Below are positions 1 to 64,000 of a stretch of DNA of 64,000 nucleotides, piece after piece. Position numbers and translations under genes: made by a program. This DNA is from an uncultured Paracoccaceae bacterium (GTDB lineage: Bacteria > Pseudomonadota > Alphaproteobacteria > Rhodobacterales > Rhodobacteraceae). The notes beneath the pieces were generated by a model. It was not told where the DNA came from, searched no databases, and saw only the letters and a list, made by a program, of their open reading frames with translations. The stretch spans positions 1 through 64,000 of the forward strand of contig CANMDF010000003.1 in NCBI GenBank assembly GCA_947496605.1, given 5' to 3'. Position 1 is the first letter of the stretch. Every line of letters starts with the position of its first letter.

Positions 1-258
1 CCTGACAAGAAAGGTGCTCCCGCTCCGTTTGGATCGCCACTTTCTGCGCTCGCAACACGGTGTTTTTCAACAGAATCAGCCCGAAGCAGACATTGGTTTT
101 CACCACCAAAGCTGACCGATTTCCTGCAGAGGGCGGAAACCGGTCATTCGCCGCAAGAACACCATATCGATGCAGATCTTTCGAAAGCAGACATGACGGT
201 GATGGTCCAAGTTCTGAAAGCGTTAGAGCGAACACAGCCGGCAGAACACTGCGGCTAG
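1..258 (+). CDS. 3' end of an unidentified gene (partial at the left edge)
   Basis: Frame 1 is open from the first base to a TAG at 256-258, giving 85 residues with no start codon needed. The end reads as a plausible protein tail (about residues 38-85, with KLTDFLQRAETG and a helical KADMTVMVQVLKALERT stretch). I do not recognise a family. A run of 85 open codons could arise by chance in one of six frames, and the first half shows no clear codon bias, so this is tentative. The stop lies 59 bases before the next start, in the same direction. The stretch between them holds no recognisable promoter. Confidence 0.35.
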   Translation, partial: PDKKGAPAPFGSPLSALATRCFSTESARSRHWFSPPKLTDFLQRAETGHSPQEHHIDADLSKADMTVMVQVLKALERTQPAEHCG

Positions 259-317
259 GATTCACAGCTTTTAAGTGCAAGATGCTTGCATGACGTATTC
301 TAAATAGATTTGCGGAA

Positions 318-3300
318 ATGTCCCACTCAAGTAATTCAACAGAAATGTTAATCGGAGCGATGACGGACGCGGGAGAATTTGAGCGGCTTGCGACAAGCGT
401 TCTGAAGATTGCCGATCCTTTATATGAGAGGATTGTTCATACCGGGGTGAACACATTGGGCCAAACAATTGTAGACCCGTTAGACGGTATTTCGATTTGC
501 AGAGATGAAAAAGGACTTGGCTATGCCATTGCTTGTGAACATACGATCACAGCACGATCGAACATTTCTGGAAAATGGCTTGACCCCGATGAGGGAGACC
601 TAATTACAGCCGTCGGCAAGCTTAAATCATACAAAGCCAAAAACCCTGATGTCGCTCTCAGACTAGTGCTGACCAGTAAGCACATCCCTCCATCAGACTT
701 GATTCAAAATGCCCATAGCGAGGCTGCAAAGCACTCGGTTGAATTGGACGTTTGGTCGAATGACAGACTGTCCACAGTTTTAGATGTCCATCCAGATGGC
801 CAATTTATTCGCTCAAAGTTCTTCGGAACTGCTCAGACTAGGCTCTCACGCGATCTTGCAGAAGAAATTTCACAATGGCAGTTGTCAAGGCATGCACCAT
901 TGGCTTCCAGTAACCAATTGATAGTTCGAGATATTTTGACGGCATGTCCGGCTCTTGAAACACTATCATCGTCTGTCGTTTTTCTAAATGGTTCCTCAGG
1001 AGCGGGTAAATCCGCGTTTTGTCACCAGCTTTGCAAAGGTGTGGTTGATAGAGGTGGTTTGGGTTTTGTTATTACCCATGACGTTTTGGAGAGGAGCTCG
1101 TCTCTTTCCCAAGCCATACGCGAGAGCTTAGTCGCAGAAGTTCCCTACCTGACCTTGGATGATCCAGTCGGTGAACTCGTTCGCTTGTCTCAAAGGCAAG
1201 ATGTGCAAATATGGATCGAAGATATTAACTTATCAACGTCACCCACTGGCCTGATATCAAAGCTGGATCGTATTTCCAGAGAACTCGACGGGCCAAAAAA
1301 TGACCCGCAGGCAAGGACATTGAAGGTTCTGTGTCCCGTTTGGCCGGAGAACCTCCGAGCGCTTCCAACCGAAGTGAGCAAAATCGTTCAAAGTCGTGTA
1401 GCTGACCTCACGGATTTTAGTGATCATGAAGCCAGAGAAGCGATCCAGAAGCGAAGTCAAGCCGCTGGTGTTGAGTTGACGAATGTAGAGGCTGATGAGG
1501 TACGCGAACACCTTGGGAACGACCCCCTTTTGATCGGGCTATGGACGGGGCAAGGTTATGAAAATGCGAGTGAAGTCCTCTCTGAATATGTCGCGAGCGC
1601 CTTTTCAGAAGTTTGTAATGCGCACTCGCGCTCCATATATTCGTTCCGTCATTCAGTCATCTCAATTGCTGCCTGGATGCTTGAAAATCGGATCAGCGAT
1701 CCTTCGTTTGAGCAGCTATCTGCGGAATTTGGATCGACACAGATCTTCGCAGATATAGAAGCAATATGCAGTGCGGGGGGTCTATTCAGAGAAGTTTCCT
1801 GGGGAAATCAGTCGAAACTCGGTTTTAGACATGATCGCGTGAGGGATTTTCTGCTGATTGAAGCGATTTCGAACGCGTTGTTGAGGGAGGACTATTCTCA
1901 AAGCTACCTAACCGACCCGTTCTACTCCGACTTGGTGGCTCGAGCTTCTGTTCGAGCAGAAATACCGGTTAAGTTTTGGGATTTTGCAAAATCCAGCATT
2001 CCTTTGATCTGCTTTGGTGCGTTGAAGCACTGTCAGAGGGGGAACCCATCGATTGCCAAACGCTTGCTGAATGAATGTGAAGAACTGGTTGGCGCGGGCT
2101 TGCTCGAAAATGTCCCGAAGCAAGTTCGATGGGCCATAGAATGGCAAATTGCTGGCCTGCAAGGGAGCCAGTTCAAAAGACTAGTTGATGCCACCAAGGA
2201 GGACAGGCATGCGGGTCGTGAAGCCAGAGTCTTAAATGGCGATGTCAAGGCGGCAGCGAACCTTTGCTATAGAATAGAGCCCTCCTCCAATGCCCCATTC
2301 CGTGATCGTCTCATTGCGCATGCTCGTGCACGCCATGGCCTCAAGTGGCTTGAAGGCGTGGCTGCGTTGGTCAGCGACAGCAGCAACACAGAGAAACAAC
2401 GGGAAGCAGCACTCTACCTCGCTGGAGAGTGTGCCGACGAACGATTGGCAGAGGCCGTCGCTGAGTGTTGGAAAATGATGAAAGCTGATGGATATGAGTT
2501 ATCTTACGGAATGCTGTTTGCTGCTGCTTCCTGTCTAAGTGGTTTCGACGATGCCACATTAAAGGACATTTTTGAGGCTTGGCAGACGTTGCCAACCGAA
2601 GAGCCGGAAGGCGAAGACAAGCCTTGGCGAAGTAATCGTCAATATGATGTTGCAAAATACTGTCTGGCTGGCGGCCTGAGTCGAGTTTGCAGCGACAGAA
2701 CAGTGCGCCCCCTGATCTTGCTAGCAGCGACCAACGAAGACATAGGATATGTAGTTTATGCGTGCCTAGAACAGGTTGATCATCCATTAGCAGCGATTTT
2801 TGTTGCCTTTTATATCGCAGACGTCGACAAGCGGGTCGAAGGTAAGGAAGGTTCATTTAACCCGCTTGCAAGCTCAAGATTTAGTCTCTTTGGTTCAGAT
2901 ATGGACCACAATGTTCGGTACACGACGCCCGCCTTGCAATCGTTAAGATCCGAATGGGAGAACACAGAGAACGAATTTTTCTTCCGAAAGAGATGCTTTC
3001 AGCTTTGGCGAGCATCTGCCAGTGTGAAACAGCTGCAACGGCTCGCGGAATGCCTGCCAAAAGGGCTTGAAGAAGAGTTGCTGCTTTCCAGATGCCGCAT
3101 CGGCGATATCACAGCGGTTCCTGACCTAAGGGCAAAGATTGAAGAACGCAGTTCAAATGGCATCTACTGGTTTCAGTTCATTCGCCAATTCGACAGCCGG
3201 TTGTTCGAAGATCTCATTTTGTGGAAGTTAGAAAAAATCGCCGTCGCATTGAAAACAGGCGGCAAGCCAGATTACAGCGCGGATAGCACTATAACTGACA

Positions 3301-3353
3301 TACTGGCTGATCGCCGCGATGAGTTCGCAGAGAGTACGATTGTTGAACATTGA
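318..3353 (+). CDS. Large P-loop (STAND-like) NTPase with degenerate nuclease-like N-terminus, candidate defence protein
   Basis: A 1011-aa protein. Residues 15-170 have the strand and spacing pattern of a restriction-endonuclease-like (Mrr-type) fold: FERLA near 21, LDG at 55-57, and IACEHT at 71-76 where Mrr-type enzymes usually have a Q/E-x-K core. The expected lysine is absent, so this domain may be inactive. A clean Walker A (GSSGAGKS, 225-232) and a Walker-B-like WIEDIN (299-304) follow, then several hundred residues of helical, HEAT/TPR-like sequence. This order resembles Avs-type and other STAND defence ATPases, but I cannot assign a named family. The frame ends at a TGA and stays open for another 215 codons. 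ATG 318 has a weak ribosome site; ATG 345 is an alternative. The region is A+T-richer than its neighbours, which fits horizontal transfer. Confidence 0.8.
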   Translation: MSHSSNSTEMLIGAMTDAGEFERLATSVLKIADPLYERIVHTGVNTLGQTIVDPLDGISICRDEKGLGYAIACEHTITARSNISGKWLDPDEGDLITAVGKLKSYKAKNPDVALRLVLTSKHIPPSDLIQNAHSEAAKHSVELDVWSNDRLSTVLDVHPDGQFIRSKFFGTAQTRLSRDLAEEISQWQLSRHAPLASSNQLIVRDILTACPALETLSSSVVFLNGSSGAGKSAFCHQLCKGVVDRGGLGFVITHDVLERSSSLSQAIRESLVAEVPYLTLDDPVGELVRLSQRQDVQIWIEDINLSTSPTGLISKLDRISRELDGPKNDPQARTLKVLCPVWPENLRALPTEVSKIVQSRVADLTDFSDHEAREAIQKRSQAAGVELTNVEADEVREHLGNDPLLIGLWTGQGYENASEVLSEYVASAFSEVCNAHSRSIYSFRHSVISIAAWMLENRISDPSFEQLSAEFGSTQIFADIEAICSAGGLFREVSWGNQSKLGFRHDRVRDFLLIEAISNALLREDYSQSYLTDPFYSDLVARASVRAEIPVKFWDFAKSSIPLICFGALKHCQRGNPSIAKRLLNECEELVGAGLLENVPKQVRWAIEWQIAGLQGSQFKRLVDATKEDRHAGREARVLNGDVKAAANLCYRIEPSSNAPFRDRLIAHARARHGLKWLEGVAALVSDSSNTEKQREAALYLAGECADERLAEAVAECWKMMKADGYELSYGMLFAAASCLSGFDDATLKDIFEAWQTLPTEEPEGEDKPWRSNRQYDVAKYCLAGGLSRVCSDRTVRPLILLAATNEDIGYVVYACLEQVDHPLAAIFVAFYIADVDKRVEGKEGSFNPLASSRFSLFGSDMDHNVRYTTPALQSLRSEWENTENEFFFRKRCFQLWRASASVKQLQRLAECLPKGLEEELLLSRCRIGDITAVPDLRAKIEERSSNGIYWFQFIRQFDSRLFEDLILWKLEKIAVALKTGGKPDYSADSTITDILADRRDEFAESTIVEH

Positions 3354-3359
3354 GAAGAT

Positions 3360-3998
3360 TTGCAGCATCGCTACAACTACCCCCATGTTTTGTTGTGTAT
3401 TGCCACACCCGCGACACTCAGACTCCATGCGCGTCACTTCGAAGGCATTGAGGACAAAGAGGATTATTTCAAGCTACTTGGCTTTGCTTATGGTTTCCGT
3501 AACTCAGACAGATCAGGCATAACCGAGGTTACGCAACTAGAAGCCCTTGAGCCATACCTCGATCACTTCACAGCCAGTTTGATTGATGAGCTTTGGGATG
3601 AATGTAACGACAAAGGTTTCATAGACTGGCGAAGAGAACACTTAGACGGACGGCTTTCTGAGAATAGTTGGGGTTTCCAACAGATCAACGACGAAGCCGC
3701 ATTCCGAGACATTGATGACCAGCTAATAAATCGTAGCAGTATAGAGATCGTTGCTTATTCGTGGTCAAGTATCTGGCGACGTGGCCCAAGTTCTCCCAGG
3801 GAGCTCATCGACACGGCTGTTCGTTATGTCGAAAGCAGAGCAAGCAACGACGCCGCTGAGTTCTTTGCAGAACTCTTGGCCTTGATTGGGACGCGAGATG
3901 ATTTGAAGTTTCTTTCAAATCACGTAAGTGCCGGGCTACTCACCCAAGAGCAATATGAAGGTACAGTGTTTGCTGTGCAAAACAGGTCTTTGATCTAG
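3360..3998 (+). CDS. C-terminal part of the NTPase, cut off by an in-frame TGA
   Basis: This 212-aa frame is in the same reading frame as the NTPase above and is separated from it only by the TGA at 3351-3353 and two codons. The sequence across the stop (…TIVEH-stop-EDLQHRYNYPHV…) reads as one continuous helical domain, so the intact gene probably encoded about 1226 residues. The only nearby start is a TTG at 3360, preceded by GAGAAG, which could allow re-initiation. The alternatives are a nonsense mutation, a sequencing error, or readthrough. The end of this frame overlaps the AGGAG ribosome site of the next gene, which suggests that the two were once translationally coupled. No known domain is recognisable. 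Confidence 0.6.
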   Translation: MQHRYNYPHVLLCIATPATLRLHARHFEGIEDKEDYFKLLGFAYGFRNSDRSGITEVTQLEALEPYLDHFTASLIDELWDECNDKGFIDWRREHLDGRLSENSWGFQQINDEAAFRDIDDQLINRSSIEIVAYSWSSIWRRGPSSPRELIDTAVRYVESRASNDAAEFFAELLALIGTRDDLKFLSNHVSAGLLTQEQYEGTVFAVQNRSLI

Positions 3999-4007
3999 GA
4001 GCAAGCT

Positions 4008-6605
4008 ATGTGGGAAAAGCCCACGCATCGCAAAATTGAAGGGACTGCAAGACCTCTGCGGGTGGCCTACCTCGTCGACTTGAAGACGTGTGATGATCTA
4101 TTGATCGATGCGATCATAGCCGAGAGTTTCAGTCGCTGGTCTGGTCGGCGAACTCCGATTTTTCCGGCTTCACCAGATGGCGTTGACCCCGCCTATCAGG
4201 CATGGCTGCATGCCTTCGATGCCGACATAATCTATAGTTTTGCAAATCTGACTGATGATGCTTTAGCGCAATTAGACGAATTATTGGCGCCTGGTATTCT
4301 CCATCATCATGAGGACAGGTATCGCGATACAGAAGGTGATCGCCGATTTCGCGTCGAACTCCCACTTGAAGGTCTGTCGTGCCTATCGGTGCTGCCTATG
4401 TTTGCCAGTCGTCGATGGGGCTTTGGTGATAAGCCCCAGAACATCCTGACTTTTGACAAGTATTGGGATGGGTCTGACGACACGTTCATTCGTGAGAATT
4501 TCGGTTTTCTTTCTACGAGCTTTGGCAGTGGTCAGTTGGCAGATTCCGCCCCAGAATTGTTTGATTGCCTTACCCTGATCTCAAAAGAAGCGCTGGAGAA
4601 CCGTCAATACGGCAAGAGTCAGCACGCCAAGTATGAGAGCGACCCTCGTGCCTTTTTGGAGGCCCTTACTGAACCGGGAGCCGTCCTTCCTCCATGTCAA
4701 CTATCCGAGTTGTTTTGTCACTATCTTGAACCAAAGAATTCTTTGATAGGAGGTGGCGTGAATGTAGTCGTTGGGGACGACATTTCAGATCGCTTGGTTT
4801 TCTGGAACGGGCATCACCGATTCTCGCGCAAGGAGTTGACCGGGACGTCATCAATTCGAATCTCTGTCGAACAATCAAAAGACACAGATTTCTTGCAATT
4901 GTTAGGAAAGGTTTTGGAACGCCGGGGCGTCCGTGGCGATCAAAACTCACCAGTCGCCACGATCCGATCAACATCGCTTGATAATACTGCACTTGCTGAA
5001 GTTACCGAACGCATCAAACCAGAAGGAAAATCTTGGAAACGCTACGAGACAGAAGCCATCGCAGATGCAAACTGGTCAATTCCAGAATTTTGGGAGGGAC
5101 GAGCATTTTTTACAACAGGATCTGTAGCCATATCAAGAGAGCCAAAGGGGCAACAAAGAAGCGAGCTCTCAGACGGTCGCGCAGAACTTCCCCTCGCGAC
5201 TCCATGGCACCTTTCTGAGAATTACTTGCCACCTGGCGTGCGCGCTGGTCAGTGGATGGTAGACTTGGCGATTGAACGGGAAAACGACCATTGCAAGTTT
5301 TCAAATGTCGTCCATGAGTGGATTCTGCCTCGCAGACTGCGCATCGATCCCTTTTTCTCAATTAATAGAGACAACTCGTCCTCTCGAATTTATCCACGAT
5401 ACTGCCAAAGGCCGACAAGGTCTGGCTTCTTGAGTGCCTCGACTGAACTTACAGTTCGCCAAGCTTCCATCTTGGTACCCGATGATGATCGCGCACTCTT
5501 TGGTGGACTGCGAGATTTTCAGAGAGGTCGCTTCCTCCGGCTAGACAAAGACAAAGATGGCCACCAGACACATTCTCCGAAGGTTAGCGATGCAAAATAC
5601 TCCGACAAAGGGCGTTATCTGCTGGGTGCTCTTCAACATTTCAATGATTTGAACGACGCCTTGCAAACATTGATGCATGGTTTTTGGCGGGAAACCCTGC
5701 GCAAATTGGGTGCTAATCCTTCGCACTTGGATGATCAGCTTGAAGCGGATTTCCAGAATATCCTCTCCAAACGATTGCGGGCAAACGGAAAGGAATGGGT
5801 GGTAAGTGACGAGCAGAGCCGCCAAACCGTGGTGCGGGAAGCGCTGAGAGTTGCTTCGCAGTTAAGACGACCGGATCGGTTCATACAGTATGATATGTTG
5901 CTTAACCGGTATGAAGATTTGGTCGCTGAGTTCTTAGAGAAGCACCCTCATCTGAAAGAGGTAGACCGTGATGAGTTTCTCTCATCGCGCGAATTGGATG
6001 CCTCGATACAATACCTTTGCGAGCGAAAAGTGCTGTTTCAAGGCCATGAATGGCAGTGTCGCAATTGTTATAACCGAAACTGGGTTTCGATTGACGAGCT
6101 TTCACGCGTAATGGTTTGCAATGTGTGTCAAAATGAAGCGCCACCGCCTGTCTCGGGTGGATGGCAGTTCAAGGCCAGCGGATTCCTCGTCGAGGCTTAT
6201 AGTGATCATGGAACCGAACCGGCGATTTGGGCGCTTTGGCAGCTTGCTGAACGTGCACGAAGGTCATTCTATTTTTTGCCCTCGGTCTTGATCTGGTTCG
6301 ACAAATACAGAGAAGATGGGACAAATGACTGTGAAGTTGATCTTTTGGCGGTGGTAGATGGCAAAACAGTCGCAGTCGAAGCCACTACTTCCAAAACATT
6401 GAAAGCTTCTGAAATTCAGAAGCTAGCCGCGTTTGCGAAAAAGGTGCGACCCGACAAGTTGTACGTTGTCTGCGGAGCAAATGGCCAGCGCGCGCGTGAG
6501 CAACTTGCAACAAAGATTCAGGAAAGCTTGCCAGAGGCAGTGAAGGTCGAGGTCGCTACTTATGAGGTTACCGGTGAGCGAAACGATCCATATTTGCCCA
6601 GTTAG
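4008..6605 (+). CDS. Zinc-ribbon protein with PD-(D/E)xK-like C-terminal domain, partner of the NTPase
   Basis: An 865-aa protein starting 9 bases after the upstream frame, with a good AGGAG site at about 3996-4000. The first 680 residues match no family I know. C684-x2-C687 and C704-x2-C707 form a zinc ribbon. It is followed by a nuclease-like domain: E776-x-D778, then a strand ending in E791-A-T-T-S-K796. This is the usual ExD...ExK layout of PD-(D/E)xK enzymes, except that the lysine is shifted three residues downstream. Predicted role (inference): the effector or nucleic-acid-handling subunit acting with the upstream NTPase. The pairing of an NTPase with a nuclease-like protein is typical of prokaryotic defence loci. 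Base composition matches the upstream gene and differs from the flanking metabolic genes. Confidence 0.8.
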   Translation: MWEKPTHRKIEGTARPLRVAYLVDLKTCDDLLIDAIIAESFSRWSGRRTPIFPASPDGVDPAYQAWLHAFDADIIYSFANLTDDALAQLDELLAPGILHHHEDRYRDTEGDRRFRVELPLEGLSCLSVLPMFASRRWGFGDKPQNILTFDKYWDGSDDTFIRENFGFLSTSFGSGQLADSAPELFDCLTLISKEALENRQYGKSQHAKYESDPRAFLEALTEPGAVLPPCQLSELFCHYLEPKNSLIGGGVNVVVGDDISDRLVFWNGHHRFSRKELTGTSSIRISVEQSKDTDFLQLLGKVLERRGVRGDQNSPVATIRSTSLDNTALAEVTERIKPEGKSWKRYETEAIADANWSIPEFWEGRAFFTTGSVAISREPKGQQRSELSDGRAELPLATPWHLSENYLPPGVRAGQWMVDLAIERENDHCKFSNVVHEWILPRRLRIDPFFSINRDNSSSRIYPRYCQRPTRSGFLSASTELTVRQASILVPDDDRALFGGLRDFQRGRFLRLDKDKDGHQTHSPKVSDAKYSDKGRYLLGALQHFNDLNDALQTLMHGFWRETLRKLGANPSHLDDQLEADFQNILSKRLRANGKEWVVSDEQSRQTVVREALRVASQLRRPDRFIQYDMLLNRYEDLVAEFLEKHPHLKEVDRDEFLSSRELDASIQYLCERKVLFQGHEWQCRNCYNRNWVSIDELSRVMVCNVCQNEAPPPVSGGWQFKASGFLVEAYSDHGTEPAIWALWQLAERARRSFYFLPSVLIWFDKYREDGTNDCEVDLLAVVDGKTVAVEATTSKTLKASEIQKLAAFAKKVRPDKLYVVCGANGQRAREQLATKIQESLPEAVKVEVATYEVTGERNDPYLPS

Positions 6606-6964
6606 TCTTGATTACACTTTGGAGGCCTCCGGGCGCGGATAAGCAAAACCAATGACAGCAAAGTCCCGCGATGCAGTAATCGAACGATCTAATGGCTTCT
6701 TACTTGCCGCCAATGTCTGCTATGTGGGCTGCAACCGCAGCATGGCCAAGAGCCGGTGAAGGTCCGCAAGGGGCCGAAACCTCAAATCCATGGGATTCGA
6801 GTCGGCTTACCGCGGGCGAGATTAACGATGTCAAACAGCGGCGCCTGAGCGCCTGAATGGCAGTGTTAAATCACTCGAAAAGGATTGAAAGTAGTGTTTT
6901 GGGCCCTCGATACAACGCTTACCATCCTACCAAAACATACGGCGTCTTTAATTCCGAAGACTGA
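6606..6964. other. Intergenic stretch, no gene seen
   Basis: This 359-bp gap lies between the convergent ends of the NTPase/nuclease module and the aldehyde dehydrogenase operon. It holds a 54-codon open frame (6692-6856) that has no ribosome site and no recognisable similarity. No U-tailed hairpin is visible for either flanking operon. It looks like degraded spacer marking the edge of the acquired module. Confidence 0.4.
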
Positions 6965-8443
6965 TCAGCGCATCACAAATGGGTTCGACATTGGCTTCGC
7001 AGATGTGTTGATCCACGTTGTTTTTGTTCGGGTATAGTCATTGATCGCATCAAGGCCCGCTTCGCGTCCGTAGCCCGAATGGTTGTACCCCCCAAATGGT
7101 GCGATTGGCGAAATGGCGCGGTAGGTGTTCACCCAGCAAATTCCGGCCTTTAGTCGTGATGAGACGCGGTGGGCACGTGCAAGGTTTTGGGTGAAAACAC
7201 CTGAGCCGAGACCAAAGGGTGTGCTGTTGGCCAAGACAATGGCCTCTTCTTCGGTGTCAAACGGGATCAACGACATCACTGGGCCGAAAAGCTCGACGTT
7301 CAGCGTTTCAATGCTGTGGTTTGCACATTCCACAAGGGTTGGGGCCATGAAGTTCCCAGGCCGATCAAGGGCTGCGCCTCCGAAGCGGATTTTTGCGCCT
7401 TGCTCCTTAGCTTTAGCCAATGCTGCGGTGATGCGATCGATCTGCGCCTTTGTGCAAAGCGGACCAAGATGGGTCCGTGTATCCAGCGGGTCGCTCACGA
7501 CGAGGTTCGCACATTTTTCTGTAATCCGTTCGATCAGAGTCTCAAAGATGGGCCTGTGTATCAAACCACGCGATCCCGCAACGCAGCTTTGCCCAGAGGC
7601 GCCAAAATTGCCCGCAATCAACCCGTTTGCGGCACCGTCCAAATCAGCGTCATCGAACACGAGGATTGGGGACTTCCCACCGAGTTCGAGCGAGATAACC
7701 GCAAAATTCTCGGCCGAGTTCCGCACGACATGACGGGCAGTTTCGGGGCCTCCGGTAAAGGCGATGCGATCCACGTCTGCATGGCGGGTCAGTGGAATGG
7801 CGCAATTCGCGGCATCGCCTGTAATGATTGAAACCACGCCGGCTGGAAATCCGGCTTGCTCAATCAAACGCGCGAATTCCAGCATCGGTGCGGGTGCAAT
7901 TTCAGAGGCTTTCAAAACCACGGAACACCCCGCGGCCAGTGCTGGGCCAAGTTTTGTTGCGGCTAAGAACATTTGGGCGTTCCACGGCACAATCGCCGCC
8001 ACAACACCAATTGGTTCACGGCGGGTAAAGACATGCATGTCGGGTTTGTCGATGGGCAGGACTGCACCTTCGATCTTATCCGCCAGTCCGGCGTAATAGC
8101 GGTAGTATTCCCCAACATACCCTGTCTGGCTGGCCGTTTCTGCAAGGAGTTTGCCGCTGTCAGTCGTCTCGATCCGGCCTAAGTGATCCGCATTTTCTGC
8201 GATTAGTTCCCCTAAACGATACAGCATTTTGCCGCGCTGTGTCTGGGTCATGTCGCGCCAAGTGGGGTCATCTAACACGCGTCGCGCGGCTGTGATCGCG
8301 CGATCAACATCCTGGGGTGAGGCACAGGCGAAAGTGGCCCAATCCTCTCCCGTTGCTGGGTTTTGCGTCGTCATCGTTTGTCCGTTATGGCCTTCGGTAA
8401 ACGCGCCGTCGATATAGAGTTGGAAATGCGGAAGCTTTGTCAT
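6965..8443 (-). CDS. NAD(P)-dependent aldehyde dehydrogenase
   Basis: A 492-aa enzyme of the ALDH superfamily, full family length, oxidising an aldehyde to the acid in the cytoplasm. Catalytic residues are present: N155 in PWNAQ, K178, E253 in LELGGKSP and the nucleophile C287 in GQSCVAGSR. The start has a GAGGAAC site and lies 8 bases after the flavin monooxygenase gene, so it is the last gene of a four-gene leftward operon. The substrate cannot be read from the sequence; the partners suggest the aldehyde arises from oxygenation and hydrolysis of an unknown compound. The last 77 codons are duplicated, in opposite orientation, at 20625-20858. Confidence 0.93.
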   Translation of the reverse strand: MTKLPHFQLYIDGAFTEGHNGQTMTTQNPATGEDWATFACASPQDVDRAITAARRVLDDPTWRDMTQTQRGKMLYRLGELIAENADHLGRIETTDSGKLLAETASQTGYVGEYYRYYAGLADKIEGAVLPIDKPDMHVFTRREPIGVVAAIVPWNAQMFLAATKLGPALAAGCSVVLKASEIAPAPMLEFARLIEQAGFPAGVVSIITGDAANCAIPLTRHADVDRIAFTGGPETARHVVRNSAENFAVISLELGGKSPILVFDDADLDGAANGLIAGNFGASGQSCVAGSRGLIHRPIFETLIERITEKCANLVVSDPLDTRTHLGPLCTKAQIDRITAALAKAKEQGAKIRFGGAALDRPGNFMAPTLVECANHSIETLNVELFGPVMSLIPFDTEEEAIVLANSTPFGLGSGVFTQNLARAHRVSSRLKAGICWVNTYRAISPIAPFGGYNHSGYGREAGLDAINDYTRTKTTWINTSAKPMSNPFVMR

Positions 8444-8451
8444 CGTGTTCC

Positions 8452-9486
8452 TCAGGTGAATGCTGGCATTACGTCGTCGATGAAGCGCGATAGTGAGCTG
8501 CGTTTACGTTCAAAGTCCATGCCGCTGTCAATCCAGAACGCATACTCATCATAGCCAAGATCTTCGTACCGTTTGATCTGGTCAATGACTTCCTGTGCTG
8601 TCCCAATTGTCAGGTCGCGCATCATATTTTCCGCAGACATCATTTTGTTTGCGGCCAAGTTTTCTTCGCTTAACGTCTCGATGAGGCCTTGCGATACGGG
8701 TCGCTTGTTCTGGAACCATGCACCGAAGTAATTGTAGAATTTAGACAATTGCTTTGCGGCCAATGCGGTGTCGTCAGCGTCTGCGCCGACATAGGTGTGG
8801 TGCAAAAGCATGATCTTGGGGCGCGGCCCATCAAAGGCTGCGCAGGCCTCATTGAACTTGCTCATTAGGTCTGTGATCTCATCAATGCCCTGCCACAACG
8901 GGGTCACCTGAATGTTGAAGCCATTATTGACCCCAAAGGTATGGCTGTTGATATCACGCGCCGCGATCCAGATCGGCGGGCCGTCCTTTTGAACTGGTTT
9001 TGGCGCAGAGGTCGTTGTCGGAAACTGGAAATACGTCCCGTCATGGGAACAGTCGCCCGCCCAAAGTGCGCGCAGCAGCGGCGTTATCTCACGCATCCGC
9101 AACCCGGCCTCCATTGCGTCCATGCCCGGCATCAGGCGTTCATATTCGTAAGAATAAGCACCACGTGCAATGCCCAATTCGATCCGACCCTCAGTGATCA
9201 GATCGGCTGCTGCGGCTTCGCCAGCTAGCTTAATCGGGTGCCAGAACGGCGCAATGATCGTCCCCGTTCCAAGGCGCACGTTCTTGGTATGTTGGCTGAG
9301 GTCTACAAGCGTCAAAAAGGGATTGGGCGCGATGGTAAAATCCATCCCATGGTGTTCCCCCGACCAGACCGCACGCATGCCACCATCATCGGCCATTTTC
9401 GCAAGCCCGATCAGTTCCTCGCGCAAACTGGCATGGTCTTGTGCGGGCGAAAGCCGTTCCATATGCGCAAAAAGAGAGAAATCCAT
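8452..9486 (-). CDS. Luciferase-like (LLM class) flavin-dependent monooxygenase
   Basis: A 344-aa protein with the bacterial luciferase/alkanal monooxygenase-type TIM barrel. Recognisable elements are WSGEHH (41-46), the RLGTGTIIAPFWHP strand (71-84) and the RIELGIARG signature (101-109). Such enzymes use reduced FMN, supplied by a separate reductase, to oxygenate ketones, heterocycles or alkanes. No flavin reductase is encoded nearby, so it must come from elsewhere. The start overlaps an AAGGATG site, and only three bases separate it from the hydrolase gene upstream. The exact substrate is unknown. A Baeyer-Villiger-type step followed by hydrolase and aldehyde dehydrogenase steps is a reasonable inference only. 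Confidence 0.9.
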   Translation of the reverse strand: MDFSLFAHMERLSPAQDHASLREELIGLAKMADDGGMRAVWSGEHHGMDFTIAPNPFLTLVDLSQHTKNVRLGTGTIIAPFWHPIKLAGEAAAADLITEGRIELGIARGAYSYEYERLMPGMDAMEAGLRMREITPLLRALWAGDCSHDGTYFQFPTTTSAPKPVQKDGPPIWIAARDINSHTFGVNNGFNIQVTPLWQGIDEITDLMSKFNEACAAFDGPRPKIMLLHHTYVGADADDTALAAKQLSKFYNYFGAWFQNKRPVSQGLIETLSEENLAANKMMSAENMMRDLTIGTAQEVIDQIKRYEDLGYDEYAFWIDSGMDFERKRSSLSRFIDDVMPAFT

Positions 9487-9489
9487 GCG

Positions 9490-10275
9490 TTACATCCTTT
9501 CTAACGTATTCGTGACGAACGTGTTCAAAAGCCCGTTCAATTGCGCGGCATGTGTCATCGGCAACATATGGGCAGCGTTTGCAAAAATCTCGGCACGTCC
9601 GCTTGGGGCCAAGGCCGCCATTCTCTTGGACATGGCCGGAGTAGAATTTGGCTCCTGTTCACCTGTCACGAAGAGCGCGGGACAATCCAGTGCCTTCAGA
9701 TCAGCCTCTGTCGGTCCATCTTCGTGGGCGAATATGCGGTAAGCGTTACGGTATCCCGAGGGGTCAACTGTCTGCAGCCATTCTTTACACGCGTTACTCT
9801 GTGGCGAGGACGCGCCGCCAAACCAGCGTTCCAAGGTGGCGGTTGGATCTGCGACCATTTTGCCATCAAGACTGTTCGCCCTTACCATCACCGCTGTCTT
9901 TGCTGCGGCATCACGACGATAGATGGCATTCAAAGCAACAACGCCGTTCACACGCGTCTTATGCTTGATCGCCATGTCCAGCGCGATCATTGCCCCGAAC
10001 GAATGTCCAACAACGATCGCGGGTTCGTCCAATGCCGCCACAATACTATCCGTGAAATCTGCCAAGACATCTGTGTCTGGCAATGCCGGACTGTGACCAT
10101 GGCCCGGCATGTCAATGGCGACGACACGGCAAGTTCGCGATAGATCATCTATCTGGGCACACCAAGCCTCGGCCCGCAGACCGACGCCATGGATCAGCAA
10201 GACCAGCGGACCGTCACCAGATGTGATGGCTGCCAGTGATCCGACCTTAAACCGCGGCCGGGTTGTCCAGATCAT
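9490..10275 (-). CDS. Alpha/beta-fold hydrolase
   Basis: A 261-aa protein with a standard alpha/beta-hydrolase fold. The oxyanion-hole motif HGVG is at 29-32, the nucleophile serine S92 lies in GHSFGAM, and a late histidine in ANAAHMLP probably completes the triad. No signal peptide is present, so it is cytoplasmic. Related enzymes cleave esters, lactones or C-C bonds (3-oxoadipate enol-lactonase and haloperoxidase-like groups). Its start lies inside the end of the preceding gene, a 29-base overlap that suggests translational coupling. It probably acts on the product of the flavin monooxygenase encoded next, but the true substrate is unknown. Confidence 0.9.
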   Translation of the reverse strand: MIWTTRPRFKVGSLAAITSGDGPLVLLIHGVGLRAEAWCAQIDDLSRTCRVVAIDMPGHGHSPALPDTDVLADFTDSIVAALDEPAIVVGHSFGAMIALDMAIKHKTRVNGVVALNAIYRRDAAAKTAVMVRANSLDGKMVADPTATLERWFGGASSPQSNACKEWLQTVDPSGYRNAYRIFAHEDGPTEADLKALDCPALFVTGEQEPNSTPAMSKRMAALAPSGRAEIFANAAHMLPMTHAAQLNGLLNTFVTNTLERM

Positions 10276-10846
10276 GGCCCAAATCCTTCAGATCTTGATA
10301 ACGGTCACCAATCCGATGATGCGGGCGCCCATTCATTGCAGCGCCTAATACAACCACGATTTCATCGTCGCGCGGCGCATCGGGGATAGCAAACTGAACG
10401 GTCAGATAGTGAGACCTGCGACCTGCATCATTTTTGTCCATGAGCGGCACCATGATTGGGGCGTTGGCCCCGCCACGGGTGTTTGTGAACGCGAGATAGG
10501 ATTTTGCGTCCACAGCTTCGCGGAAATGATTTCCAAACCGCAGGGTGTGGATCAGGCCAGAGGCATGTTCAATTTCGCCGTTCAAGCCAACAACGGCGGC
10601 TTTCCCATAAGCTTCGATCGCATCACCTGATCCAGCCAAGGCAATCATGCGTTCGGTTAGGAGTGTGCCCAACATAGGACCATAGGCGTGGATTTCAGGC
10701 TTAAGGTCCTCCACAAAACGACCTGCCCAAGGGTTGCTGACAACAGCTGCAACAGCGAACATTCGCCATGGGGTTTTGGCAGGCTTGAACCCCTCGACAA
10801 GGACCTCTTCATCGTAGGTGACAATCTTTCGAATTGTTGGCTGCAT
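10247..10846 (-). CDS. Amino acid synthesis family protein (AA_synth, DUF1185-type)
   Basis: A 199-aa protein resembling the AA_synth family (Pfam PF06684), by its MQPTIRKIVTYDEE start, the NPWAGRF stretch, the AYGKAAVVGLNGEIEH segment and the GGANAPIMVPL segment. The biochemical role of the family is poorly known; members often sit beside flavin-dependent oxygenases and hydrolases in catabolic operons, as here. The start at 10846 is chosen because AAGGAAG lies just upstream; a longer frame to 10918 has no support. It is the first gene of the leftward operon and faces the divergent LysR gene. Confidence 0.85.
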   Translation of the reverse strand: MQPTIRKIVTYDEEVLVEGFKPAKTPWRMFAVAAVVSNPWAGRFVEDLKPEIHAYGPMLGTLLTERMIALAGSGDAIEAYGKAAVVGLNGEIEHASGLIHTLRFGNHFREAVDAKSYLAFTNTRGGANAPIMVPLMDKNDAGRRSHYLTVQFAIPDAPRDDEIVVVLGAAMNGRPHHRIGDRYQDLKDLGHDLDNPAAV

Positions 10847-10954
10847 GGTGTTCTTCCTTGTGCAAGTGGTTTGAATATTCAGACCTATCCTACAATTTGA
10901 CAAACGCAGAAATCGCATGCTTATGTATAAGTGTGGCTAATGAGTAACTTGATC
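10847..10954. promoter_or_regulatory. Divergent promoter region with a small palindrome (candidate LysR site)
   Basis: This 108-bp region separates the four-gene catabolic operon from the LysR regulator gene. It holds an inverted repeat CTTAT-GT-ATAAG at 10920-10931, just before the lysR start region. LysR regulators commonly bind such dyads in the shared promoter and control the divergent operon. No clear -35/-10 pair can be assigned by eye. Confidence 0.35.
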
Positions 10955-11785
10955 ATGACCAAAGTACTGCCCCCGCTAACATGGTTTCGCGCGTTTGAGG
11001 CCGCCGCCCGTAGGTTAAGCTTTACAGCAGCCGCAGAAGAAATTGGCATGACCCAATCTGCGGTAAGTCAGCACGTAAAATCATTGGAAAACAGATTAGG
11101 CGTGGCGCTGTTCATCCGGCAGGCGCGGAGTTTGACGCTGACGGACGAAGGGCGCAAATTGATGCCGCAAGTCGCCTCCGCATTGGAAACCCTGACGGCG
11201 GCGGCCCGAACTTTCGAGATGGGGCCGACCCAAGACCTGCTCACGGTGGCTACATCCGTAAGCGTCGCCCAATGGATCATTGCACCACGCCTTGCAGACT
11301 TCACAGCCCGGCATCCCGAAGTCCGTTTGCGATTTCTAAGCACGATCTGGCCTGATGATTTCCATTCCGTGCGCGCAGATGTCGAAGTCCCATTCGGGTC
11401 TCACAAGCAATTCGGGCGGGATGCAACTTTGCTGGAACCCAGCGGACTTGTGGCGTTGAAGTCCCCCGATTTGGTGGGCGCGCTGCACACTCTGCCATTG
11501 ATCGAGGCCGTTGGAACATCTGCTGGCTGGACGAGCTGGCAAGAGGGGGGCGATGAGAACTTGACGCCCCATATTTTCGTGGACTCCTTCGGTGCAGCCC
11601 TCAACATGGCGCTTTATGGAAACGGCGTTGCATTGGTCAGCGAAAGCTTAGCCCATTCCGCAATCGCTTTGGGCCAACTTGTTTTGGCGCATAGCAAAGT
11701 AGCGCCTTGCCAAGAGGGTTATTATGTCCGCGTAGATGAGAAGAATAAAACCGCCGTCAAATTTCGAGATTGGCTGCTAAATTAA
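10955..11785 (+). CDS. LysR-family transcriptional regulator (GcvA-like)
   Basis: A protein of about 276 aa with an N-terminal winged helix (LPPLTWFRAFEAAARRLSFTAAAEEIGMTQ… then SQHVKSLENRLG) and a periplasmic-binding-protein-like effector domain. The opening resembles GcvA-type LysR proteins, which usually start four to six residues before LPPL; that favours ATG 10955. GTG 10931 or ATG 10940 are possible, and none has a strong ribosome site. It is transcribed away from the monooxygenase/aldehyde dehydrogenase operon and very probably controls it. Confidence 0.9.
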   Translation: MTKVLPPLTWFRAFEAAARRLSFTAAAEEIGMTQSAVSQHVKSLENRLGVALFIRQARSLTLTDEGRKLMPQVASALETLTAAARTFEMGPTQDLLTVATSVSVAQWIIAPRLADFTARHPEVRLRFLSTIWPDDFHSVRADVEVPFGSHKQFGRDATLLEPSGLVALKSPDLVGALHTLPLIEAVGTSAGWTSWQEGGDENLTPHIFVDSFGAALNMALYGNGVALVSESLAHSAIALGQLVLAHSKVAPCQEGYYVRVDEKNKTAVKFRDWLLN

Positions 11786-12048
11786 GAAAACCTTGGGTTA
11801 ACCGGGACAGCCTAGCATGCGGGATATTGTTGCAGGCGACAAAACCAATCCAAGTCTAACGTTATGCAAGCGGACTTTAGCGCAGATGCAGTGAACGTCC
11901 GCATTGTTCCGCACAACGGACCTCCATGCATCGTGAAGCAAACGGCAGCAATGAGCCCAGATTCACCAATGCTGCATTGTGCGTGATTGGTTGCTTTCGG
12001 CTACGAGCGCATATGCGAAAAAACTGCCACGGCGTGCATCCAAAAGTA

Positions 12049-12849
12049 TTAACTTTTTAGTTCACCGCGTAAAACAGCATTCAACCATTCTGCGAGATCA
12101 GTTGCAATCGAGAAGCCGTGGGGCAAATGCTTTCGGTCTGTTTCTTCAAATGCACCTTCAAGATGCCAGCCATCCCTATACCAATGGTTCGAAACGCACC
12201 AAACGGCGTTTTCGACTGCACTAGAGCTCGGTGCCACCTCTGGCCACCAAGAGTCTTTGGAGGGTTTGAAAAAGGCTAGGAATTGCTCTGGCATCATTTC
12301 AAGCATATTTTGGACATAGGTGCGGGCGGCCTGGCCGTCTTCCAAGAAAAACGGCCATGTTCCGATCGAGCACATAATTGGCGACGCTTTTTCTACCCAC
12401 CGATAGCTTGACCCTATACTCGCTACATAACCGCAAGCTTCCATCAATTGAAATGCGCTGGTCAGGCGATGAGGGACAATGAAGCTATCGGATGGTTCGG
12501 CCTCTCTGATGGAATCAAGAACCTCGTTCTTCTGAAAGTGGAGGTTTGAAACGCAAAATGCCCCTATGACCCAAAGTAGGTCGATATTGAATCGTCCCGG
12601 GTTTGCACCAAGCGAGTCCCGCACTTCTTTTTCGGAGTGTTTGCAGACCAAATCTGACGACATGATACCCATGCGCTGCATCATCCAATGGATTTCGAAA
12701 AAATCACTCATATCCGCGATCCCACCAACGTAGCTGTTACGGAGAGTCACATCAGTTGCGCGATCCGGCATCCTCACAGAGGTGCAGCCATAGAGTGTTT
12801 GCACGATCAGCTCGATGAAGAGCTCAGATTCATTCGAAGAAAATTGCAT
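12049..12849 (-). CDS. Hypothetical protein, no family recognised
   Basis: A 266-aa frame with a balanced, protein-like composition, rich in aromatic and acidic residues (for example WWPEVAPSSS and HWYRDGWHLEG near the C-terminus). No signal peptide, membrane segment or known motif is visible. It is isolated, flanked by about 260 and 550 bases of non-coding DNA that looks degraded, so it may be a transferred cargo gene. The ATG at 12849 has no strong ribosome site. It could be a solitary immunity-type or other accessory protein, but nothing in the sequence proves that. Confidence 0.6.
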   Translation of the reverse strand: MQFSSNESELFIELIVQTLYGCTSVRMPDRATDVTLRNSYVGGIADMSDFFEIHWMMQRMGIMSSDLVCKHSEKEVRDSLGANPGRFNIDLLWVIGAFCVSNLHFQKNEVLDSIREAEPSDSFIVPHRLTSAFQLMEACGYVASIGSSYRWVEKASPIMCSIGTWPFFLEDGQAARTYVQNMLEMMPEQFLAFFKPSKDSWWPEVAPSSSAVENAVWCVSNHWYRDGWHLEGAFEETDRKHLPHGFSIATDLAEWLNAVLRGELKS

Positions 12850-13398
12850 TCTTTGTCATAGCCATTCAGCATCAATAAAGACAAGCGATCCCCAATCCGA
12901 TAGCAGCCGTTCATCTTAAGTGAGCGAACGGCAACTTCGTCCCGCGAAATGCGAATTCGCCCATCAATTGAATTTGCGGTTGCAGCGAATGGCCGCGTTG
13001 ACGGGCAGCGCCGCTGCAACCGGAACCTACGGCCAATGTCGGCTTAGGACCGTTTAATAACGCCGCTATTAACGCTAGCCCCCAAATGCCGCGCTGCATC
13101 CGATAACGGCATTGAGCCAAACCACCGCATGTTACAATCGATAGGAGTGATTTCTTCTTGAGAAACTACTAATCAACTTGATGTAAACCTGCCGCAAAAC
13201 GAACCCCCAGCATTAGCGTTGCGGCTTAGCGTTTTCGGAGAAAGAACGACCTTTTGCTATTTCAACACCCTAATAGACTGGCCAAGGTCAACGAGCGAAT
13301 CTGCGTTTGATGAGTTCGTCTTGCTTGAATGATGCTCACGTTTGGATTGGACCAAAATTTGCAGTAACATCAGCCCCAATCAACTCGGCACCTTCGAC
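12850..13398. other. Long intergenic stretch without a gene
   Basis: These 549 bases lie upstream of the hypothetical gene and downstream of the gntR stop. Only short open frames with unnatural composition occur. The stretch contains an 11-bp perfect inverted repeat (listed separately) and looks like decayed sequence. No transposase fragment could be identified with confidence. Confidence 0.4.
12977..13022. repeat. 11-bp perfect inverted repeat
   Basis: CGGTTGCAGCG at 12977-12987 is matched by CGCTGCAACCG at 13012-13022, with 24 bases between them. There is no U-run, so it does not look like a terminator. It may be a remnant of a mobile-element end or a chance hairpin. Confidence 0.35.
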
Positions 13399-14079
13399 CT
13401 ACTCGTCAAAGTATGCATTGTGCGTTGTATAAATGGCATCAATGGTTGGGGTCAGGCGATCAAGATGTTTGCGCAAGACTTTGTCAGCGGTAGCGCCATC
13501 GCCACCAAAGAGTGCCTCTAACATCAACTTGTGATCTTCGTACAATACGTCCATTGCCTCTTTGCTTGTTAAGGCCAGCATACAAAGACGATCTACTTGC
13601 GCTTTGTTTTCGGCAATGATCTCAAACGCAAAAGATTGTTTTGCGGATATGCAAAGCAGTTTGTGGAATTGATAGTCCAAGTCATGAAACAGTGTGACAT
13701 CGCCAGCAGAGATGGCATCAGCTTGTTCACGCAGATTTGCCTTCAGCGCTGCATCGACCGATATATCCCGATCTAATGCTGCCGCGCGGATCACCTCGAG
13801 TTCTACCGCCGCACGGACAAAACGGGCATTGGCAATCAATCGACGTGAAAACTGACGAACAACGGTCGCACGTTGTGGACGCACCAAAAGAAGATTTAGG
13901 TTGGCCAGCCGCGTAAACGCCTCTCTGACCGGCTGACGGGAATAGCCAAATGATTTTGCGACGTCGGTTTCGGAAATTTTTGTGCCAGGTAGCATTTCCA
14001 GCCGTGTGATCTGCCCAAAAAGAGTGTCAAAAACAACATCACTGCTTGTTGTACGTTCTAGTGTTCCGAGTGCTGTCAT
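13399..14079 (-). CDS. GntR-family regulator, FCD (FadR/UxuR-like) subfamily
   Basis: A 226-aa regulator. Residues 10-75 form the GntR winged helix (ISETDVAKSFGYSRQPVREAF at about 35-55). Residues 85-215 form an FCD effector domain with the usual metal ligands D135, H139, H183 and H205. The start at 14079 is set by a near-perfect GGAGGTGA site 11 bases upstream; a longer frame to 14199 would run through the promoter. It is divergent from the uronate TRAP and catabolic genes. By analogy with UxuR/ExuR/KdgR-type FCD regulators it probably represses them until a uronate or KDG-type ligand binds. Two matching operator-like repeats lie in the intergenic region. Confidence 0.92.
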   Translation of the reverse strand: MTALGTLERTTSSDVVFDTLFGQITRLEMLPGTKISETDVAKSFGYSRQPVREAFTRLANLNLLLVRPQRATVVRQFSRRLIANARFVRAAVELEVIRAAALDRDISVDAALKANLREQADAISAGDVTLFHDLDYQFHKLLCISAKQSFAFEIIAENKAQVDRLCMLALTSKEAMDVLYEDHKLMLEALFGGDGATADKVLRKHLDRLTPTIDAIYTTHNAYFDE

Positions 14080-14419
14080 CTGTTTTTTTTCACCTCCACT
14101 TGACGCATTGTGCCAGAGTTTTCTAGCAAATAGTAGCCTTAATTTGGATACTAGATGACAAATTATTACTGATTTTAAAGGATAAAAAGGATAATTCATA
14201 GAAATACTCTAAAACTACTGTTGACTAGTATCCCAGTTTGCGTGTTGTTTAACGACATGAGCGAAGGTTTAGCCGCCGCGCTTGTCAGGGGGGAGCAATA
14301 CGCATCCAGCAGTGGGTGACCGCTGATCTGACAAGGCGATCTGCAAAATCATCGACGACAAAAATCTGGCTGAGCAAGGCCAGTTTAAACACGACTTGAA
14401 CCTGATCTGGGAGGATATA
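14080..14419. other. Divergent intergenic region gntR / TRAP operon
   Basis: This 340-bp region holds both promoters of the uronate cluster and the operator-like repeats at 14146-14233. It is A+T-rich in the gntR-proximal half. No additional gene is seen. Confidence 0.5.
14146..14233. promoter_or_regulatory. Two inverted operator-like sites for the GntR/FCD regulator
   Basis: GGATACTAG at 14146-14154 and its exact complement CTAGTATCC at 14225-14233 are 70 bases apart. Each is set in a similar context (TTTGGATACTAGATGACA, and on the other strand ACTGGGATACTAGTCAACA), so two copies of one motif face each other between gntR and dctP. FCD regulators usually bind short dyads of this type, and two spaced sites would permit looping. 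The assignment is inference from position and repetition. Confidence 0.55.
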
Positions 14420-15403
14420 ATGTTCAATTATTCACTGAAATCGATGGCTGTCACGGCAGTGCTGCTGAGCAGCGCGACCACAGCTGTTGCCGACGTTACA
14501 CTGCGCGGCGCGAGCATGTTTGACGAAGACCATGCCTTCACACAGACCCTGCGAGAGTTTGAACGACTGGTCGCTGAAAACTATGACGGCGACGTCGCCT
14601 TTGACCTGCGTTTGAACGGCGAATTGGGTGTCGAATCTGATTATGTTACATACCTCAACCAAGGTGTTGCGGTGGACTATACGATCCTAGCCCCTTCCAA
14701 CATGGCGGTCTTTTCGGAATCCATCCCTCTTATGGATATGCCGTTCCTGTTCCGCGATTTGGAACACTGGGACGCTGTATTGTCCTCGGACGCATTCGCC
14801 CCGCTGGAAGCTGATCTGCGCGAAGCCGCTGGCATTGTTATCGTTGGCTACCACGGTGGTGGTGTACGCAACCTTGTGTCTGCAGAGCCGATCACGAGCA
14901 TGGAAGAGCTGGCCGATCACCGTATGCGTGTCATGGGTGCCCCCATTCAGGCGCAAACCTTTGATGCCGTTGGTGCAGCCCCTGCGGCCATCGCTTACAA
15001 CGAGGTTTACAATGCAATCCAGACTGGTGTGATTGCTGGTTTTGAAAATGAAGCGGCGTCTATCCAGAACCTCAAGTTCTACGAAGTAGCACCGCATATT
15101 TCACTCACACAGCACACGATCACTGTACGTCCGATTGTATTTTCTGCGAAAGTGTTTGATGCGCTCGATGCCGATCTTCAAGCCGCCATTATGGCTGCTG
15201 GTGCAGAGGCCGGTGCATTCGGTCGTGCCTTGGAATCCGGGGCAGACGGTGAAATCCTCGCTGAAATGGAAGCTGCCGGACAGGTTGTGATCCATGAATT
15301 CGACGGTCGCGAGCAGATGCTTGAGTTGGTCGGGCCTGTGCAGGATGCTTATGCTGCTGAATTGGGCGCGACTGAACTGCTCGAAAACGTGCGCGGAATG
15401 TGA
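14420..15403 (+). CDS. dctP: TRAP transporter substrate-binding protein (DctP family), uronate type
   Basis: A 327-aa periplasmic solute-binding protein. Residues 1-25 are a Sec signal peptide (SLKSMAVTAVLLSSATTAVA). The mature part has the DctP fold, with the conserved MRVMGAPIQ and AIQTGVIAGFENEA segments, whose arginine and helix normally hold the substrate carboxylate. The start at 14420 follows GGGAGG; the frame upstream is not supported. It captures a small organic acid for the DctQ/DctM permease encoded next. The downstream KdgF/KdgK/UxuA genes make a hexuronate or unsaturated uronate the likely ligand. Confidence 0.92.
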   Translation: MFNYSLKSMAVTAVLLSSATTAVADVTLRGASMFDEDHAFTQTLREFERLVAENYDGDVAFDLRLNGELGVESDYVTYLNQGVAVDYTILAPSNMAVFSESIPLMDMPFLFRDLEHWDAVLSSDAFAPLEADLREAAGIVIVGYHGGGVRNLVSAEPITSMEELADHRMRVMGAPIQAQTFDAVGAAPAAIAYNEVYNAIQTGVIAGFENEAASIQNLKFYEVAPHISLTQHTITVRPIVFSAKVFDALDADLQAAIMAAGAEAGAFGRALESGADGEILAEMEAAGQVVIHEFDGREQMLELVGPVQDAYAAELGATELLENVRGM

Positions 15404-15500
15404 TCTCCCAGTTGACGGGCGGAGACGACCTCCAAGACCGCCCGTCAACACTTTATTCCGATACGGCACGCCCGTATCAAACTGCGAAGTAGGGCAGATC

Positions 15501-15995
15501 ATGTTTGGAAGATATCTCGATACGTTCTGCACGGGGCTCCGCATATTGCTTGGCGTATTGATGGGTGCGTTGGCAATTCCGGTCGCGATGCAAGTGATCT
15601 CGCGGTACACCGGATTGATCCCTACATTTTTGTGGACCGAAGAACTCGCCACGTTTCTGTTTATCTGGATCGTCATGATCGGATCCGTCGTCGCCGTTTG
15701 GGATGGCACCCATTTTGATGTCAGGATCACACGGGATGCCGTCGGGCCGGTTACACGGTTACTACAAGACGGCGTTGTGCATTTTTCGATCATGTTGTTT
15801 GGCGCATTGTTCCTTTTTTACGGCATTGAATACGCAGAATTTGGTGGCAACCAACGATCTGTCATGATGCGCGCCAATCTGATGATCACCCATATCTCTG
15901 TGCCTGTTGCAGGAGGGCTATGGTTCTTGATGTCAGGCTACCGTCTTTGGGAAACGGTTACAGCGTTCCGCAACCACGAGGGAATGCAATCATGA
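15501..15995 (+). CDS. dctQ: TRAP transporter small permease (DctQ family)
   Basis: A 164-aa inner-membrane protein with four hydrophobic segments (starting near residues 14, 46, 88 and 128) and the conserved WTEELATFLFIW motif of DctQ proteins after the second. It pairs with DctM to form the membrane unit. The start at 15501 (MFGRYLD) is preferred over the longer frame, which runs back through dctP. It shares ATGA with dctM, which implies coupled translation. Confidence 0.9.
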   Translation: MFGRYLDTFCTGLRILLGVLMGALAIPVAMQVISRYTGLIPTFLWTEELATFLFIWIVMIGSVVAVWDGTHFDVRITRDAVGPVTRLLQDGVVHFSIMLFGALFLFYGIEYAEFGGNQRSVMMRANLMITHISVPVAGGLWFLMSGYRLWETVTAFRNHEGMQS

Positions 15996-17302
15996 TCCTT
16001 GATACCGCCACAGCGGCTTCGATGTTGATTGCGGGGTTCATGATCCTGATCTTCATCCGCGTACCGGTTGCATTTGCGCTGGGTTTGTCGACCATCCCGG
16101 TGGTTTTACTTGAGCTGCGACTGACACCCTTCATCGTGTTGGACCGGATGTTTCAATCCTACAACTCATTCATCTTGCTGGCTGTGCCGTTCTTTCTTTT
16201 GGCAGCCAACCTGATGAATTCTGGCAAGGTAACTGACCGCCTGATCGAATTGGCACGTGTGCTAACCGGCTGGATGCCTGGCGGGTTGGGACACGTGAAT
16301 GTGGCCGTGTCGATGCTCTTTGCAGGTATCTCAGGCTCTTCCACTGCCGATGCGGCAGGCATTGGGAAAATCCTGATCCCCGCGATGCAAAAAGAAGGCT
16401 ACGACACACGCTTTGCCGTGGCGATTACTGCCTGTTCCTCGGTGATGGGCGTGATTATTCCGCCGTCTATCCTCATGATCGTCTGGGGTGGCGTTATGCA
16501 GGTTTCGGTCGGCGCGCTTTTCTTGGGCGGTGCGATCCCCGGCTTGATGATCGGTCTGGCCTTGATGGCCACGGTCTATGGTTTTGCCAAAGCCCGCAAC
16601 TATCCGGTTACCGCATCCCCGAACTGGGGCGAGTTTTGGGCCGCGTGGAAAGGTGCCGCCCTTGCCCTTCTCACGCCGGTTTTTGTGATTGGTGGTATTG
16701 TCGGCGGGCTTGTAACACCAACCGAAAGCGCCATCATTGCGGCAGGGTATGCGCTTATACTAGGCATGTTTGTCTATAAGACGGTGACGCCAAAAGACCT
16801 CGGCGGCATTTTGTATGATACCGCGCGCTTCGCCGCGATCTCGCTCTTCGCGATTGGCACGGCATCTGCATTCGGCTGGTTGCTGTCATTCTACAACGCA
16901 CCGCGTCTCATTGTGAGCGTCCTGACTGCGTGGGAATTCGGGGCCTTCGGGACTGCGCTTTTGATTGCGGCCCTGTTCCTGATTTTTGGTCTCTTCATTG
17001 ATGCAATCCCGACAATCATCATCCTTGGCACAGTCCTGATGCCTGTGGCGCAAGCGGGCGGAGTGGACCCTATCGCATTTGCCATCATCGGAATTGTGTC
17101 GTTGGCATTTGGATTGGTCACGCCACCCTACGGATTGTGTTTGCTTATCTCAGCTGCGATCGGCGGGCTTAACGTCGTGCAAGTCTTGCGCGAGGTTGTC
17201 TTCATTCTTGCACCAATGCTGGTCATTCTGATTTTGCTGGCCGCATTCCCCGAAATCATTCTCTGGCTACCCAAAACGGTCATGCCAGGGGCATTCCAAT
17301 AG
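15992..17302 (+). CDS. dctM: TRAP transporter large permease (DctM family)
   Basis: A 436-aa polytopic inner-membrane protein of the DctM family, which moves the substrate by sodium-coupled transport. Typical segments are present: the VPFFLLAANLMNSG stretch, AGISGSSTADAAGIGKI, GVIIPPSILMI and TPTESAIIAAGYAL. The start at 15992 overlaps the dctQ stop (ATGA). It completes the TRAP transporter, which is followed after 74 bases by the sugar-acid catabolic genes of the same operon. Confidence 0.94.
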   Translation: MILDTATAASMLIAGFMILIFIRVPVAFALGLSTIPVVLLELRLTPFIVLDRMFQSYNSFILLAVPFFLLAANLMNSGKVTDRLIELARVLTGWMPGGLGHVNVAVSMLFAGISGSSTADAAGIGKILIPAMQKEGYDTRFAVAITACSSVMGVIIPPSILMIVWGGVMQVSVGALFLGGAIPGLMIGLALMATVYGFAKARNYPVTASPNWGEFWAAWKGAALALLTPVFVIGGIVGGLVTPTESAIIAAGYALILGMFVYKTVTPKDLGGILYDTARFAAISLFAIGTASAFGWLLSFYNAPRLIVSVLTAWEFGAFGTALLIAALFLIFGLFIDAIPTIIILGTVLMPVAQAGGVDPIAFAIIGIVSLAFGLVTPPYGLCLLISAAIGGLNVVQVLREVVFILAPMLVILILLAAFPEIILWLPKTVMPGAFQ

Positions 17303-17376
17303 CAGCGCGCCCAAATGGACGGCAAATATCAGCATAACAACAGCGAAATGATCATTTCGCGAAAGGAAGGATGAAC

Positions 17377-18120
17377 ATGAAACTCGCAGGGAAAACCGCC
17401 ATCGTAACCGGCGCAGGGCGTGATATCGGCGCAGCGGTCGCGATCAAGCTCGCCTCGGAAGGTGCGAACGTCGCCATCAACTATTTCTCAAGCTCAAAGG
17501 GTGCAGATGCGACGGTTGCAACAATTGAGGCTGCTGGCGGCAAAGCCATCGCGGTGCAGGGTGATCTAAACAAGAAGGCAGATGTTGATACTCTGGTATC
17601 GAAGACCGTCGAAAGTTTTGGAAGCGTTGATGTATTGGTGAATAATGCGGGCGGCCTGATCGCACGTAAGACGATTGCAGAAATGCCGGTTGAACATTGG
17701 GAAGCCGTCATGAGCCTCAATCTGACAAGCACATTCTTGATGACCCAAGCCTGCTTGGCCCAGATGAAATCGGGGGCAATCGTTAATTTGGCCAGCCAAG
17801 CTGGACGCGATGGCGGTGGGCCGGGTGCCGTGGCATATGCGACTGCGAAGGGTGCAGTCATGACAATGACACGGGGCTTAGCCAAGGAACTCGGCCCCGA
17901 TATTCGTGTGAATGCCTTGTGCCCCGGCATGATCGATACGGACTTTCATAACATCCACACCCCGGATGCGGGTCGTCGCGGGTTTGAAGCCAACGCACCG
18001 CTGAAACGTCAGGGTCACGTGGATGACGCAGCAAACCTCGTTCTGTTCCTTGCCTGCGATGACAGCGCTTTTGTGACTGGGACCAATGTTGATCTAAACG
18101 GCGGAATGCTGTTCTCATAG
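17377..18120 (+). CDS. SDR-family oxidoreductase, probably a DehR/KduD-type uronate reductase
   Basis: A 247-aa classical short-chain dehydrogenase: cofactor motif TGAGRDIG (11-18), NNAG (89-92), N115, and catalytic S140, Y154, K158. ATG 17377 is preferred because AGGAAGG ends six bases before it; the ATG at 17371 touches that site. In uronate operons such SDRs reduce 4-deoxy-L-erythro-5-hexoseulose uronate to 2-keto-3-deoxygluconate, or act as KduD. The neighbouring KdgF-like cupin and KDG kinase fit either role, but the exact substrate and cofactor cannot be read from the sequence. Confidence 0.85.
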   Translation: MKLAGKTAIVTGAGRDIGAAVAIKLASEGANVAINYFSSSKGADATVATIEAAGGKAIAVQGDLNKKADVDTLVSKTVESFGSVDVLVNNAGGLIARKTIAEMPVEHWEAVMSLNLTSTFLMTQACLAQMKSGAIVNLASQAGRDGGGPGAVAYATAKGAVMTMTRGLAKELGPDIRVNALCPGMIDTDFHNIHTPDAGRRGFEANAPLKRQGHVDDAANLVLFLACDDSAFVTGTNVDLNGGMLFS

Positions 18121-18139
18121 ACGAGAGAGGATTCTTCAT

Positions 18140-18451
18140 TTGTCTGACTTTCCGATCATAGAGACCGGTGAAAATGTCACGCGACAGGTGCTATCGGATC
18201 ATCCCGATCTGATGGTCGTCGCCTTTCGGTTTGGTGCTTCGGGTGCGATCGGTGCGCTGCATGATCACCCACATGTTCAATCTACTTATGTTGAAAGTGG
18301 GCGGTTTCGTTTCACCTTAGGTGACAAGGAACAAGAGTTTGGACCTGGCGATAGCTTTGTGATCCCTTCCGGTCAAACCCATGGCTGTATTTGCTTGGTG
18401 CCTGGTACTTTGGTGGATAGCTTCACGCCGCGGCGTGATGACTTCTTGTAG
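18140..18451 (+). CDS. KdgF-like cupin (unsaturated uronate conversion)
   Basis: A 103-aa single-domain cupin with metal-ligand pattern H41-D-H43-P-H45-V-Q47, E52 and H81 (PSGQTHG). Length and motifs match the KdgF group, which speeds the opening of 4,5-unsaturated uronates from alginate or pectin into the linear keto form. The start is a TTG at 18140 with GAGAGG upstream, an uncommon start that may lower its level. It lies between the SDR and KDG kinase genes, so it probably feeds the SDR. A general sugar-binding cupin remains possible. Confidence 0.8.
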   Translation: MSDFPIIETGENVTRQVLSDHPDLMVVAFRFGASGAIGALHDHPHVQSTYVESGRFRFTLGDKEQEFGPGDSFVIPSGQTHGCICLVPGTLVDSFTPRRDDFL

Positions 18452-18456
18452 CTGCC

Positions 18457-19374
18457 GTGCGGTTTCTGGCGATTGGTGAATGCATGGCAGAACTTGCCCC
18501 GTCGGGGCAGTCAAATGAGTTTAAGCTTGGGTTTGCAGGCGATACTTTCAACACCGCCTGGTATCTGGCACGGATCGCACCAGACATTGACGTCAACTAT
18601 CTGACGGCCGTTGGCGACGATGCGATCTCGCGGGATATGCGGACATTTATGCGTGACAGCCAGATTAGCGATTGCCACGTGCAGGTCATAAAAGGCAAAA
18701 CCGTGGGTCTCTACCTCATCCATTTGCAAGATGGAGAGCGCAGCTTTTCGTATTGGCGCGACAGCTCAGCCGCGCGTCAGCTTGCGGCGGATCCAGTTGC
18801 CCTTGTGCAGGCGATCCAAGAGGCTGACCTGATCTATTACTCAGGCATCACGCTCGCGATCCTTGATCCCATGGCGCGGGACATGCTGTTCGATGCTTTG
18901 GATAACGCGCGTGCCTTGGGTAAGACTGTTGCATTTGATACCAATCTGCGGCCAAGGCTATGGGCAAACCCAGAAGAGATGAAGTCGACAATTATGTTGG
19001 CTGCGGGCCGATCGGATATCGTCTTGCCGTCTCATGAAGACGAGGCCGCGTGGTTTGGTGATGTCGATCCGATTGCGACCCTCGAGCGCTATACAAAAAC
19101 GGGCGCGCGGCACGTCGTTGTTAAGAACAGTGCCGAAGCTGTTGTGTATCAGTATGGCAAGGAACGGGGCGAAGTCGCAGTCGATCCCGCCCATGATGTC
19201 GTCGACACGACAGCGGCTGGTGACAGCTTTAACGCGGGCGTACTTTCAGAAATCATCCGGCATGATGATATGGCAAAGGGCATAAGACTTGGGTGCCGTT
19301 TGGCAGGCCAAGTCGTTAGACATAAGGGCGCACTTGTCCCCATCGATCCAGAAGTAGGAGCCGAAGAAGGATGA
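18457..19374 (+). CDS. kdgK: 2-keto-3-deoxygluconate kinase (PfkB family)
   Basis: A 305-aa PfkB-family kinase. The KDG-kinase-like opening (IGECMAELAPSG), the GFAGDTFNTAWYLAR motif (25-39), FDTNLRPRLW (160-169) and the catalytic DTTAAGDSFNAG (D256) are all present. It phosphorylates 2-keto-3-deoxygluconate to KDPG with ATP in the cytoplasm, ready for cleavage by KDPG aldolase, which is not encoded in this window. The start is a GTG at 18457, five bases after the cupin stop. It overlaps uxuA by four bases. Confidence 0.9.
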   Translation: MRFLAIGECMAELAPSGQSNEFKLGFAGDTFNTAWYLARIAPDIDVNYLTAVGDDAISRDMRTFMRDSQISDCHVQVIKGKTVGLYLIHLQDGERSFSYWRDSSAARQLAADPVALVQAIQEADLIYYSGITLAILDPMARDMLFDALDNARALGKTVAFDTNLRPRLWANPEEMKSTIMLAAGRSDIVLPSHEDEAAWFGDVDPIATLERYTKTGARHVVVKNSAEAVVYQYGKERGEVAVDPAHDVVDTTAAGDSFNAGVLSEIIRHDDMAKGIRLGCRLAGQVVRHKGALVPIDPEVGAEEG

Positions 19375-20567
19375 AGCAAACGTGGCGTTGGTTTGGACCT
19401 GACGACCCGATTTCGATTGCAGAAATTAGGCAAACTGGTGCGGCCGGCATCGTCTCTGCATTGCATCATGTGCCAACTGGGCAAATCTGGTCCGTCACGG
19501 ATATCAAACTTCGCCAAAGGCAGATCGCTGAACCTGATGGCTTGGCTTCAGGGTTGACTTGGGATGTGGCCGAAAGTGTCCCTGTTTCCGAAGCGATCAA
19601 GACACAAACAGGCCCGGTCAAAGAACATATCGCGGCCTATAAGCAAAGCCTGCGTAATCTCGCATCATGCGGCATTCACACCGTTTGCTACAACTTCATG
19701 CCGGTCTTGGATTGGACGCGAACCGATCTCAGTTTTCCTTTGCCAAACGGCGGGCATGCAATGCGGTTTGACCTGGTCGATTTCGCAGCCTTCGATTGCT
19801 TCATTCTCGGAAGGGCCAGCGCGCGAGAAGACTATTCAGGCGAAATGCAGGAAATGGCCAAGGCGCGCTTCGCTGACATGAGCGACGAAAATCGGTCACG
19901 ACTATCGCACAACATCGTCTCGGGTCTACCGGGTGCCAATGACGGTTGGTCGCTTGCGGACGTCAGAGATCGCCTCAGCACCTATGCTGGTATTGACGCT
20001 GAGGGGCTTCGCGACAATCTGATTGATTTCCTGTCGGAGATTATTCCTACGGCGGAATCATGCGGCATAAGGCTTTCGTGTCATCCCGATGATCCGCCGT
20101 TTCAATTACTTGGATTACCGCGTGTGATGTCCTCGCAAGCGGATTATTCAAAAGTCTTGAACGCGGTCGACAGCCCAGCAAACGGGATCACCTTCTGTAC
20201 GGGCTCTTTCGGAGTGGCAGATGACTTTGACCCAGTCGCCTTTGTCACTCACCTTGGCCATCGCATTCATTTCGTGCATCTGCGCAATACCGTGCGATCT
20301 GGTGGCTATGAAGGTTTTCGGCACAGTTTTACCGAAGCAGAGCATTTGGTTGGCGATACCGATATGGTCGCCACCGTCCGCGCGCTACTGCGTGAAGAAG
20401 CCCGGCGGCGGAAGCAAGGACATAGAGACTACGAAATCCCGATGCGGCCTGATCACGGGCATGCTTTGTTAAGCGACCACGAAGGACAAATGCAGCCGGG
20501 ATATCCTTTAATAGGAAGGATGCGCGGACTGGCGGAACTACGCGGTGTTATCTTCGCTCTGAGCTGA
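19371..20567 (+). CDS. uxuA: Mannonate dehydratase
   Basis: A 398-aa protein with the typical UxuA start (QTWRWFGPDDPISIAEIRQTGAAGIVSALHH) and full family length. It dehydrates D-mannonate to 2-keto-3-deoxygluconate, the substrate of the kinase encoded just upstream. Metal-binding candidates include H270-like and C-containing segments around RLSCHPDDPP and the HLRN motif. The ATGA overlap with kdgK and an AAGAAGG site support the start. Together the operon handles both mannonate and unsaturated uronates. No mannonate oxidoreductase (uxuB) is present here. Confidence 0.94.
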   Translation: MKQTWRWFGPDDPISIAEIRQTGAAGIVSALHHVPTGQIWSVTDIKLRQRQIAEPDGLASGLTWDVAESVPVSEAIKTQTGPVKEHIAAYKQSLRNLASCGIHTVCYNFMPVLDWTRTDLSFPLPNGGHAMRFDLVDFAAFDCFILGRASAREDYSGEMQEMAKARFADMSDENRSRLSHNIVSGLPGANDGWSLADVRDRLSTYAGIDAEGLRDNLIDFLSEIIPTAESCGIRLSCHPDDPPFQLLGLPRVMSSQADYSKVLNAVDSPANGITFCTGSFGVADDFDPVAFVTHLGHRIHFVHLRNTVRSGGYEGFRHSFTEAEHLVGDTDMVATVRALLREEARRRKQGHRDYEIPMRPDHGHALLSDHEGQMQPGYPLIGRMRGLAELRGVIFALS

Positions 20568-20624
20568 ATACTGGTTTTCATGCTGAGAAAATTGACTTTA
20601 AGGATCGGTCAACTGCCATTGTAA

Positions 20625-20858
20625 GTCTTTACCCAGAACCTCGGGCGTGCGCATCGTGTCTCGTCCCAGCTCAAAGCAGGTATTTGCTGGGTCAACACGT
20701 ACCGCGCCATATCACCGATAGCGCCATTTGGAGGGTATAACCATTCAGGCTATGGGCGTGAAGCGGGGCTTGACGCGATGCACGACTATACCCGCACTAA
20801 GACCACATGGATCAATACATCTGACAAACCAATGACGAACCCCTTTGTCATGCGCTAA
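20625..20858 (+). pseudogene. 3' remnant of a second aldehyde dehydrogenase gene
   Basis: These 77 codons plus TAA translate to the C-terminal end of an aldehyde dehydrogenase: VFTQNLGRAHRVSS…, then CWVNTYRAISPIAPFGG and NPFVMR at the end. By eye, 71 of 77 residues match residues 416-492 of the enzyme at 6965-8443, with many synonymous differences, so it is an old paralogue rather than a fresh copy. There is no start and the homology stops abruptly at 20625, just after the uxuA gene. It lies on the opposite strand to the full gene. Confidence 0.9.
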
Positions 20859-20931
20859 CCGGTATTCACCAAAGATCATTGCCCACCGAATGGGATAAGT
20901 ACCGGGTGTTACTTGGTCAGCCAGGTTGTTC

Positions 20932-22824
20932 CTAAAAGAACAGTGCCAGCCCCGTCATTGAGACCACCAAGAATAAGATGGTCATGATCCCTCCAGATCG
21001 GATGAAATCAACTACGCGGTAACCAGCAGGACCCATGATAAGCGCGTTGACCTGATGGGTTGGTATCAAGAATGAATTCGAAGTTGAGATCGCAACCGTC
21101 AGAGCGAATATGGCAGGGTCTCCACCCGAAGAAACCGCAATAGAAATCGCTAAAGGCACCAGCAGGACTGTTGCGCCGACATTGGACATCACCAGCGTAA
21201 ATATAGTTGCCAGAATGGCCAATCCGACCTGCAATGACCATACTGGCCAACCGTCGAGCAACGTCAGGATTTGCGCAGCGATCCATGCTGCCGTTCCCGT
21301 GTTTTGAACTGCCATACCCAAAGGGATGAGTGACGCCAGCAAGAAGACCGTACTCCAACTCACGGCTGCATAAGCCTCATCTACTGAAAGAACCCGTGAC
21401 AGGATCATGCCAACCGCACCTGCAAGCAATGCAAGAGACAAGAGCAGGTCGGTAAACAATATTAGGCAGAGCGTCATCACAAAGAAGCCAAGTGCCCAAT
21501 TGACCTTATGCGGACGAAGTTCTTCTTGGGGATAATCAGATGTCACAATAACAAAGTTCTGATCAGACTTCATACGGGTCAGCCGCTCCCACTGTGTATG
21601 GACGACCAGCGTATCGCCAGCCTGCAAAAGCACCTCACCGACATGCGTTGCGACATGATCGTCAGTCTCAACATGGCTCAGCGTTTCTTCACCACGGTGA
21701 ATTGCAAGAATGGATAGACCATGTGTCTGGCGCAAACGCAGATCAATCGGGGATTGTCCGATCACAGAAGAACCCGGAGGGATAACAACCTCGGCCACAC
21801 CAGATTCCGTGGCCGCAAAATCATCTGCAAACACGTCTAGCCCTGGTAAAATTTCAAGACCGTAGGGTTCTGCAAACTCATCTTGCAGTACGCGGCGCAG
21901 CCCTAAAATCGCCAAACGCGCGGGGGCCTCGATCACAGTATCCGCCATTGGGGCAATAACTTTGTGGCCCTTGTAGGAAGTTCCCAAAATATAGATGTGA
22001 TGCGCCACCATAATATCGGCCAGCTTTTGGCCGATCAGGATCGACCCCTCAGGGACTCGCACTTCGAACATGTCCGCACGCAGCCCATAAGTGTTCTCAA
22101 CATAGGCCTGCATCGATCGGGCTGCACCCGCATCTTCGCCCCGGCCACGCTGACCGGGCAATATCCAACGGCCCAGCAGCACAAAATAGAGCACGCCAGT
22201 CAGCACCAACATGAGACCAATGGGTGTAACCGAGAACAGACCAAAGGGCTCCATTTGTTGATCTGCGGGCAATGTCCTGTTTGCCGAGATCAACAAGTCG
22301 TTCAGTAGAATCAGCGGCGAAGACCCAACCATCGTGATTGTTCCACCAAGGATCGCACAAAACCCCATCGGCATTGCCAAACGGCTCATCGGGATTTCAG
22401 TGCGGGCCGATATCCGGCTGATCACAGGTAGGAACAACGCTGCTGCACCAACGTTTTGCATAAAAGAGCTGATCACCCCAACGGTGCCGGACACGATTGG
22501 AATGATCCGTGCCTCGGTCGTTCCACCGCGTTTCAGGATCAGCGTTGCGACCTTGGACATCAGGCCGGTTTTATCCAGCCCTGCCCCAATGATCATCACA
22601 GCAATAATGGAAATCACGGCATTTGATGAGAAGCCTGAAAAAAGATCCGCTCCGTTTGAAAGGGTTTCAAGTCCGGGCAATGTACTTAGCCCGCCCAAGA
22701 TCACCATCACAAGGATCGCTGCCAAGTCGATACGTATGATTTCAGACACAAACAGAAAAACCGTGAACGCCAGCAGCCCTAAGACCACCATCATTTCGAA
22801 CGTCAGTACCGTAGCTTGCATCAT
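20932..22824 (-). CDS. SLC13-family permease with two TrkA-C (RCK_C) domains
   Basis: A 630-aa membrane protein. Residues 1-225 and about 450-630 hold the hydrophobic segments of a divalent anion:Na+ symporter-like (DASS/CitMHS) fold. Between them lie two RCK_C-type domains (near 250-310 and 345-410). Paired MQNVGAAALFLPV and MSNVGATVLLVPL segments mark the inverted-repeat transporter halves. Such proteins carry sulfate, di- or tricarboxylates; the substrate is not assignable here. The start at 22824 has AGGGAGA very close; ATG 22821 is an alternative. It is monocistronic as seen and unrelated to the zinc genes that follow. Confidence 0.9.
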   Translation of the reverse strand: MMQATVLTFEMMVVLGLLAFTVFLFVSEIIRIDLAAILVMVILGGLSTLPGLETLSNGADLFSGFSSNAVISIIAVMIIGAGLDKTGLMSKVATLILKRGGTTEARIIPIVSGTVGVISSFMQNVGAAALFLPVISRISARTEIPMSRLAMPMGFCAILGGTITMVGSSPLILLNDLLISANRTLPADQQMEPFGLFSVTPIGLMLVLTGVLYFVLLGRWILPGQRGRGEDAGAARSMQAYVENTYGLRADMFEVRVPEGSILIGQKLADIMVAHHIYILGTSYKGHKVIAPMADTVIEAPARLAILGLRRVLQDEFAEPYGLEILPGLDVFADDFAATESGVAEVVIPPGSSVIGQSPIDLRLRQTHGLSILAIHRGEETLSHVETDDHVATHVGEVLLQAGDTLVVHTQWERLTRMKSDQNFVIVTSDYPQEELRPHKVNWALGFFVMTLCLILFTDLLLSLALLAGAVGMILSRVLSVDEAYAAVSWSTVFLLASLIPLGMAVQNTGTAAWIAAQILTLLDGWPVWSLQVGLAILATIFTLVMSNVGATVLLVPLAISIAVSSGGDPAIFALTVAISTSNSFLIPTHQVNALIMGPAGYRVVDFIRSGGIMTILFLVVSMTGLALFF

Positions 22825-22958
22825 CTCTCCCTAAACAGAAGTTTAGCGACGGAATTTCAATGCGCATAGGGCCAGTTTCGACATCTGTTTATGTGCAAAG
22901 CGACAGCTTACTTATTGCGCTGGTCCCGCAAATCCGGACCACCAGCGCCGGCCGCACG

Positions 22959-23753
22959 CTAACGCGCCGTTTGAAAGCCTCTCAAGACGCTTGAAACGAG
23001 AAAGATCATGGCTGCCACACAGACAATCGAAGGCCCCGCAGGGGTGTCAAAGACATAAGCAGCACGCAATCCAATGACCGCCGATAGCGTGCCTATCAAA
23101 CCCGCGATCAGCGCCATGCCCTCGGGCGTGCGCGACAGGGGGCGGGCCGCTGCAGCAGGGATGATGAGCATGGCGGCAATCAACAATACCCCAACCACTT
23201 TGATCGCAACGGCAACTGTGACCGCCAAAGCCACCGTCAAAGCCAACTGTTCGCGCTTTGGGTCAATCCCGTTGGCGTATGCCAGATCCTCATTAAGCGT
23301 TGCCGTCAGCAACGCCGACCAACGCCAGAAAATCAGCAATATGACAAGCAATGCTCCACCCCAGATCACCGCAAGATCACCGCGTGATACCGCAAGGATA
23401 TCCCCAAACAGATACGCCATCAGGTCAATCCGAATACCAGATAAGAACGATACGGCCACCAACCCAAAAGCAAGTGCCGAATGCGCCAATACACCAAGCA
23501 ACGTATCCATCGCATAGCCGCGTCCAGACAAAAAACTGACCGTCAATGCCATCAATAGGGCAACAATCACAGCACCCACAAAGATCGACATTGAGAACGC
23601 CAAGGATAACGCAACGCCAAGAATAGCCGCATGCGCCGTTGCATCGCCAAAATAAGCCATGCGGCGCCAGACCACAAAACATCCCAGCGGCGCGGCTGCA
23701 AACGCCACCCCGATCCCCGCCAGCGTGGCGCGGACCATAAAATCATCAAGCAT
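22959..23753 (-). CDS. znuB: High-affinity zinc ABC transporter, permease
   Basis: A 264-aa inner-membrane protein of the ABC-3 family with about eight hydrophobic segments, and the RRMAYFGDATAHAAILGVAL signature that contacts the ATPase. It forms the zinc channel with ZnuC and ZnuA. The start shares one base with the znuC stop (TAATG), so it is the last gene of a zur-znuC-znuB operon. Expression should be repressed by Zur when zinc is plentiful. Confidence 0.93.
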   Translation of the reverse strand: MLDDFMVRATLAGIGVAFAAAPLGCFVVWRRMAYFGDATAHAAILGVALSLAFSMSIFVGAVIVALLMALTVSFLSGRGYAMDTLLGVLAHSALAFGLVAVSFLSGIRIDLMAYLFGDILAVSRGDLAVIWGGALLVILLIFWRWSALLTATLNEDLAYANGIDPKREQLALTVALAVTVAVAIKVVGVLLIAAMLIIPAAAARPLSRTPEGMALIAGLIGTLSAVIGLRAAYVFDTPAGPSIVCVAAMIFLVSSVLRGFQTAR

Positions 23754-24508
23754 TATTGAGCGGCCTCTTTGTGGTCGTGATCATGGGCGTGATCACTGTG
23801 GTCATGTCCGTGATCATGTTCATGCCGGTATAAGGCAAGTGCACCGCCCGTCCCCGTTCCAAAGAGCGCCCGGTATTCAGGTGCCGAGGCAACGACGGCA
23901 GGCGTGCCTTCGCAACAGACGTGCCCATTCAGGCAGATCACACGGTCAGAGGCGCTCATGACAACGTGCAATTCATGACTAATCATCAGAACGGCGCATC
24001 CTGTCTCTTGGCGGACCTGTTCGATCTGTTGATAAAATGCAGCCGACCCGCGCTGATCCAGCCCTTGTGTCGCTTCATCCAACAACAACAAATCCGGTTT
24101 TCCAATTAAGGCCCGCGCCAACAAGACGCGCTGAAACTGGCCCCCCGAGAGCTTTGACAGCTGCGCATTTGATAAATCAGGGACGCCCGCCTGTTTGAGC
24201 GCGCGATCTATCTGCGCCTGCCCCACACCGCCAGGTAGTTTCAAAAACCGTGACACGGTCATGGGCAAGGTTTCATCAATGTGAAGACGTTGCGGCACAT
24301 AGCCAAGCTTGACGCCTTGCGCCCGTCCGACCCGACCTTTCACTGGCTTTACCGCACCGATGATCGCACGCAGCAAACTGGTCTTACCAGATCCGTTTGG
24401 ACCAACAATGGTGACGATTTCGCCCGCGGTCACATTTAGTGAAACGCCCGACAATACCTTCTGTGCGCCATAACTGACGCTCAGGTCCTTCACCTCAACA
24501 AGGTTCAT
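23753..24508 (-). CDS. znuC: Zinc ABC transporter ATP-binding protein with histidine-rich tail
   Basis: A 251-aa ATPase: Walker A GPNGSGKT (36-43), signature LSGGQFQRV, Walker B DLLLLDEATQGLD, and the switch histidine in MISHELH. It powers zinc import through ZnuB. The last 25 residues are a histidine/aspartate-rich tail (ALYRHEHDHGHDHSDH…), a probable zinc-binding extension on the cytoplasmic side. It overlaps zur by four bases (ATGA). Confidence 0.94.
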   Translation of the reverse strand: MNLVEVKDLSVSYGAQKVLSGVSLNVTAGEIVTIVGPNGSGKTSLLRAIIGAVKPVKGRVGRAQGVKLGYVPQRLHIDETLPMTVSRFLKLPGGVGQAQIDRALKQAGVPDLSNAQLSKLSGGQFQRVLLARALIGKPDLLLLDEATQGLDQRGSAAFYQQIEQVRQETGCAVLMISHELHVVMSASDRVICLNGHVCCEGTPAVVASAPEYRALFGTGTGGALALYRHEHDHGHDHSDHAHDHDHKEAAQ

Positions 24509-25017
24509 CTATCAGCCTCATCCGCGCAGGAAGGACACACACCTTCGGCTTCAACGACCGTCCGCTCAATAAGGAACCCCGTCGCCTTGGCTGCATCGCC
24601 CAAACTGCCTCTGGCAGGTGAAGAATGCGTTTCAGCAACCGCATCGCAAAGACGGCAAATCAAAAATGCAGGAGCATGAGAATGGCTGGGATGCGTGCAA
24701 GCAATAAACGCATTCAAACGTTCGATTTTATGGGCGAGGCCGTTCGTCACAAGAAAATCAAGAGCCCGGTAAACGATCGGCGGCTGAGAGCCAAAACCTT
24801 CTTCACGTAGCTGATCAAGGATCGCATATGCCCCGACAGCACGATGCTCTTGCAACAAGATTTCCAAAACCCGGCGACGCACTGGCGTGAAGCGGAGTCC
24901 ATCCGCCGCACAGCGCGCTTCAGCAGCGGCAAGCGTATCGCCTACACATGCACTGTGGTCGTGCTGCGCAAACCCTAGCGGGTCGGCAGTCGTATTTTCT
25001 GCTGGAGGACTTGTCAT
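24505..25017 (-). CDS. zur: Zinc uptake regulator (Fur family)
   Basis: A 170-aa Fur-family repressor. It has an N-terminal winged helix (FTPVRRRVLEILLQEHRAVGAYAILDQL), a regulatory metal site (CTHPSHSHAP) and two structural zinc pairs (CRLCD and CPSCADE). With zinc bound it represses the divergent znuA and its own operon. It starts at 25017 and leads zur-znuC-znuB. A Zur-box-like dyad covers its own start codon. Confidence 0.94.
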   Translation of the reverse strand: MTSPPAENTTADPLGFAQHDHSACVGDTLAAAEARCAADGLRFTPVRRRVLEILLQEHRAVGAYAILDQLREEGFGSQPPIVYRALDFLVTNGLAHKIERLNAFIACTHPSHSHAPAFLICRLCDAVAETHSSPARGSLGDAAKATGFLIERTVVEAEGVCPSCADEADR

Positions 25018-25061
25018 GTTATCACATTTCGTTTAGAGCAACTGTAATGTTATAAGATCAC
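25015..25061. promoter_or_regulatory. Two Zur boxes in the zur-znuA intergenic region
   Basis: The best site is GTAATGTTATAAGATCAC at 25044-25061, with a centre of TTATAA and 7 of 9 palindromic pairs. It matches the alphaproteobacterial Zur consensus type (GTAATGTTATAACATTAC). A second, weaker match (CATGTTATCACATT) lies at 25015-25028 over the zur start. Paired sites fit joint zinc repression of both divergent operons. Confidence 0.75.
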
Positions 25062-25073
25062 ATAGGAAAGCCA

Positions 25074-26159
25074 ATGTCCATGAAGCTTGTTCCCCTCTCT
25101 TTGACGGCGTCCCTACTGGGCGGCGTTGCCTTTGCCGACGTTCCGCAGGTTGCTGTAGATATTGCACCTGTGCATTCTTTAGTTGCAAAGGTGATGGAGG
25201 GTGTCGGCACACCTGATCTGATCATTCAGTCTGGCGCCAGCCCGCATGAATATAGCTTGCGCCCGTCAGAGGCATCCGCGTTGCAAGAGGCGGATTTGGT
25301 ATTCTGGACTGGCCCTGATCTGACACCTTGGTTGACGGATACAATCGGAACACTGGCACCTGACGCGGTCGTAACGACCTTGATGGAGGCCGATGGAACA
25401 ATAGAATTGCCGTTCCGTGAGGGCGCTCTCTTCGAAGCTCATAACCACGATGACCATGACGACCATGGTAAGGAAGATGATCATGACGGTCACGGACATG
25501 ACGACCACGCTGAAGACAAAGATCACGACGACCACGGACATGACGATCACGCTGAAGACAAAGACCACGACGACCACGGACATGACGATCACGCTGAAGA
25601 CAAAGATCATGATGACCATGCAGGTCATGAAAGTCATGACCACGGTGCGCATGATCCTCATGCTTGGCTTTCACCGCAAAATGCATCGACTTGGCTAAAT
25701 GCGATTGCCGCCCAGCTCTCTGCTGCTGATCCAGACAACGCTGGTACCTATTTTGCAAATGCAGCCGCAGGCAGGGCGCAAATGGATGCGTTAGTGACCC
25801 AGGTGAATGCCACGCTTGATCCAGTCCGCGGTGGTCGGTTTGTCGTCTTCCACGACGCTTATCAGTATTTTGAAACCGACTTTGACTTCCCCGCTTCCGG
25901 TGCGATCTCTATTGGAGATGCATCTGACCCAAGCCCTGCGCGGATCGCTGAAATCCAAGGGCGCATCGCGAATGAAAGCATCACTTGCGTATTGGCAGAG
26001 CCGCAATTTAATGCCGGGCTCGTTGCAACTGTTCTTGATGGGTCAGAAGCCAACACAGGTGTCATTGATCCTTTGGGAGCAGAGCTGGAACTGGGTGCAA
26101 CGCTCTATCCACAGTTAATCAGCGATATGGCGACTGCCTTTGTTGATTGTCTTGAATAA
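25074..26159 (+). CDS. znuA: Zinc ABC transporter substrate-binding protein with His-rich loop
   Basis: A 361-aa periplasmic protein. A signal peptide ends near residue 22 (VAFA-DVPQ). The cluster A-I fold has metal histidines in GASPHEYSLRPS, AHDPHAWLSP and the late segment near FVVFHDAYQYFE. A long His/Asp-rich loop spans about 122-193 and contains three 14-residue repeats (HDDHAEDKDHDDHG). Such loops collect and buffer zinc before delivery. It is divergent from zur-znuCB and preceded by Zur boxes. The start at 25074 has AGGAAA upstream; ATG 25080 is also possible. Confidence 0.94.
   Translation: MSMKLVPLSLTASLLGGVAFADVPQVAVDIAPVHSLVAKVMEGVGTPDLIIQSGASPHEYSLRPSEASALQEADLVFWTGPDLTPWLTDTIGTLAPDAVVTTLMEADGTIELPFREGALFEAHNHDDHDDHGKEDDHDGHGHDDHAEDKDHDDHGHDDHAEDKDHDDHGHDDHAEDKDHDDHAGHESHDHGAHDPHAWLSPQNASTWLNAIAAQLSAADPDNAGTYFANAAAGRAQMDALVTQVNATLDPVRGGRFVVFHDAYQYFETDFDFPASGAISIGDASDPSPARIAEIQGRIANESITCVLAEPQFNAGLVATVLDGSEANTGVIDPLGAELELGATLYPQLISDMATAFVDCLE
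25497..25622 (+). repeat. Three 42-bp tandem repeats inside znuA
   Basis: Units at 25497-25538, 25539-25580 and 25581-25622 differ mainly at silent positions and encode HDDHAEDKDHDDHG-type blocks (residues 142-183). The repeat keeps the reading frame, so unit number can change by slippage without frameshift. Confidence 0.9.
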
Positions 26160-26249
26160 GTAAGATCGTGCCGTGGCGTTTGCGTCGCGGAAAAAGCCCC
26201 AACAAATACCACCCAGTCTTCAAAATGAGTACTTGACGGAGCATGCCGC

Positions 26250-26507
26250 ATGAGAGGCAATTTGGGCGCAACAAGCCTACGCCGTCGCAGCAGGGCGATT
26301 GAACCGATGCAAGCCTACGATGCATTGCCCAGACCATTGCGCCAATGGCTTGCCGGAGCCGCTTTGCCGTGGTCACCAGTATCGTGCAAACGTATTTGGG
26401 AAAAGGCACGCAAAGACGGCTTAAGCACAGATGAAGCCCTTGTTAGGCTTGTGCGCGCAGAGCAAAAGACGCTGGAGCGGGATAGGTTCAGCGGCGCGGG
26501 TCCTTAG
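26250..26507 (+). CDS. Small conserved protein (DUF6525-like)
   Basis: An 85-aa basic protein with the pattern RRRSRAIEPMQAYDALPRPLRQWLAGAALPWSP and SCKRIWEKARKDG. This resembles the short DUF6525 proteins of Rhodobacterales, whose function is unknown. It starts 90 bases after znuA on the same strand, with a separate promoter possible. There is no signal peptide or membrane segment. Confidence 0.75.
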   Translation: MRGNLGATSLRRRSRAIEPMQAYDALPRPLRQWLAGAALPWSPVSCKRIWEKARKDGLSTDEALVRLVRAEQKTLERDRFSGAGP

Positions 26508-26528
26508 CAATCAATCCGTCGCAGAAGT

Positions 26529-27515
26529 TTAACGCGTGCCATTCGTAAATTTCTTGCGGCGTTCGCGGATCTTGGCATCAGATTCTGCCGTACCATCATG
26601 GAAGGACCCGAACCACTTATCCCACGGCAATTCAAGCGAGCCGTAATTGCACTCAAAATAACGGTGGTGCATCTGGTGATGAAAGGTGCCCAGTTTCAAT
26701 CGGTTCTTGTCTCTCACGACCATCCCCTCAAATCCCGTATGGGTCGTCGCTGCCGTGAGTGCGTAATATTGCAGATGAAACAGAATATGAACTGGATGGG
26801 CCGCAACGACAAAGTGGATCAGGACGGACCCCAAAAAGATCAAATGTTCAACCGGATGCATCGCCATGCCAGACCAAGGGCCGACGTTGATATTACGATG
26901 ATGCAATGCGTGGACGTGCTTGTAGAAAAACGGAATATGTAGAAAGCGATGAATCCAATAAAAGTAAAAGCTCTCCCAAACTGGGATCAGCAAGAAGAGT
27001 GCGATGAACCACACAGGGTGAGCAGCCCATGTCAGCACTGGCGCATAGCCATTGGCCATCGCCCAATACATCAATACCTCATAGGCAGTCCAGACAGTTA
27101 CGCCACTGGCAATTGTCCAAAACATATTGTCGCGCACCTGCCCGCCCAGCGTGAACTGTCGTCCGTTCTTCATCAATGGACGGGGGTCGTATTTCAACGC
27201 CTGACCCTGCTGGGTGAATGTATAGAAATAGAGGTGCAGACCGCCAGCGACGACCGTCATCAGCACCACATTGCGCACAAATAGCGCCGCGATCCAGTCA
27301 AAGGCGAGCGTATGTGTCACCGCAAGTGATGGCTGGAACCAATAGAATGAAATAAGCGCAATCGCGACGACCATCAGCCGTTCGGTAATCAAAAACCACG
27401 AATGCCAGATCCATGACAGCATTTGCATCGGACGCGGCGGCCATTGAAAGAAAGGAGAGACTTGCAAAGGCACATCCGGAACATGGTTCCAACCTTTAAG
27501 CGGGGTATCTGACAT
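26529..27515 (-). CDS. Sterol desaturase / fatty acid hydroxylase family membrane protein
   Basis: A 328-aa integral membrane protein with four or more hydrophobic segments and the diiron histidine boxes of the family: HRFLH, HVHALHH and HHQMHH (within about residues 190-290). Family members hydroxylate or desaturate lipids using a diiron centre and oxygen. The specific lipid substrate is unknown. The start is ATG 27515; an in-frame TTG at 27527 is less likely. Confidence 0.9.
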   Translation of the reverse strand: MSDTPLKGWNHVPDVPLQVSPFFQWPPRPMQMLSWIWHSWFLITERLMVVAIALISFYWFQPSLAVTHTLAFDWIAALFVRNVVLMTVVAGGLHLYFYTFTQQGQALKYDPRPLMKNGRQFTLGGQVRDNMFWTIASGVTVWTAYEVLMYWAMANGYAPVLTWAAHPVWFIALFLLIPVWESFYFYWIHRFLHIPFFYKHVHALHHRNINVGPWSGMAMHPVEHLIFLGSVLIHFVVAAHPVHILFHLQYYALTAATTHTGFEGMVVRDKNRLKLGTFHHQMHHRYFECNYGSLELPWDKWFGSFHDGTAESDAKIRERRKKFTNGTR

Positions 27516-27713
27516 TGTAAGTCTCAATCTGACAGTTGCTCATAGAAACCTGCCATAGATCGCCATTCCAACAAAGGCGCGATTTGCCCTGCTTAGCAGA
27601 TAACCGACACTGCGCTAACAATTCGCAACACGGTCCAGTTTTTCGTAGGTAAGAGGCGCTACTTGATCGATCAACTTGATAACCTCTTAACTGTCGCCTT
27701 ATCGGAGCCCCAA

Positions 27714-29000
27714 ATGTCCCAGGTCAAATTTGCACCCATCCCGACAAACCCAGACGTTGTGGTAATCGGGGCAGGCTCGGCCGGGCTTGGCGCTGCGCGA
27801 CGGTTGATAAAGAAGGGCAAGACCGTCGTTGTCATTGAGGCCACAGATCGTGTTGGGGGCCGCGCATGGACACAAAGCGACAGCTTTGGTGTGCCTGTCG
27901 ATATGGGGGCGTCATGGATGTCAGGGGCCGACAAGAACCCTTATGCCAAAGTCGCACGGCAGAACGGCTTTACTTTGGTTGAACACACCCACGCCGGAAC
28001 CGATCTTTTCCGCCGGGATGGTTCTCGTGCGAATGCGCAAGACCATGCAGATTATGCAGATAGCTTTGCAGCAATGGAGCAAAGCATGAAGAACGCAGGA
28101 AAGGCGGGGCGTGATGTTGCAGCATCAGAGGTCACACCCGGTGACTTGCCTTGGATGGGCGCTATTCAGTCATGGCTAGGCCCGATGGACTATGGTGTCG
28201 ATTTTGATGAAATCTCGACTTTGGATGATTGGCACAGCAAAAGCGACCAACCCAGCTATTTCGTGCGCGAAGGGTTGGGGGCAGTTGTCGCCACCAAAGC
28301 TAAAGGACTGCCCATCAAACTGAACACCACGGTCACCCATATTGATTGGCGTGGTCATGGGGTGCGCATTGAGACGACTGCGGGGACGATTGCTGCAAAA
28401 GCCTGTATCATCACCGTTTCGACCGGTGTGCTTGCATCTGGTAAAATTCGCTTCACACCCGCATTGCCGAACACCAAAACTGAAGCCGTTCATAACCTGC
28501 CGATGGGTTTACTGGTCAAGGTTCCAATGCTCTTTGACGGTGTGCGCTTGGGTTTAGGTGAAAACAACTGGGTCACCTATGATGTCCCCAACCAGACACC
28601 TGCAAGGGCCTGCTACTTCATCGCTTGGTCTTGCGGCCACGACTACCTGTTTGGCAATATTGGGGGTCAACTGGGGTGGGAGCTGTCACGCGAACCCTCG
28701 GATGTCACAGTAGATTTTGCGATGGAAGAATTGGTGAGACTTGTTGGTTCAGACGCCCGCAAACACTTGGTCAAAGGTTTCCGTACTGATTGGGCAAATG
28801 AGCAAACCACCTTGGGGTCCTATGCCGCCGTCAGGCCAGGCAACACTGGCGTGCGCGAAGTACTTGAGGCACCCGTTGGCAACCGCTTGTTCTTTGCAGG
28901 AGAAGCCATGGGGGACGGCTATTCCGCTTTGATCAGTGGCGCATACCGAAGCGGTAAGCGTGCGGCACGAAAGGTTTGTAAGGCTTTGCAGTCAAGTTGA
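27714..29000 (+). CDS. Flavin monoamine oxidase family protein
   Basis: A 428-aa flavoenzyme: Rossmann FAD motif VVVIGAGSAGLGAARR (15-30), acidic E42, and the amine-oxidase motif DRVGGRAW (45-52). C-terminal elements include FFAGEAMGDGYSALISGAYRSG, the usual FAD-covering segment. It oxidises a primary or secondary amine to an aldehyde or imine with release of peroxide. The ATG at 27714 after CGGAG is preferred over the longer frame. No partner genes reveal the amine. Confidence 0.88.
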   Translation: MSQVKFAPIPTNPDVVVIGAGSAGLGAARRLIKKGKTVVVIEATDRVGGRAWTQSDSFGVPVDMGASWMSGADKNPYAKVARQNGFTLVEHTHAGTDLFRRDGSRANAQDHADYADSFAAMEQSMKNAGKAGRDVAASEVTPGDLPWMGAIQSWLGPMDYGVDFDEISTLDDWHSKSDQPSYFVREGLGAVVATKAKGLPIKLNTTVTHIDWRGHGVRIETTAGTIAAKACIITVSTGVLASGKIRFTPALPNTKTEAVHNLPMGLLVKVPMLFDGVRLGLGENNWVTYDVPNQTPARACYFIAWSCGHDYLFGNIGGQLGWELSREPSDVTVDFAMEELVRLVGSDARKHLVKGFRTDWANEQTTLGSYAAVRPGNTGVREVLEAPVGNRLFFAGEAMGDGYSALISGAYRSGKRAARKVCKALQSS

Positions 29001-29104
29001 TCCCGTTTGAGTTTTGTTGGCGCAGCCGGCTGACATCCGGAGGCAGGTTTAAGCAGGCATTCTATGTGCCATCTCGACCTGAAATACAGCCACTGAGGCT
29101 TGCC

Positions 29105-29413
29105 TTATGCGTCCAAATCAACGACCAAAATGCCATCAAGTCCGCCCACAGCATGTGCAACCAATTGACCGCCCAGCGCCTGATGCCGGGGGTGATCTGC
29201 ATAGTTTTTCAATGCGTCCCAACTGTCAAAATCAACGACAAATCCATGCATGAACCCACGTTCGATTTGTTCCGGGCTTTCTGACCTGCCACCCAAAAAA
29301 CCGTGCGCACCCGGCAGGTCTTGCACAAGCGCCGACAGCCCTGCGTAGATTTCTGCAATCGTTGCTTCATCTGTTTCAGGCTTGAACTTTGTCAGAACTA
29401 TATGCCGGATCAT
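29105..29413 (-). CDS. Dabb (stress-responsive A/B barrel) domain protein
   Basis: A 102-aa single Dabb domain with the characteristic MIRHIVLTKFKPETD start, GFMHGFVVDFDS and YADHPRHQAL motifs. Dabb proteins are small dimeric ferredoxin-like folds that bind small aromatics or act in stress; the exact role here is unknown. It sits alone and faces away from the oxidase gene at 29710. Confidence 0.85.
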   Translation of the reverse strand: MIRHIVLTKFKPETDEATIAEIYAGLSALVQDLPGAHGFLGGRSESPEQIERGFMHGFVVDFDSWDALKNYADHPRHQALGGQLVAHAVGGLDGILVVDLDA

Positions 29414-29709
29414 GCTGCTATTCCTTGATCGTGTTTGATCACACAGCCTGCCTTTATCCCGGTAATGATCAAGGGTGCTTAAGCCTGCATGGTGTTTATA
29501 TGGTCCAATTCATACGTCAATTCGTGGGCTTGGTGACAAATATATCCGGGACAGACAGCGATCATTCGAGGTGTCGGATGCACGCACTGCTTGCATCACC
29601 GTTAACACGCAGCATAATCAAACGGATCAGAAGAGCCCAACTGCGTGTTATTTGAGGCGTTGTTGGCTCCATTAAATCTGACAACAAGAAGTCAAACAGG
29701 AGAGCACAT

Positions 29710-31227
29710 ATGCTATGGTATGATAGCCGAGACTGGGTCAAGCCCGTCAATCTGACGAAGACAATTCGTGCGCCGAAGCCTTTTCCTCAGCAGTACGTCG
29801 ACGCATTGAAAGCGGCCATCACCGGCGATGTGCTTGTGCCGGGCGACGCGCAATATGAAGCAGAGCGACGCGTCTCAAACCCAGCTTTCAACAATTTCCC
29901 AAGCATCATCATCATGTGCGAAACGAATGATGACGTGGCTTTGTGCCTGAAGGTTGCAAGGGAAAGCGGCTTTCCCGCCGTGGCCCGTTCAGGTGGCCAT
30001 AGCACGGCCGGTTTCTCGTCGCCCAACGACTCTATGGTAATTAATGTACGGCGCATGGTCGCGATCGACATTGCAGAAGACGGTTCAAATGTTTGGGTCG
30101 ATGCCGGTTGCGATTTTGGCACGCTGAACACTGCACTTGAGGTCAGAAATCTCCATACACCCGGCGGCGCCTGCCCAGATGTGTGCATTGGGGGCTATAT
30201 GCAGGGTGGCGGCTATGGATTTACCGCCCGTATCTTTGGGATGAATTGCGACCAAGTGATTGCCGCAGAAATAATGGGCACCGATGGCACGATGTACCAT
30301 GCGCGACCTGATGGTACCGAAGCAGAGAAGGACCTCTATTGGGCTATCCGTGGTGGCACAGGCAGTAACTTTGGCATTCTGTTGCGGGTCTGCTTCAAGC
30401 TTCAACCATCTGCAATCTTCTCAGGCTTCTCAATCCGGTGGGATCTGTCGGAAACCGACGGACCTGACCATGCAGCCCATGCGCTGTCATGGTTACAGGC
30501 CAATTTCACAAAGACAGAAGTCAGTCGCGACGTGGGCTACCAGATGATCTGGGTCTTTGAAGGACCAGAAGGCGTGCAGAAAAAACCATACTTGTTGATG
30601 CGGGGCATGTACAAAGGTGGCCGCGAAGAAATGCTAGAAAGGCTGCATGGTGTGTTAGCGTTGCGCGGGGCCACGTTAGAGTATGAATTCAGCCCAATGC
30701 CTTACTCGATCTTGAACAAGATCCTGCTAACCACGCCCTATGAAGTTCCGCAATTTCCGGCATCGGTCCTCGCCACCCACTCTGCACCGCCAGAATCCAA
30801 ACTAAGCCGCATTCTCGAACGGGTTTTGGAACCCGCGGATTGGAAGGTCTTGATTGAACACTTCCTCAAATCACCAAATCCTTACACGACGATTGCGATG
30901 GAAATGTACGGGGCCGCAATTAACGAAGTCTCCGCCCGCGATACTGCCTTCGTGCATCGCGATGACTACTGCGATCTGTTTTGCGATGTCTTCTGGTTGA
31001 CGGATGAACAGCGTGCACCAGCCGAGGCATTCTCAGCGGAATGGGCACGACTTGTGGAGCCTCATTGGGATGGTGCCGTCTACCAAAACTATCCACGTGT
31101 AGGCGACATGCAGTTTTCAGAAGAATTCTGGAACCCAGAGGCGTATGCACGGTTAGAGTGTATCAAAAGTAAGGTCGATCCCGAGAACATTCTGCGCTTT
31201 GAACAAAGCGTCGGTCAGGCGGATTAG
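29710..31227 (+). CDS. FAD-binding oxidoreductase, berberine-bridge-enzyme-like (BBE)
   Basis: A 505-aa flavoprotein of the VAO/PCMH family. RSGGHST (94-98, H97) is the usual histidine for bicovalent FAD, and C155 in GGACPDVCIGG matches the second attachment site. The BBE-type C-terminus ends near YARLECIKSKVDPENILRFEQS. No signal peptide is seen, and the start has a strong AGGAGAG site. Such enzymes oxidise sugars, alcohols or alkaloid-like substrates. The cyclase gene begins 12 bases downstream and may be co-transcribed. Confidence 0.9.
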   Translation: MLWYDSRDWVKPVNLTKTIRAPKPFPQQYVDALKAAITGDVLVPGDAQYEAERRVSNPAFNNFPSIIIMCETNDDVALCLKVARESGFPAVARSGGHSTAGFSSPNDSMVINVRRMVAIDIAEDGSNVWVDAGCDFGTLNTALEVRNLHTPGGACPDVCIGGYMQGGGYGFTARIFGMNCDQVIAAEIMGTDGTMYHARPDGTEAEKDLYWAIRGGTGSNFGILLRVCFKLQPSAIFSGFSIRWDLSETDGPDHAAHALSWLQANFTKTEVSRDVGYQMIWVFEGPEGVQKKPYLLMRGMYKGGREEMLERLHGVLALRGATLEYEFSPMPYSILNKILLTTPYEVPQFPASVLATHSAPPESKLSRILERVLEPADWKVLIEHFLKSPNPYTTIAMEMYGAAINEVSARDTAFVHRDDYCDLFCDVFWLTDEQRAPAEAFSAEWARLVEPHWDGAVYQNYPRVGDMQFSEEFWNPEAYARLECIKSKVDPENILRFEQSVGQAD

Positions 31228-31239
31228 AAACAAACACAC

Positions 31240-34191
31240 GTGAACCAAACTGCAGGACTAAGTATCGATTCATGGCTGGCCCGCCTCGGGCTGGACCAAT
31301 ACGCGGCGGCTTTTGTCGCCGCGGACATTGATATGGATGTTCTGCCTCACCTGAGTGACGATGACCTGCGTGAAGTCGGTGTGCAGTCTTTGGGACATCG
31401 GCGCAAGATCATGGCCGCCGCAAAAGAGCAATCGCCTGAAGTCTCACCAGCGGAACGGCGGTTTATCACGGTGCTCTTTTGCGATCTGGTGGGTTCGACC
31501 CGGCTTTCAGGTCAGCTGGACGCCGAAGCCTATGCCGAATTACTGAACTTATATCATGCCAACGTAAACCGCGTGGCCCAGAAATATGGCGGGCATGTCG
31601 CGCAGTTCCTAGGCGACGGCGCGCTAATCTATTTTGGAAGCCCAGTCCCGCTTGAAGATGCAGCCGCGCGTGCTGCAATCACGGCGCTTGAACTGCCAAG
31701 CGCCGTGTCCAATCTGAGCGACAATCTACCCAAAATTGAAGTGCGCATAGGCATTGCGAGTGGTCCGGTTGTGGTCAGGGACACCATTCAAGGTGATCGG
31801 GCAGCCGTCGGCCAAACCATGAACCTCGCAGCAAGACTTCAGGCAAAAGCTGAACCCGGGACGACTGTGCTATCGACCGCGACAGTCGACCTGATCAAAG
31901 ACCAGTTTGAAGTTGTTGATCTTGGATTTCACCCGTTGAAAGACTTTGAAGATCCTATGCGCCTCTACCGGCTTGGCGTTCAAAAAACGGCGACATATCT
32001 AGATACCAAAGCGCCACCAATCGCTGCTTCGCAGTTCGTCAACAGAACCAAAGAGCTATCCATCATGGAGGTGGCACTGACAGAGTCCCAGCAAACTGCG
32101 GTATCGCTGCTGGTGACTGGCGAAGCGGGGATGGGTAAGTCACGACTGGCGGCGGAGTTTGTCGCGAACCGGCGTGCAGAAGGTGTCCATGTAAAGGCGT
32201 TCGCGTGCTCGCCTTTGGGTCCCGCAATTCCCTTTTTCCCTTTCCTGCGACCACTTCAACAGGCTGCAGATGACGGTGATGATGCGGCTGCGCGTTTGAC
32301 AAGGATGCTCAATGCGAATGATGCCGAAACCCAGCTGGAACGCCGTGAACTCCGTCGCGAAACGATTCTGGCCCTGTCGCGATACCTTGATAGACGAAGC
32401 GAAGCGCATGACCCTGTCATCATGGTTGAAGACCTACAATGGGCCGATCCATCAACGCTAGAAACACTTGCGCATCTGACGACGCAAGATCACAAGAAAC
32501 GCCTTCTGCTTTTGACATCGCGCAACACGGAAGTGATCGCCCACATTCCTCATTGCCGACATCTCCCCGTACTTCCACTTTCGCCCGAGCATACACGTGA
32601 GATTGTCCTCAACCGTCTGGGGGAAGTTGAAGGCTGGCAAACGCTGGTTGATCCCATTTCAGATCGCGCACAGGGCGTGCCGATCTTTGCCGAAGAACTG
32701 GCAAATGAAATGCGTCTGCGGACACATGCGGGGACAGGTGATGTGAACGACATACCGTCCAGTTTGCAACAAAGCCTACAGGCCAGAATTGATCGTCTAG
32801 GTCCCGGACGTCAGCTGTTGCGGCTGGTATCTTGCATAGCCCGCGTCACGCCGATTTGGATTGCACAGGCCACATGGGGAACACCGGCGTCTTTTGGTGC
32901 CGCGATCGAGGATCTGACCCAGTCTGGCTTTGCGCAACTGATCCCGGGCGGGGTGGATGAGCCCGAAGGAATGCTTGAGATTAAGCACCAGATCGTGCGT
33001 GAAATTGCCTACGACATGATCTTGCCCAAGGATCGCAAAGAGATTCACCAAGTCATTGCGTCAAATCTGATAGGAGACGCTGGCGCAAAACTAAATCCGG
33101 CCTTGCTTGCTGAACACCTGGAGTTGGGTGGTCAAGCCACGCTCGCTGCGAAGAAATGGTCCGAAGCGGGACAACTTGCAGCGGGTCAATCTGCCGATGC
33201 TGAGGCGGTTGTTCTGTTCAATCGAGCACTGGCGCTCTTGCCGCAAATGCCTGCGGGTGCAGAAACAGATGACTTTGAGATCGACACCGTTCTAAAGCTC
33301 TATCCAGCCATGATCGGTGCCCGCAGCTATGCCATTGCCAATGACGAGCTTTCCGAGAGATTGGACAAGCTTGTGGCCCGTAAAACGACGCCTGAACGCA
33401 TCATGTCGGGGCTTTTCTATCAATGGATCGGCACCGTTTCGAGAGGCGACATTCAGGCAGGACTAGACCTGTTACAGGGGCTCAAGCGAGATGCCGTGAC
33501 GGGCGGTGATCCAATCTTGGAAATGCTGTGGGATCGGATGCACGGTTCAACACTCATGTTTCATGGCGACTTAAAGCAGGCGCGGCAGGTGTTGACCAAC
33601 ATGACGGCGCAGTACGTTCGCGCGGACCATGAAGCGTCTTTGGCCAAATATGGAGCCACGGATAATTATGTTACCGTATTATGCTGTCTTGCGGCCATCG
33701 ACGCATTAGAGGACCGACCAGACAGTGCGCAAATGGCACTTATTGCTGCTGAAGAACGCGGGCATGTGCATACTTTGTGCCACACGATCACCTTTGGTGT
33801 CGCCCTGCCCGCCGTCATCCGCCAGGATTGGACGACCGCGAAATCTTCTGCCGAACGTCTGTTACGGTTGGGTGAGGATAGAGATCTCTTTCTCTGGAGG
33901 ACTTTCGGCGCGCTGATTACAAGCATGACAACAACAAACGATGGGGCGATTGAAGAAGGGTCAATACAGTTTGCGAGGGCCTGCCAGTCTTTGTCCAAGC
34001 AAGGGTTCAACTTTATGATCCCAAGTTTTCAAGCTTTGTTTGTCAGGACCAAGAGCGCACACGCGGCACCTAATCCAGACGAAATAGCTCAGATCGAGAA
34101 TATCCTCTCAAAGAGCGAGCGCTGGATGCTTCCCGTGATCGCAGAGATATCCCCCTCCAGTCGTCGTAATACCACCGAAAGCAAATCTTAG
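31240..34191 (+). CDS. SAM domain-adenylate/guanylate cyclase-AAA ATPase-TPR protein
   Basis: A 983-aa multidomain protein. Residues 8-62 are a sterile-alpha-motif domain. Residues 73-240 are a class III cyclase with metal residues D82 (CDLVGST) and D126 (LGDGALIYFG) and transition-state N195 and R199 (NLAAR). Residues 265-600 hold an AAA-type ATPase (Walker A GEAGMGKS, 294-301; MVEDLQWAD B-strand), followed by a long helical region of TPR type. It may make cAMP or cGMP, with regulation by the ATPase/TPR part. The start is GTG 31240, close behind the FAD oxidase. Confidence 0.9.
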   Translation: MNQTAGLSIDSWLARLGLDQYAAAFVAADIDMDVLPHLSDDDLREVGVQSLGHRRKIMAAAKEQSPEVSPAERRFITVLFCDLVGSTRLSGQLDAEAYAELLNLYHANVNRVAQKYGGHVAQFLGDGALIYFGSPVPLEDAAARAAITALELPSAVSNLSDNLPKIEVRIGIASGPVVVRDTIQGDRAAVGQTMNLAARLQAKAEPGTTVLSTATVDLIKDQFEVVDLGFHPLKDFEDPMRLYRLGVQKTATYLDTKAPPIAASQFVNRTKELSIMEVALTESQQTAVSLLVTGEAGMGKSRLAAEFVANRRAEGVHVKAFACSPLGPAIPFFPFLRPLQQAADDGDDAAARLTRMLNANDAETQLERRELRRETILALSRYLDRRSEAHDPVIMVEDLQWADPSTLETLAHLTTQDHKKRLLLLTSRNTEVIAHIPHCRHLPVLPLSPEHTREIVLNRLGEVEGWQTLVDPISDRAQGVPIFAEELANEMRLRTHAGTGDVNDIPSSLQQSLQARIDRLGPGRQLLRLVSCIARVTPIWIAQATWGTPASFGAAIEDLTQSGFAQLIPGGVDEPEGMLEIKHQIVREIAYDMILPKDRKEIHQVIASNLIGDAGAKLNPALLAEHLELGGQATLAAKKWSEAGQLAAGQSADAEAVVLFNRALALLPQMPAGAETDDFEIDTVLKLYPAMIGARSYAIANDELSERLDKLVARKTTPERIMSGLFYQWIGTVSRGDIQAGLDLLQGLKRDAVTGGDPILEMLWDRMHGSTLMFHGDLKQARQVLTNMTAQYVRADHEASLAKYGATDNYVTVLCCLAAIDALEDRPDSAQMALIAAEERGHVHTLCHTITFGVALPAVIRQDWTTAKSSAERLLRLGEDRDLFLWRTFGALITSMTTTNDGAIEEGSIQFARACQSLSKQGFNFMIPSFQALFVRTKSAHAAPNPDEIAQIENILSKSERWMLPVIAEISPSSRRNTTESKS

Positions 34192-34207
34192 GGGCGATAC
34201 ATCTGCG

Positions 34208-34693
34208 TTACTCGCCGATGCTAAGCCGATCAGTCGTGCCATCTTCTTTACGCACATCAATCGTCGCATCGCCAATCGCCACGATTTGCCAGTCACCCAA
34301 TCGCGCATCTTCCTCCAAACGAAAGATCTGAGGGCTGGTTGATATCCGCAACAATGCAACTTTCTCGCCTTCAGAGCCCAAAATACCAACCAGCGTCAGG
34401 GTTGCTTCCGGTGCAACAGGTGCGACGGGGGCTTCCGGTGCGGCTGGCGGCGTCCGTGTTGAGTGAAAAAGCGGGCGTTCGCCGGTGACTTCGATCAAAT
34501 TGGCAAGCGTCTCTTGAGAGGATTCCAACCTAGCAGTCAGGTCGTTGTTAGGGGTTCGTATCTCTTGTACTTGTGCATCGCCCTTTGGCAACCAGCCCCA
34601 TAACGCCAATCCGCAAAAACCAACCAAGACGGCCGTGCCAATCATAGTCCCGTTCGCCGGTTGCGTCTTTGATTTGGGTTTCTGCTGTGTCAT
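34208..34693 (-). CDS. GspC-like type II secretion inner-membrane protein
   Basis: A 161-aa protein with one transmembrane segment near residues 17-37. A Pro/Ala-rich linker (PPAAPEAPVAPVAPEA) follows, then a GspC/PulC HR-like domain (LTLVGILGSEGEKVALLRI…, GDWQIVAIGDATIDVRKEDG). No PDZ or coiled coil follows, so it is a short version; it could alternatively be called GspN-like. It would link the inner-membrane platform to the secretin. It is the last gene of the leftward operon, overlapping gspM by four bases. Confidence 0.7.
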   Translation of the reverse strand: MTQQKPKSKTQPANGTMIGTAVLVGFCGLALWGWLPKGDAQVQEIRTPNNDLTARLESSQETLANLIEVTGERPLFHSTRTPPAAPEAPVAPVAPEATLTLVGILGSEGEKVALLRISTSPQIFRLEEDARLGDWQIVAIGDATIDVRKEDGTTDRLSIGE

Positions 34694-35226
34694 CTTTCGG
34701 ACAGCCCATAGAGTTGAAGTTGGAATGAAACACGCCGCTCCGGGCTGGACCGTGTCGTTCGCGCCCGCCGCAGCGATATTTGCTCAATAACAACGATAGG
34801 TTCCAATGCCGAGAGACCATGAAGATAGGCCCCCAGTTCGGTCTCAGGCGCAACACCGTTGACGGTAAGATTTAATCGGACAAACCCATCGATTTGTTCG
34901 ATCTGATCCGTGCGAATGACTTCAATCTGAATGTCGTGTGATTCAGCAAGATTTTGTAAATTAGTCTGCAGGATGGCCTGCGCCAACTGTGGCGTGTCTC
35001 CGGTATAGAACGCACTGGCAGCCAATCCGCTACCGGTGTCGGTTCCTTGGGTCATCGCATCTGCACGGGCAATCACGGCGCGCATTTCGGCAAGGTCGGA
35101 ATTGCGCGCTGATGCGCCTGAAATCAGGATAAGCCCGATCAAACCTATCAAAGCCACAAGACCATATCCCGCAAAAAGGATAATCCGGCGTGGCAGTGCC
35201 GGTTGGCGAAAGCGAAAATCACTCAT
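34690..35226 (-). CDS. Type II secretion protein GspM-like
   Basis: A 178-aa protein with one N-terminal transmembrane segment (about 15-37), then a coiled region and a ferredoxin-like domain, matching GspM/PilO-type platform proteins. It is placed directly after the GspL-like gene, overlapping it by four bases, which is the usual L-M order. Sequence conservation is low in this family, so the assignment rests largely on topology and position. Confidence 0.75.
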   Translation of the reverse strand: MSDFRFRQPALPRRIILFAGYGLVALIGLIGLILISGASARNSDLAEMRAVIARADAMTQGTDTGSGLAASAFYTGDTPQLAQAILQTNLQNLAESHDIQIEVIRTDQIEQIDGFVRLNLTVNGVAPETELGAYLHGLSALEPIVVIEQISLRRARTTRSSPERRVSFQLQLYGLSER

Positions 35227-36275
35227 GGTGCCGCACCTGTCAGGGTCGCCGCGATCCGAAACCGCTCAAGCGATTGCGAATTGTCACGTGTCACAGGGGA
35301 TGCAAACCGAATGTCGGTCAGCTCTGGTAAAGTCGTAAGCATTTGGGTGATTTCAGCCGCCGAAGGCGCGAAACCTGCCAAAGTCACGGTATCATCATCA
35401 ATGATCAGCTGATCGAGCCAAACCCCATCTGGCAGCAGCTCACTGAGTTTGCCTGTCATAGCTAGCTTATCTGTCGCCAGTTGCAGTGATTGATCCAGTT
35501 TTTGTATGCCAGCAGCCGATTGTGCCTGTTCAGACAACGCCGCACGCGCATTCGCGGCTTCTTGCGAGACGGCGGAACGCGTCATGCTGTCAGAAATCAT
35601 TAAGGCGATCGCCGACACACAAAAGATCATCGCGCCCACCAAACTTAGCTTAAGCGCGACGGGCAGGTGCTTGGTCAGTGACAACGAGTTTGCTTGGTTG
35701 GCATGCCCTGCCCATTCTGGACGCGCAGCAAACTCGACTTCGGTTGTAGATCGACGGACCATACCAATCGGTATTTCAGCCTGTGCAAGTAAATCCAAAG
35801 CTTCCTGAACACGATTCTTCAAGATAACAGCAGCGCGTGCGCGCCATTTGCCATCCTCCTGCTCTTCACCAATCCAAAACCAGTAGGATGCATCCTCACT
35901 AAATGGGGACCGGAATTGCAGTTCATTTTCAATGATTTGCCGCAATTCTGGCAATGTGGCATCGGGCAAGCGAAACGACAAATCAATACAGCTGTCATCC
36001 ATCACAACCAGATCAACCGGTGCTTGCCCACGCTGGTCAACGAGCTCTGAAATTGTTGCAGCAGACAGTAGCTTTTTCTCGGACGACCGCGGTCGACGCA
36101 ATGTCGGTGCATCGTCCGTGATCGCGACATAAAAATCCGAGACCGGTACTGAATCAGCAGAAGGCACGGCCAATTCGGCCGAGCCTTGCAGTGCTAGGTT
36201 TCGATATTGGTTCCGCTTTCTTGCGAAAGGCACCGCTTTGGTGTCTTTCGCAGGATCGCTATCAGTCTTCGCCAC
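35223..36275 (-). CDS. Type II secretion protein GspL-like (PilN domain)
   Basis: A 350-aa protein. It has a cytoplasmic N-terminal part of the GspL/PilM-actin-like type (up to about residue 205), a single transmembrane segment near 210-230, and a periplasmic PilN-like domain (LPDGVWLDQLIIDDDTVTLAGFAPS). The start is GTG 36275. It recruits the GspE ATPase to the membrane. It lies 52 bases after the DUF1501 gene, in the same operon. Confidence 0.8.
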   Translation of the reverse strand: MAKTDSDPAKDTKAVPFARKRNQYRNLALQGSAELAVPSADSVPVSDFYVAITDDAPTLRRPRSSEKKLLSAATISELVDQRGQAPVDLVVMDDSCIDLSFRLPDATLPELRQIIENELQFRSPFSEDASYWFWIGEEQEDGKWRARAAVILKNRVQEALDLLAQAEIPIGMVRRSTTEVEFAARPEWAGHANQANSLSLTKHLPVALKLSLVGAMIFCVSAIALMISDSMTRSAVSQEAANARAALSEQAQSAAGIQKLDQSLQLATDKLAMTGKLSELLPDGVWLDQLIIDDDTVTLAGFAPSAAEITQMLTTLPELTDIRFASPVTRDNSQSLERFRIAATLTGAAP

Positions 36276-36327
36276 GCGTTCCCTAACTACATTTATTCAT
36301 CAACAGGGTTGTTGCCGCCTAGCATAG

Positions 36328-37629
36328 CTATGACATGGCAGAAAACAATTCCAAGTCTGAGAACGTGTGGTTCGGGAAGATCGTCGAAATCAGGTTCTGG
36401 TCCATTTGCATATGGCGAACCATGATTTCACCAACAATATCACGATAACTCGTAACCGTTGGCAGCCAGTTACGGTTCACCACCGTATCGTCAATGGTGC
36501 TAACATCTGGTGCCACAGCTTGCTGTGTTGGGCCACCGAAGGCGAACCAAGAGCCACCAAGACCGTGGTCAGTACCGACACTACCGTTTTGCTTTTTGGT
36601 ACGGCCAAATTCACTACCGACCAACACAACAACATTCGCCATCTCGGTGCCCATATCGCGCCAGAACGCGTTGAAGTCTGCCGCACCTTGCGCCATACGC
36701 TCGTTGTAGCGCTTGCTAGTATCTGTGAACGGGTTGCCTTCGGTCGCAATCTGGTTTGAGTGCGTATCCCAGCCGATGTTCCAATCAAGCGCTGCGACCT
36801 CAAGCGGGATACCCGCCTTAAGCAGCTGCGCACATAGCTTTAGACCGCGTCCAAGGTCGCTGTTGCTATAGCTGATCTCATCCGGATCGGTGCTATACAT
36901 GCTTGCCGCACGCGCAACGTCATCAATTGAATCGAGCATAACAAGCTGGTTGTCTTTGACGATCCCTTCCATCGCTGACAAATCGACGTCATGCGACGCA
37001 ATCTCGCGCATCATGTCGGTCAACTGGTTATCAGCACAGCCATCTGCGCAGAAGTCACGGTTGGTGACGTTAAAGTTGTCAGCTTGCGAGATCGCAGGAA
37101 CTTTAATTTCACCGCGAATTTCAGTGCTGATTGAGGACTTACCCGCAACCATGCCACGCAATGGGTGAGCCGGCCCTGTCACATTCTGCATATAACGGTT
37201 CATGTAACCATCGATCAGGTTGTTGCGTGCACCGGTGCCGATCCAGCGCTGACAGTCAAAGTGCGATCTGTTTGCACCCTCAAATGAGGTCGCAGGCGCG
37301 ATCATCATGTTCCCGCTATCCCAAATTGGCATCATCGCCTGCAAGTTGGGGTTCATACCGCGCATGCCGCCAGCCGCTACGCCAAGGTCAATTGTGCGAC
37401 CTCCTTCCATGCCCATTGGGGGTGGAACAGCGATATCTGGGCGATAAGTGTAGTAAAAATCATCACCATAGAGCGGGAACAAGTGCAGACCGTCTGCACC
37501 TCCGCGCATGAATACTTTGATGAAAGTCTTACCGGCCTCTTGGGCGAATGAAAACTTAGGGGCGCCTGCAACACCAGCCATAGCTGCTGCCGAGGTTAGG
37601 GATTTAAGAAAGTCTCTGCGGGTTGCCAT
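36328..37629 (-). CDS. Tat-exported DUF1501-domain protein
   Basis: A 433-aa protein with a twin-arginine signal peptide (TRRDFLK, 3-9, hydrophobic stretch, cleavage near FAQEA). The DUF1501 segment begins at FMRGGADGLHLFPLYGDD and includes VVVLVGSEFGRTKKQN and DHGLGGSWFAFGG. DUF1501 resembles the alkaline phosphatase/sulfatase fold, but the activity is unproven. The 32-base gap from the DUF1800 gene and its place before gspL argue that the pair belongs to the secretion operon. Confidence 0.9.
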   Translation of the reverse strand: MATRRDFLKSLTSAAAMAGVAGAPKFSFAQEAGKTFIKVFMRGGADGLHLFPLYGDDFYYTYRPDIAVPPPMGMEGGRTIDLGVAAGGMRGMNPNLQAMMPIWDSGNMMIAPATSFEGANRSHFDCQRWIGTGARNNLIDGYMNRYMQNVTGPAHPLRGMVAGKSSISTEIRGEIKVPAISQADNFNVTNRDFCADGCADNQLTDMMREIASHDVDLSAMEGIVKDNQLVMLDSIDDVARAASMYSTDPDEISYSNSDLGRGLKLCAQLLKAGIPLEVAALDWNIGWDTHSNQIATEGNPFTDTSKRYNERMAQGAADFNAFWRDMGTEMANVVVLVGSEFGRTKKQNGSVGTDHGLGGSWFAFGGPTQQAVAPDVSTIDDTVVNRNWLPTVTSYRDIVGEIMVRHMQMDQNLISTIFPNHTFSDLELFSAMS

Positions 37630-37661
37630 TAGACACTACTCCGTATTGTCACTTAAAAGTG

Positions 37662-40343
37662 TTATTGCAAAAGGAAGCTAGGGGTGACGGCGATGAGGCC
37701 CATCGCGCGTTCTAGCGCTCTGGTTTCATCTACGCCTTCCGTCCGCGGTTCAAAAATACCATCGGTATCTTTCAGAACTGCAACCAGCTGTTCGTATTCG
37801 GTCAAAGTAAACCTGTCAGCGGTGCTAACGGCCAACAAATAGGCGGCAACTTCTTCTGCCGTCTCCAGACCCGCTTCTTGGATGTCGGCCAAAAGGTCGA
37901 TGCCATAGTTCTGGCGGCTCTCAGCGATGCCGTTCATTCTCTCATACATTGAGACAAGCGTCGCTGAGTTCGTCCAAGCTGAGCCAACTTCTGCAAGTCC
38001 GGTTGGGTTAGGATACTCCAGGATCTGGTAGCCAGCACCTTCAAACATCTCACGGAACCTCCGGTAGAAATCATCTGTCCGGTCAGCTGGGGGTGTGGCG
38101 CCAAAGGCGCGGATTGCAGACACTGCATATTCGAAAGGTGTCTTGGACTTAGAGCGCTGGAAGGCAACGTTCTGTGCAAAGCTTGGATCAAGCAAGATGG
38201 CACGCAACATTGGCACAACTTCGCCACCTGACTGCTCCCATGCTGCCGCGCAAGCTGCTGTCAAAGCAGGCTGAGGTTCGTCCGACACAAGAAGCTGAAC
38301 CAACTTGCCACATACGAAATTGCGTGTGCTTGAGTGCTGGGCAAGGATAGCAATCAATTCTTCGCCTTCCTGCACACCGGCAGCGCCGTCACGGCCCGGG
38401 ATTGTGATGCCAAGGAATGGGATATCCTTGTCGTCCGAATCATGGCGATCAGCACGGAATTCAAATGCGTACTCGCGTGCCACATCTTGTGCATTGGGGT
38501 TTGTTTGTGTGTAACCCCAACCCGTAAAGATGCGTGATACCGCGATAACATCTTCTGGACCGTAACCTGCATCCACACCAACAGTTGAAAGCTCCATAAT
38601 CTCGCGACCATAGTTTTCGTTGATGTTACCTGCGCGGTTCTGGTCGTTGTCCAGATACTGCGACATCAAAGGGCTGCGTGCACTGTAGAGCAACATATCT
38701 TCAAAGTTGCCGAACGCATTTGCACGGAAGAACGCACGGTCAGTGATGTTCTGCTGAACAATATCGGTGTCTTTCGTGATCGCGTGGAAGTGGTTGGCCC
38801 AAAAATTCGCCATAACCTCTTGGAACTGACGCTCACTAAACGCGGCATGCGCGATATCATGCGCCATCAACGACCGGAGCAAAGTGCCCGTATTGTTCGT
38901 TGTTGGGTTCAGCAAAGAAGCAGGGTTTGTGGCCATAAACGCACTATCATCGATAGCGGCAGGGTTAAGCTGCTCTTCTACGAATGCGGGAAAGCCAATA
39001 GCACGGATCCGCGCATAAAGCTCAGGTGTCGGACCATAAGTCATACGGCTCAGTGCCTGAGAAATCCCGTTGTCGACGCCCATGCCACGCACAGTGTACG
39101 TGACAGGAGTACCCTGAACTTCATCATTGCCCTCTAGCGCGCCAGTCAATGTGACTGTGACTTCCGACCCTTGTGCAAAGTCTTCTTCAAAGAGACGAAC
39201 AGCAAACTGACCAGTCTCTGCACCAATATCGACCTTCGTTGTCCGGTTTGTTGGTGCAATTGCAACATTCACGACGTTGAAGAGAGAGTTATCCATCGCC
39301 GCGCCGAACAATGTAGCGCCCGTATTGGCAACCATACCCTCTTCGTTACCTGCAGAGGTCAGCTGAATAGCTTGTGTCAGCGGCACGTTGGCGGGCGGCG
39401 TCAGTGGCGACACTTGCGTCAGGCCCATAGGAGCCGGAGCAGGTGCAGGCGCGGGAGTAGGCGCAGGTGCCGGCGCAGGAGGAGTAACCGAAATCGGTGT
39501 GGGCGCAGGTGTAGCACCCGGTGAAACAACAGGCGCAGAACCGCCACCGCTTCCACCACCGCTAAAGCCGCCACCACCAGCGCTTACTGGTGTACCAGCA
39601 ATACCTGATGTTCCGGCACTTGTGGTGCCAACACTGCTCACTCCGCCAGCTGTCACAGCGCTTGTACGCGTCCCAGCAGCCGAGCCACCTTGCATCTGTG
39701 AACCAGGTAGCATTGCAGCGATTGGATTTGCCGCCGCAGCCATCTGCGCAGCCTGTGGGTTCTCAGCAACACTTCTCGCAAAGCTTGCGTTATTCGATGA
39801 ACCACCACCGATTGAGAAGGGCACAATGCCGTTTGATGTGGCCAAACCGGCTGTCGTTGTTGCACCCGAGATGGCTGGATTGAGGACCGCGCGAGACGCC
39901 ACAATCTGTGCCGCTTCATTTGGGTCGACGTCAGTGGTCAGCGCGTAGAAAGGGAGAGGATCTTCACCGGCCGCGTTGATTGTGATCTGTGCGACGCTTA
40001 TGTTTTCTTCGCTCACGCCCGTGATTTTCACCACGTGATCACCAGCGGCGAGGGTCACGAGCGCAGTAATCATTTGACCGACATCGTCAGAGCGTGTGCC
40101 AGTGGCATCAAGGAACAACTGCCCATCAATGCTGATCTTGATGCCCGTGTTCGCTGGCGCCCGAAGCGTAAACAGCCCGCCTGCTGGCAAGTTCCATTTT
40201 CGCAACAGCTGTTCTTGGACGGCTGCGACTTCAGTCACACCCTCCATCGCTGTGGCCGTTGTTGTTTGTGCAACCGCGAAGGGTGCTGTTCCGACAGTCA
40301 GTGCTGCGACGACTGTACAAATAGGTTTGCTAAAATACCGCAC
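37662..40343 (-). CDS. Exported DUF1800-domain protein with Pro/Ala-rich linker
   Basis: An 893-aa protein. It has a Sec-type signal peptide (to about residue 25, AVAQTTT), then an N-terminal region with low-complexity Gly/Ser and Pro/Ala-rich stretches (roughly 240-320). The large DUF1800 domain has conserved FWANHFH, ENYGREIMELSTVG and FTGWGY motifs. The start is GTG 40343 preceded by GGGGGA. DUF1800 and DUF1501 proteins are usually adjacent and are thought to be exported. Here they share an operon with gspL/M/C, so they are candidate substrates or partners of the secretion system. Confidence 0.9.
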   Translation of the reverse strand: MRYFSKPICTVVAALTVGTAPFAVAQTTTATAMEGVTEVAAVQEQLLRKWNLPAGGLFTLRAPANTGIKISIDGQLFLDATGTRSDDVGQMITALVTLAAGDHVVKITGVSEENISVAQITINAAGEDPLPFYALTTDVDPNEAAQIVASRAVLNPAISGATTTAGLATSNGIVPFSIGGGSSNNASFARSVAENPQAAQMAAAANPIAAMLPGSQMQGGSAAGTRTSAVTAGGVSSVGTTSAGTSGIAGTPVSAGGGGFSGGGSGGGSAPVVSPGATPAPTPISVTPPAPAPAPTPAPAPAPAPMGLTQVSPLTPPANVPLTQAIQLTSAGNEEGMVANTGATLFGAAMDNSLFNVVNVAIAPTNRTTKVDIGAETGQFAVRLFEEDFAQGSEVTVTLTGALEGNDEVQGTPVTYTVRGMGVDNGISQALSRMTYGPTPELYARIRAIGFPAFVEEQLNPAAIDDSAFMATNPASLLNPTTNNTGTLLRSLMAHDIAHAAFSERQFQEVMANFWANHFHAITKDTDIVQQNITDRAFFRANAFGNFEDMLLYSARSPLMSQYLDNDQNRAGNINENYGREIMELSTVGVDAGYGPEDVIAVSRIFTGWGYTQTNPNAQDVAREYAFEFRADRHDSDDKDIPFLGITIPGRDGAAGVQEGEELIAILAQHSSTRNFVCGKLVQLLVSDEPQPALTAACAAAWEQSGGEVVPMLRAILLDPSFAQNVAFQRSKSKTPFEYAVSAIRAFGATPPADRTDDFYRRFREMFEGAGYQILEYPNPTGLAEVGSAWTNSATLVSMYERMNGIAESRQNYGIDLLADIQEAGLETAEEVAAYLLAVSTADRFTLTEYEQLVAVLKDTDGIFEPRTEGVDETRALERAMGLIAVTPSFLLQ

Positions 40344-40606
40344 GTGTCCCCCAAATAGAGCTTCAGATTTCTCAACTTAGATAGCGGGATAAAACTGAAC
40401 TATGTCAAAATCTTGATCACCCCCCATCGGCATCGGCAGATTCCCGCCAGTAACCACGATAAGGGCAACGCAATTCCGCTCATGCCCCCTGACTGTTTTC
40501 AATTCGTAAACAGTTTGTTAGTCGAATCAAACGATTGGTTTGCGTCACTGTAGTGATGTGCTATTCAACTTCGCATCGGCAGGGGTATCTTTTTTGCGAC
40601 AATTTC
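40344..40606. promoter_or_regulatory. Divergent promoter region of the two type II secretion operons
   Basis: This 263-bp, A+T-rich gap separates the DUF1800-gspLMC operon from the gspE-gspD operon. It contains short dyads (CTGTTT…AAACAG near 40490-40515; CAAAC-GATTG-GTTTG near 40527-40541; TCACT-GT-AGTGA near 40545-40556), which may be operators. A defined promoter cannot be called. Confidence 0.35.
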
Positions 40607-42316
40607 ATGGCTAGAGTTGTTACCGTACATTTAGACGACATCGAGATTCCCGCGCGTTTCCTAGAAGACGGTACGCTGGGTTCGACTGACGTCATTCGTG
40701 CACGTCATATCAGCACCACGACGGGGCAGCCCATTCGTGTTGTTCTGGATAGGCTTGGCATCGTCTCTCAGTCGTTGTGGGCACAGACAGTCGCAGAAGA
40801 TAACGAACTTCCGCTCTTGTCCTTGGACGATTTCCCGCCGCGGTTGCCTCATGATGAACGTCTATCGTCCGACTATATGAAGCAGAACAGCGTCGCGTTG
40901 CTTTCGGTGGATGATTCCGGACAACCGCGTATTGCCATAGCAAATCCGATGGCACGTCAGGTCCGTCAGGCGCTGAAAATGATCTTCGGCACACAGATGC
41001 AGCTGGCTGTTGCCACAGACCGAGATATTGAATCCGCCCTCGCCCGTAGCGAAGCGCTGGCTGAGGAAGCTGCAAACGACAACGTCGATACCCAGGCGCT
41101 TTTGGAAGAACTTGCCGACGGCGATCTTGATACTGACCGTCTGATGGAACTGGCGAACAACGCCCCAACCGTCAAATATCTTGATGGCTTGTTTGCTAAC
41201 GCCGTTGAAAGCGGCGCGACAGACATTCATATCGAAGTCCTTGAAAAAGGACCGCGGGTTAGATTGCGGGTCGATGGCATCTTGGTCGAAACGGTGCCCG
41301 TCGAACGGCATCTCTATGATGGTGTCGTTTCACGTCTTAAGATCCTCGCTGGCATGGACATTAGTGAACGCCGCCTTCCTCAAGATGGGCGCATCCGCCA
41401 AAAGACCTCTGGCCGCTCTGTTGATATTCGTGTGGCGAGCATTCCAACCGTGCATGGCGAAACACTTGTGCTGCGCTTGCTTGATAACAGTGAAAACCTC
41501 GCGTCGCTTGATCGTCTGACAATTCCCGAACTGTCACTCGAGCGGTTGAAGACAGCCCTGCATCAACCCAATGGCTTGATCTTGGTCACGGGTCCAACGG
41601 GTAGCGGTAAGACAACGACGCTGCATGCGGCGTTGGCCGAGATCAACGAAGCGGGACGTAAGATCATCACGATTGAGAACCCTGTTGAAATTCAAACACC
41701 CGGTCTGATCCAGATTGATGTGAACCCTGAGTTGGGTTGGACATTCGCGAGCGCTCTGCGTTCGGTCCTGCGCCATGACCCTGATGTTCTTATGGTCGGC
41801 GAGATTCGTGATGCCGAGACGGCCGAATTGGCCGTACGCGCTGCACTAACAGGTCACCTTGTTCTATCGACGCTCCATACCAATCGCGCCTCCGAGGCGG
41901 TTTTCCGGCTTCGCGACATGGGTGTGCCAGAATACTTGCTGAATTCAGTTCTGCGTCTTGTCGGCGCACAACGCCTGATCCGTACTTTGTGCTCTCATTG
42001 TGCGGTACCAATCGAACTGCATAAAAACCCCAGCTATCAGTCTTTGGCACAAAGCTTTGTTGAGGCCGATCCAACCTTGGGCGACCCACAAAGCTGGACA
42101 CCGCACACAGCTGTTGGATGTCCGCATTGCAATAACTCTGGCTATTCAGGTCGCATGGCGCTGTTTGAAATGATGACGCAGAAAGAGGCACTGGGCGGCA
42201 AGCAAGACCAAGGGCACCGGTCAATGGGAATCGAAGGCGTCGGCCTGTTTACCAAAGGACGCACAACATTGAACGAACTCGTCCGTGTGTTCGGCGCTGG
42301 CGAATTCTGGACCTAA
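40607..42316 (+). CDS. gspE: Type II secretion ATPase GspE
   Basis: A 569-aa ATPase with an N1/MshEN-type N-terminal domain, Walker A GPTGSGKT (329-336), the Asp box, MVGEIRDAETAE (Walker B) and LTGHLVLSTLHTN (His box). A four-cysteine zinc motif (CSHC…CPHC) is near 470-510. It drives pseudopilus assembly from the cytoplasm. ATG 40607 gives the usual N-terminus, although no strong ribosome site precedes it. The gspF gene begins four bases after its stop. Confidence 0.93.
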   Translation: MARVVTVHLDDIEIPARFLEDGTLGSTDVIRARHISTTTGQPIRVVLDRLGIVSQSLWAQTVAEDNELPLLSLDDFPPRLPHDERLSSDYMKQNSVALLSVDDSGQPRIAIANPMARQVRQALKMIFGTQMQLAVATDRDIESALARSEALAEEAANDNVDTQALLEELADGDLDTDRLMELANNAPTVKYLDGLFANAVESGATDIHIEVLEKGPRVRLRVDGILVETVPVERHLYDGVVSRLKILAGMDISERRLPQDGRIRQKTSGRSVDIRVASIPTVHGETLVLRLLDNSENLASLDRLTIPELSLERLKTALHQPNGLILVTGPTGSGKTTTLHAALAEINEAGRKIITIENPVEIQTPGLIQIDVNPELGWTFASALRSVLRHDPDVLMVGEIRDAETAELAVRAALTGHLVLSTLHTNRASEAVFRLRDMGVPEYLLNSVLRLVGAQRLIRTLCSHCAVPIELHKNPSYQSLAQSFVEADPTLGDPQSWTPHTAVGCPHCNNSGYSGRMALFEMMTQKEALGGKQDQGHRSMGIEGVGLFTKGRTTLNELVRVFGAGEFWT

Positions 42317-42320
42317 CGCA

Positions 42321-43556
42321 ATGAACCAAACCGTCCTGCGCAATGAGACACAATTTGACTACACCGCGCGCGATGCCAGCGGTGAGCGTAAAAAAGGCCG
42401 CATTGCTGCAAGGGATATTCCACACGCAAAACAAAAGCTCCAACTTGATGGGCTTTATCCTATCGATATTCTTGCGGCCGACGCACAGCCGGTCGCTGCA
42501 GCCAAAAAGACATTCACACCGGGCAAGCTAAGCCAACGACAACGTGCTGATATGATCGCGCGGTTGGCAAAATTGACCAGCAGCCAGATCAACCTTGAAC
42601 GCGCTCTTTCGATCATGGCCGAAGGCAATGACGGCGCGGTCCCCGCTGCCGCCTCTGCGTTGCGCGTCCACATCCGCGAGGGTGGTGGCTTGGTTGACGG
42701 ACTGCGCACGCATCTTGGGGTGCAAGACGCTGCAACCCTCGCCTTAGTGCGCGGCGCTGAAATCTCTGGCGATCTATCTGAGGCGCTCACGACCGCATCT
42801 GAGATTTTGCAACAACGCCTTATGTTGGTCCGTCGGATCGGCGTCGGCATGCTCTATCCCAGTCTCTTGCTCATTGTCGCCTTATTGTCGGTCGGATTGA
42901 TTATGATCGCAGTGATCCCACAATTCCGTCCCTTGGTCGAAGACCGAATGGACATGATCCCTTTGCTAGGGCGCATGATCTTTGGCATTTCGGCGGCACT
43001 TTCTACAATCTGGCCTCTGATCTCGTTTGGGCTGATCGCGACAGTCGCAGGGCTTTGGTTTTTGCACCGCCAAGGCAAAGCATTACCATTGGTCAGCCGC
43101 ATTGCCGCACGCATGCCTGTCATTAGTGGTGTGATCTGGCGCAACCAAGTGATGATCGTGCTGCATAGTCTGGGTGCGCTATTGCGCCGCGAAGTCACAC
43201 TCAGCGAAGCTTTGCGCGTTATCAACCAAACGACACCGGGTGGGCGGATCAAAACCGCCTTGGAACAGGTCTCGGTCAGCGTCGAAAGCGGGCAGTCTTT
43301 ATCAACTGCGGTCGCAAACACTGATATGATGTCATCCAGCGCGGTCGAAATGGTTCGTATCGGCGAAGAAACCGGCGACTTATCTGGCATGATCACCCGA
43401 GCCGCCGAAGAAATGCGCGATACCGCCGATCGCGAACTTGAACGTTTTCTTGCACTTTTCCAGCCTGCGTTGATAATCTTCGTGGGCCTCATCGTAGGGG
43501 TCAGCCTTTATGCGCTTTTTTCAGCTATTGTCTCGGTCAACGCGATCGCGTTCTAG
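42321..43556 (+). CDS. gspF: Type II secretion platform protein GspF
   Basis: A 411-aa inner-membrane platform protein with the repeated GspF domain (two copies, around 75-195 and 275-400) and three transmembrane segments, including VGMLYPSLLLIVALLSVGLIMI and LFQPALIIFVGLIVGVSLYALFSAI. It sits between GspE and the pseudopilins. The ATG at 42321 follows the gspE stop directly. The downstream gspG start lies inside its end. Confidence 0.93.
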   Translation: MNQTVLRNETQFDYTARDASGERKKGRIAARDIPHAKQKLQLDGLYPIDILAADAQPVAAAKKTFTPGKLSQRQRADMIARLAKLTSSQINLERALSIMAEGNDGAVPAAASALRVHIREGGGLVDGLRTHLGVQDAATLALVRGAEISGDLSEALTTASEILQQRLMLVRRIGVGMLYPSLLLIVALLSVGLIMIAVIPQFRPLVEDRMDMIPLLGRMIFGISAALSTIWPLISFGLIATVAGLWFLHRQGKALPLVSRIAARMPVISGVIWRNQVMIVLHSLGALLRREVTLSEALRVINQTTPGGRIKTALEQVSVSVESGQSLSTAVANTDMMSSSAVEMVRIGEETGDLSGMITRAAEEMRDTADRELERFLALFQPALIIFVGLIVGVSLYALFSAIVSVNAIAF

Positions 43557-43962
43557 ACGCAGTACTGCCACACAGGGTTTTTCCCTGATCGAAATGCTTG
43601 TGGCCGTGGCCATCATCGGACTAATCGTCGGATTGGTCGGTCCTGCCGCGATGCGTCAGTTGCAATCTTCACGTGTGAATACGACCGAAGCACAAATCGG
43701 CCAGATCCGAACGGCCATCGACATCTTTGCGATTGATACAGGGCGTGTCCCCGGCCAGGCCGAAGGGCTAGCCGCATTGGTCCAGAACACGGCCGCAGTG
43801 CCAGGTTGGAATGGCCCTTACTTGCGTGATGGATCATTGCCCATGGATGCTTGGGGACGGGCATTCATCTATCGCTTTGAAGGTGATCAGGTGCAGGTCA
43901 TCTCGCTTGGGGCCGATGGGCAACCGGGTGGAACGGGCAACAATGCTGATATCAGCGGGTAG
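43510..43962 (+). CDS. gspG: Major pseudopilin GspG
   Basis: A 150-aa type IV pilin-like protein with a basic leader, cleavage at TQG-FSLIEMLV (E5 present) and the GspG C-terminal region (AWGRAFIYRFEGDQVQVISLGADGQPGG). It forms the pseudopilus that pushes substrates out. ATG 43510 overlaps the gspF end by 47 bases; TTG 43528 would be a shorter alternative. Its leader is cleaved by the prepilin peptidase encoded downstream. Confidence 0.92.
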   Translation: MRFFQLLSRSTRSRSRRSTATQGFSLIEMLVAVAIIGLIVGLVGPAAMRQLQSSRVNTTEAQIGQIRTAIDIFAIDTGRVPGQAEGLAALVQNTAAVPGWNGPYLRDGSLPMDAWGRAFIYRFEGDQVQVISLGADGQPGGTGNNADISG

Positions 43963-44362
43963 ACGCCGGGCATCCCATGGTTTCGCAACCATCGAGGTTC
44001 TGGTCGCCGTCATCGTCATCTTGATGGTGGGCAGTATCGCCGTGTTGTCATTTGGCGGGACCGATCGCCGCGCAGTTGCCCTCGAAGCGTCAGAAACGGC
44101 GGTCTTTTTGCAAGAAACGCGACTACGTGCACTGGAACTTGGGCGGCCGATTGAGATCGTGGTGACTGCGCAGGATGGCTTTATTGATGCAGGCGGACGG
44201 CAGCATTACTTTGCACGCGGCATGACCGTAAGCCCACAGCAAGCAGCATTGATCCTACAACCCACAGGTCAGTCGAATGGCCTACGGCTAGAGTTCTCAA
44301 AGGGAAGCCACACTGCGGCGCTGACGCTTGATTGGCTAACAGGGCGGGTCGATATTCGATGA
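43943..44362 (+). CDS. gspH: Minor pseudopilin GspH
   Basis: A 139-aa pseudopilin, with a short leader and cleavage at SHG-FATIEVLVAVIV (E5 present), then a beta-rich domain. It starts 20 bases inside the gspG end. It is a minor tip component of the pseudopilus. The longer frame upstream only reads the other strand of gspG and is ignored. Confidence 0.85.
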   Translation: MLISAGRRRASHGFATIEVLVAVIVILMVGSIAVLSFGGTDRRAVALEASETAVFLQETRLRALELGRPIEIVVTAQDGFIDAGGRQHYFARGMTVSPQQAALILQPTGQSNGLRLEFSKGSHTAALTLDWLTGRVDIR

Positions 44363-44760
44363 AACGGGTCCGGTCCATATCTCGTGGCTTTACACTGATT
44401 GAGGCAATGGTCGCCCTTGCGATCGCGGCCGTTGTGATCAGCGGATTTTATAGCGCGCTTTCAACCGGCAGCCTGCTTGATCGCCGCGCGGCCCAGCAAG
44501 CCGCCAAGGTATTTCTGGCGACAACGGTTCTTGACCGCGTTGGCGTCGATATACCCATGCGGCTTGGGACAGTTGAAACAGGTATTGTGCGAGACATGGA
44601 ATGGCAGTTGATCATCAGTGGCAGCCCAGCGGCCGACATGGCATTGGGTCAGGTCTATCCAAATGAACTTGTGTTCGTCTCCGTCTCTGTCAGCGACCCG
44701 CAGGGTACATCTTCCCCTGTTGTACTGCGCACAATCCGCTACGCGCAGAGCCCGCTATGA
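44359..44760 (+). CDS. gspI: Minor pseudopilin GspI
   Basis: A 133-aa pseudopilin with leader MKRVRSISRG and FTLIEAMVALAIAA after the cleavage glycine (E5 present). It overlaps the gspH stop as ATGA. GspI normally forms the tip complex with GspJ and GspK, whose genes follow in order. Confidence 0.88.
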   Translation: MKRVRSISRGFTLIEAMVALAIAAVVISGFYSALSTGSLLDRRAAQQAAKVFLATTVLDRVGVDIPMRLGTVETGIVRDMEWQLIISGSPAADMALGQVYPNELVFVSVSVSDPQGTSSPVVLRTIRYAQSPL

Positions 44761-45419
44761 TCAGGCGGCGTAGCAGAGCATCCGGTTTTGTCCTGGCCGA
44801 AGCCTTGGTTGCTCTCGCGATTGCCGCGATGACTGTGGCGCTTTTGACCAGTGCAACATGGGGCTTGCAGCTCACGGCTGAGCGGCGGGCAGCGTCTGCC
44901 GAAACGGCGGCGGTAGATTGGCTTGCCGCACGGCGCGCGTTGATTGATTGGACGTCCGGGGCAAGCGCCGAGGGCATTGGTGATACACAACGCTACCTGA
45001 TAGGTACTGCGACCACGGCCCGCATTTTTGTTGAACCCAGCGGCACAGGCCAAGTTGCGCCATTTGTGGGGGAATTGCGGGTTGAGGCATTGGGCGAAGA
45101 TGGATTTGCTTTGATCGCTGCACGCTATATCGGCCAACGGGACGCACGATTGACTAGCGATGCCGCGCAACAGACCGAAATCTTACGGACCACACAGCCG
45201 ATCCGCTTACTTTACCTTATCCCAAGCCAAACAGGCGCAGCCAATGCCAGTTGGCGGTATGAGACCGGCTCAGGCGACGAAGGCCTGCCAGAGGCGGTCG
45301 CGATCGAGGTGGGCACCGAACGTATGATCACAGCACGCGTTTTTGCAACGATCAGCGCGTCGTGTTTAGCGCGGATTGGACGCAGCAGCCTACAAGATGA
45401 TCAGTGTGACTTGCGATGA
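44757..45419 (+). CDS. gspJ: Minor pseudopilin GspJ
   Basis: A 220-aa pseudopilin with leader MIRRRSRASG and FVLAEALVALAIAAM after cleavage (acidic residue at position 5), followed by a large beta-rich domain. It overlaps gspI and gspK by four bases each, an unbroken translational chain. Confidence 0.88.
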   Translation: MIRRRSRASGFVLAEALVALAIAAMTVALLTSATWGLQLTAERRAASAETAAVDWLAARRALIDWTSGASAEGIGDTQRYLIGTATTARIFVEPSGTGQVAPFVGELRVEALGEDGFALIAARYIGQRDARLTSDAAQQTEILRTTQPIRLLYLIPSQTGAANASWRYETGSGDEGLPEAVAIEVGTERMITARVFATISASCLARIGRSSLQDDQCDLR

Positions 45420-46249
45420 TCAAGCGTAGATCCCCCAATACACGTGGCTTTATTCTGATCACGGTTCTCTGGATCGGACTGGGACTGTTGCTTGCTGTTT
45501 CAGCTTTCCTCGCCACAACACGGCAAGAAGCTTTAACAATCCGTGCCGAAGTGAACGCCGCAAGAGCTGCAGAATTGGCGCGAAGCGGACTAAACCTCGC
45601 CTTGGCCGACTTGGGGCGCATCAACGCGGAACAGCAACGCTCGCCTCAGGACGGGACCCCTGTGGCCGTGCAAATGGCAGAAGGCACAGTCACTTATCGT
45701 ATTTTTGATGAAGCCGGAAAGATCGACATTCTGAGGGCCCCATCGCGGATGGTTGCCCCTGCGTTAGTCCAAATTGGCGAGGCCGAGGGCCTTGATAGTT
45801 TTGATGCGGTGAACATCGCTGACGCGCTTGAGAATTTGGTTGAGACCCAAGATGGCACGGTGCGCTCTGTTTATAGTGCACTCACCTCGGCTGGGCTTAG
45901 CGGGCAAACCGCATTGGCCGCATCGCGTTATCTCACGACCCTCAATATGACGTCGCGTGTGAATCCTTTGACAGCACCACGCGCAGTGCTGGCCGCTGTG
46001 CCGGGTCTGGGACCAAGCGACGTCGAAGAAATCATAGCGCGCCGCGAAACCGGCCGGCCGATGCCAATTTTTGGCAGTGCCGCAGTCTGGCTGGTTGAAC
46101 AACCCGGCCCTGCTTTCACAATAGAAGCAGAAGCCGTTTTGACGACTGGCGGGCGGTCGTTGCTGCGTGCTCAAGTCGCACAGCAAGGGTTGTCGTTCCG
46201 AGGTGGATTGATGCGATACGATATCTTGTCATTGGATGTCGTGCGTTAA
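45416..46249 (+). CDS. gspK: Minor pseudopilin GspK
   Basis: A 277-aa protein with leader KRRSPNTRG and FILITVLWIGLGLL after cleavage. The residue at position 5 is threonine rather than glutamate, the usual GspK exception. The alpha-helical domain contains the NPLTAPRAVLAAVPGLG helix-hairpin-like stretch. GspK caps the pseudopilus tip. It ends five bases before the peptidase start. Confidence 0.9.
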   Translation: MIKRRSPNTRGFILITVLWIGLGLLLAVSAFLATTRQEALTIRAEVNAARAAELARSGLNLALADLGRINAEQQRSPQDGTPVAVQMAEGTVTYRIFDEAGKIDILRAPSRMVAPALVQIGEAEGLDSFDAVNIADALENLVETQDGTVRSVYSALTSAGLSGQTALAASRYLTTLNMTSRVNPLTAPRAVLAAVPGLGPSDVEEIIARRETGRPMPIFGSAAVWLVEQPGPAFTIEAEAVLTTGGRSLLRAQVAQQGLSFRGGLMRYDILSLDVVR

Positions 46250-46253
46250 CGTC

Positions 46254-46898
46254 ATGACGCCAGACACCATTCTTATCCTCGCTTCACTTGCCGCAATCGG
46301 TTGCGCCGTGACACTCGGACCGCTCGTGTTGTTGGTCAGGGCCGTTCTGCGCACTACCGTTGCTCCTGCAACGATCCGCAAATGGCAAAAACCCGTCGGA
46401 TGGGGCTTAGGCGGCGGGTTTTGCATCTCCACTGCGACCGTCGGTATCCTAATAAATGGGAGTGCCGCGATGCTTGCCGCAACGCTTGGCATCCTGCTGC
46501 TGCTCGCCATTCTCGACCTTGCTTGGCGTTGGCTGCCATATGAATGGACACTACCACTTTTGGCGCTCGGCGGCGTCTCAGCTTGGGCAAATGACCGGAT
46601 CACTGATGCCTTTTTGGGGCTTTTGATCGGCGGAGGAACGCTCATGGTGCTCCAAATCACCTTCCGGGTTTTGCGCGGAATTGAGGCGTTGGGGACCGGT
46701 GATATTTGGCTCGCAGCAGGTCTTGGGTTATTGGCGGGAATGCCTCAAATTCCTTGGATTTTATGCCTTTCAGCGGTCAGCGCATTGGCATTTTCAGGAC
46801 TCTCAAAACTGACGTCAAAACCCGACCAGCGCCAAAGACTTGGCGTTGCATATGGAACACACTTAATTCTGGCATATCTAGTTTTCTTGATTTTCTAG
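46254..46898 (+). CDS. Prepilin peptidase (A24 family), short form
   Basis: A 214-aa polytopic membrane protease. The catalytic aspartates lie in ILDLAWRWLPYEWT and GTGDIWLAAGLGLL (the GxGD motif). It lacks the N-terminal cysteine-rich methyltransferase domain of full GspO/PilD enzymes, so it may cleave but not N-methylate pseudopilins. ATG 46254 lies four bases after the gspK stop. It should process GspG-K of this locus. Confidence 0.88.
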   Translation: MTPDTILILASLAAIGCAVTLGPLVLLVRAVLRTTVAPATIRKWQKPVGWGLGGGFCISTATVGILINGSAAMLAATLGILLLLAILDLAWRWLPYEWTLPLLALGGVSAWANDRITDAFLGLLIGGGTLMVLQITFRVLRGIEALGTGDIWLAAGLGLLAGMPQIPWILCLSAVSALAFSGLSKLTSKPDQRQRLGVAYGTHLILAYLVFLIF

Positions 46899-46983
46899 GG
46901 CCTTACGCTGCGAAGCTATGCTAGCAAAATAGCAATCGGCGCATTGGGCATAGATCTGAGCGCTTTCTATTGAGGCTAGAAAA

Positions 46984-49353
46984 ATGAAAAATCTTTTGCT
47001 TTGCGCGGCGTCAGTCGCGTTGCTCTCAGGCTGTGACGACTTGGTCGCGAGAGATACGAATACACTTGCAGATTGGCGCGCCGCCACAATCTTGGGCGGT
47101 GGCGATGGACAGGCTTCCCAGCGCTCTGAGGGACGCATCACAGGCGGACAGGCGGTGCAAGCAGGTAACGGCACGATCTACCCGGGCCGCACCCCACTTT
47201 TCCGCGACAGCGATTTTGTTAACAGCACCGGCGAACGCACCGTTTCGCTCAACCTAGTGGATGTGACAATCGCCGAAGCCGCCGCTGCGGTCTTGGGTGA
47301 ATTGCTTCGCGAAAACTACGTCTTGGACCCAGCCGTTCAGGGCACCGTGAACATCCGCTCTAGCCAGCCGATTAGCCGCACAACCGCAATTGAAGTGTTC
47401 GAATTGGCGCTGAAGCAGAACAATGCAGCACTTGTGCGCCGCGGCGATACATTTGCAATCGTGCCGCTGTCCGGCGAGCTCAGCATCGGGGCATCCGTCG
47501 GTCGCGACGTGCCAATTGGTTATTCACTCCGTGTGATCCCGCTACGCCACATCGGTGCACAGGAAATGGCGACTATTCTGCAGCCATTCGCAGGCGGCAA
47601 CATTGTCGGTGTTGATGCGCAACGTAACATCATCGTTCTCGCAGGTACCTCTGCAGATCAGCGTGCTTGGCAAGAAACCGTCAGCAGCTTTGATGTTGAT
47701 TGGCTTGCGAACCGTTCAGTCGGCGTCTTCCCGATCCGTGGACGTTCAGCACAATCCATCGTGAATGGCCTCGACCTTGTCGTTGAAACAGACGCCAACT
47801 TTGAGCCGATTGTCGTGTTTGAAGTGATCCCTGAGAACAACTCGATCCTTGCAGTCGCAAAAACGCCCAGCGCGTTGGAAAATGTGTCTACATGGATCCG
47901 TCGCCTGACCCAAGAAGGTCTGAACGACGCGCAAGTTTATTCATACGACATGAAATACGCCCGTGCGTCTGATATTTCGCCAACATTGTCCCAGATCCTT
48001 GGGGTACAGGTCGAAACAGCGACATCTGGCGATGAAGAAGTTCTCAACGCAAGCTTCAGCGGCAGTGCAAGCGCTGACGTTAATGCGACACGTATCGTGG
48101 CAAGTGAGGCGACAAATACGCTTCTGATCCACGCCACAAACGACGAATATCAGCGTGTTCTTGGCATGTTGCACCGTCTTGACGTCCCACCACGCCAGGT
48201 TCTGGTCGAAGCCACAATCGTTGAAGTGTCTTTGAACGATGAGCTGCGCTACGGTGTGCAGTACTTCTTTGAAAACGGCGGCGATACATTTGGCCTGACG
48301 CAATCTGCAACAGGCACAGGCATTTCTGCGAACGTGCCGGGTGTCAGCGCGATCTTCGGTGGCGCAACGCCAGAGGTGATTGTGGATGCCTTAGAAGATG
48401 TGACTTCGGTCAATGTTGTATCATCACCTAACTTGATGATCCTCAACAACGAATCCGCGCGATTGGTTGTCGGTGATCAGGTGCCGATTTCGATCCAGAC
48501 GTCACAAGACGCAACTGACAACTCAGACGTCTTCGTCTCAACTGTTGAGTTCCGTGACACAGGTGTGATCTTTGAAGTGACACCACGGATCAACTCTTCT
48601 GGTTCTGTTGTTCTGAATATCCAGCAAGAGGTCAGCACCGTTGGTGAAACTGACGGTTCCACTGGTAACCCGATCATTTCGCAGCGTACGATCTCTAGCT
48701 CTGTCGCGGTTGGCAGTGGTGAGACAATCGCCTTGGGTGGTTTGTTTGAAAGCCGGAGCACACGTGGTACCGCCGGTCTACCTGGTCTGGCACGTCAGCC
48801 AATCCTCGGTGGTCTCTTTGGACGCCAGTCGCGGACAGACAATCAGACCGAACTTTTGGTCCTGATCACGCCACGTATCGTCAACAGCGCGGTCGACGCC
48901 CGCCGGATTACACGCAGCTTGCGTGACCGGATGGAAAACATCCGCCTTGATGATGCAACGCTCAGCAACTCGATCAACGTGCCACAAATGCGCACAGACA
49001 ACTCGGATGCGATCTCAGCACGCAGCGCGGTTTCATCCCGCAATGCGACAACGCAAGCTGATGTTCAGTCTGCAGTGCAAACAGCGGTCTTCACACAAGC
49101 CATCCCAGCGGCGGCAACCACAGGCGGGTCCCACTTTACCTACCTCGGCGCCTTTGGCACAGAAGAGGCAGCACGTGCACATTGGGCAAGCTTGGTTGAA
49201 ACAAACGGTACGGCCCTATCCGGCCTAACCCCACGCTTCCCGCAAAATGGGGCACTGGTCAGCGTAGCTGTAGGTCCAACAAGCGGCACACAAGCGTCTC
49301 AGATTTGTGCAGCCATCCGGTCGGACTGCTACAGCACAAAGTCTGAAAATTAA
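46984..49353 (+). CDS. gspD: Secretin GspD with lipobox and C-terminal SPOR-like domain
   Basis: A 789-aa outer-membrane secretin. Its signal is a lipoprotein type with lipobox LSGC (C17), followed by D18. N0 (near 80-160) and repeated N1-type domains precede the secretin domain (VSSPNLMILNNESARLVVGDQVPIS…, VELLVLITPRIV). From about residue 714 the sequence has a SPOR-like domain (HFTYLGAFGTEEAARAHW, then VSVAVGPTSGTQASQICAAI), unusual for a secretin. A GAGG ribosome site precedes ATG 46984. The gene ends the rightward operon before a hairpin terminator. Confidence 0.92.
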   Translation: MKNLLLCAASVALLSGCDDLVARDTNTLADWRAATILGGGDGQASQRSEGRITGGQAVQAGNGTIYPGRTPLFRDSDFVNSTGERTVSLNLVDVTIAEAAAAVLGELLRENYVLDPAVQGTVNIRSSQPISRTTAIEVFELALKQNNAALVRRGDTFAIVPLSGELSIGASVGRDVPIGYSLRVIPLRHIGAQEMATILQPFAGGNIVGVDAQRNIIVLAGTSADQRAWQETVSSFDVDWLANRSVGVFPIRGRSAQSIVNGLDLVVETDANFEPIVVFEVIPENNSILAVAKTPSALENVSTWIRRLTQEGLNDAQVYSYDMKYARASDISPTLSQILGVQVETATSGDEEVLNASFSGSASADVNATRIVASEATNTLLIHATNDEYQRVLGMLHRLDVPPRQVLVEATIVEVSLNDELRYGVQYFFENGGDTFGLTQSATGTGISANVPGVSAIFGGATPEVIVDALEDVTSVNVVSSPNLMILNNESARLVVGDQVPISIQTSQDATDNSDVFVSTVEFRDTGVIFEVTPRINSSGSVVLNIQQEVSTVGETDGSTGNPIISQRTISSSVAVGSGETIALGGLFESRSTRGTAGLPGLARQPILGGLFGRQSRTDNQTELLVLITPRIVNSAVDARRITRSLRDRMENIRLDDATLSNSINVPQMRTDNSDAISARSAVSSRNATTQADVQSAVQTAVFTQAIPAAATTGGSHFTYLGAFGTEEAARAHWASLVETNGTALSGLTPRFPQNGALVSVAVGPTSGTQASQICAAIRSDCYSTKSEN

Positions 49354-49381
49354 GGGCTAAGCCTACGACACAGAAATAAAG

Positions 49382-49416
49382 AAGGGCCTTCGCACAAAAC
49401 GCGAGGGCCCTTTTTC
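49382..49416. terminator. Rho-independent terminator, probably bidirectional
   Basis: GGGCCTTCGC at 49384-49393 pairs with GCGAGGGCCC at 49401-49410 (one G-U pair), then TTTTT. It closes the gspD operon, and on the other strand a T-rich tail could also serve the oxoprolinase operon that ends at 49431. Confidence 0.85.
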
Positions 49417-49430
49417 TATCACCTTATGGG

Positions 49431-52400
49431 CTACGGAACGCCGAACCCACCACCACCCGGTGTTTCCATCACAAACACATCGCCAGCGAGCAGATCAGCT
49501 TGATCGTTGCCTTGCAGCGTCTCAATGGTTCCATCTGCACGCTGCACATGATTGTGACCCACCTGCCCCGGCGCGCCGCCTGCGCACCCATGCGGCGGCA
49601 CAATGCGATGCGACGACAAAACGGTGACCGTCATTGGTTCATTAAACCGCAAGCGCCGCTTGATCCCTTCACCGCCACAGTGGCTACCCTGCCCGCCTGA
49701 TCCTTCCCGGATCGAGAATTCATCCACACGCACCGGAAATCTCGTCTCCAGCACTTCGGGATCGGTCATGCGTGTATTGGTCATATGGCTATGCACCGCG
49801 TCAGTGCCGTCAAAATCAGGGCCTGCACCTGTACCACCACAAATCGTCTCGTAGTTCTGATAAACATCATTGCCGTAGACAAAGTTATTCATCGTCCCCT
49901 GACTGCCGGCAATCACACCCAATGCACCGTAAAGCGCATCGGCAATCGCCTGGCTAACTTCGGTATTGCCCGAGATTACAGCCGCAGGAGACTGCGGGTT
50001 AATCATTGTCCCCGATGGCACCACCAGATGAAGCGGCTTCATACAGCCTTCGTTCATCGGGATGTCACTGCCAACGAGCGTGCGAAAAACATACAGGACA
50101 ACCGCGCGGCAAATCGCTAAGGGCGCGTTGTAGTTCAAAGCCGATTGGTCGGACGTTCCGGTGAAATCAATCGTCGCACTACGACCTGCACGGTCGACCT
50201 TGATACTGACATCAATATGCGCCCCATCATCCAGCGGATAAGAGAATGCGCAATCATGCAGAACGTCCAATACCCGGCGCACGCTTTCTTCGGCGTTGTC
50301 TTGCACGTGACCCATATATGCATGGACACCTGCGACGCCGAACTGGCGGGTGATTTTTTGCAATTCAGCAGCACCTGTTTCATTTGCGGCGATTTGCGCT
50401 GCAAGATCAGCCATATTCTGATCGACGTTGCGACAAGGATAGGGGCCCGAACTCAGCAATGTACGCGCGGCGTCGTCCTGCAAGGTCCCCTGTTTGACCA
50501 ACAAGAAATTGTCGATCAGGACACCTTCCTCAGCGATCGTCTTGCTGTCAGGCGGCGCTGATCCGGGGGTCTTCCCGCCGATGTCCGCATGGTGACCACG
50601 CGACGCGACCGTATAGATGATGTCTTTGCCGTCCGCATCAAAGACAGGCGTGATCACTGTGACGTCAGGCAAATGCGTCCCCCCGTTGAAAGGGTTATTC
50701 ATCATAAAGACGTCGCCGGGCCGGATTTTACCTGCGTTCTGATCAAGGATCGTGCGCACACTTTGCGACATCGAACCCAAGTGTACAGGCACATGCGGGG
50801 CGTTCGCCACCAGATCACCGTTTTGATCAAAGATCGCACATGAGAAATCATAGCGTTCCTTGATGTTCACCGAATACGCCGTGTTCGCCAGCGTTGCCCC
50901 CATCTGTTCGGCAATTGACATGAACAGGTTGTTGAACACCTCCAGCATCACAGGATCAACGGTAGTGCCAATCGCCTCTGAGCGGTGCAAGGGCACGGCG
51001 CGACGCAGCATCAGGTTGCCGCCCGCTTCACAGGTGGCATTCCAACCGTCCTCTAGGATGTTTGTGCCTGTTGGCTCTGTCAGAATGGCCGGCCCTTTGA
51101 CGGTTTGACCGACCGCCATTGTGGTGCGGTCCACCAAAGGGACGTCTTGCCACTCGCCGTTTGTATATAGCGTCGCGCGGGCATCTCGGCCCTCAGTTGC
51201 AACAGGATCAGGCAGGGTCACGCCCTCGCCAGTCTTACCAGCCGCTTCGACCACCAACATATCAATGATCAACTGATCGGTCTGCGGCAAAAACCCGAAC
51301 CGTTGCTTATGGGCGTCCAAGAAAGCGGCCTGCATCACATCTGGGCTGTCAAACGGCACCTCCAAACTGCGCTGCGCATCGGCAGGGCGAATATGCACCG
51401 TCTTGATGGCTGCAATATTGGCGGCCTCGACACCTTGGCTCGCGACTTCAGCAACAGCATCCGTGGCCATCTGCTCTAGAACAGCTGCGACCCCCTCATC
51501 ATTCAGATCACCATGGAGTTGGTGTTCACGCATGGCACGAATATCAGCCAAACCCATGCCAAAAGCTGACAAAACGCCCGCATAAGGATGGATGAAAATG
51601 CTCTCCATTCCCAGCGCATCGGCCACCAGACAGGCGTGTTGCCCCCCTGCCCCGCCAAAGCAATTCATCGTATATTGGGTTACGTCATAGCCGCGCTGCA
51701 CGCTAATCTGTTTGATCGCGTTTGCCATGTTCTCAACCGCGATCCGCAGGAACCCCTCGGCCAGTTCCTCAACCGATTTGTCGCTGCCAATCTCTCGGGC
51801 CAATGCGTTGAACTTTTCGCGCACGGCGTCCGGATCAAGCGGCATATCACCGTCAGGGCCGAATACGGCAGGAAACTGATCAGGCTGCAATTTGCCCAGC
51901 AAGACGTTACAATCTGTGACAGTCAGCGGACCGCCACGGCGATACGCAGCGGGTCCGGGGTTCGCACCCGCGCTTTCGGGGCCAACCTGCATACGTCCAT
52001 CGCGGTATGACAAGATAGACCCACCACCTGCCGCAACCGTGTGGATCGACATCATCGGGGCACGCATGCGCACGCCTGCAACCTCGGTCTCAAACGACCG
52101 TTCAAAGTCACCCGCATAGTGGCACACATCGGTCGAGGTACCGCCCATATCAAAACCAATCAGCTTGGTCAGACCAAGGTCAGCGGCCGTCTTGACCATC
52201 CCAACAACACCGCCGGCAGGGCCGGACAGGATAGCATCACGTCCATGAAACAGACGCGCGTCGGTCAAACCACCATTGGATTGCATGAACATCAGCCGCT
52301 CGCATCCGCCTTGATCGGTGCCAAGGGCGGCGGCAACTTGATCAACATATCGGCCCAGAATGGGCGACAGATATGCGTCAACAACCGCTGTATCCCCGCG

Positions 52401-53003
52401 CCCGACAAGTTTGATCAACGGGCTGACCTCATGACTAAGCGAAATTTGGGTAAAACCCGCTTGCTTGGCCATCGCACCGATTTGCTTTTCGTGGTCAGGA
52501 AAGCGGTAGCTATGCATCAAAGCGACCGCGATAGAGCGGTAGCCTTTGCCGTAAGCTTCGCACAGTGCGTCACGAGTCTTTTTGGTATCGAGCGCCAGTA
52601 CGATATTGCCCTCAGCATCAAGGCGTTCATCCACCTCAATCGCGTCTTCGTAAAGCAGCTCTGGCAGCTCAATATTCAAATCAAACAAACGCGGACGGTT
52701 CTGATAACCGATCCGCAACAGGTCACGCAGCCCTTTGGTAATGAACAAAACTGTGCGCTCGCCCTTGCGTTCCAACAGGGCATTTGTCGCAACGGTCGTG
52801 CCCATCTTCACGGCCTTGATCGAACCGGGCGGAATGTCGGCATCACGGGCCAGCCCCATCAGATCGCGCACGCCTTGCACAGCGGCATCAGGATAGCGCT
52901 CTGGATTTTCCGACAACAGCTTATGCGTTTGCAAACTGCCATCCGGTTTGCGCGCCACGATATCTGTGAAAGTGCCGCCACGGTCGACCCAAAACTGCCA
53001 CAT
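49431..53003 (-). CDS. Fused HyuA-HyuB hydantoinase/5-oxoprolinase
   Basis: A 1190-aa protein, the full length of ATP-dependent 5-oxoprolinases. The N-terminal half is HyuA/OplA-like, with WVDRGGTFTDIV at 4-15 and GFDMGGTSTDVCHY. The C-terminal half is HyuB-like, starting near VDPVMLEVFNNLFMSIAEQMG, with MNNPFNGGTHLPDV. It opens 5-oxo-L-proline to glutamate using ATP, or a related hydantoin. ATG 53003 follows AGAGGAAC. It is the last gene of an operon with a TRAP transporter and a D-glutamate-cyclase-family gene, which supports an oxoproline-type substrate. Confidence 0.9.
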   Translation of the reverse strand: MWQFWVDRGGTFTDIVARKPDGSLQTHKLLSENPERYPDAAVQGVRDLMGLARDADIPPGSIKAVKMGTTVATNALLERKGERTVLFITKGLRDLLRIGYQNRPRLFDLNIELPELLYEDAIEVDERLDAEGNIVLALDTKKTRDALCEAYGKGYRSIAVALMHSYRFPDHEKQIGAMAKQAGFTQISLSHEVSPLIKLVGRGDTAVVDAYLSPILGRYVDQVAAALGTDQGGCERLMFMQSNGGLTDARLFHGRDAILSGPAGGVVGMVKTAADLGLTKLIGFDMGGTSTDVCHYAGDFERSFETEVAGVRMRAPMMSIHTVAAGGGSILSYRDGRMQVGPESAGANPGPAAYRRGGPLTVTDCNVLLGKLQPDQFPAVFGPDGDMPLDPDAVREKFNALAREIGSDKSVEELAEGFLRIAVENMANAIKQISVQRGYDVTQYTMNCFGGAGGQHACLVADALGMESIFIHPYAGVLSAFGMGLADIRAMREHQLHGDLNDEGVAAVLEQMATDAVAEVASQGVEAANIAAIKTVHIRPADAQRSLEVPFDSPDVMQAAFLDAHKQRFGFLPQTDQLIIDMLVVEAAGKTGEGVTLPDPVATEGRDARATLYTNGEWQDVPLVDRTTMAVGQTVKGPAILTEPTGTNILEDGWNATCEAGGNLMLRRAVPLHRSEAIGTTVDPVMLEVFNNLFMSIAEQMGATLANTAYSVNIKERYDFSCAIFDQNGDLVANAPHVPVHLGSMSQSVRTILDQNAGKIRPGDVFMMNNPFNGGTHLPDVTVITPVFDADGKDIIYTVASRGHHADIGGKTPGSAPPDSKTIAEEGVLIDNFLLVKQGTLQDDAARTLLSSGPYPCRNVDQNMADLAAQIAANETGAAELQKITRQFGVAGVHAYMGHVQDNAEESVRRVLDVLHDCAFSYPLDDGAHIDVSIKVDRAGRSATIDFTGTSDQSALNYNAPLAICRAVVLYVFRTLVGSDIPMNEGCMKPLHLVVPSGTMINPQSPAAVISGNTEVSQAIADALYGALGVIAGSQGTMNNFVYGNDVYQNYETICGGTGAGPDFDGTDAVHSHMTNTRMTDPEVLETRFPVRVDEFSIREGSGGQGSHCGGEGIKRRLRFNEPMTVTVLSSHRIVPPHGCAGGAPGQVGHNHVQRADGTIETLQGNDQADLLAGDVFVMETPGGGGFGVP

Positions 53004-53073
53004 AGATATAGTTCCTCTGTTTGCAGGCTGCGCCCGCATGAAATTGCGAATAAAGGTGAAAAGGCGCCGGCGC

Positions 53074-54357
53074 TTAGTAGAACAGTGACGGCAGCCAAAG
53101 TGCAAGTTGCGGGAAGGTCAGAAGCAAGCCCAGCATGACAAACATCGTCAGCACGAAAGGCAGCGCACCTTTGATAACATCGATCATAGGCCCGGATTTA
53201 CGGATGCCTTGCACCACATAAAGGTTGATCCCAATGGGCGGTGTAATCAGCGCGGTTTCCAGCAGAACCATCAACAAGATACCAAACCAAACCGGGTCAA
53301 ACCCAAGGGCCACAACAATCGGCGTAATCAGTGGCGCCATGGTCAGCAACATCGATAGGGTTTCCATGAAGCACCCGATCAAGATCAAGACTGCAACGAT
53401 CATCAGCATGGTTTGCATCGGCGTCCAACCAAGTCCGGTGACGAAATCAGTCAGCGCTTGTGTCAAACCAATGATGGACAAAACAAAGTTCAGGAACACG
53501 GCGGCGATGATGATCAACATGATCATCGCAGTCGTCCGCATGGTGCCTTCAATCGCTTGGCGCATCATGTCGATCGACATCTTGCCGTTGAGCGTGGCCA
53601 GAACCATTGATGCAACAACACCCAAGGCGGCAGCTTCGGTCGGCGTGGCCCAACCGGCGTAAATCGAACCGACAACAACCACAAAGATGCCAAGTGGCGG
53701 TACGAGTGACGGCAGCGCACGCAGGCGTTCGCCCCATGTATACAGCAGCTTTTCACCACCCCATTCGGGTTTGATGATGCAGGCAACGACGACAGTGGCC
53801 ATAAAGAGAAGCGCCAGCAGGAAACCGGGAATAAAACCTGCCAGATAAAGTTCAGGCACAGATGTGTTGGTCAGCAGGCCATACAAAATCAAGTTAATCG
53901 ACGGCGGGATCAAAATACCCAATGTGCCGCCCGCAGCCACAGTGCCCAAGAACAGGCTTTCGTTGTAGCCGCGCTTTTTGATCTGGGGAACAGCGACAGT
54001 TCCGATAGTTGCAGCAGTCGCCACAGAAGACCCAGAAGTCGCGGCGAATAGCGCAGACGAACCGATATTCGAATGCATCAAACCACCCGGCAACCAGCCC
54101 AGCCATTTGACGATACCGTCATACATGCGCTCGGTGATCCCTGCACGCAGCAGGATTTCACCCATCATCACGAACATCGGAATAGCAACCAACAAAAAGT
54201 CCGTACTGGTCTGCCATGCCATGTCGGAAATCGCGCGGTGCAGCGGCATCGGGCTGTCAGTCCACTGCAGGATCAGGCCCAGCCAACCAAGCGACGCGGC
54301 AATCGGAACAGCCAACCCGATCAGGGCCAGCAGGATAAGAAGTGTCTTAGTCAGCAT
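53074..54357 (-). CDS. dctM: TRAP transporter large permease (DctM family)
   Basis: A 427-aa polytopic protein with DctM signatures: TDFLLVAIPMFVMMGEILLRAG, FAATSGSSVATAATIGTVAVPQ, GILIPPSINLILYGL and WATPTEAAALGVVAS. It carries the substrate captured by the nearby DctP. It shares one base with dctQ (TAATG), so the two are translated together. It is followed, after 70 bases, by the oxoprolinase gene. Confidence 0.94.
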   Translation of the reverse strand: MLTKTLLILLALIGLAVPIAASLGWLGLILQWTDSPMPLHRAISDMAWQTSTDFLLVAIPMFVMMGEILLRAGITERMYDGIVKWLGWLPGGLMHSNIGSSALFAATSGSSVATAATIGTVAVPQIKKRGYNESLFLGTVAAGGTLGILIPPSINLILYGLLTNTSVPELYLAGFIPGFLLALLFMATVVVACIIKPEWGGEKLLYTWGERLRALPSLVPPLGIFVVVVGSIYAGWATPTEAAALGVVASMVLATLNGKMSIDMMRQAIEGTMRTTAMIMLIIIAAVFLNFVLSIIGLTQALTDFVTGLGWTPMQTMLMIVAVLILIGCFMETLSMLLTMAPLITPIVVALGFDPVWFGILLMVLLETALITPPIGINLYVVQGIRKSGPMIDVIKGALPFVLTMFVMLGLLLTFPQLALWLPSLFY

Positions 54358-54920
54358 TATACCGTCTCATCCTGAATTTGTTCATCAAGGGATTTAACCC
54401 CGATCAGTTCCTGCACACCCGCCTCATCGCCCGCGAAATAGCGCTTGATGGCGACAAGGCCGATCAATGCACCTGAGAAGACAAAGAACATCCACCCAAT
54501 CAGCCAAGGAATTTGCGGAATAGCCAGCGGCACACGCATCGGCGTGATGGACCGCGATCCATTGTCGAGCGTGTCGGACACCATGCTCCAGACCATCACG
54601 ACGACGACCATGGCAAATCCGATCAGCATGATCAGTCCGAATAAATTGATCAGAGGACGCAGGCCTTGGGGGAACTTGCCCAAAAGCGCATCAACCCGAA
54701 TATGTGCACGCTCAAACAATGCGTAGGACAAGGCCAGCGACGTTGCGACACCAAATGCGTAGCCAGAAATCTCATCCGCGCCACCAAGCGAGATGTTGAG
54801 GAATTTCCGCAAGAGCACTTCGAGGGTTACCAAGAACGCGGATAGCACAATCAATGTACCACCAAGCCATGTCAGCCAGAGGCTTACTTTGCGGGTGCCG
54901 TTCAAAAGCGGATCTAGCAT
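54357..54920 (-). CDS. dctQ: TRAP transporter small permease (DctQ family)
   Basis: A 187-aa protein with four hydrophobic segments and the ISLGGADEISGYAFGVATSLALSYALFERAHIRVD motif of DctQ. It is the small partner of DctM. It lies 63 bases after dctP. Its stop shares a base with the dctM start. Confidence 0.9.
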   Translation of the reverse strand: MLDPLLNGTRKVSLWLTWLGGTLIVLSAFLVTLEVLLRKFLNISLGGADEISGYAFGVATSLALSYALFERAHIRVDALLGKFPQGLRPLINLFGLIMLIGFAMVVVVMVWSMVSDTLDNGSRSITPMRVPLAIPQIPWLIGWMFFVFSGALIGLVAIKRYFAGDEAGVQELIGVKSLDEQIQDETV

Positions 54921-54983
54921 TTTTCAAAACCTAATGGTTGGAAATGATGGGGCGACAGTCAGGCCGCCCCATCGATTATCTGC

Positions 54984-56021
54984 TTATTCAGCAGCAGCTG
55001 TCAGACCAAGGATCGGACCCACTGTTTCGTTCCAGTTTGCAGCGCAATCCGCGCCACAACGCTCGGCCCAGCGGGCCAGAACAACATCAGTCGCAATCGT
55101 GTCACGCAATGCCAGATCTTCGGCAGTCGGCTCTACAAGTGTCATGGAACCAGCTTCGCCGATTTCACAGGCGCCGCCCGTGATGCAAGAAATCGCAACT
55201 TCGTCTTCTGTTGCTGTTTCAGCCCACATTGCTTCGTTCAATGTCGCAATCTCAGTCGTCAAGAACGCTTGCTGCTCGGCTGTCAGGCTGTTCCACTTGT
55301 CCATGTTCATCGCACCAAATGCGAGGCCCCAACCAACGCGCAGTGTATATGCGTGCGTTGCGACTTGGTTCCAATTGGCCGTGTAGGCGGACATCGTGCC
55401 GGTAATGGCACAATCAACAACGCCTTTTTCAAGCGCAGGGATCACTTCTGAGAAAGCAACGGTGACGGACGTACCACCGACGCCTTCGACGAAATCACCG
55501 AGGGTCGTGGAATAAACGCGGATCTTTTTGCCTTCGAGGTCGGCGATGCCGTTCACTTCGCCATTGCACCAAAGCGTCTGGCTTGGGAACGGGTAAAGCA
55601 TCAGCAATTTGGCATTATAGATATCAGCAAAGGCAGTTTCGAGCGTGTCAAAGTACGCGTCAGACACTTGGCGCTGTGTGTCGATATCTTGGGTCAGGGT
55701 GGACAAATCCGCACCTTCAAAGATCGCGTTCTCAGCAGCCACATAACCCGGCAGGCCAAAGGCAAAGTCAAATACACCGTTTTTCACAAGGCGCATGATC
55801 TCAAAACCCTTTAGGCCAAGACCGGACTGAGACTGGATCTTGCCGATGATTTCACCTTCGGACGCAGTTGCCAGATGATCGTTGAAGAACGGCTCTTCAT
55901 GCTTTTGAAAGTTGGTCAGGCTGGACCAAGTGCCAACGGCGTTCAAAACGACTGGGCTGTCTGCGACGGCAGCTGTGGCGGAAATCGCCAAAGCACCGAG
56001 GGCTGTCGTGAATTTTTTCAT
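54984..56021 (-). CDS. dctP: TRAP transporter substrate-binding protein (DctP family)
   Basis: A 345-aa periplasmic protein with signal peptide (to about residue 20, TAAVADSP) and the DctP fold, including GKKIRVYSTTLGDFVEGVGGTSVTVAF and GVVDCAITGTMSAY. It captures the acid for the DctQ/DctM permease. The context (D-glutamate-cyclase-family and oxoprolinase genes) suggests 5-oxoproline or glutamate-derived ligands. A GGAGAGAAG ribosome site precedes ATG 56021. Confidence 0.93.
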   Translation of the reverse strand: MKKFTTALGALAISATAAVADSPVVLNAVGTWSSLTNFQKHEEPFFNDHLATASEGEIIGKIQSQSGLGLKGFEIMRLVKNGVFDFAFGLPGYVAAENAIFEGADLSTLTQDIDTQRQVSDAYFDTLETAFADIYNAKLLMLYPFPSQTLWCNGEVNGIADLEGKKIRVYSTTLGDFVEGVGGTSVTVAFSEVIPALEKGVVDCAITGTMSAYTANWNQVATHAYTLRVGWGLAFGAMNMDKWNSLTAEQQAFLTTEIATLNEAMWAETATEDEVAISCITGGACEIGEAGSMTLVEPTAEDLALRDTIATDVVLARWAERCGADCAANWNETVGPILGLTAAAE

Positions 56022-56045
56022 TTTCTTCTCTCCTGTTGCGTTCGT

Positions 56046-56858
56046 TTATGGTTGTAGGATTGTTGTTTCGGCGTCGTCGGCCACATCGGTGATCAACATG
56101 TGGCCGGGTTTATGGGTGATGCTGATGGGCAGTTTGGCTTGCATGATCGCAACTTGCGGGGTGACCCCGCAGGCCCAGAACACGGGCGTTGTACCATCTG
56201 GCACCGGCGCGGGATCGCCCCAATCAGGTGCCGCAATATTCTTGATCCCGATCGCTGCGGGATCACCGATGTGCAGCGGCGCACCATGCGCCATCGGAAA
56301 CCGCTTTGAGATCGCGACAACTTCGTCCAACTGATCATCGCGAATAGCGCGCATACTGACGACAGTTGCGCCACCAAAGGGCCCCGCTGATACGGTCGGG
56401 ATGTTGGAGGCAAACATTGGCACGGTCGTGTTATTCGCAATATGCCAAACCGCGATACCAGCTTGCTCAAGTGCGTGTTCAAATGTGAAAGAACACCCCA
56501 ATGCAAAGGCCACAAAATCATCCTGCCAAAGCGCGGTGATGTCTGTCACCGTCTCAGCCAAAGCACCATCGCGGTATACGTAGTAGGCTGGAATGTCGGT
56601 GCGGATATCAATGTCGCGCCCCAAGGTCTGCATCAGCGGATTGCCGGTATCCGACACGCCAACAAGGGGGCATGGCTTGGGATTACGCTGACAGAACCGC
56701 ATGAAATCGAGTGCATATTTCGCGGGCAAGATTGCCAGATTGGCTTGCAGGTTGTTCTTGCCCAATCCGGCGGTATGACCCTCATAGGCACATGCCCTGA
56801 TCTGCGCACGTACTGCTGTCGTGGACTGCAGTTTGAGTTGGTTGAACATTTGGCTCAT
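56046..56858 (-). CDS. D-glutamate cyclase family protein (DUF1445 / putative hydro-lyase)
   Basis: A 270-aa protein of the DUF1445 family: AYEGHTAGLGKNNLQANLAILP near the start, a GCSFTFEHALEQAGI segment and the conserved FWACGVTPQVA near the end. Some members interconvert D-glutamate and 5-oxo-D-proline. It is the first gene of the leftward operon with TRAP and 5-oxoprolinase genes, so a route via 5-oxoproline is likely. The LysR gene lies just upstream on the same strand. Confidence 0.88.
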   Translation of the reverse strand: MSQMFNQLKLQSTTAVRAQIRACAYEGHTAGLGKNNLQANLAILPAKYALDFMRFCQRNPKPCPLVGVSDTGNPLMQTLGRDIDIRTDIPAYYVYRDGALAETVTDITALWQDDFVAFALGCSFTFEHALEQAGIAVWHIANNTTVPMFASNIPTVSAGPFGGATVVSMRAIRDDQLDEVVAISKRFPMAHGAPLHIGDPAAIGIKNIAAPDWGDPAPVPDGTTPVFWACGVTPQVAIMQAKLPISITHKPGHMLITDVADDAETTILQP

Positions 56859-56895
56859 GGTCGATTCCCCGTCTAAGGGTCACGATCCTGCGCAA

Positions 56896-56935
56896 ATGAC
56901 ATAAAATCAAATAGTATAAATTTCGATTATGTCAT
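56896..56935. promoter_or_regulatory. 9-bp inverted repeat upstream of the oxoproline operon (candidate LysR operator)
   Basis: ATGACATAA at 56896-56904 is matched by TTATGTCAT at 56927-56935 with a 22-base A+T-rich spacer. It lies between the lysR stop and the operon start, so it is placed to act as operator/promoter for the LysR regulator. The role is inferred from position. Confidence 0.5.
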
Positions 56936-56944
56936 AATATTTTT

Positions 56945-57826
56945 TTATACCTCTTGGCGGGCTATTTGATCTGCCATTTTCGCTGCTGTCTCAACCAAAT
57001 GATTGCGCGGCTCACCCAGATAAGATGCTGAAAAACTTAAAGGTTTTGGCGTCCAACCGGGATCAAATCGGACCAGCTTTCCTTCCCGCTCAAGCGGCAA
57101 TCCAAGCGAAATGGGCAGCGCACCTACACCCAATCCGGCCTCAACCATCCGAAAGCAGGATGATAAAGACGACGACGGGAACATGGATACGTCAGGCCCA
57201 AACCGTTCAAACAGTGCGGCACGCAGCTCGCGATAAGGCCGTGTATTGCGGGCATAAGTGGCAATGGGGATGCGCGATAAATCAATCGGATCATCCGGCG
57301 CGCCACCCGGTGCACGGAACCAACCAAGTGCGACATCAGGCAATATGACATTGTCGATTGTGTAGTCAGAAATCGGCCCCAAAAGGATCGCAAGATCAAT
57401 CTCGCGCCCCAAAAGCTGTTCACGTAGATTGATTGAGATATCAACGCTGATCTCGATTTTAAGCTGAGGGTATTTCTTATGCAAAGCGCCCACAAAATCA
57501 GGCAGCCAGCTTTGGGCAATGGTCTCGGACACACCCAATCGCATGAGGCGATCGACACCGCTGGGATCGACCACATGCTCCTCTACCAATTCAGATAAAT
57601 GCTGAAACTGCTCGGCATATTGCAGCAACATGTCACCGCGTTTGGTCAGTCGCATACCCGTGGCTGACCGATCAAACAGCGCAGTCCCAAGGCTGTCTTC
57701 CAACGCCTTAATACGGGTCGTTACCGCGGGTTGTGTCAGGTGCAAAGCCTCTGCAGCACGGCTGACACTTTTCAGCCGGGCAACCGTGAGAAAAGTGCGT
57801 AAATGTTCAAGCTTAAGACGCGACAC
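56945..57826 (-). CDS. LysR-family transcriptional regulator
   Basis: A 293-aa LysR regulator. It has an N-terminal helix-turn-helix (LEHLRTFLTVARLKSVSRAAEALHLTQPAVTTRIKALEDSLG) and a C-terminal effector domain. The start is a GTG: 57826 (VSRLKLEHLRT, with CAGGA upstream) is preferred, and GTG 57850 is an alternative. It lies directly upstream of the cyclase-TRAP-oxoprolinase operon, on the same strand, and is its likely regulator. Confidence 0.92.
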   Translation of the reverse strand: MSRLKLEHLRTFLTVARLKSVSRAAEALHLTQPAVTTRIKALEDSLGTALFDRSATGMRLTKRGDMLLQYAEQFQHLSELVEEHVVDPSGVDRLMRLGVSETIAQSWLPDFVGALHKKYPQLKIEISVDISINLREQLLGREIDLAILLGPISDYTIDNVILPDVALGWFRAPGGAPDDPIDLSRIPIATYARNTRPYRELRAALFERFGPDVSMFPSSSLSSCFRMVEAGLGVGALPISLGLPLEREGKLVRFDPGWTPKPLSFSASYLGEPRNHLVETAAKMADQIARQEV

Positions 57827-57906
57827 ATGAAAATCCTGATAAGGCTCCACATCAGCCTAATGGCAAACCAAACCCAAGGACAGTTCGCATAAAGGCACAT
57901 CCAAAC

Positions 57907-57938
57907 GAAAAAGGCCCCCGCACTGCGAGGGCCTTTTC
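57907..57938 (-). terminator. Rho-independent terminator after rpoC
   Basis: Read on the minus strand, AAGGCCCTCGC pairs with GCGGGGGCCTT over a three-base loop (one mismatch), then TTT. It lies just beyond the rpoC stop, so it probably ends the rpoB-rpoC transcript. Confidence 0.8.
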
Positions 57939-57957
57939 AATTCATCTCAACGCATGC

Positions 57958-62208
<4,251 letters not shown>

Positions 62209-62253
62209 CTTCAATTCCTTGAATTGGGGTGCATGGGATGGGGTCGCGAAGGC

Positions 62254-62291
62254 GGGGAGAACCCCGCCCTATGTAGGTCGGGGTTCTCCCC
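62254..62291. repeat. 13-bp perfect hairpin between rpoB and rpoC
   Basis: GGGGAGAACCCCG at 62254-62266 is complementary to CGGGGTTCTCCCC at 62279-62291, with a 12-base loop. Each arm is itself a smaller hairpin. No U-run follows, so it is not a simple terminator; it may stabilise or attenuate the transcript, or be a dispersed REP-like element. Confidence 0.75.
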
Positions 62292-62303
62292 GACGAACTT
62301 CGC

Positions 62304-64000
62304 TTATTCCTCATCCTCCGCATCCAGGAGTTCCATGTTGAGGCCGAGGCCCCGGACTTCTTTCACAAGCACGTTGAACGACTCGGGCACGCCGGCCTCA
62401 AAGTTGTCCTCACCTTTGACGATGCTTTCATAGACTTTCGTCCGCCCTGCCACGTCATCTGACTTTACAGTCAGCATTTCCTGCAAGGTGTAAGCCGCGC
62501 CATAAGCTTCCAATGCCCAGACTTCCATTTCCCCGAAACGCTGGCCACCGAACTGGGCTTTACCACCCAAAGGTTGCTGCGTGACAAGGCTGTATGGGCC
62601 TGTGGAACGTGCGTGGATCTTGTCGTCGACAAGGTGGTGCAGTTTCAGCAGGTATTTCACGCCCACTGTGACCTTACGGCTAAACTGCTCACCGGTACGG
62701 CCATCAAACAAGACTGACTGACCAGAGGTGTCGAACCCGGCACGTGTCAACGCGTCGTTCACGTCAGCCTCTTTTGCACCATCAAAGACAGGTGTCGCAA
62801 TCGGCACACCACCTGTGACGTTACCAGCCGCTTCGACCAGCTCGTCCTCGTCCATGCCAGCGATGCCTTCGTCATAGACGTTGTCACCATAGACGATCTT
62901 CATCGCGTCACGCACAGGTGTCAGATCACCGGAACGGCGGTATTCACCCAACGCTTCGTCAATCTGAATACCCAGACCGCGTGCGGCCCAGCCCATGTGT
63001 GTTTCTAGAATCTGACCGACGTTCATACGTGAAGGAACACCAAGTGGGTTCAGACAGAAATCGACAGGTGTACCATCCGCAAGGAATGGCATGTCTTCCA
63101 TAGGGACAACCTTGGAAATAACACCTTTGTTGCCGTGACGACCGGCCATTTTATCGCCGGGCTGCAGCTTGCGCTTCACAGCCACAAAGACTTTGACCAT
63201 CTTCATCACACCCGGTGGCAGATCATCGCCGCGGCGCACTTTCTCGACCTTATCCTCAAAGCGGGCATCCATTGCCTTCTTCTGGATTTCGTACTGTTCG
63301 TTCAGTGCTTCCACGATCTTGGCGTCATCTTCGTCAGCCATCGCCAACTGCCACCACTGACCGCGTGTCAACTCGGATACGCTTTCCTCGGAGACAACAG
63401 AACCAGACTTAAAGCCCTTCGGCCCCTTCGCTGCTTTCTTGCCGCCGATGATGTCCCACAAACGCGCATAGATGTTCCGGTCAAGAATGACCATTTCATC
63501 GTCGCGGTCACGGGCCAAGCGCTCAACTTCTTCACGCTCGATCTGCAACGCACGTTCGTCTTTTTCCACGCCGTGGCGGTTAAAGACGCGGACCTCTACA
63601 ACCGTACCAAAGTCACCCGGCGGCAGACGCAAGGATGTGTCACGCACATCGGATGCTTTCTCACCAAAGATGGCACGCAGAAGCTTTTCTTCTGGTGTCA
63701 TCGGGCTTTCGCCTTTTGGTGTGATCTTACCGACAAGGATATCTGCTGGGCCAACTTCGGCACCAATGTACACGATACCGGCCTCGTCGAGGTTGCGCAG
63801 TGCTTCCTCGCCAACGTTTGGAATATCGCGTGTGATTTCCTCTGGCCCAAGCTTGGTGTCACGGGCAGCGACTTCAAATTCCTCGATGTGGATCGAGGTA
63901 AAGACGTCGTCACGCACGATACGCTCAGAGATCAGGATCGAGTCTTCGTAGTTGTAACCGTTCCACGGCATAAACGCGACGACCACGTTCTTACCAAGTG
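62304..64000 (-). CDS. rpoB: DNA-directed RNA polymerase subunit beta (3' part, runs off the right edge)
   Basis: The C-terminal about 565 residues of beta. Recognisable segments are the [20 protein letters not shown] stretch, [73 protein letters not shown] and the end of the protein at LDAEDEE. The start lies outside the window, beyond 64000. The frame is intact throughout. It is followed by the rpoB-rpoC hairpin and rpoC. Confidence 0.98.

Follow-up and report, generated by a model that had tools for sequence, protein, structure and literature searches.

How does a T2SS secretin cross the cell wall, and stay in it, when it is accompanied by neither a pilotin nor GspAB? A possible case is an ORF located at positions 46984-49353 (+) of the window, that is, the whole 64,000-nucleotide stretch of DNA analysed. 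The ORF starts with an ATG, the first ATG, GTG or TTG downstream of the in-frame stop, and encodes 789 residues. It is the T2SS secretin GspD, as it scores 409.7 bits with TIGR02517, above the curated cut-off of 351.35, and belongs to a T2SS gene cluster. Pfam reports Secretin, Secretin_N (two stretches) and GspD N0 domains. The protein begins with a signal peptide carrying the lipobox LSGC (MKNLLLCAASVALLSGC-DD, 46984-47034), in which Cys17 is encoded at 47032-47034 and followed by Asp18 at 47035-47037. The N0 domain (PF21305, residues 89-154, 47248-47445) and the secretin domain (PF00263, residues 469-633, 48388-48882) come next. Downstream, AlphaFold and dN/dS analyses delineate an S-domain-like stretch with a variable linker (residues 641-712, 48904-49119), predicted as two short helices with the rest at low confidence. 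Lastly, a C-terminal domain assigned to the SPOR fold by Pfam, AlphaFold and structural alignment covers residues 712-789 (49117-49350).

The gspD gene is the last of the run gspE-F-G-H-I-J-K-O-D, all on the forward strand. The gspE gene (40607-42316) is scored about alike by the gspE and pilB models, both below cut-off, while gspF (42285-43556, start uncertain) and gspG (43510-43962) are assigned by family models. Several pseudopilin identities are given by position and weak matches: the gspH-like (43970-44362, start uncertain) and gspI-like (44332-44760) genes by weak family matches and synteny, and the gspJ-like gene (44757-45419), which returns no clear family match, by position only. The gspK gene (45416-46249) is identified by a family match below cut-off and by synteny, and the ensuing gspO-like gene (46236-46898) encodes an A24 prepilin peptidase according to Pfam. 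On the opposite strand, past a DUF1501/DUF1800 pair, are found a gspL-like gene with a PilN domain (35223-36275) and gspM (T2SSM_b, 34690-35226), both reported by Pfam, and a gspC-like gene (34208-34693; T2SSC 14.8 bits, cut-off 27). The order gspE-F-G-H-I-J-K-O-D is conserved in 18 of 19 related loci, one of which has gspE truncated by the contig end; in the remaining locus the contig begins within gspJ. The DUF1501 and DUF1800 genes (36328-40343, reverse strand) are divergent from gspE and adjoin it. The start of the DUF1501 protein is Tat-like (TAT_signal 16.6 bits, below the cut-off of 22.7), and DUF1501 occurs at the equivalent place in 14/19 related loci, gspL-M-C standing there instead in locus L064; this T2SS may secrete the two proteins as its dedicated cargo. 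The other neighbours scanned encode a hydantoinase, TRAP transporter parts, a D-glutamate cyclase, a LysR regulator, a cyclase with AAA domains and a berberine-bridge-type oxidase. The AAA_22 match of this last cyclase (27.8 bits, cut-off 27) is overlapped by a stronger AAA_16 match and was not taken for GspA. In agreement with the initial annotation, neither GspS, GspA nor GspB was found among the genes scanned, from ~29.7 to 57.9 kb of the window.

A search for the same fusion in relatives identified 22 distinct SPOR-tailed GspD proteins. Within the genus, 14 of 56 genomes encode one, including the present genome. In the family sample, a secretin match was obtained in 34 of 198 genomes, and in three of them, the present genome among these, it extended to the query's end. 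In the order sample (390 genomes, 14 candidates scored per genome), at least ten genomes gave a strong match with the tail profile (E 4.5e-29 or better), always in a frame of 794 to 830 residues; the remaining matches listed are far weaker (3.2e-5 or worse) and fall in frames not exceeding 523 residues. A scan of named genomes reported one partial gammaproteobacterial secretin and 19 full-length relatives, among them those of Yoonia maricola, Litoreibacter roseus, Jannaschia aquimarina and Loktanella sp. Alg231-35; since 13 of these 19 are identical to proteins already found, the total comes to 22. Two of the genomes (G231 and G234, loci L049 and L050) encode, besides the SPOR-tailed GspD, a second T2SS-type secretin devoid of the tail.

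The initial annotation had reported the lipobox LSGC with its cysteine at position 17, and this feature is robust, the cysteine being kept in 22/22 distinct SPOR-tailed orthologues. It had also proposed that Asp18 would mean inner-membrane retention under E. coli rules, where an Asp at +2, when the next residue is acidic, is described as a strong Lol avoidance signal (PMC6469965). Asp18 is indeed present, but it is not a conserved sorting signal, because the +2 residue varies among the 22 orthologues (E in nine, D in five, G in three, A and S in two each, N in one) and is Ala in the two closest (84 and 82% identity to GspD). The same source describes the D+2 signal as rarer outside enterobacteria. 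In 16 SPOR-tailed genomes, the +2 residue of Pal is T in 14, G in one and S in one, and BamD displays Cys-Asp in only one. The other SPOR lipoprotein of the genome, RlpA-like by eye and encoded at L002:1486-2487 (-), has Asp-Glu after its lipid cysteine; the gene beside it resembles, again by eye, that of a D-Ala-D-Ala carboxypeptidase.

Genes for GspS or GspB were also looked for elsewhere in the genomes. The PulS/OutS (PF09691) and AspS (PF16549) models are above cut-off in none of the 16 SPOR-tailed genomes, as compared with one of 14 control genomes for each, and pilotins of other types would escape these models. The T2SSB model (PF16537) returns no hit at cut-off in the 16 genomes, a weak negative as it returns none in the 14 controls either. 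One SPOR-tailed genome (G171) has an AspS-type match below cut-off (18.8 bits against 25, E 0.005). With an invariant lipobox cysteine and neither of the two known T2SS pilotin families above cut-off, GspD displays the sequence features expected of a liposecretin of the HxcQ type. Many tail-less GspD frames of Alphaproteobacteria also show lipobox-like motifs close to their start, according to a simple pattern in 14/19 class-sample loci (L173-L191) and by eye in L008 and L012-L016; judging from these motifs, liposecretins may be common in Alphaproteobacteria.

A SPOR-like C-terminus had been proposed at about residues 714-789, together with a structural comparison as the check. Pfam SPOR (PF05036, cut-off 21) scores 19.9 bits with the whole GspD, 23.3 bits in the genome search and 24.4 bits with the tail alone; it matches 19/19 diverse tails with an E limit of 10 (best E 9.4e-9), and when 12 SPOR-tailed genomes are searched for SPOR with a limit of E 0.01, the secretin tail is listed in nine. 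A sequence profile of 16 tails did not return any PDB chain. The SPOR proteins of the same genome behave similarly, the FtsN-like one (named by eye) giving chance matches only against the PDB and the RlpA-like one reporting CwlC at E 0.13. Sequence searches of the PDB being insufficient, a fold comparison was needed to place the tail. The AlphaFold model of the tail (19-sequence input, pLDDT 87.9) returned no Foldseek match below E 1e-3, while VIA-align 2 reports as top hit the SPOR domain of Pseudomonas aeruginosa RlpA (6i05, Z 8.6, rmsd 1.9, 67 residues), the RlpA glycan complex ranking second, the CwlC SPOR fourth, and the FtsN SPOR (1uta) reaching Z 5.9. A longer C-terminal model again places the RlpA SPOR first (Z 8.9), although it is poor beyond the SPOR domain (mean pLDDT 61.3). 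The SPOR assignment is thus borne out, and the predicted structure identifies the GspD tail as a SPOR domain by fold. Its two cysteines, Cys775 and Cys782, are invariant in 22/22 tails and common to 12 of the 23 control SPORs counted by script (see below).

The fold does not settle what the tail binds. The denuded glycan is described as being held in RlpA by Gln270 together with arginines 302, 309 and 311, while Ala273 and Phe274 provide backbone contacts, Gln270 and the arginine patch being the few critical side chains (PMC6895207). Tail residue 5 is aligned to RlpA 266, which places Tyr720 of GspD at Gln270 if we assume that there is no gap between them. Ser760 occupies the place of Arg309, this strand-3 equivalence deriving from a sequence alignment with ordinary SPORs in which RlpA Arg302 falls outside the mapping. 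The strand-1 Gln is found in 0/22 tails (V in 12, Y in eight, M and H in one each) and the strand-3 Arg likewise in 0/22. By contrast, the control SPORs, namely all 29 non-secretin matches out of 38 in the 12 SPOR-tailed genomes, possess the Gln in 28 cases and the Arg in 23; these were counted by script for 23 and by eye for six (five weak matches and one other), and their collection with the Pfam SPOR profile possibly biases them to canonical residues. The five weak control matches keep the Gln and miss the Arg. SPOR matches of this kind, with Gln kept and Arg missing, occur in 5 of the 12 genomes (L195-L199), in open frames of 621-817 residues where a weak SPOR lies behind a signal-peptide-like stretch. 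One non-secretin SPOR match (L165, G001) is devoid of both residues. The Val-Gly-Pro motif is kept in 22/22 tails, and the Gly-[Ala/Ser]-Phe edge, the last two positions of which make the backbone contacts to glycan in RlpA, is largely kept (Gly 21/22, Ala/Ser 21/22, Phe 22/22). Because both the Gln and the Arg are absent from all 22 tails, the domain is filed as a SPOR fold and not as a canonical denuded-glycan binder. The initial annotation, which implied that the tail binds denuded peptidoglycan, is therefore upheld for the fold and weakened for the ligand; judging from these residues, it is doubtful that the tail binds denuded wall in the known way.

The domain is nevertheless maintained. 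The NG86 dN/dS medians, calculated over those pairs that could be used in every region (48 of 231), are 0.26 for the N-terminus, 0.12 for N0-N3, 0.16 for the secretin core, 0.46 for the S-domain and linker, the highest of the five regions compared, and 0.32 for the tail. The tail is under purifying selection, tighter than the linker and looser than the secretin core.

A second lineage carries a SPOR tail of another kind. In the class sample (two candidates scored per genome), a GspD match was obtained in at least 44 of 385 genomes; 19 loci besides the present one were compared, 27 other matches listed being left out. One of these 19, L184, belongs to another family and encodes an 888-residue frame with the lipobox LTSC and a C-terminal SPOR (43.8 bits). 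Such a protein is found in two of 24 genomes of its order, that of L184 included, both from one genus. Both tails keep the strand-1 Gln and the strand-3 Arg, with a Leu at the Phe274 place, and the neighbourhood differs, gspD preceding the prepilin peptidase, gspE and gspF genes. A tree built from 56 secretin cores by a quick method with SH-aLRT support (root not inferred) gathers the 22 Rhodobacterales SPOR-tailed proteins in one group (SH-aLRT 99) and the two L184-type proteins in a separate one (100), with tail-less proteins between them. The SPOR profile matches 24/24 tree rows labelled tailed and 0/32 labelled tail-less, and tblastn reported no SPOR remnant better than E 0.1 behind L007, which is the closest of the tail-less secretins in the tree. 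The branches starred in the tree force two changes of tail state, which we read as two gains of the SPOR tail, in a tree where long branches meet and gain is indistinguishable from loss.

Taken together, the explanation that we favour, at somewhat less than an even chance, is that the SPOR tail holds or places the secretin at the cell wall via a changed contact. The lipid would drive the delivery of GspD monomers to the outer membrane, which is attractive since assembled GspD-alpha multimers are reported to fail to pass normal peptidoglycan (PMC10329019). In each subunit, the SPOR-fold domain, following the barrel and a flexible linker, would hang in the periplasm just below the outer membrane, and by analogy with the general GspD topology the secretin ring would display one SPOR copy per subunit. 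The tail would then contact the wall in a changed mode rather than by canonical denuded-glycan recognition, because the glycan-recognising Gln and Arg are gone throughout the clade. The invariant Cys17, the absence of any known pilotin or T2SSB at cut-off in 16/16 genomes, the SPOR matches of 19/19 tails, the Z of 8.6, the largely preserved backbone-contact edge and the tail dN/dS of 0.32 argue for this explanation, and the glycan residues kept in the SPOR of the second lineage suggest that wall contact is the purpose of such fusions. The loss of both residues, the sub-cut-off AspS match of G171 and the weak T2SSB negative speak against it, and the C-D-D sequence at the lipid site would, by the rules of E. 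coli, favour retention in the inner membrane. The earlier proposal that the fusion could replace pilotin and wall-anchoring proteins thus draws support from the conserved lipobox, the fold and the pilotin and T2SSB searches, and loses ground in its reliance on canonical denuded-wall binding.

The same missing residues could indicate that the tail no longer binds wall and now serves as a protein-binding module, recognising another envelope protein or a neighbouring subunit, for example in a stapling role such as that of the S-domain with the pilotin. Such a module would account for a strand-1 position occupied by V, Y, M or H in tails whose fold, Cys pair and core are conserved, but it has no known partner, the backbone-contact motif is largely kept, and the canonical residues of the second lineage suggest that tails of this sort usually serve to bind the wall; we regard it as possible but rather improbable. 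Anchoring of the secretin by an ordinary SPOR bound to denuded peptidoglycan is unlikely: the fold comparison ranks the RlpA SPOR first and the tail alone exceeds the Pfam cut-off, yet the side chains described as critical (PMC6895207) are those that the tails lack and the other SPOR matches of the 12 genomes mostly possess (Gln 0/22 vs 28/29, Arg 0/22 vs 23/29). Least probable by far is that the lipid keeps GspD in the inner membrane through Asp18, with assembly by another route; the E. coli avoidance rule (PMC6469965) speaks for it, against the Asp present in just 5/22 orthologues, the Ala of the two closest and the single Cys-Asp among 16 BamD proteins. A broader and more speculative scenario, which we consider rather unlikely as a whole, is that alphaproteobacterial liposecretins acquired a C-terminal SPOR on more than one occasion, the glycan residues being kept in one lineage and lost in all proteins sampled of the Rhodobacterales lineage, which retained the fold under selection as an assembly or docking module built into the secretin. 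If true, a wall-recognition domain would have been turned into such a module. Since natural SPOR tails with and without the glycan-binding residues exist, the part of wall binding in secretin assembly is testable by exchanging a single domain.

The fusion of a SPOR domain with a secretin is already known. Among the T2SS secretins known, Legionella LspD is described as the sole one to carry a SPOR domain, located at the N-terminus (PMC9239104), and as being devoid of lipoprotein features (PMC6617341). As with the present GspD, the SPOR domain of LspD is a predicted one, and neither a PulS/AspS-type pilotin nor GspA and GspB are reported to have been found in Legionella (PMC6617341, PMC9239104). 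In contrast to LspD, whose SPOR precedes N0, GspD combines a C-terminal SPOR with a lipobox. The open-licence PMC literature, as far as its text was available, did not return any description of a C-terminal SPOR on a secretin or of the loss of its glycan residues, and we did not find their combination with a lipobox in print. Assembly of a secretin independently of a pilotin is treated for ExeD, with ExeAB (PMC6532946). Papers citing the work on Pseudomonas HxcQ describe it as a self-piloted liposecretin (PMC2996285, PMC6617341); GspD likewise possesses its own lipid anchor, as predicted from its sequence, together with a SPOR tail that goes unmentioned for HxcQ in the available text of these papers. 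Among SPOR proteins, the GspD tail resembles RlpA and FtsN by its fold (Z 8.6 to 6i05 and 5.9 to 1uta) and the FtsN-like SPOR of its own genome by its Cys pair, and it differs from RlpA in missing the equivalents of Gln270 and Arg309 in 22/22 tails. Lastly, a wall-binding domain is also built into the secretin PilQ, but there it consists of N-terminal AMIN domains and serves the type IV pilus (PMC5285504), whereas the SPOR-tailed clade would unite a lipid anchor and a C-terminal wall-type domain in one polypeptide.
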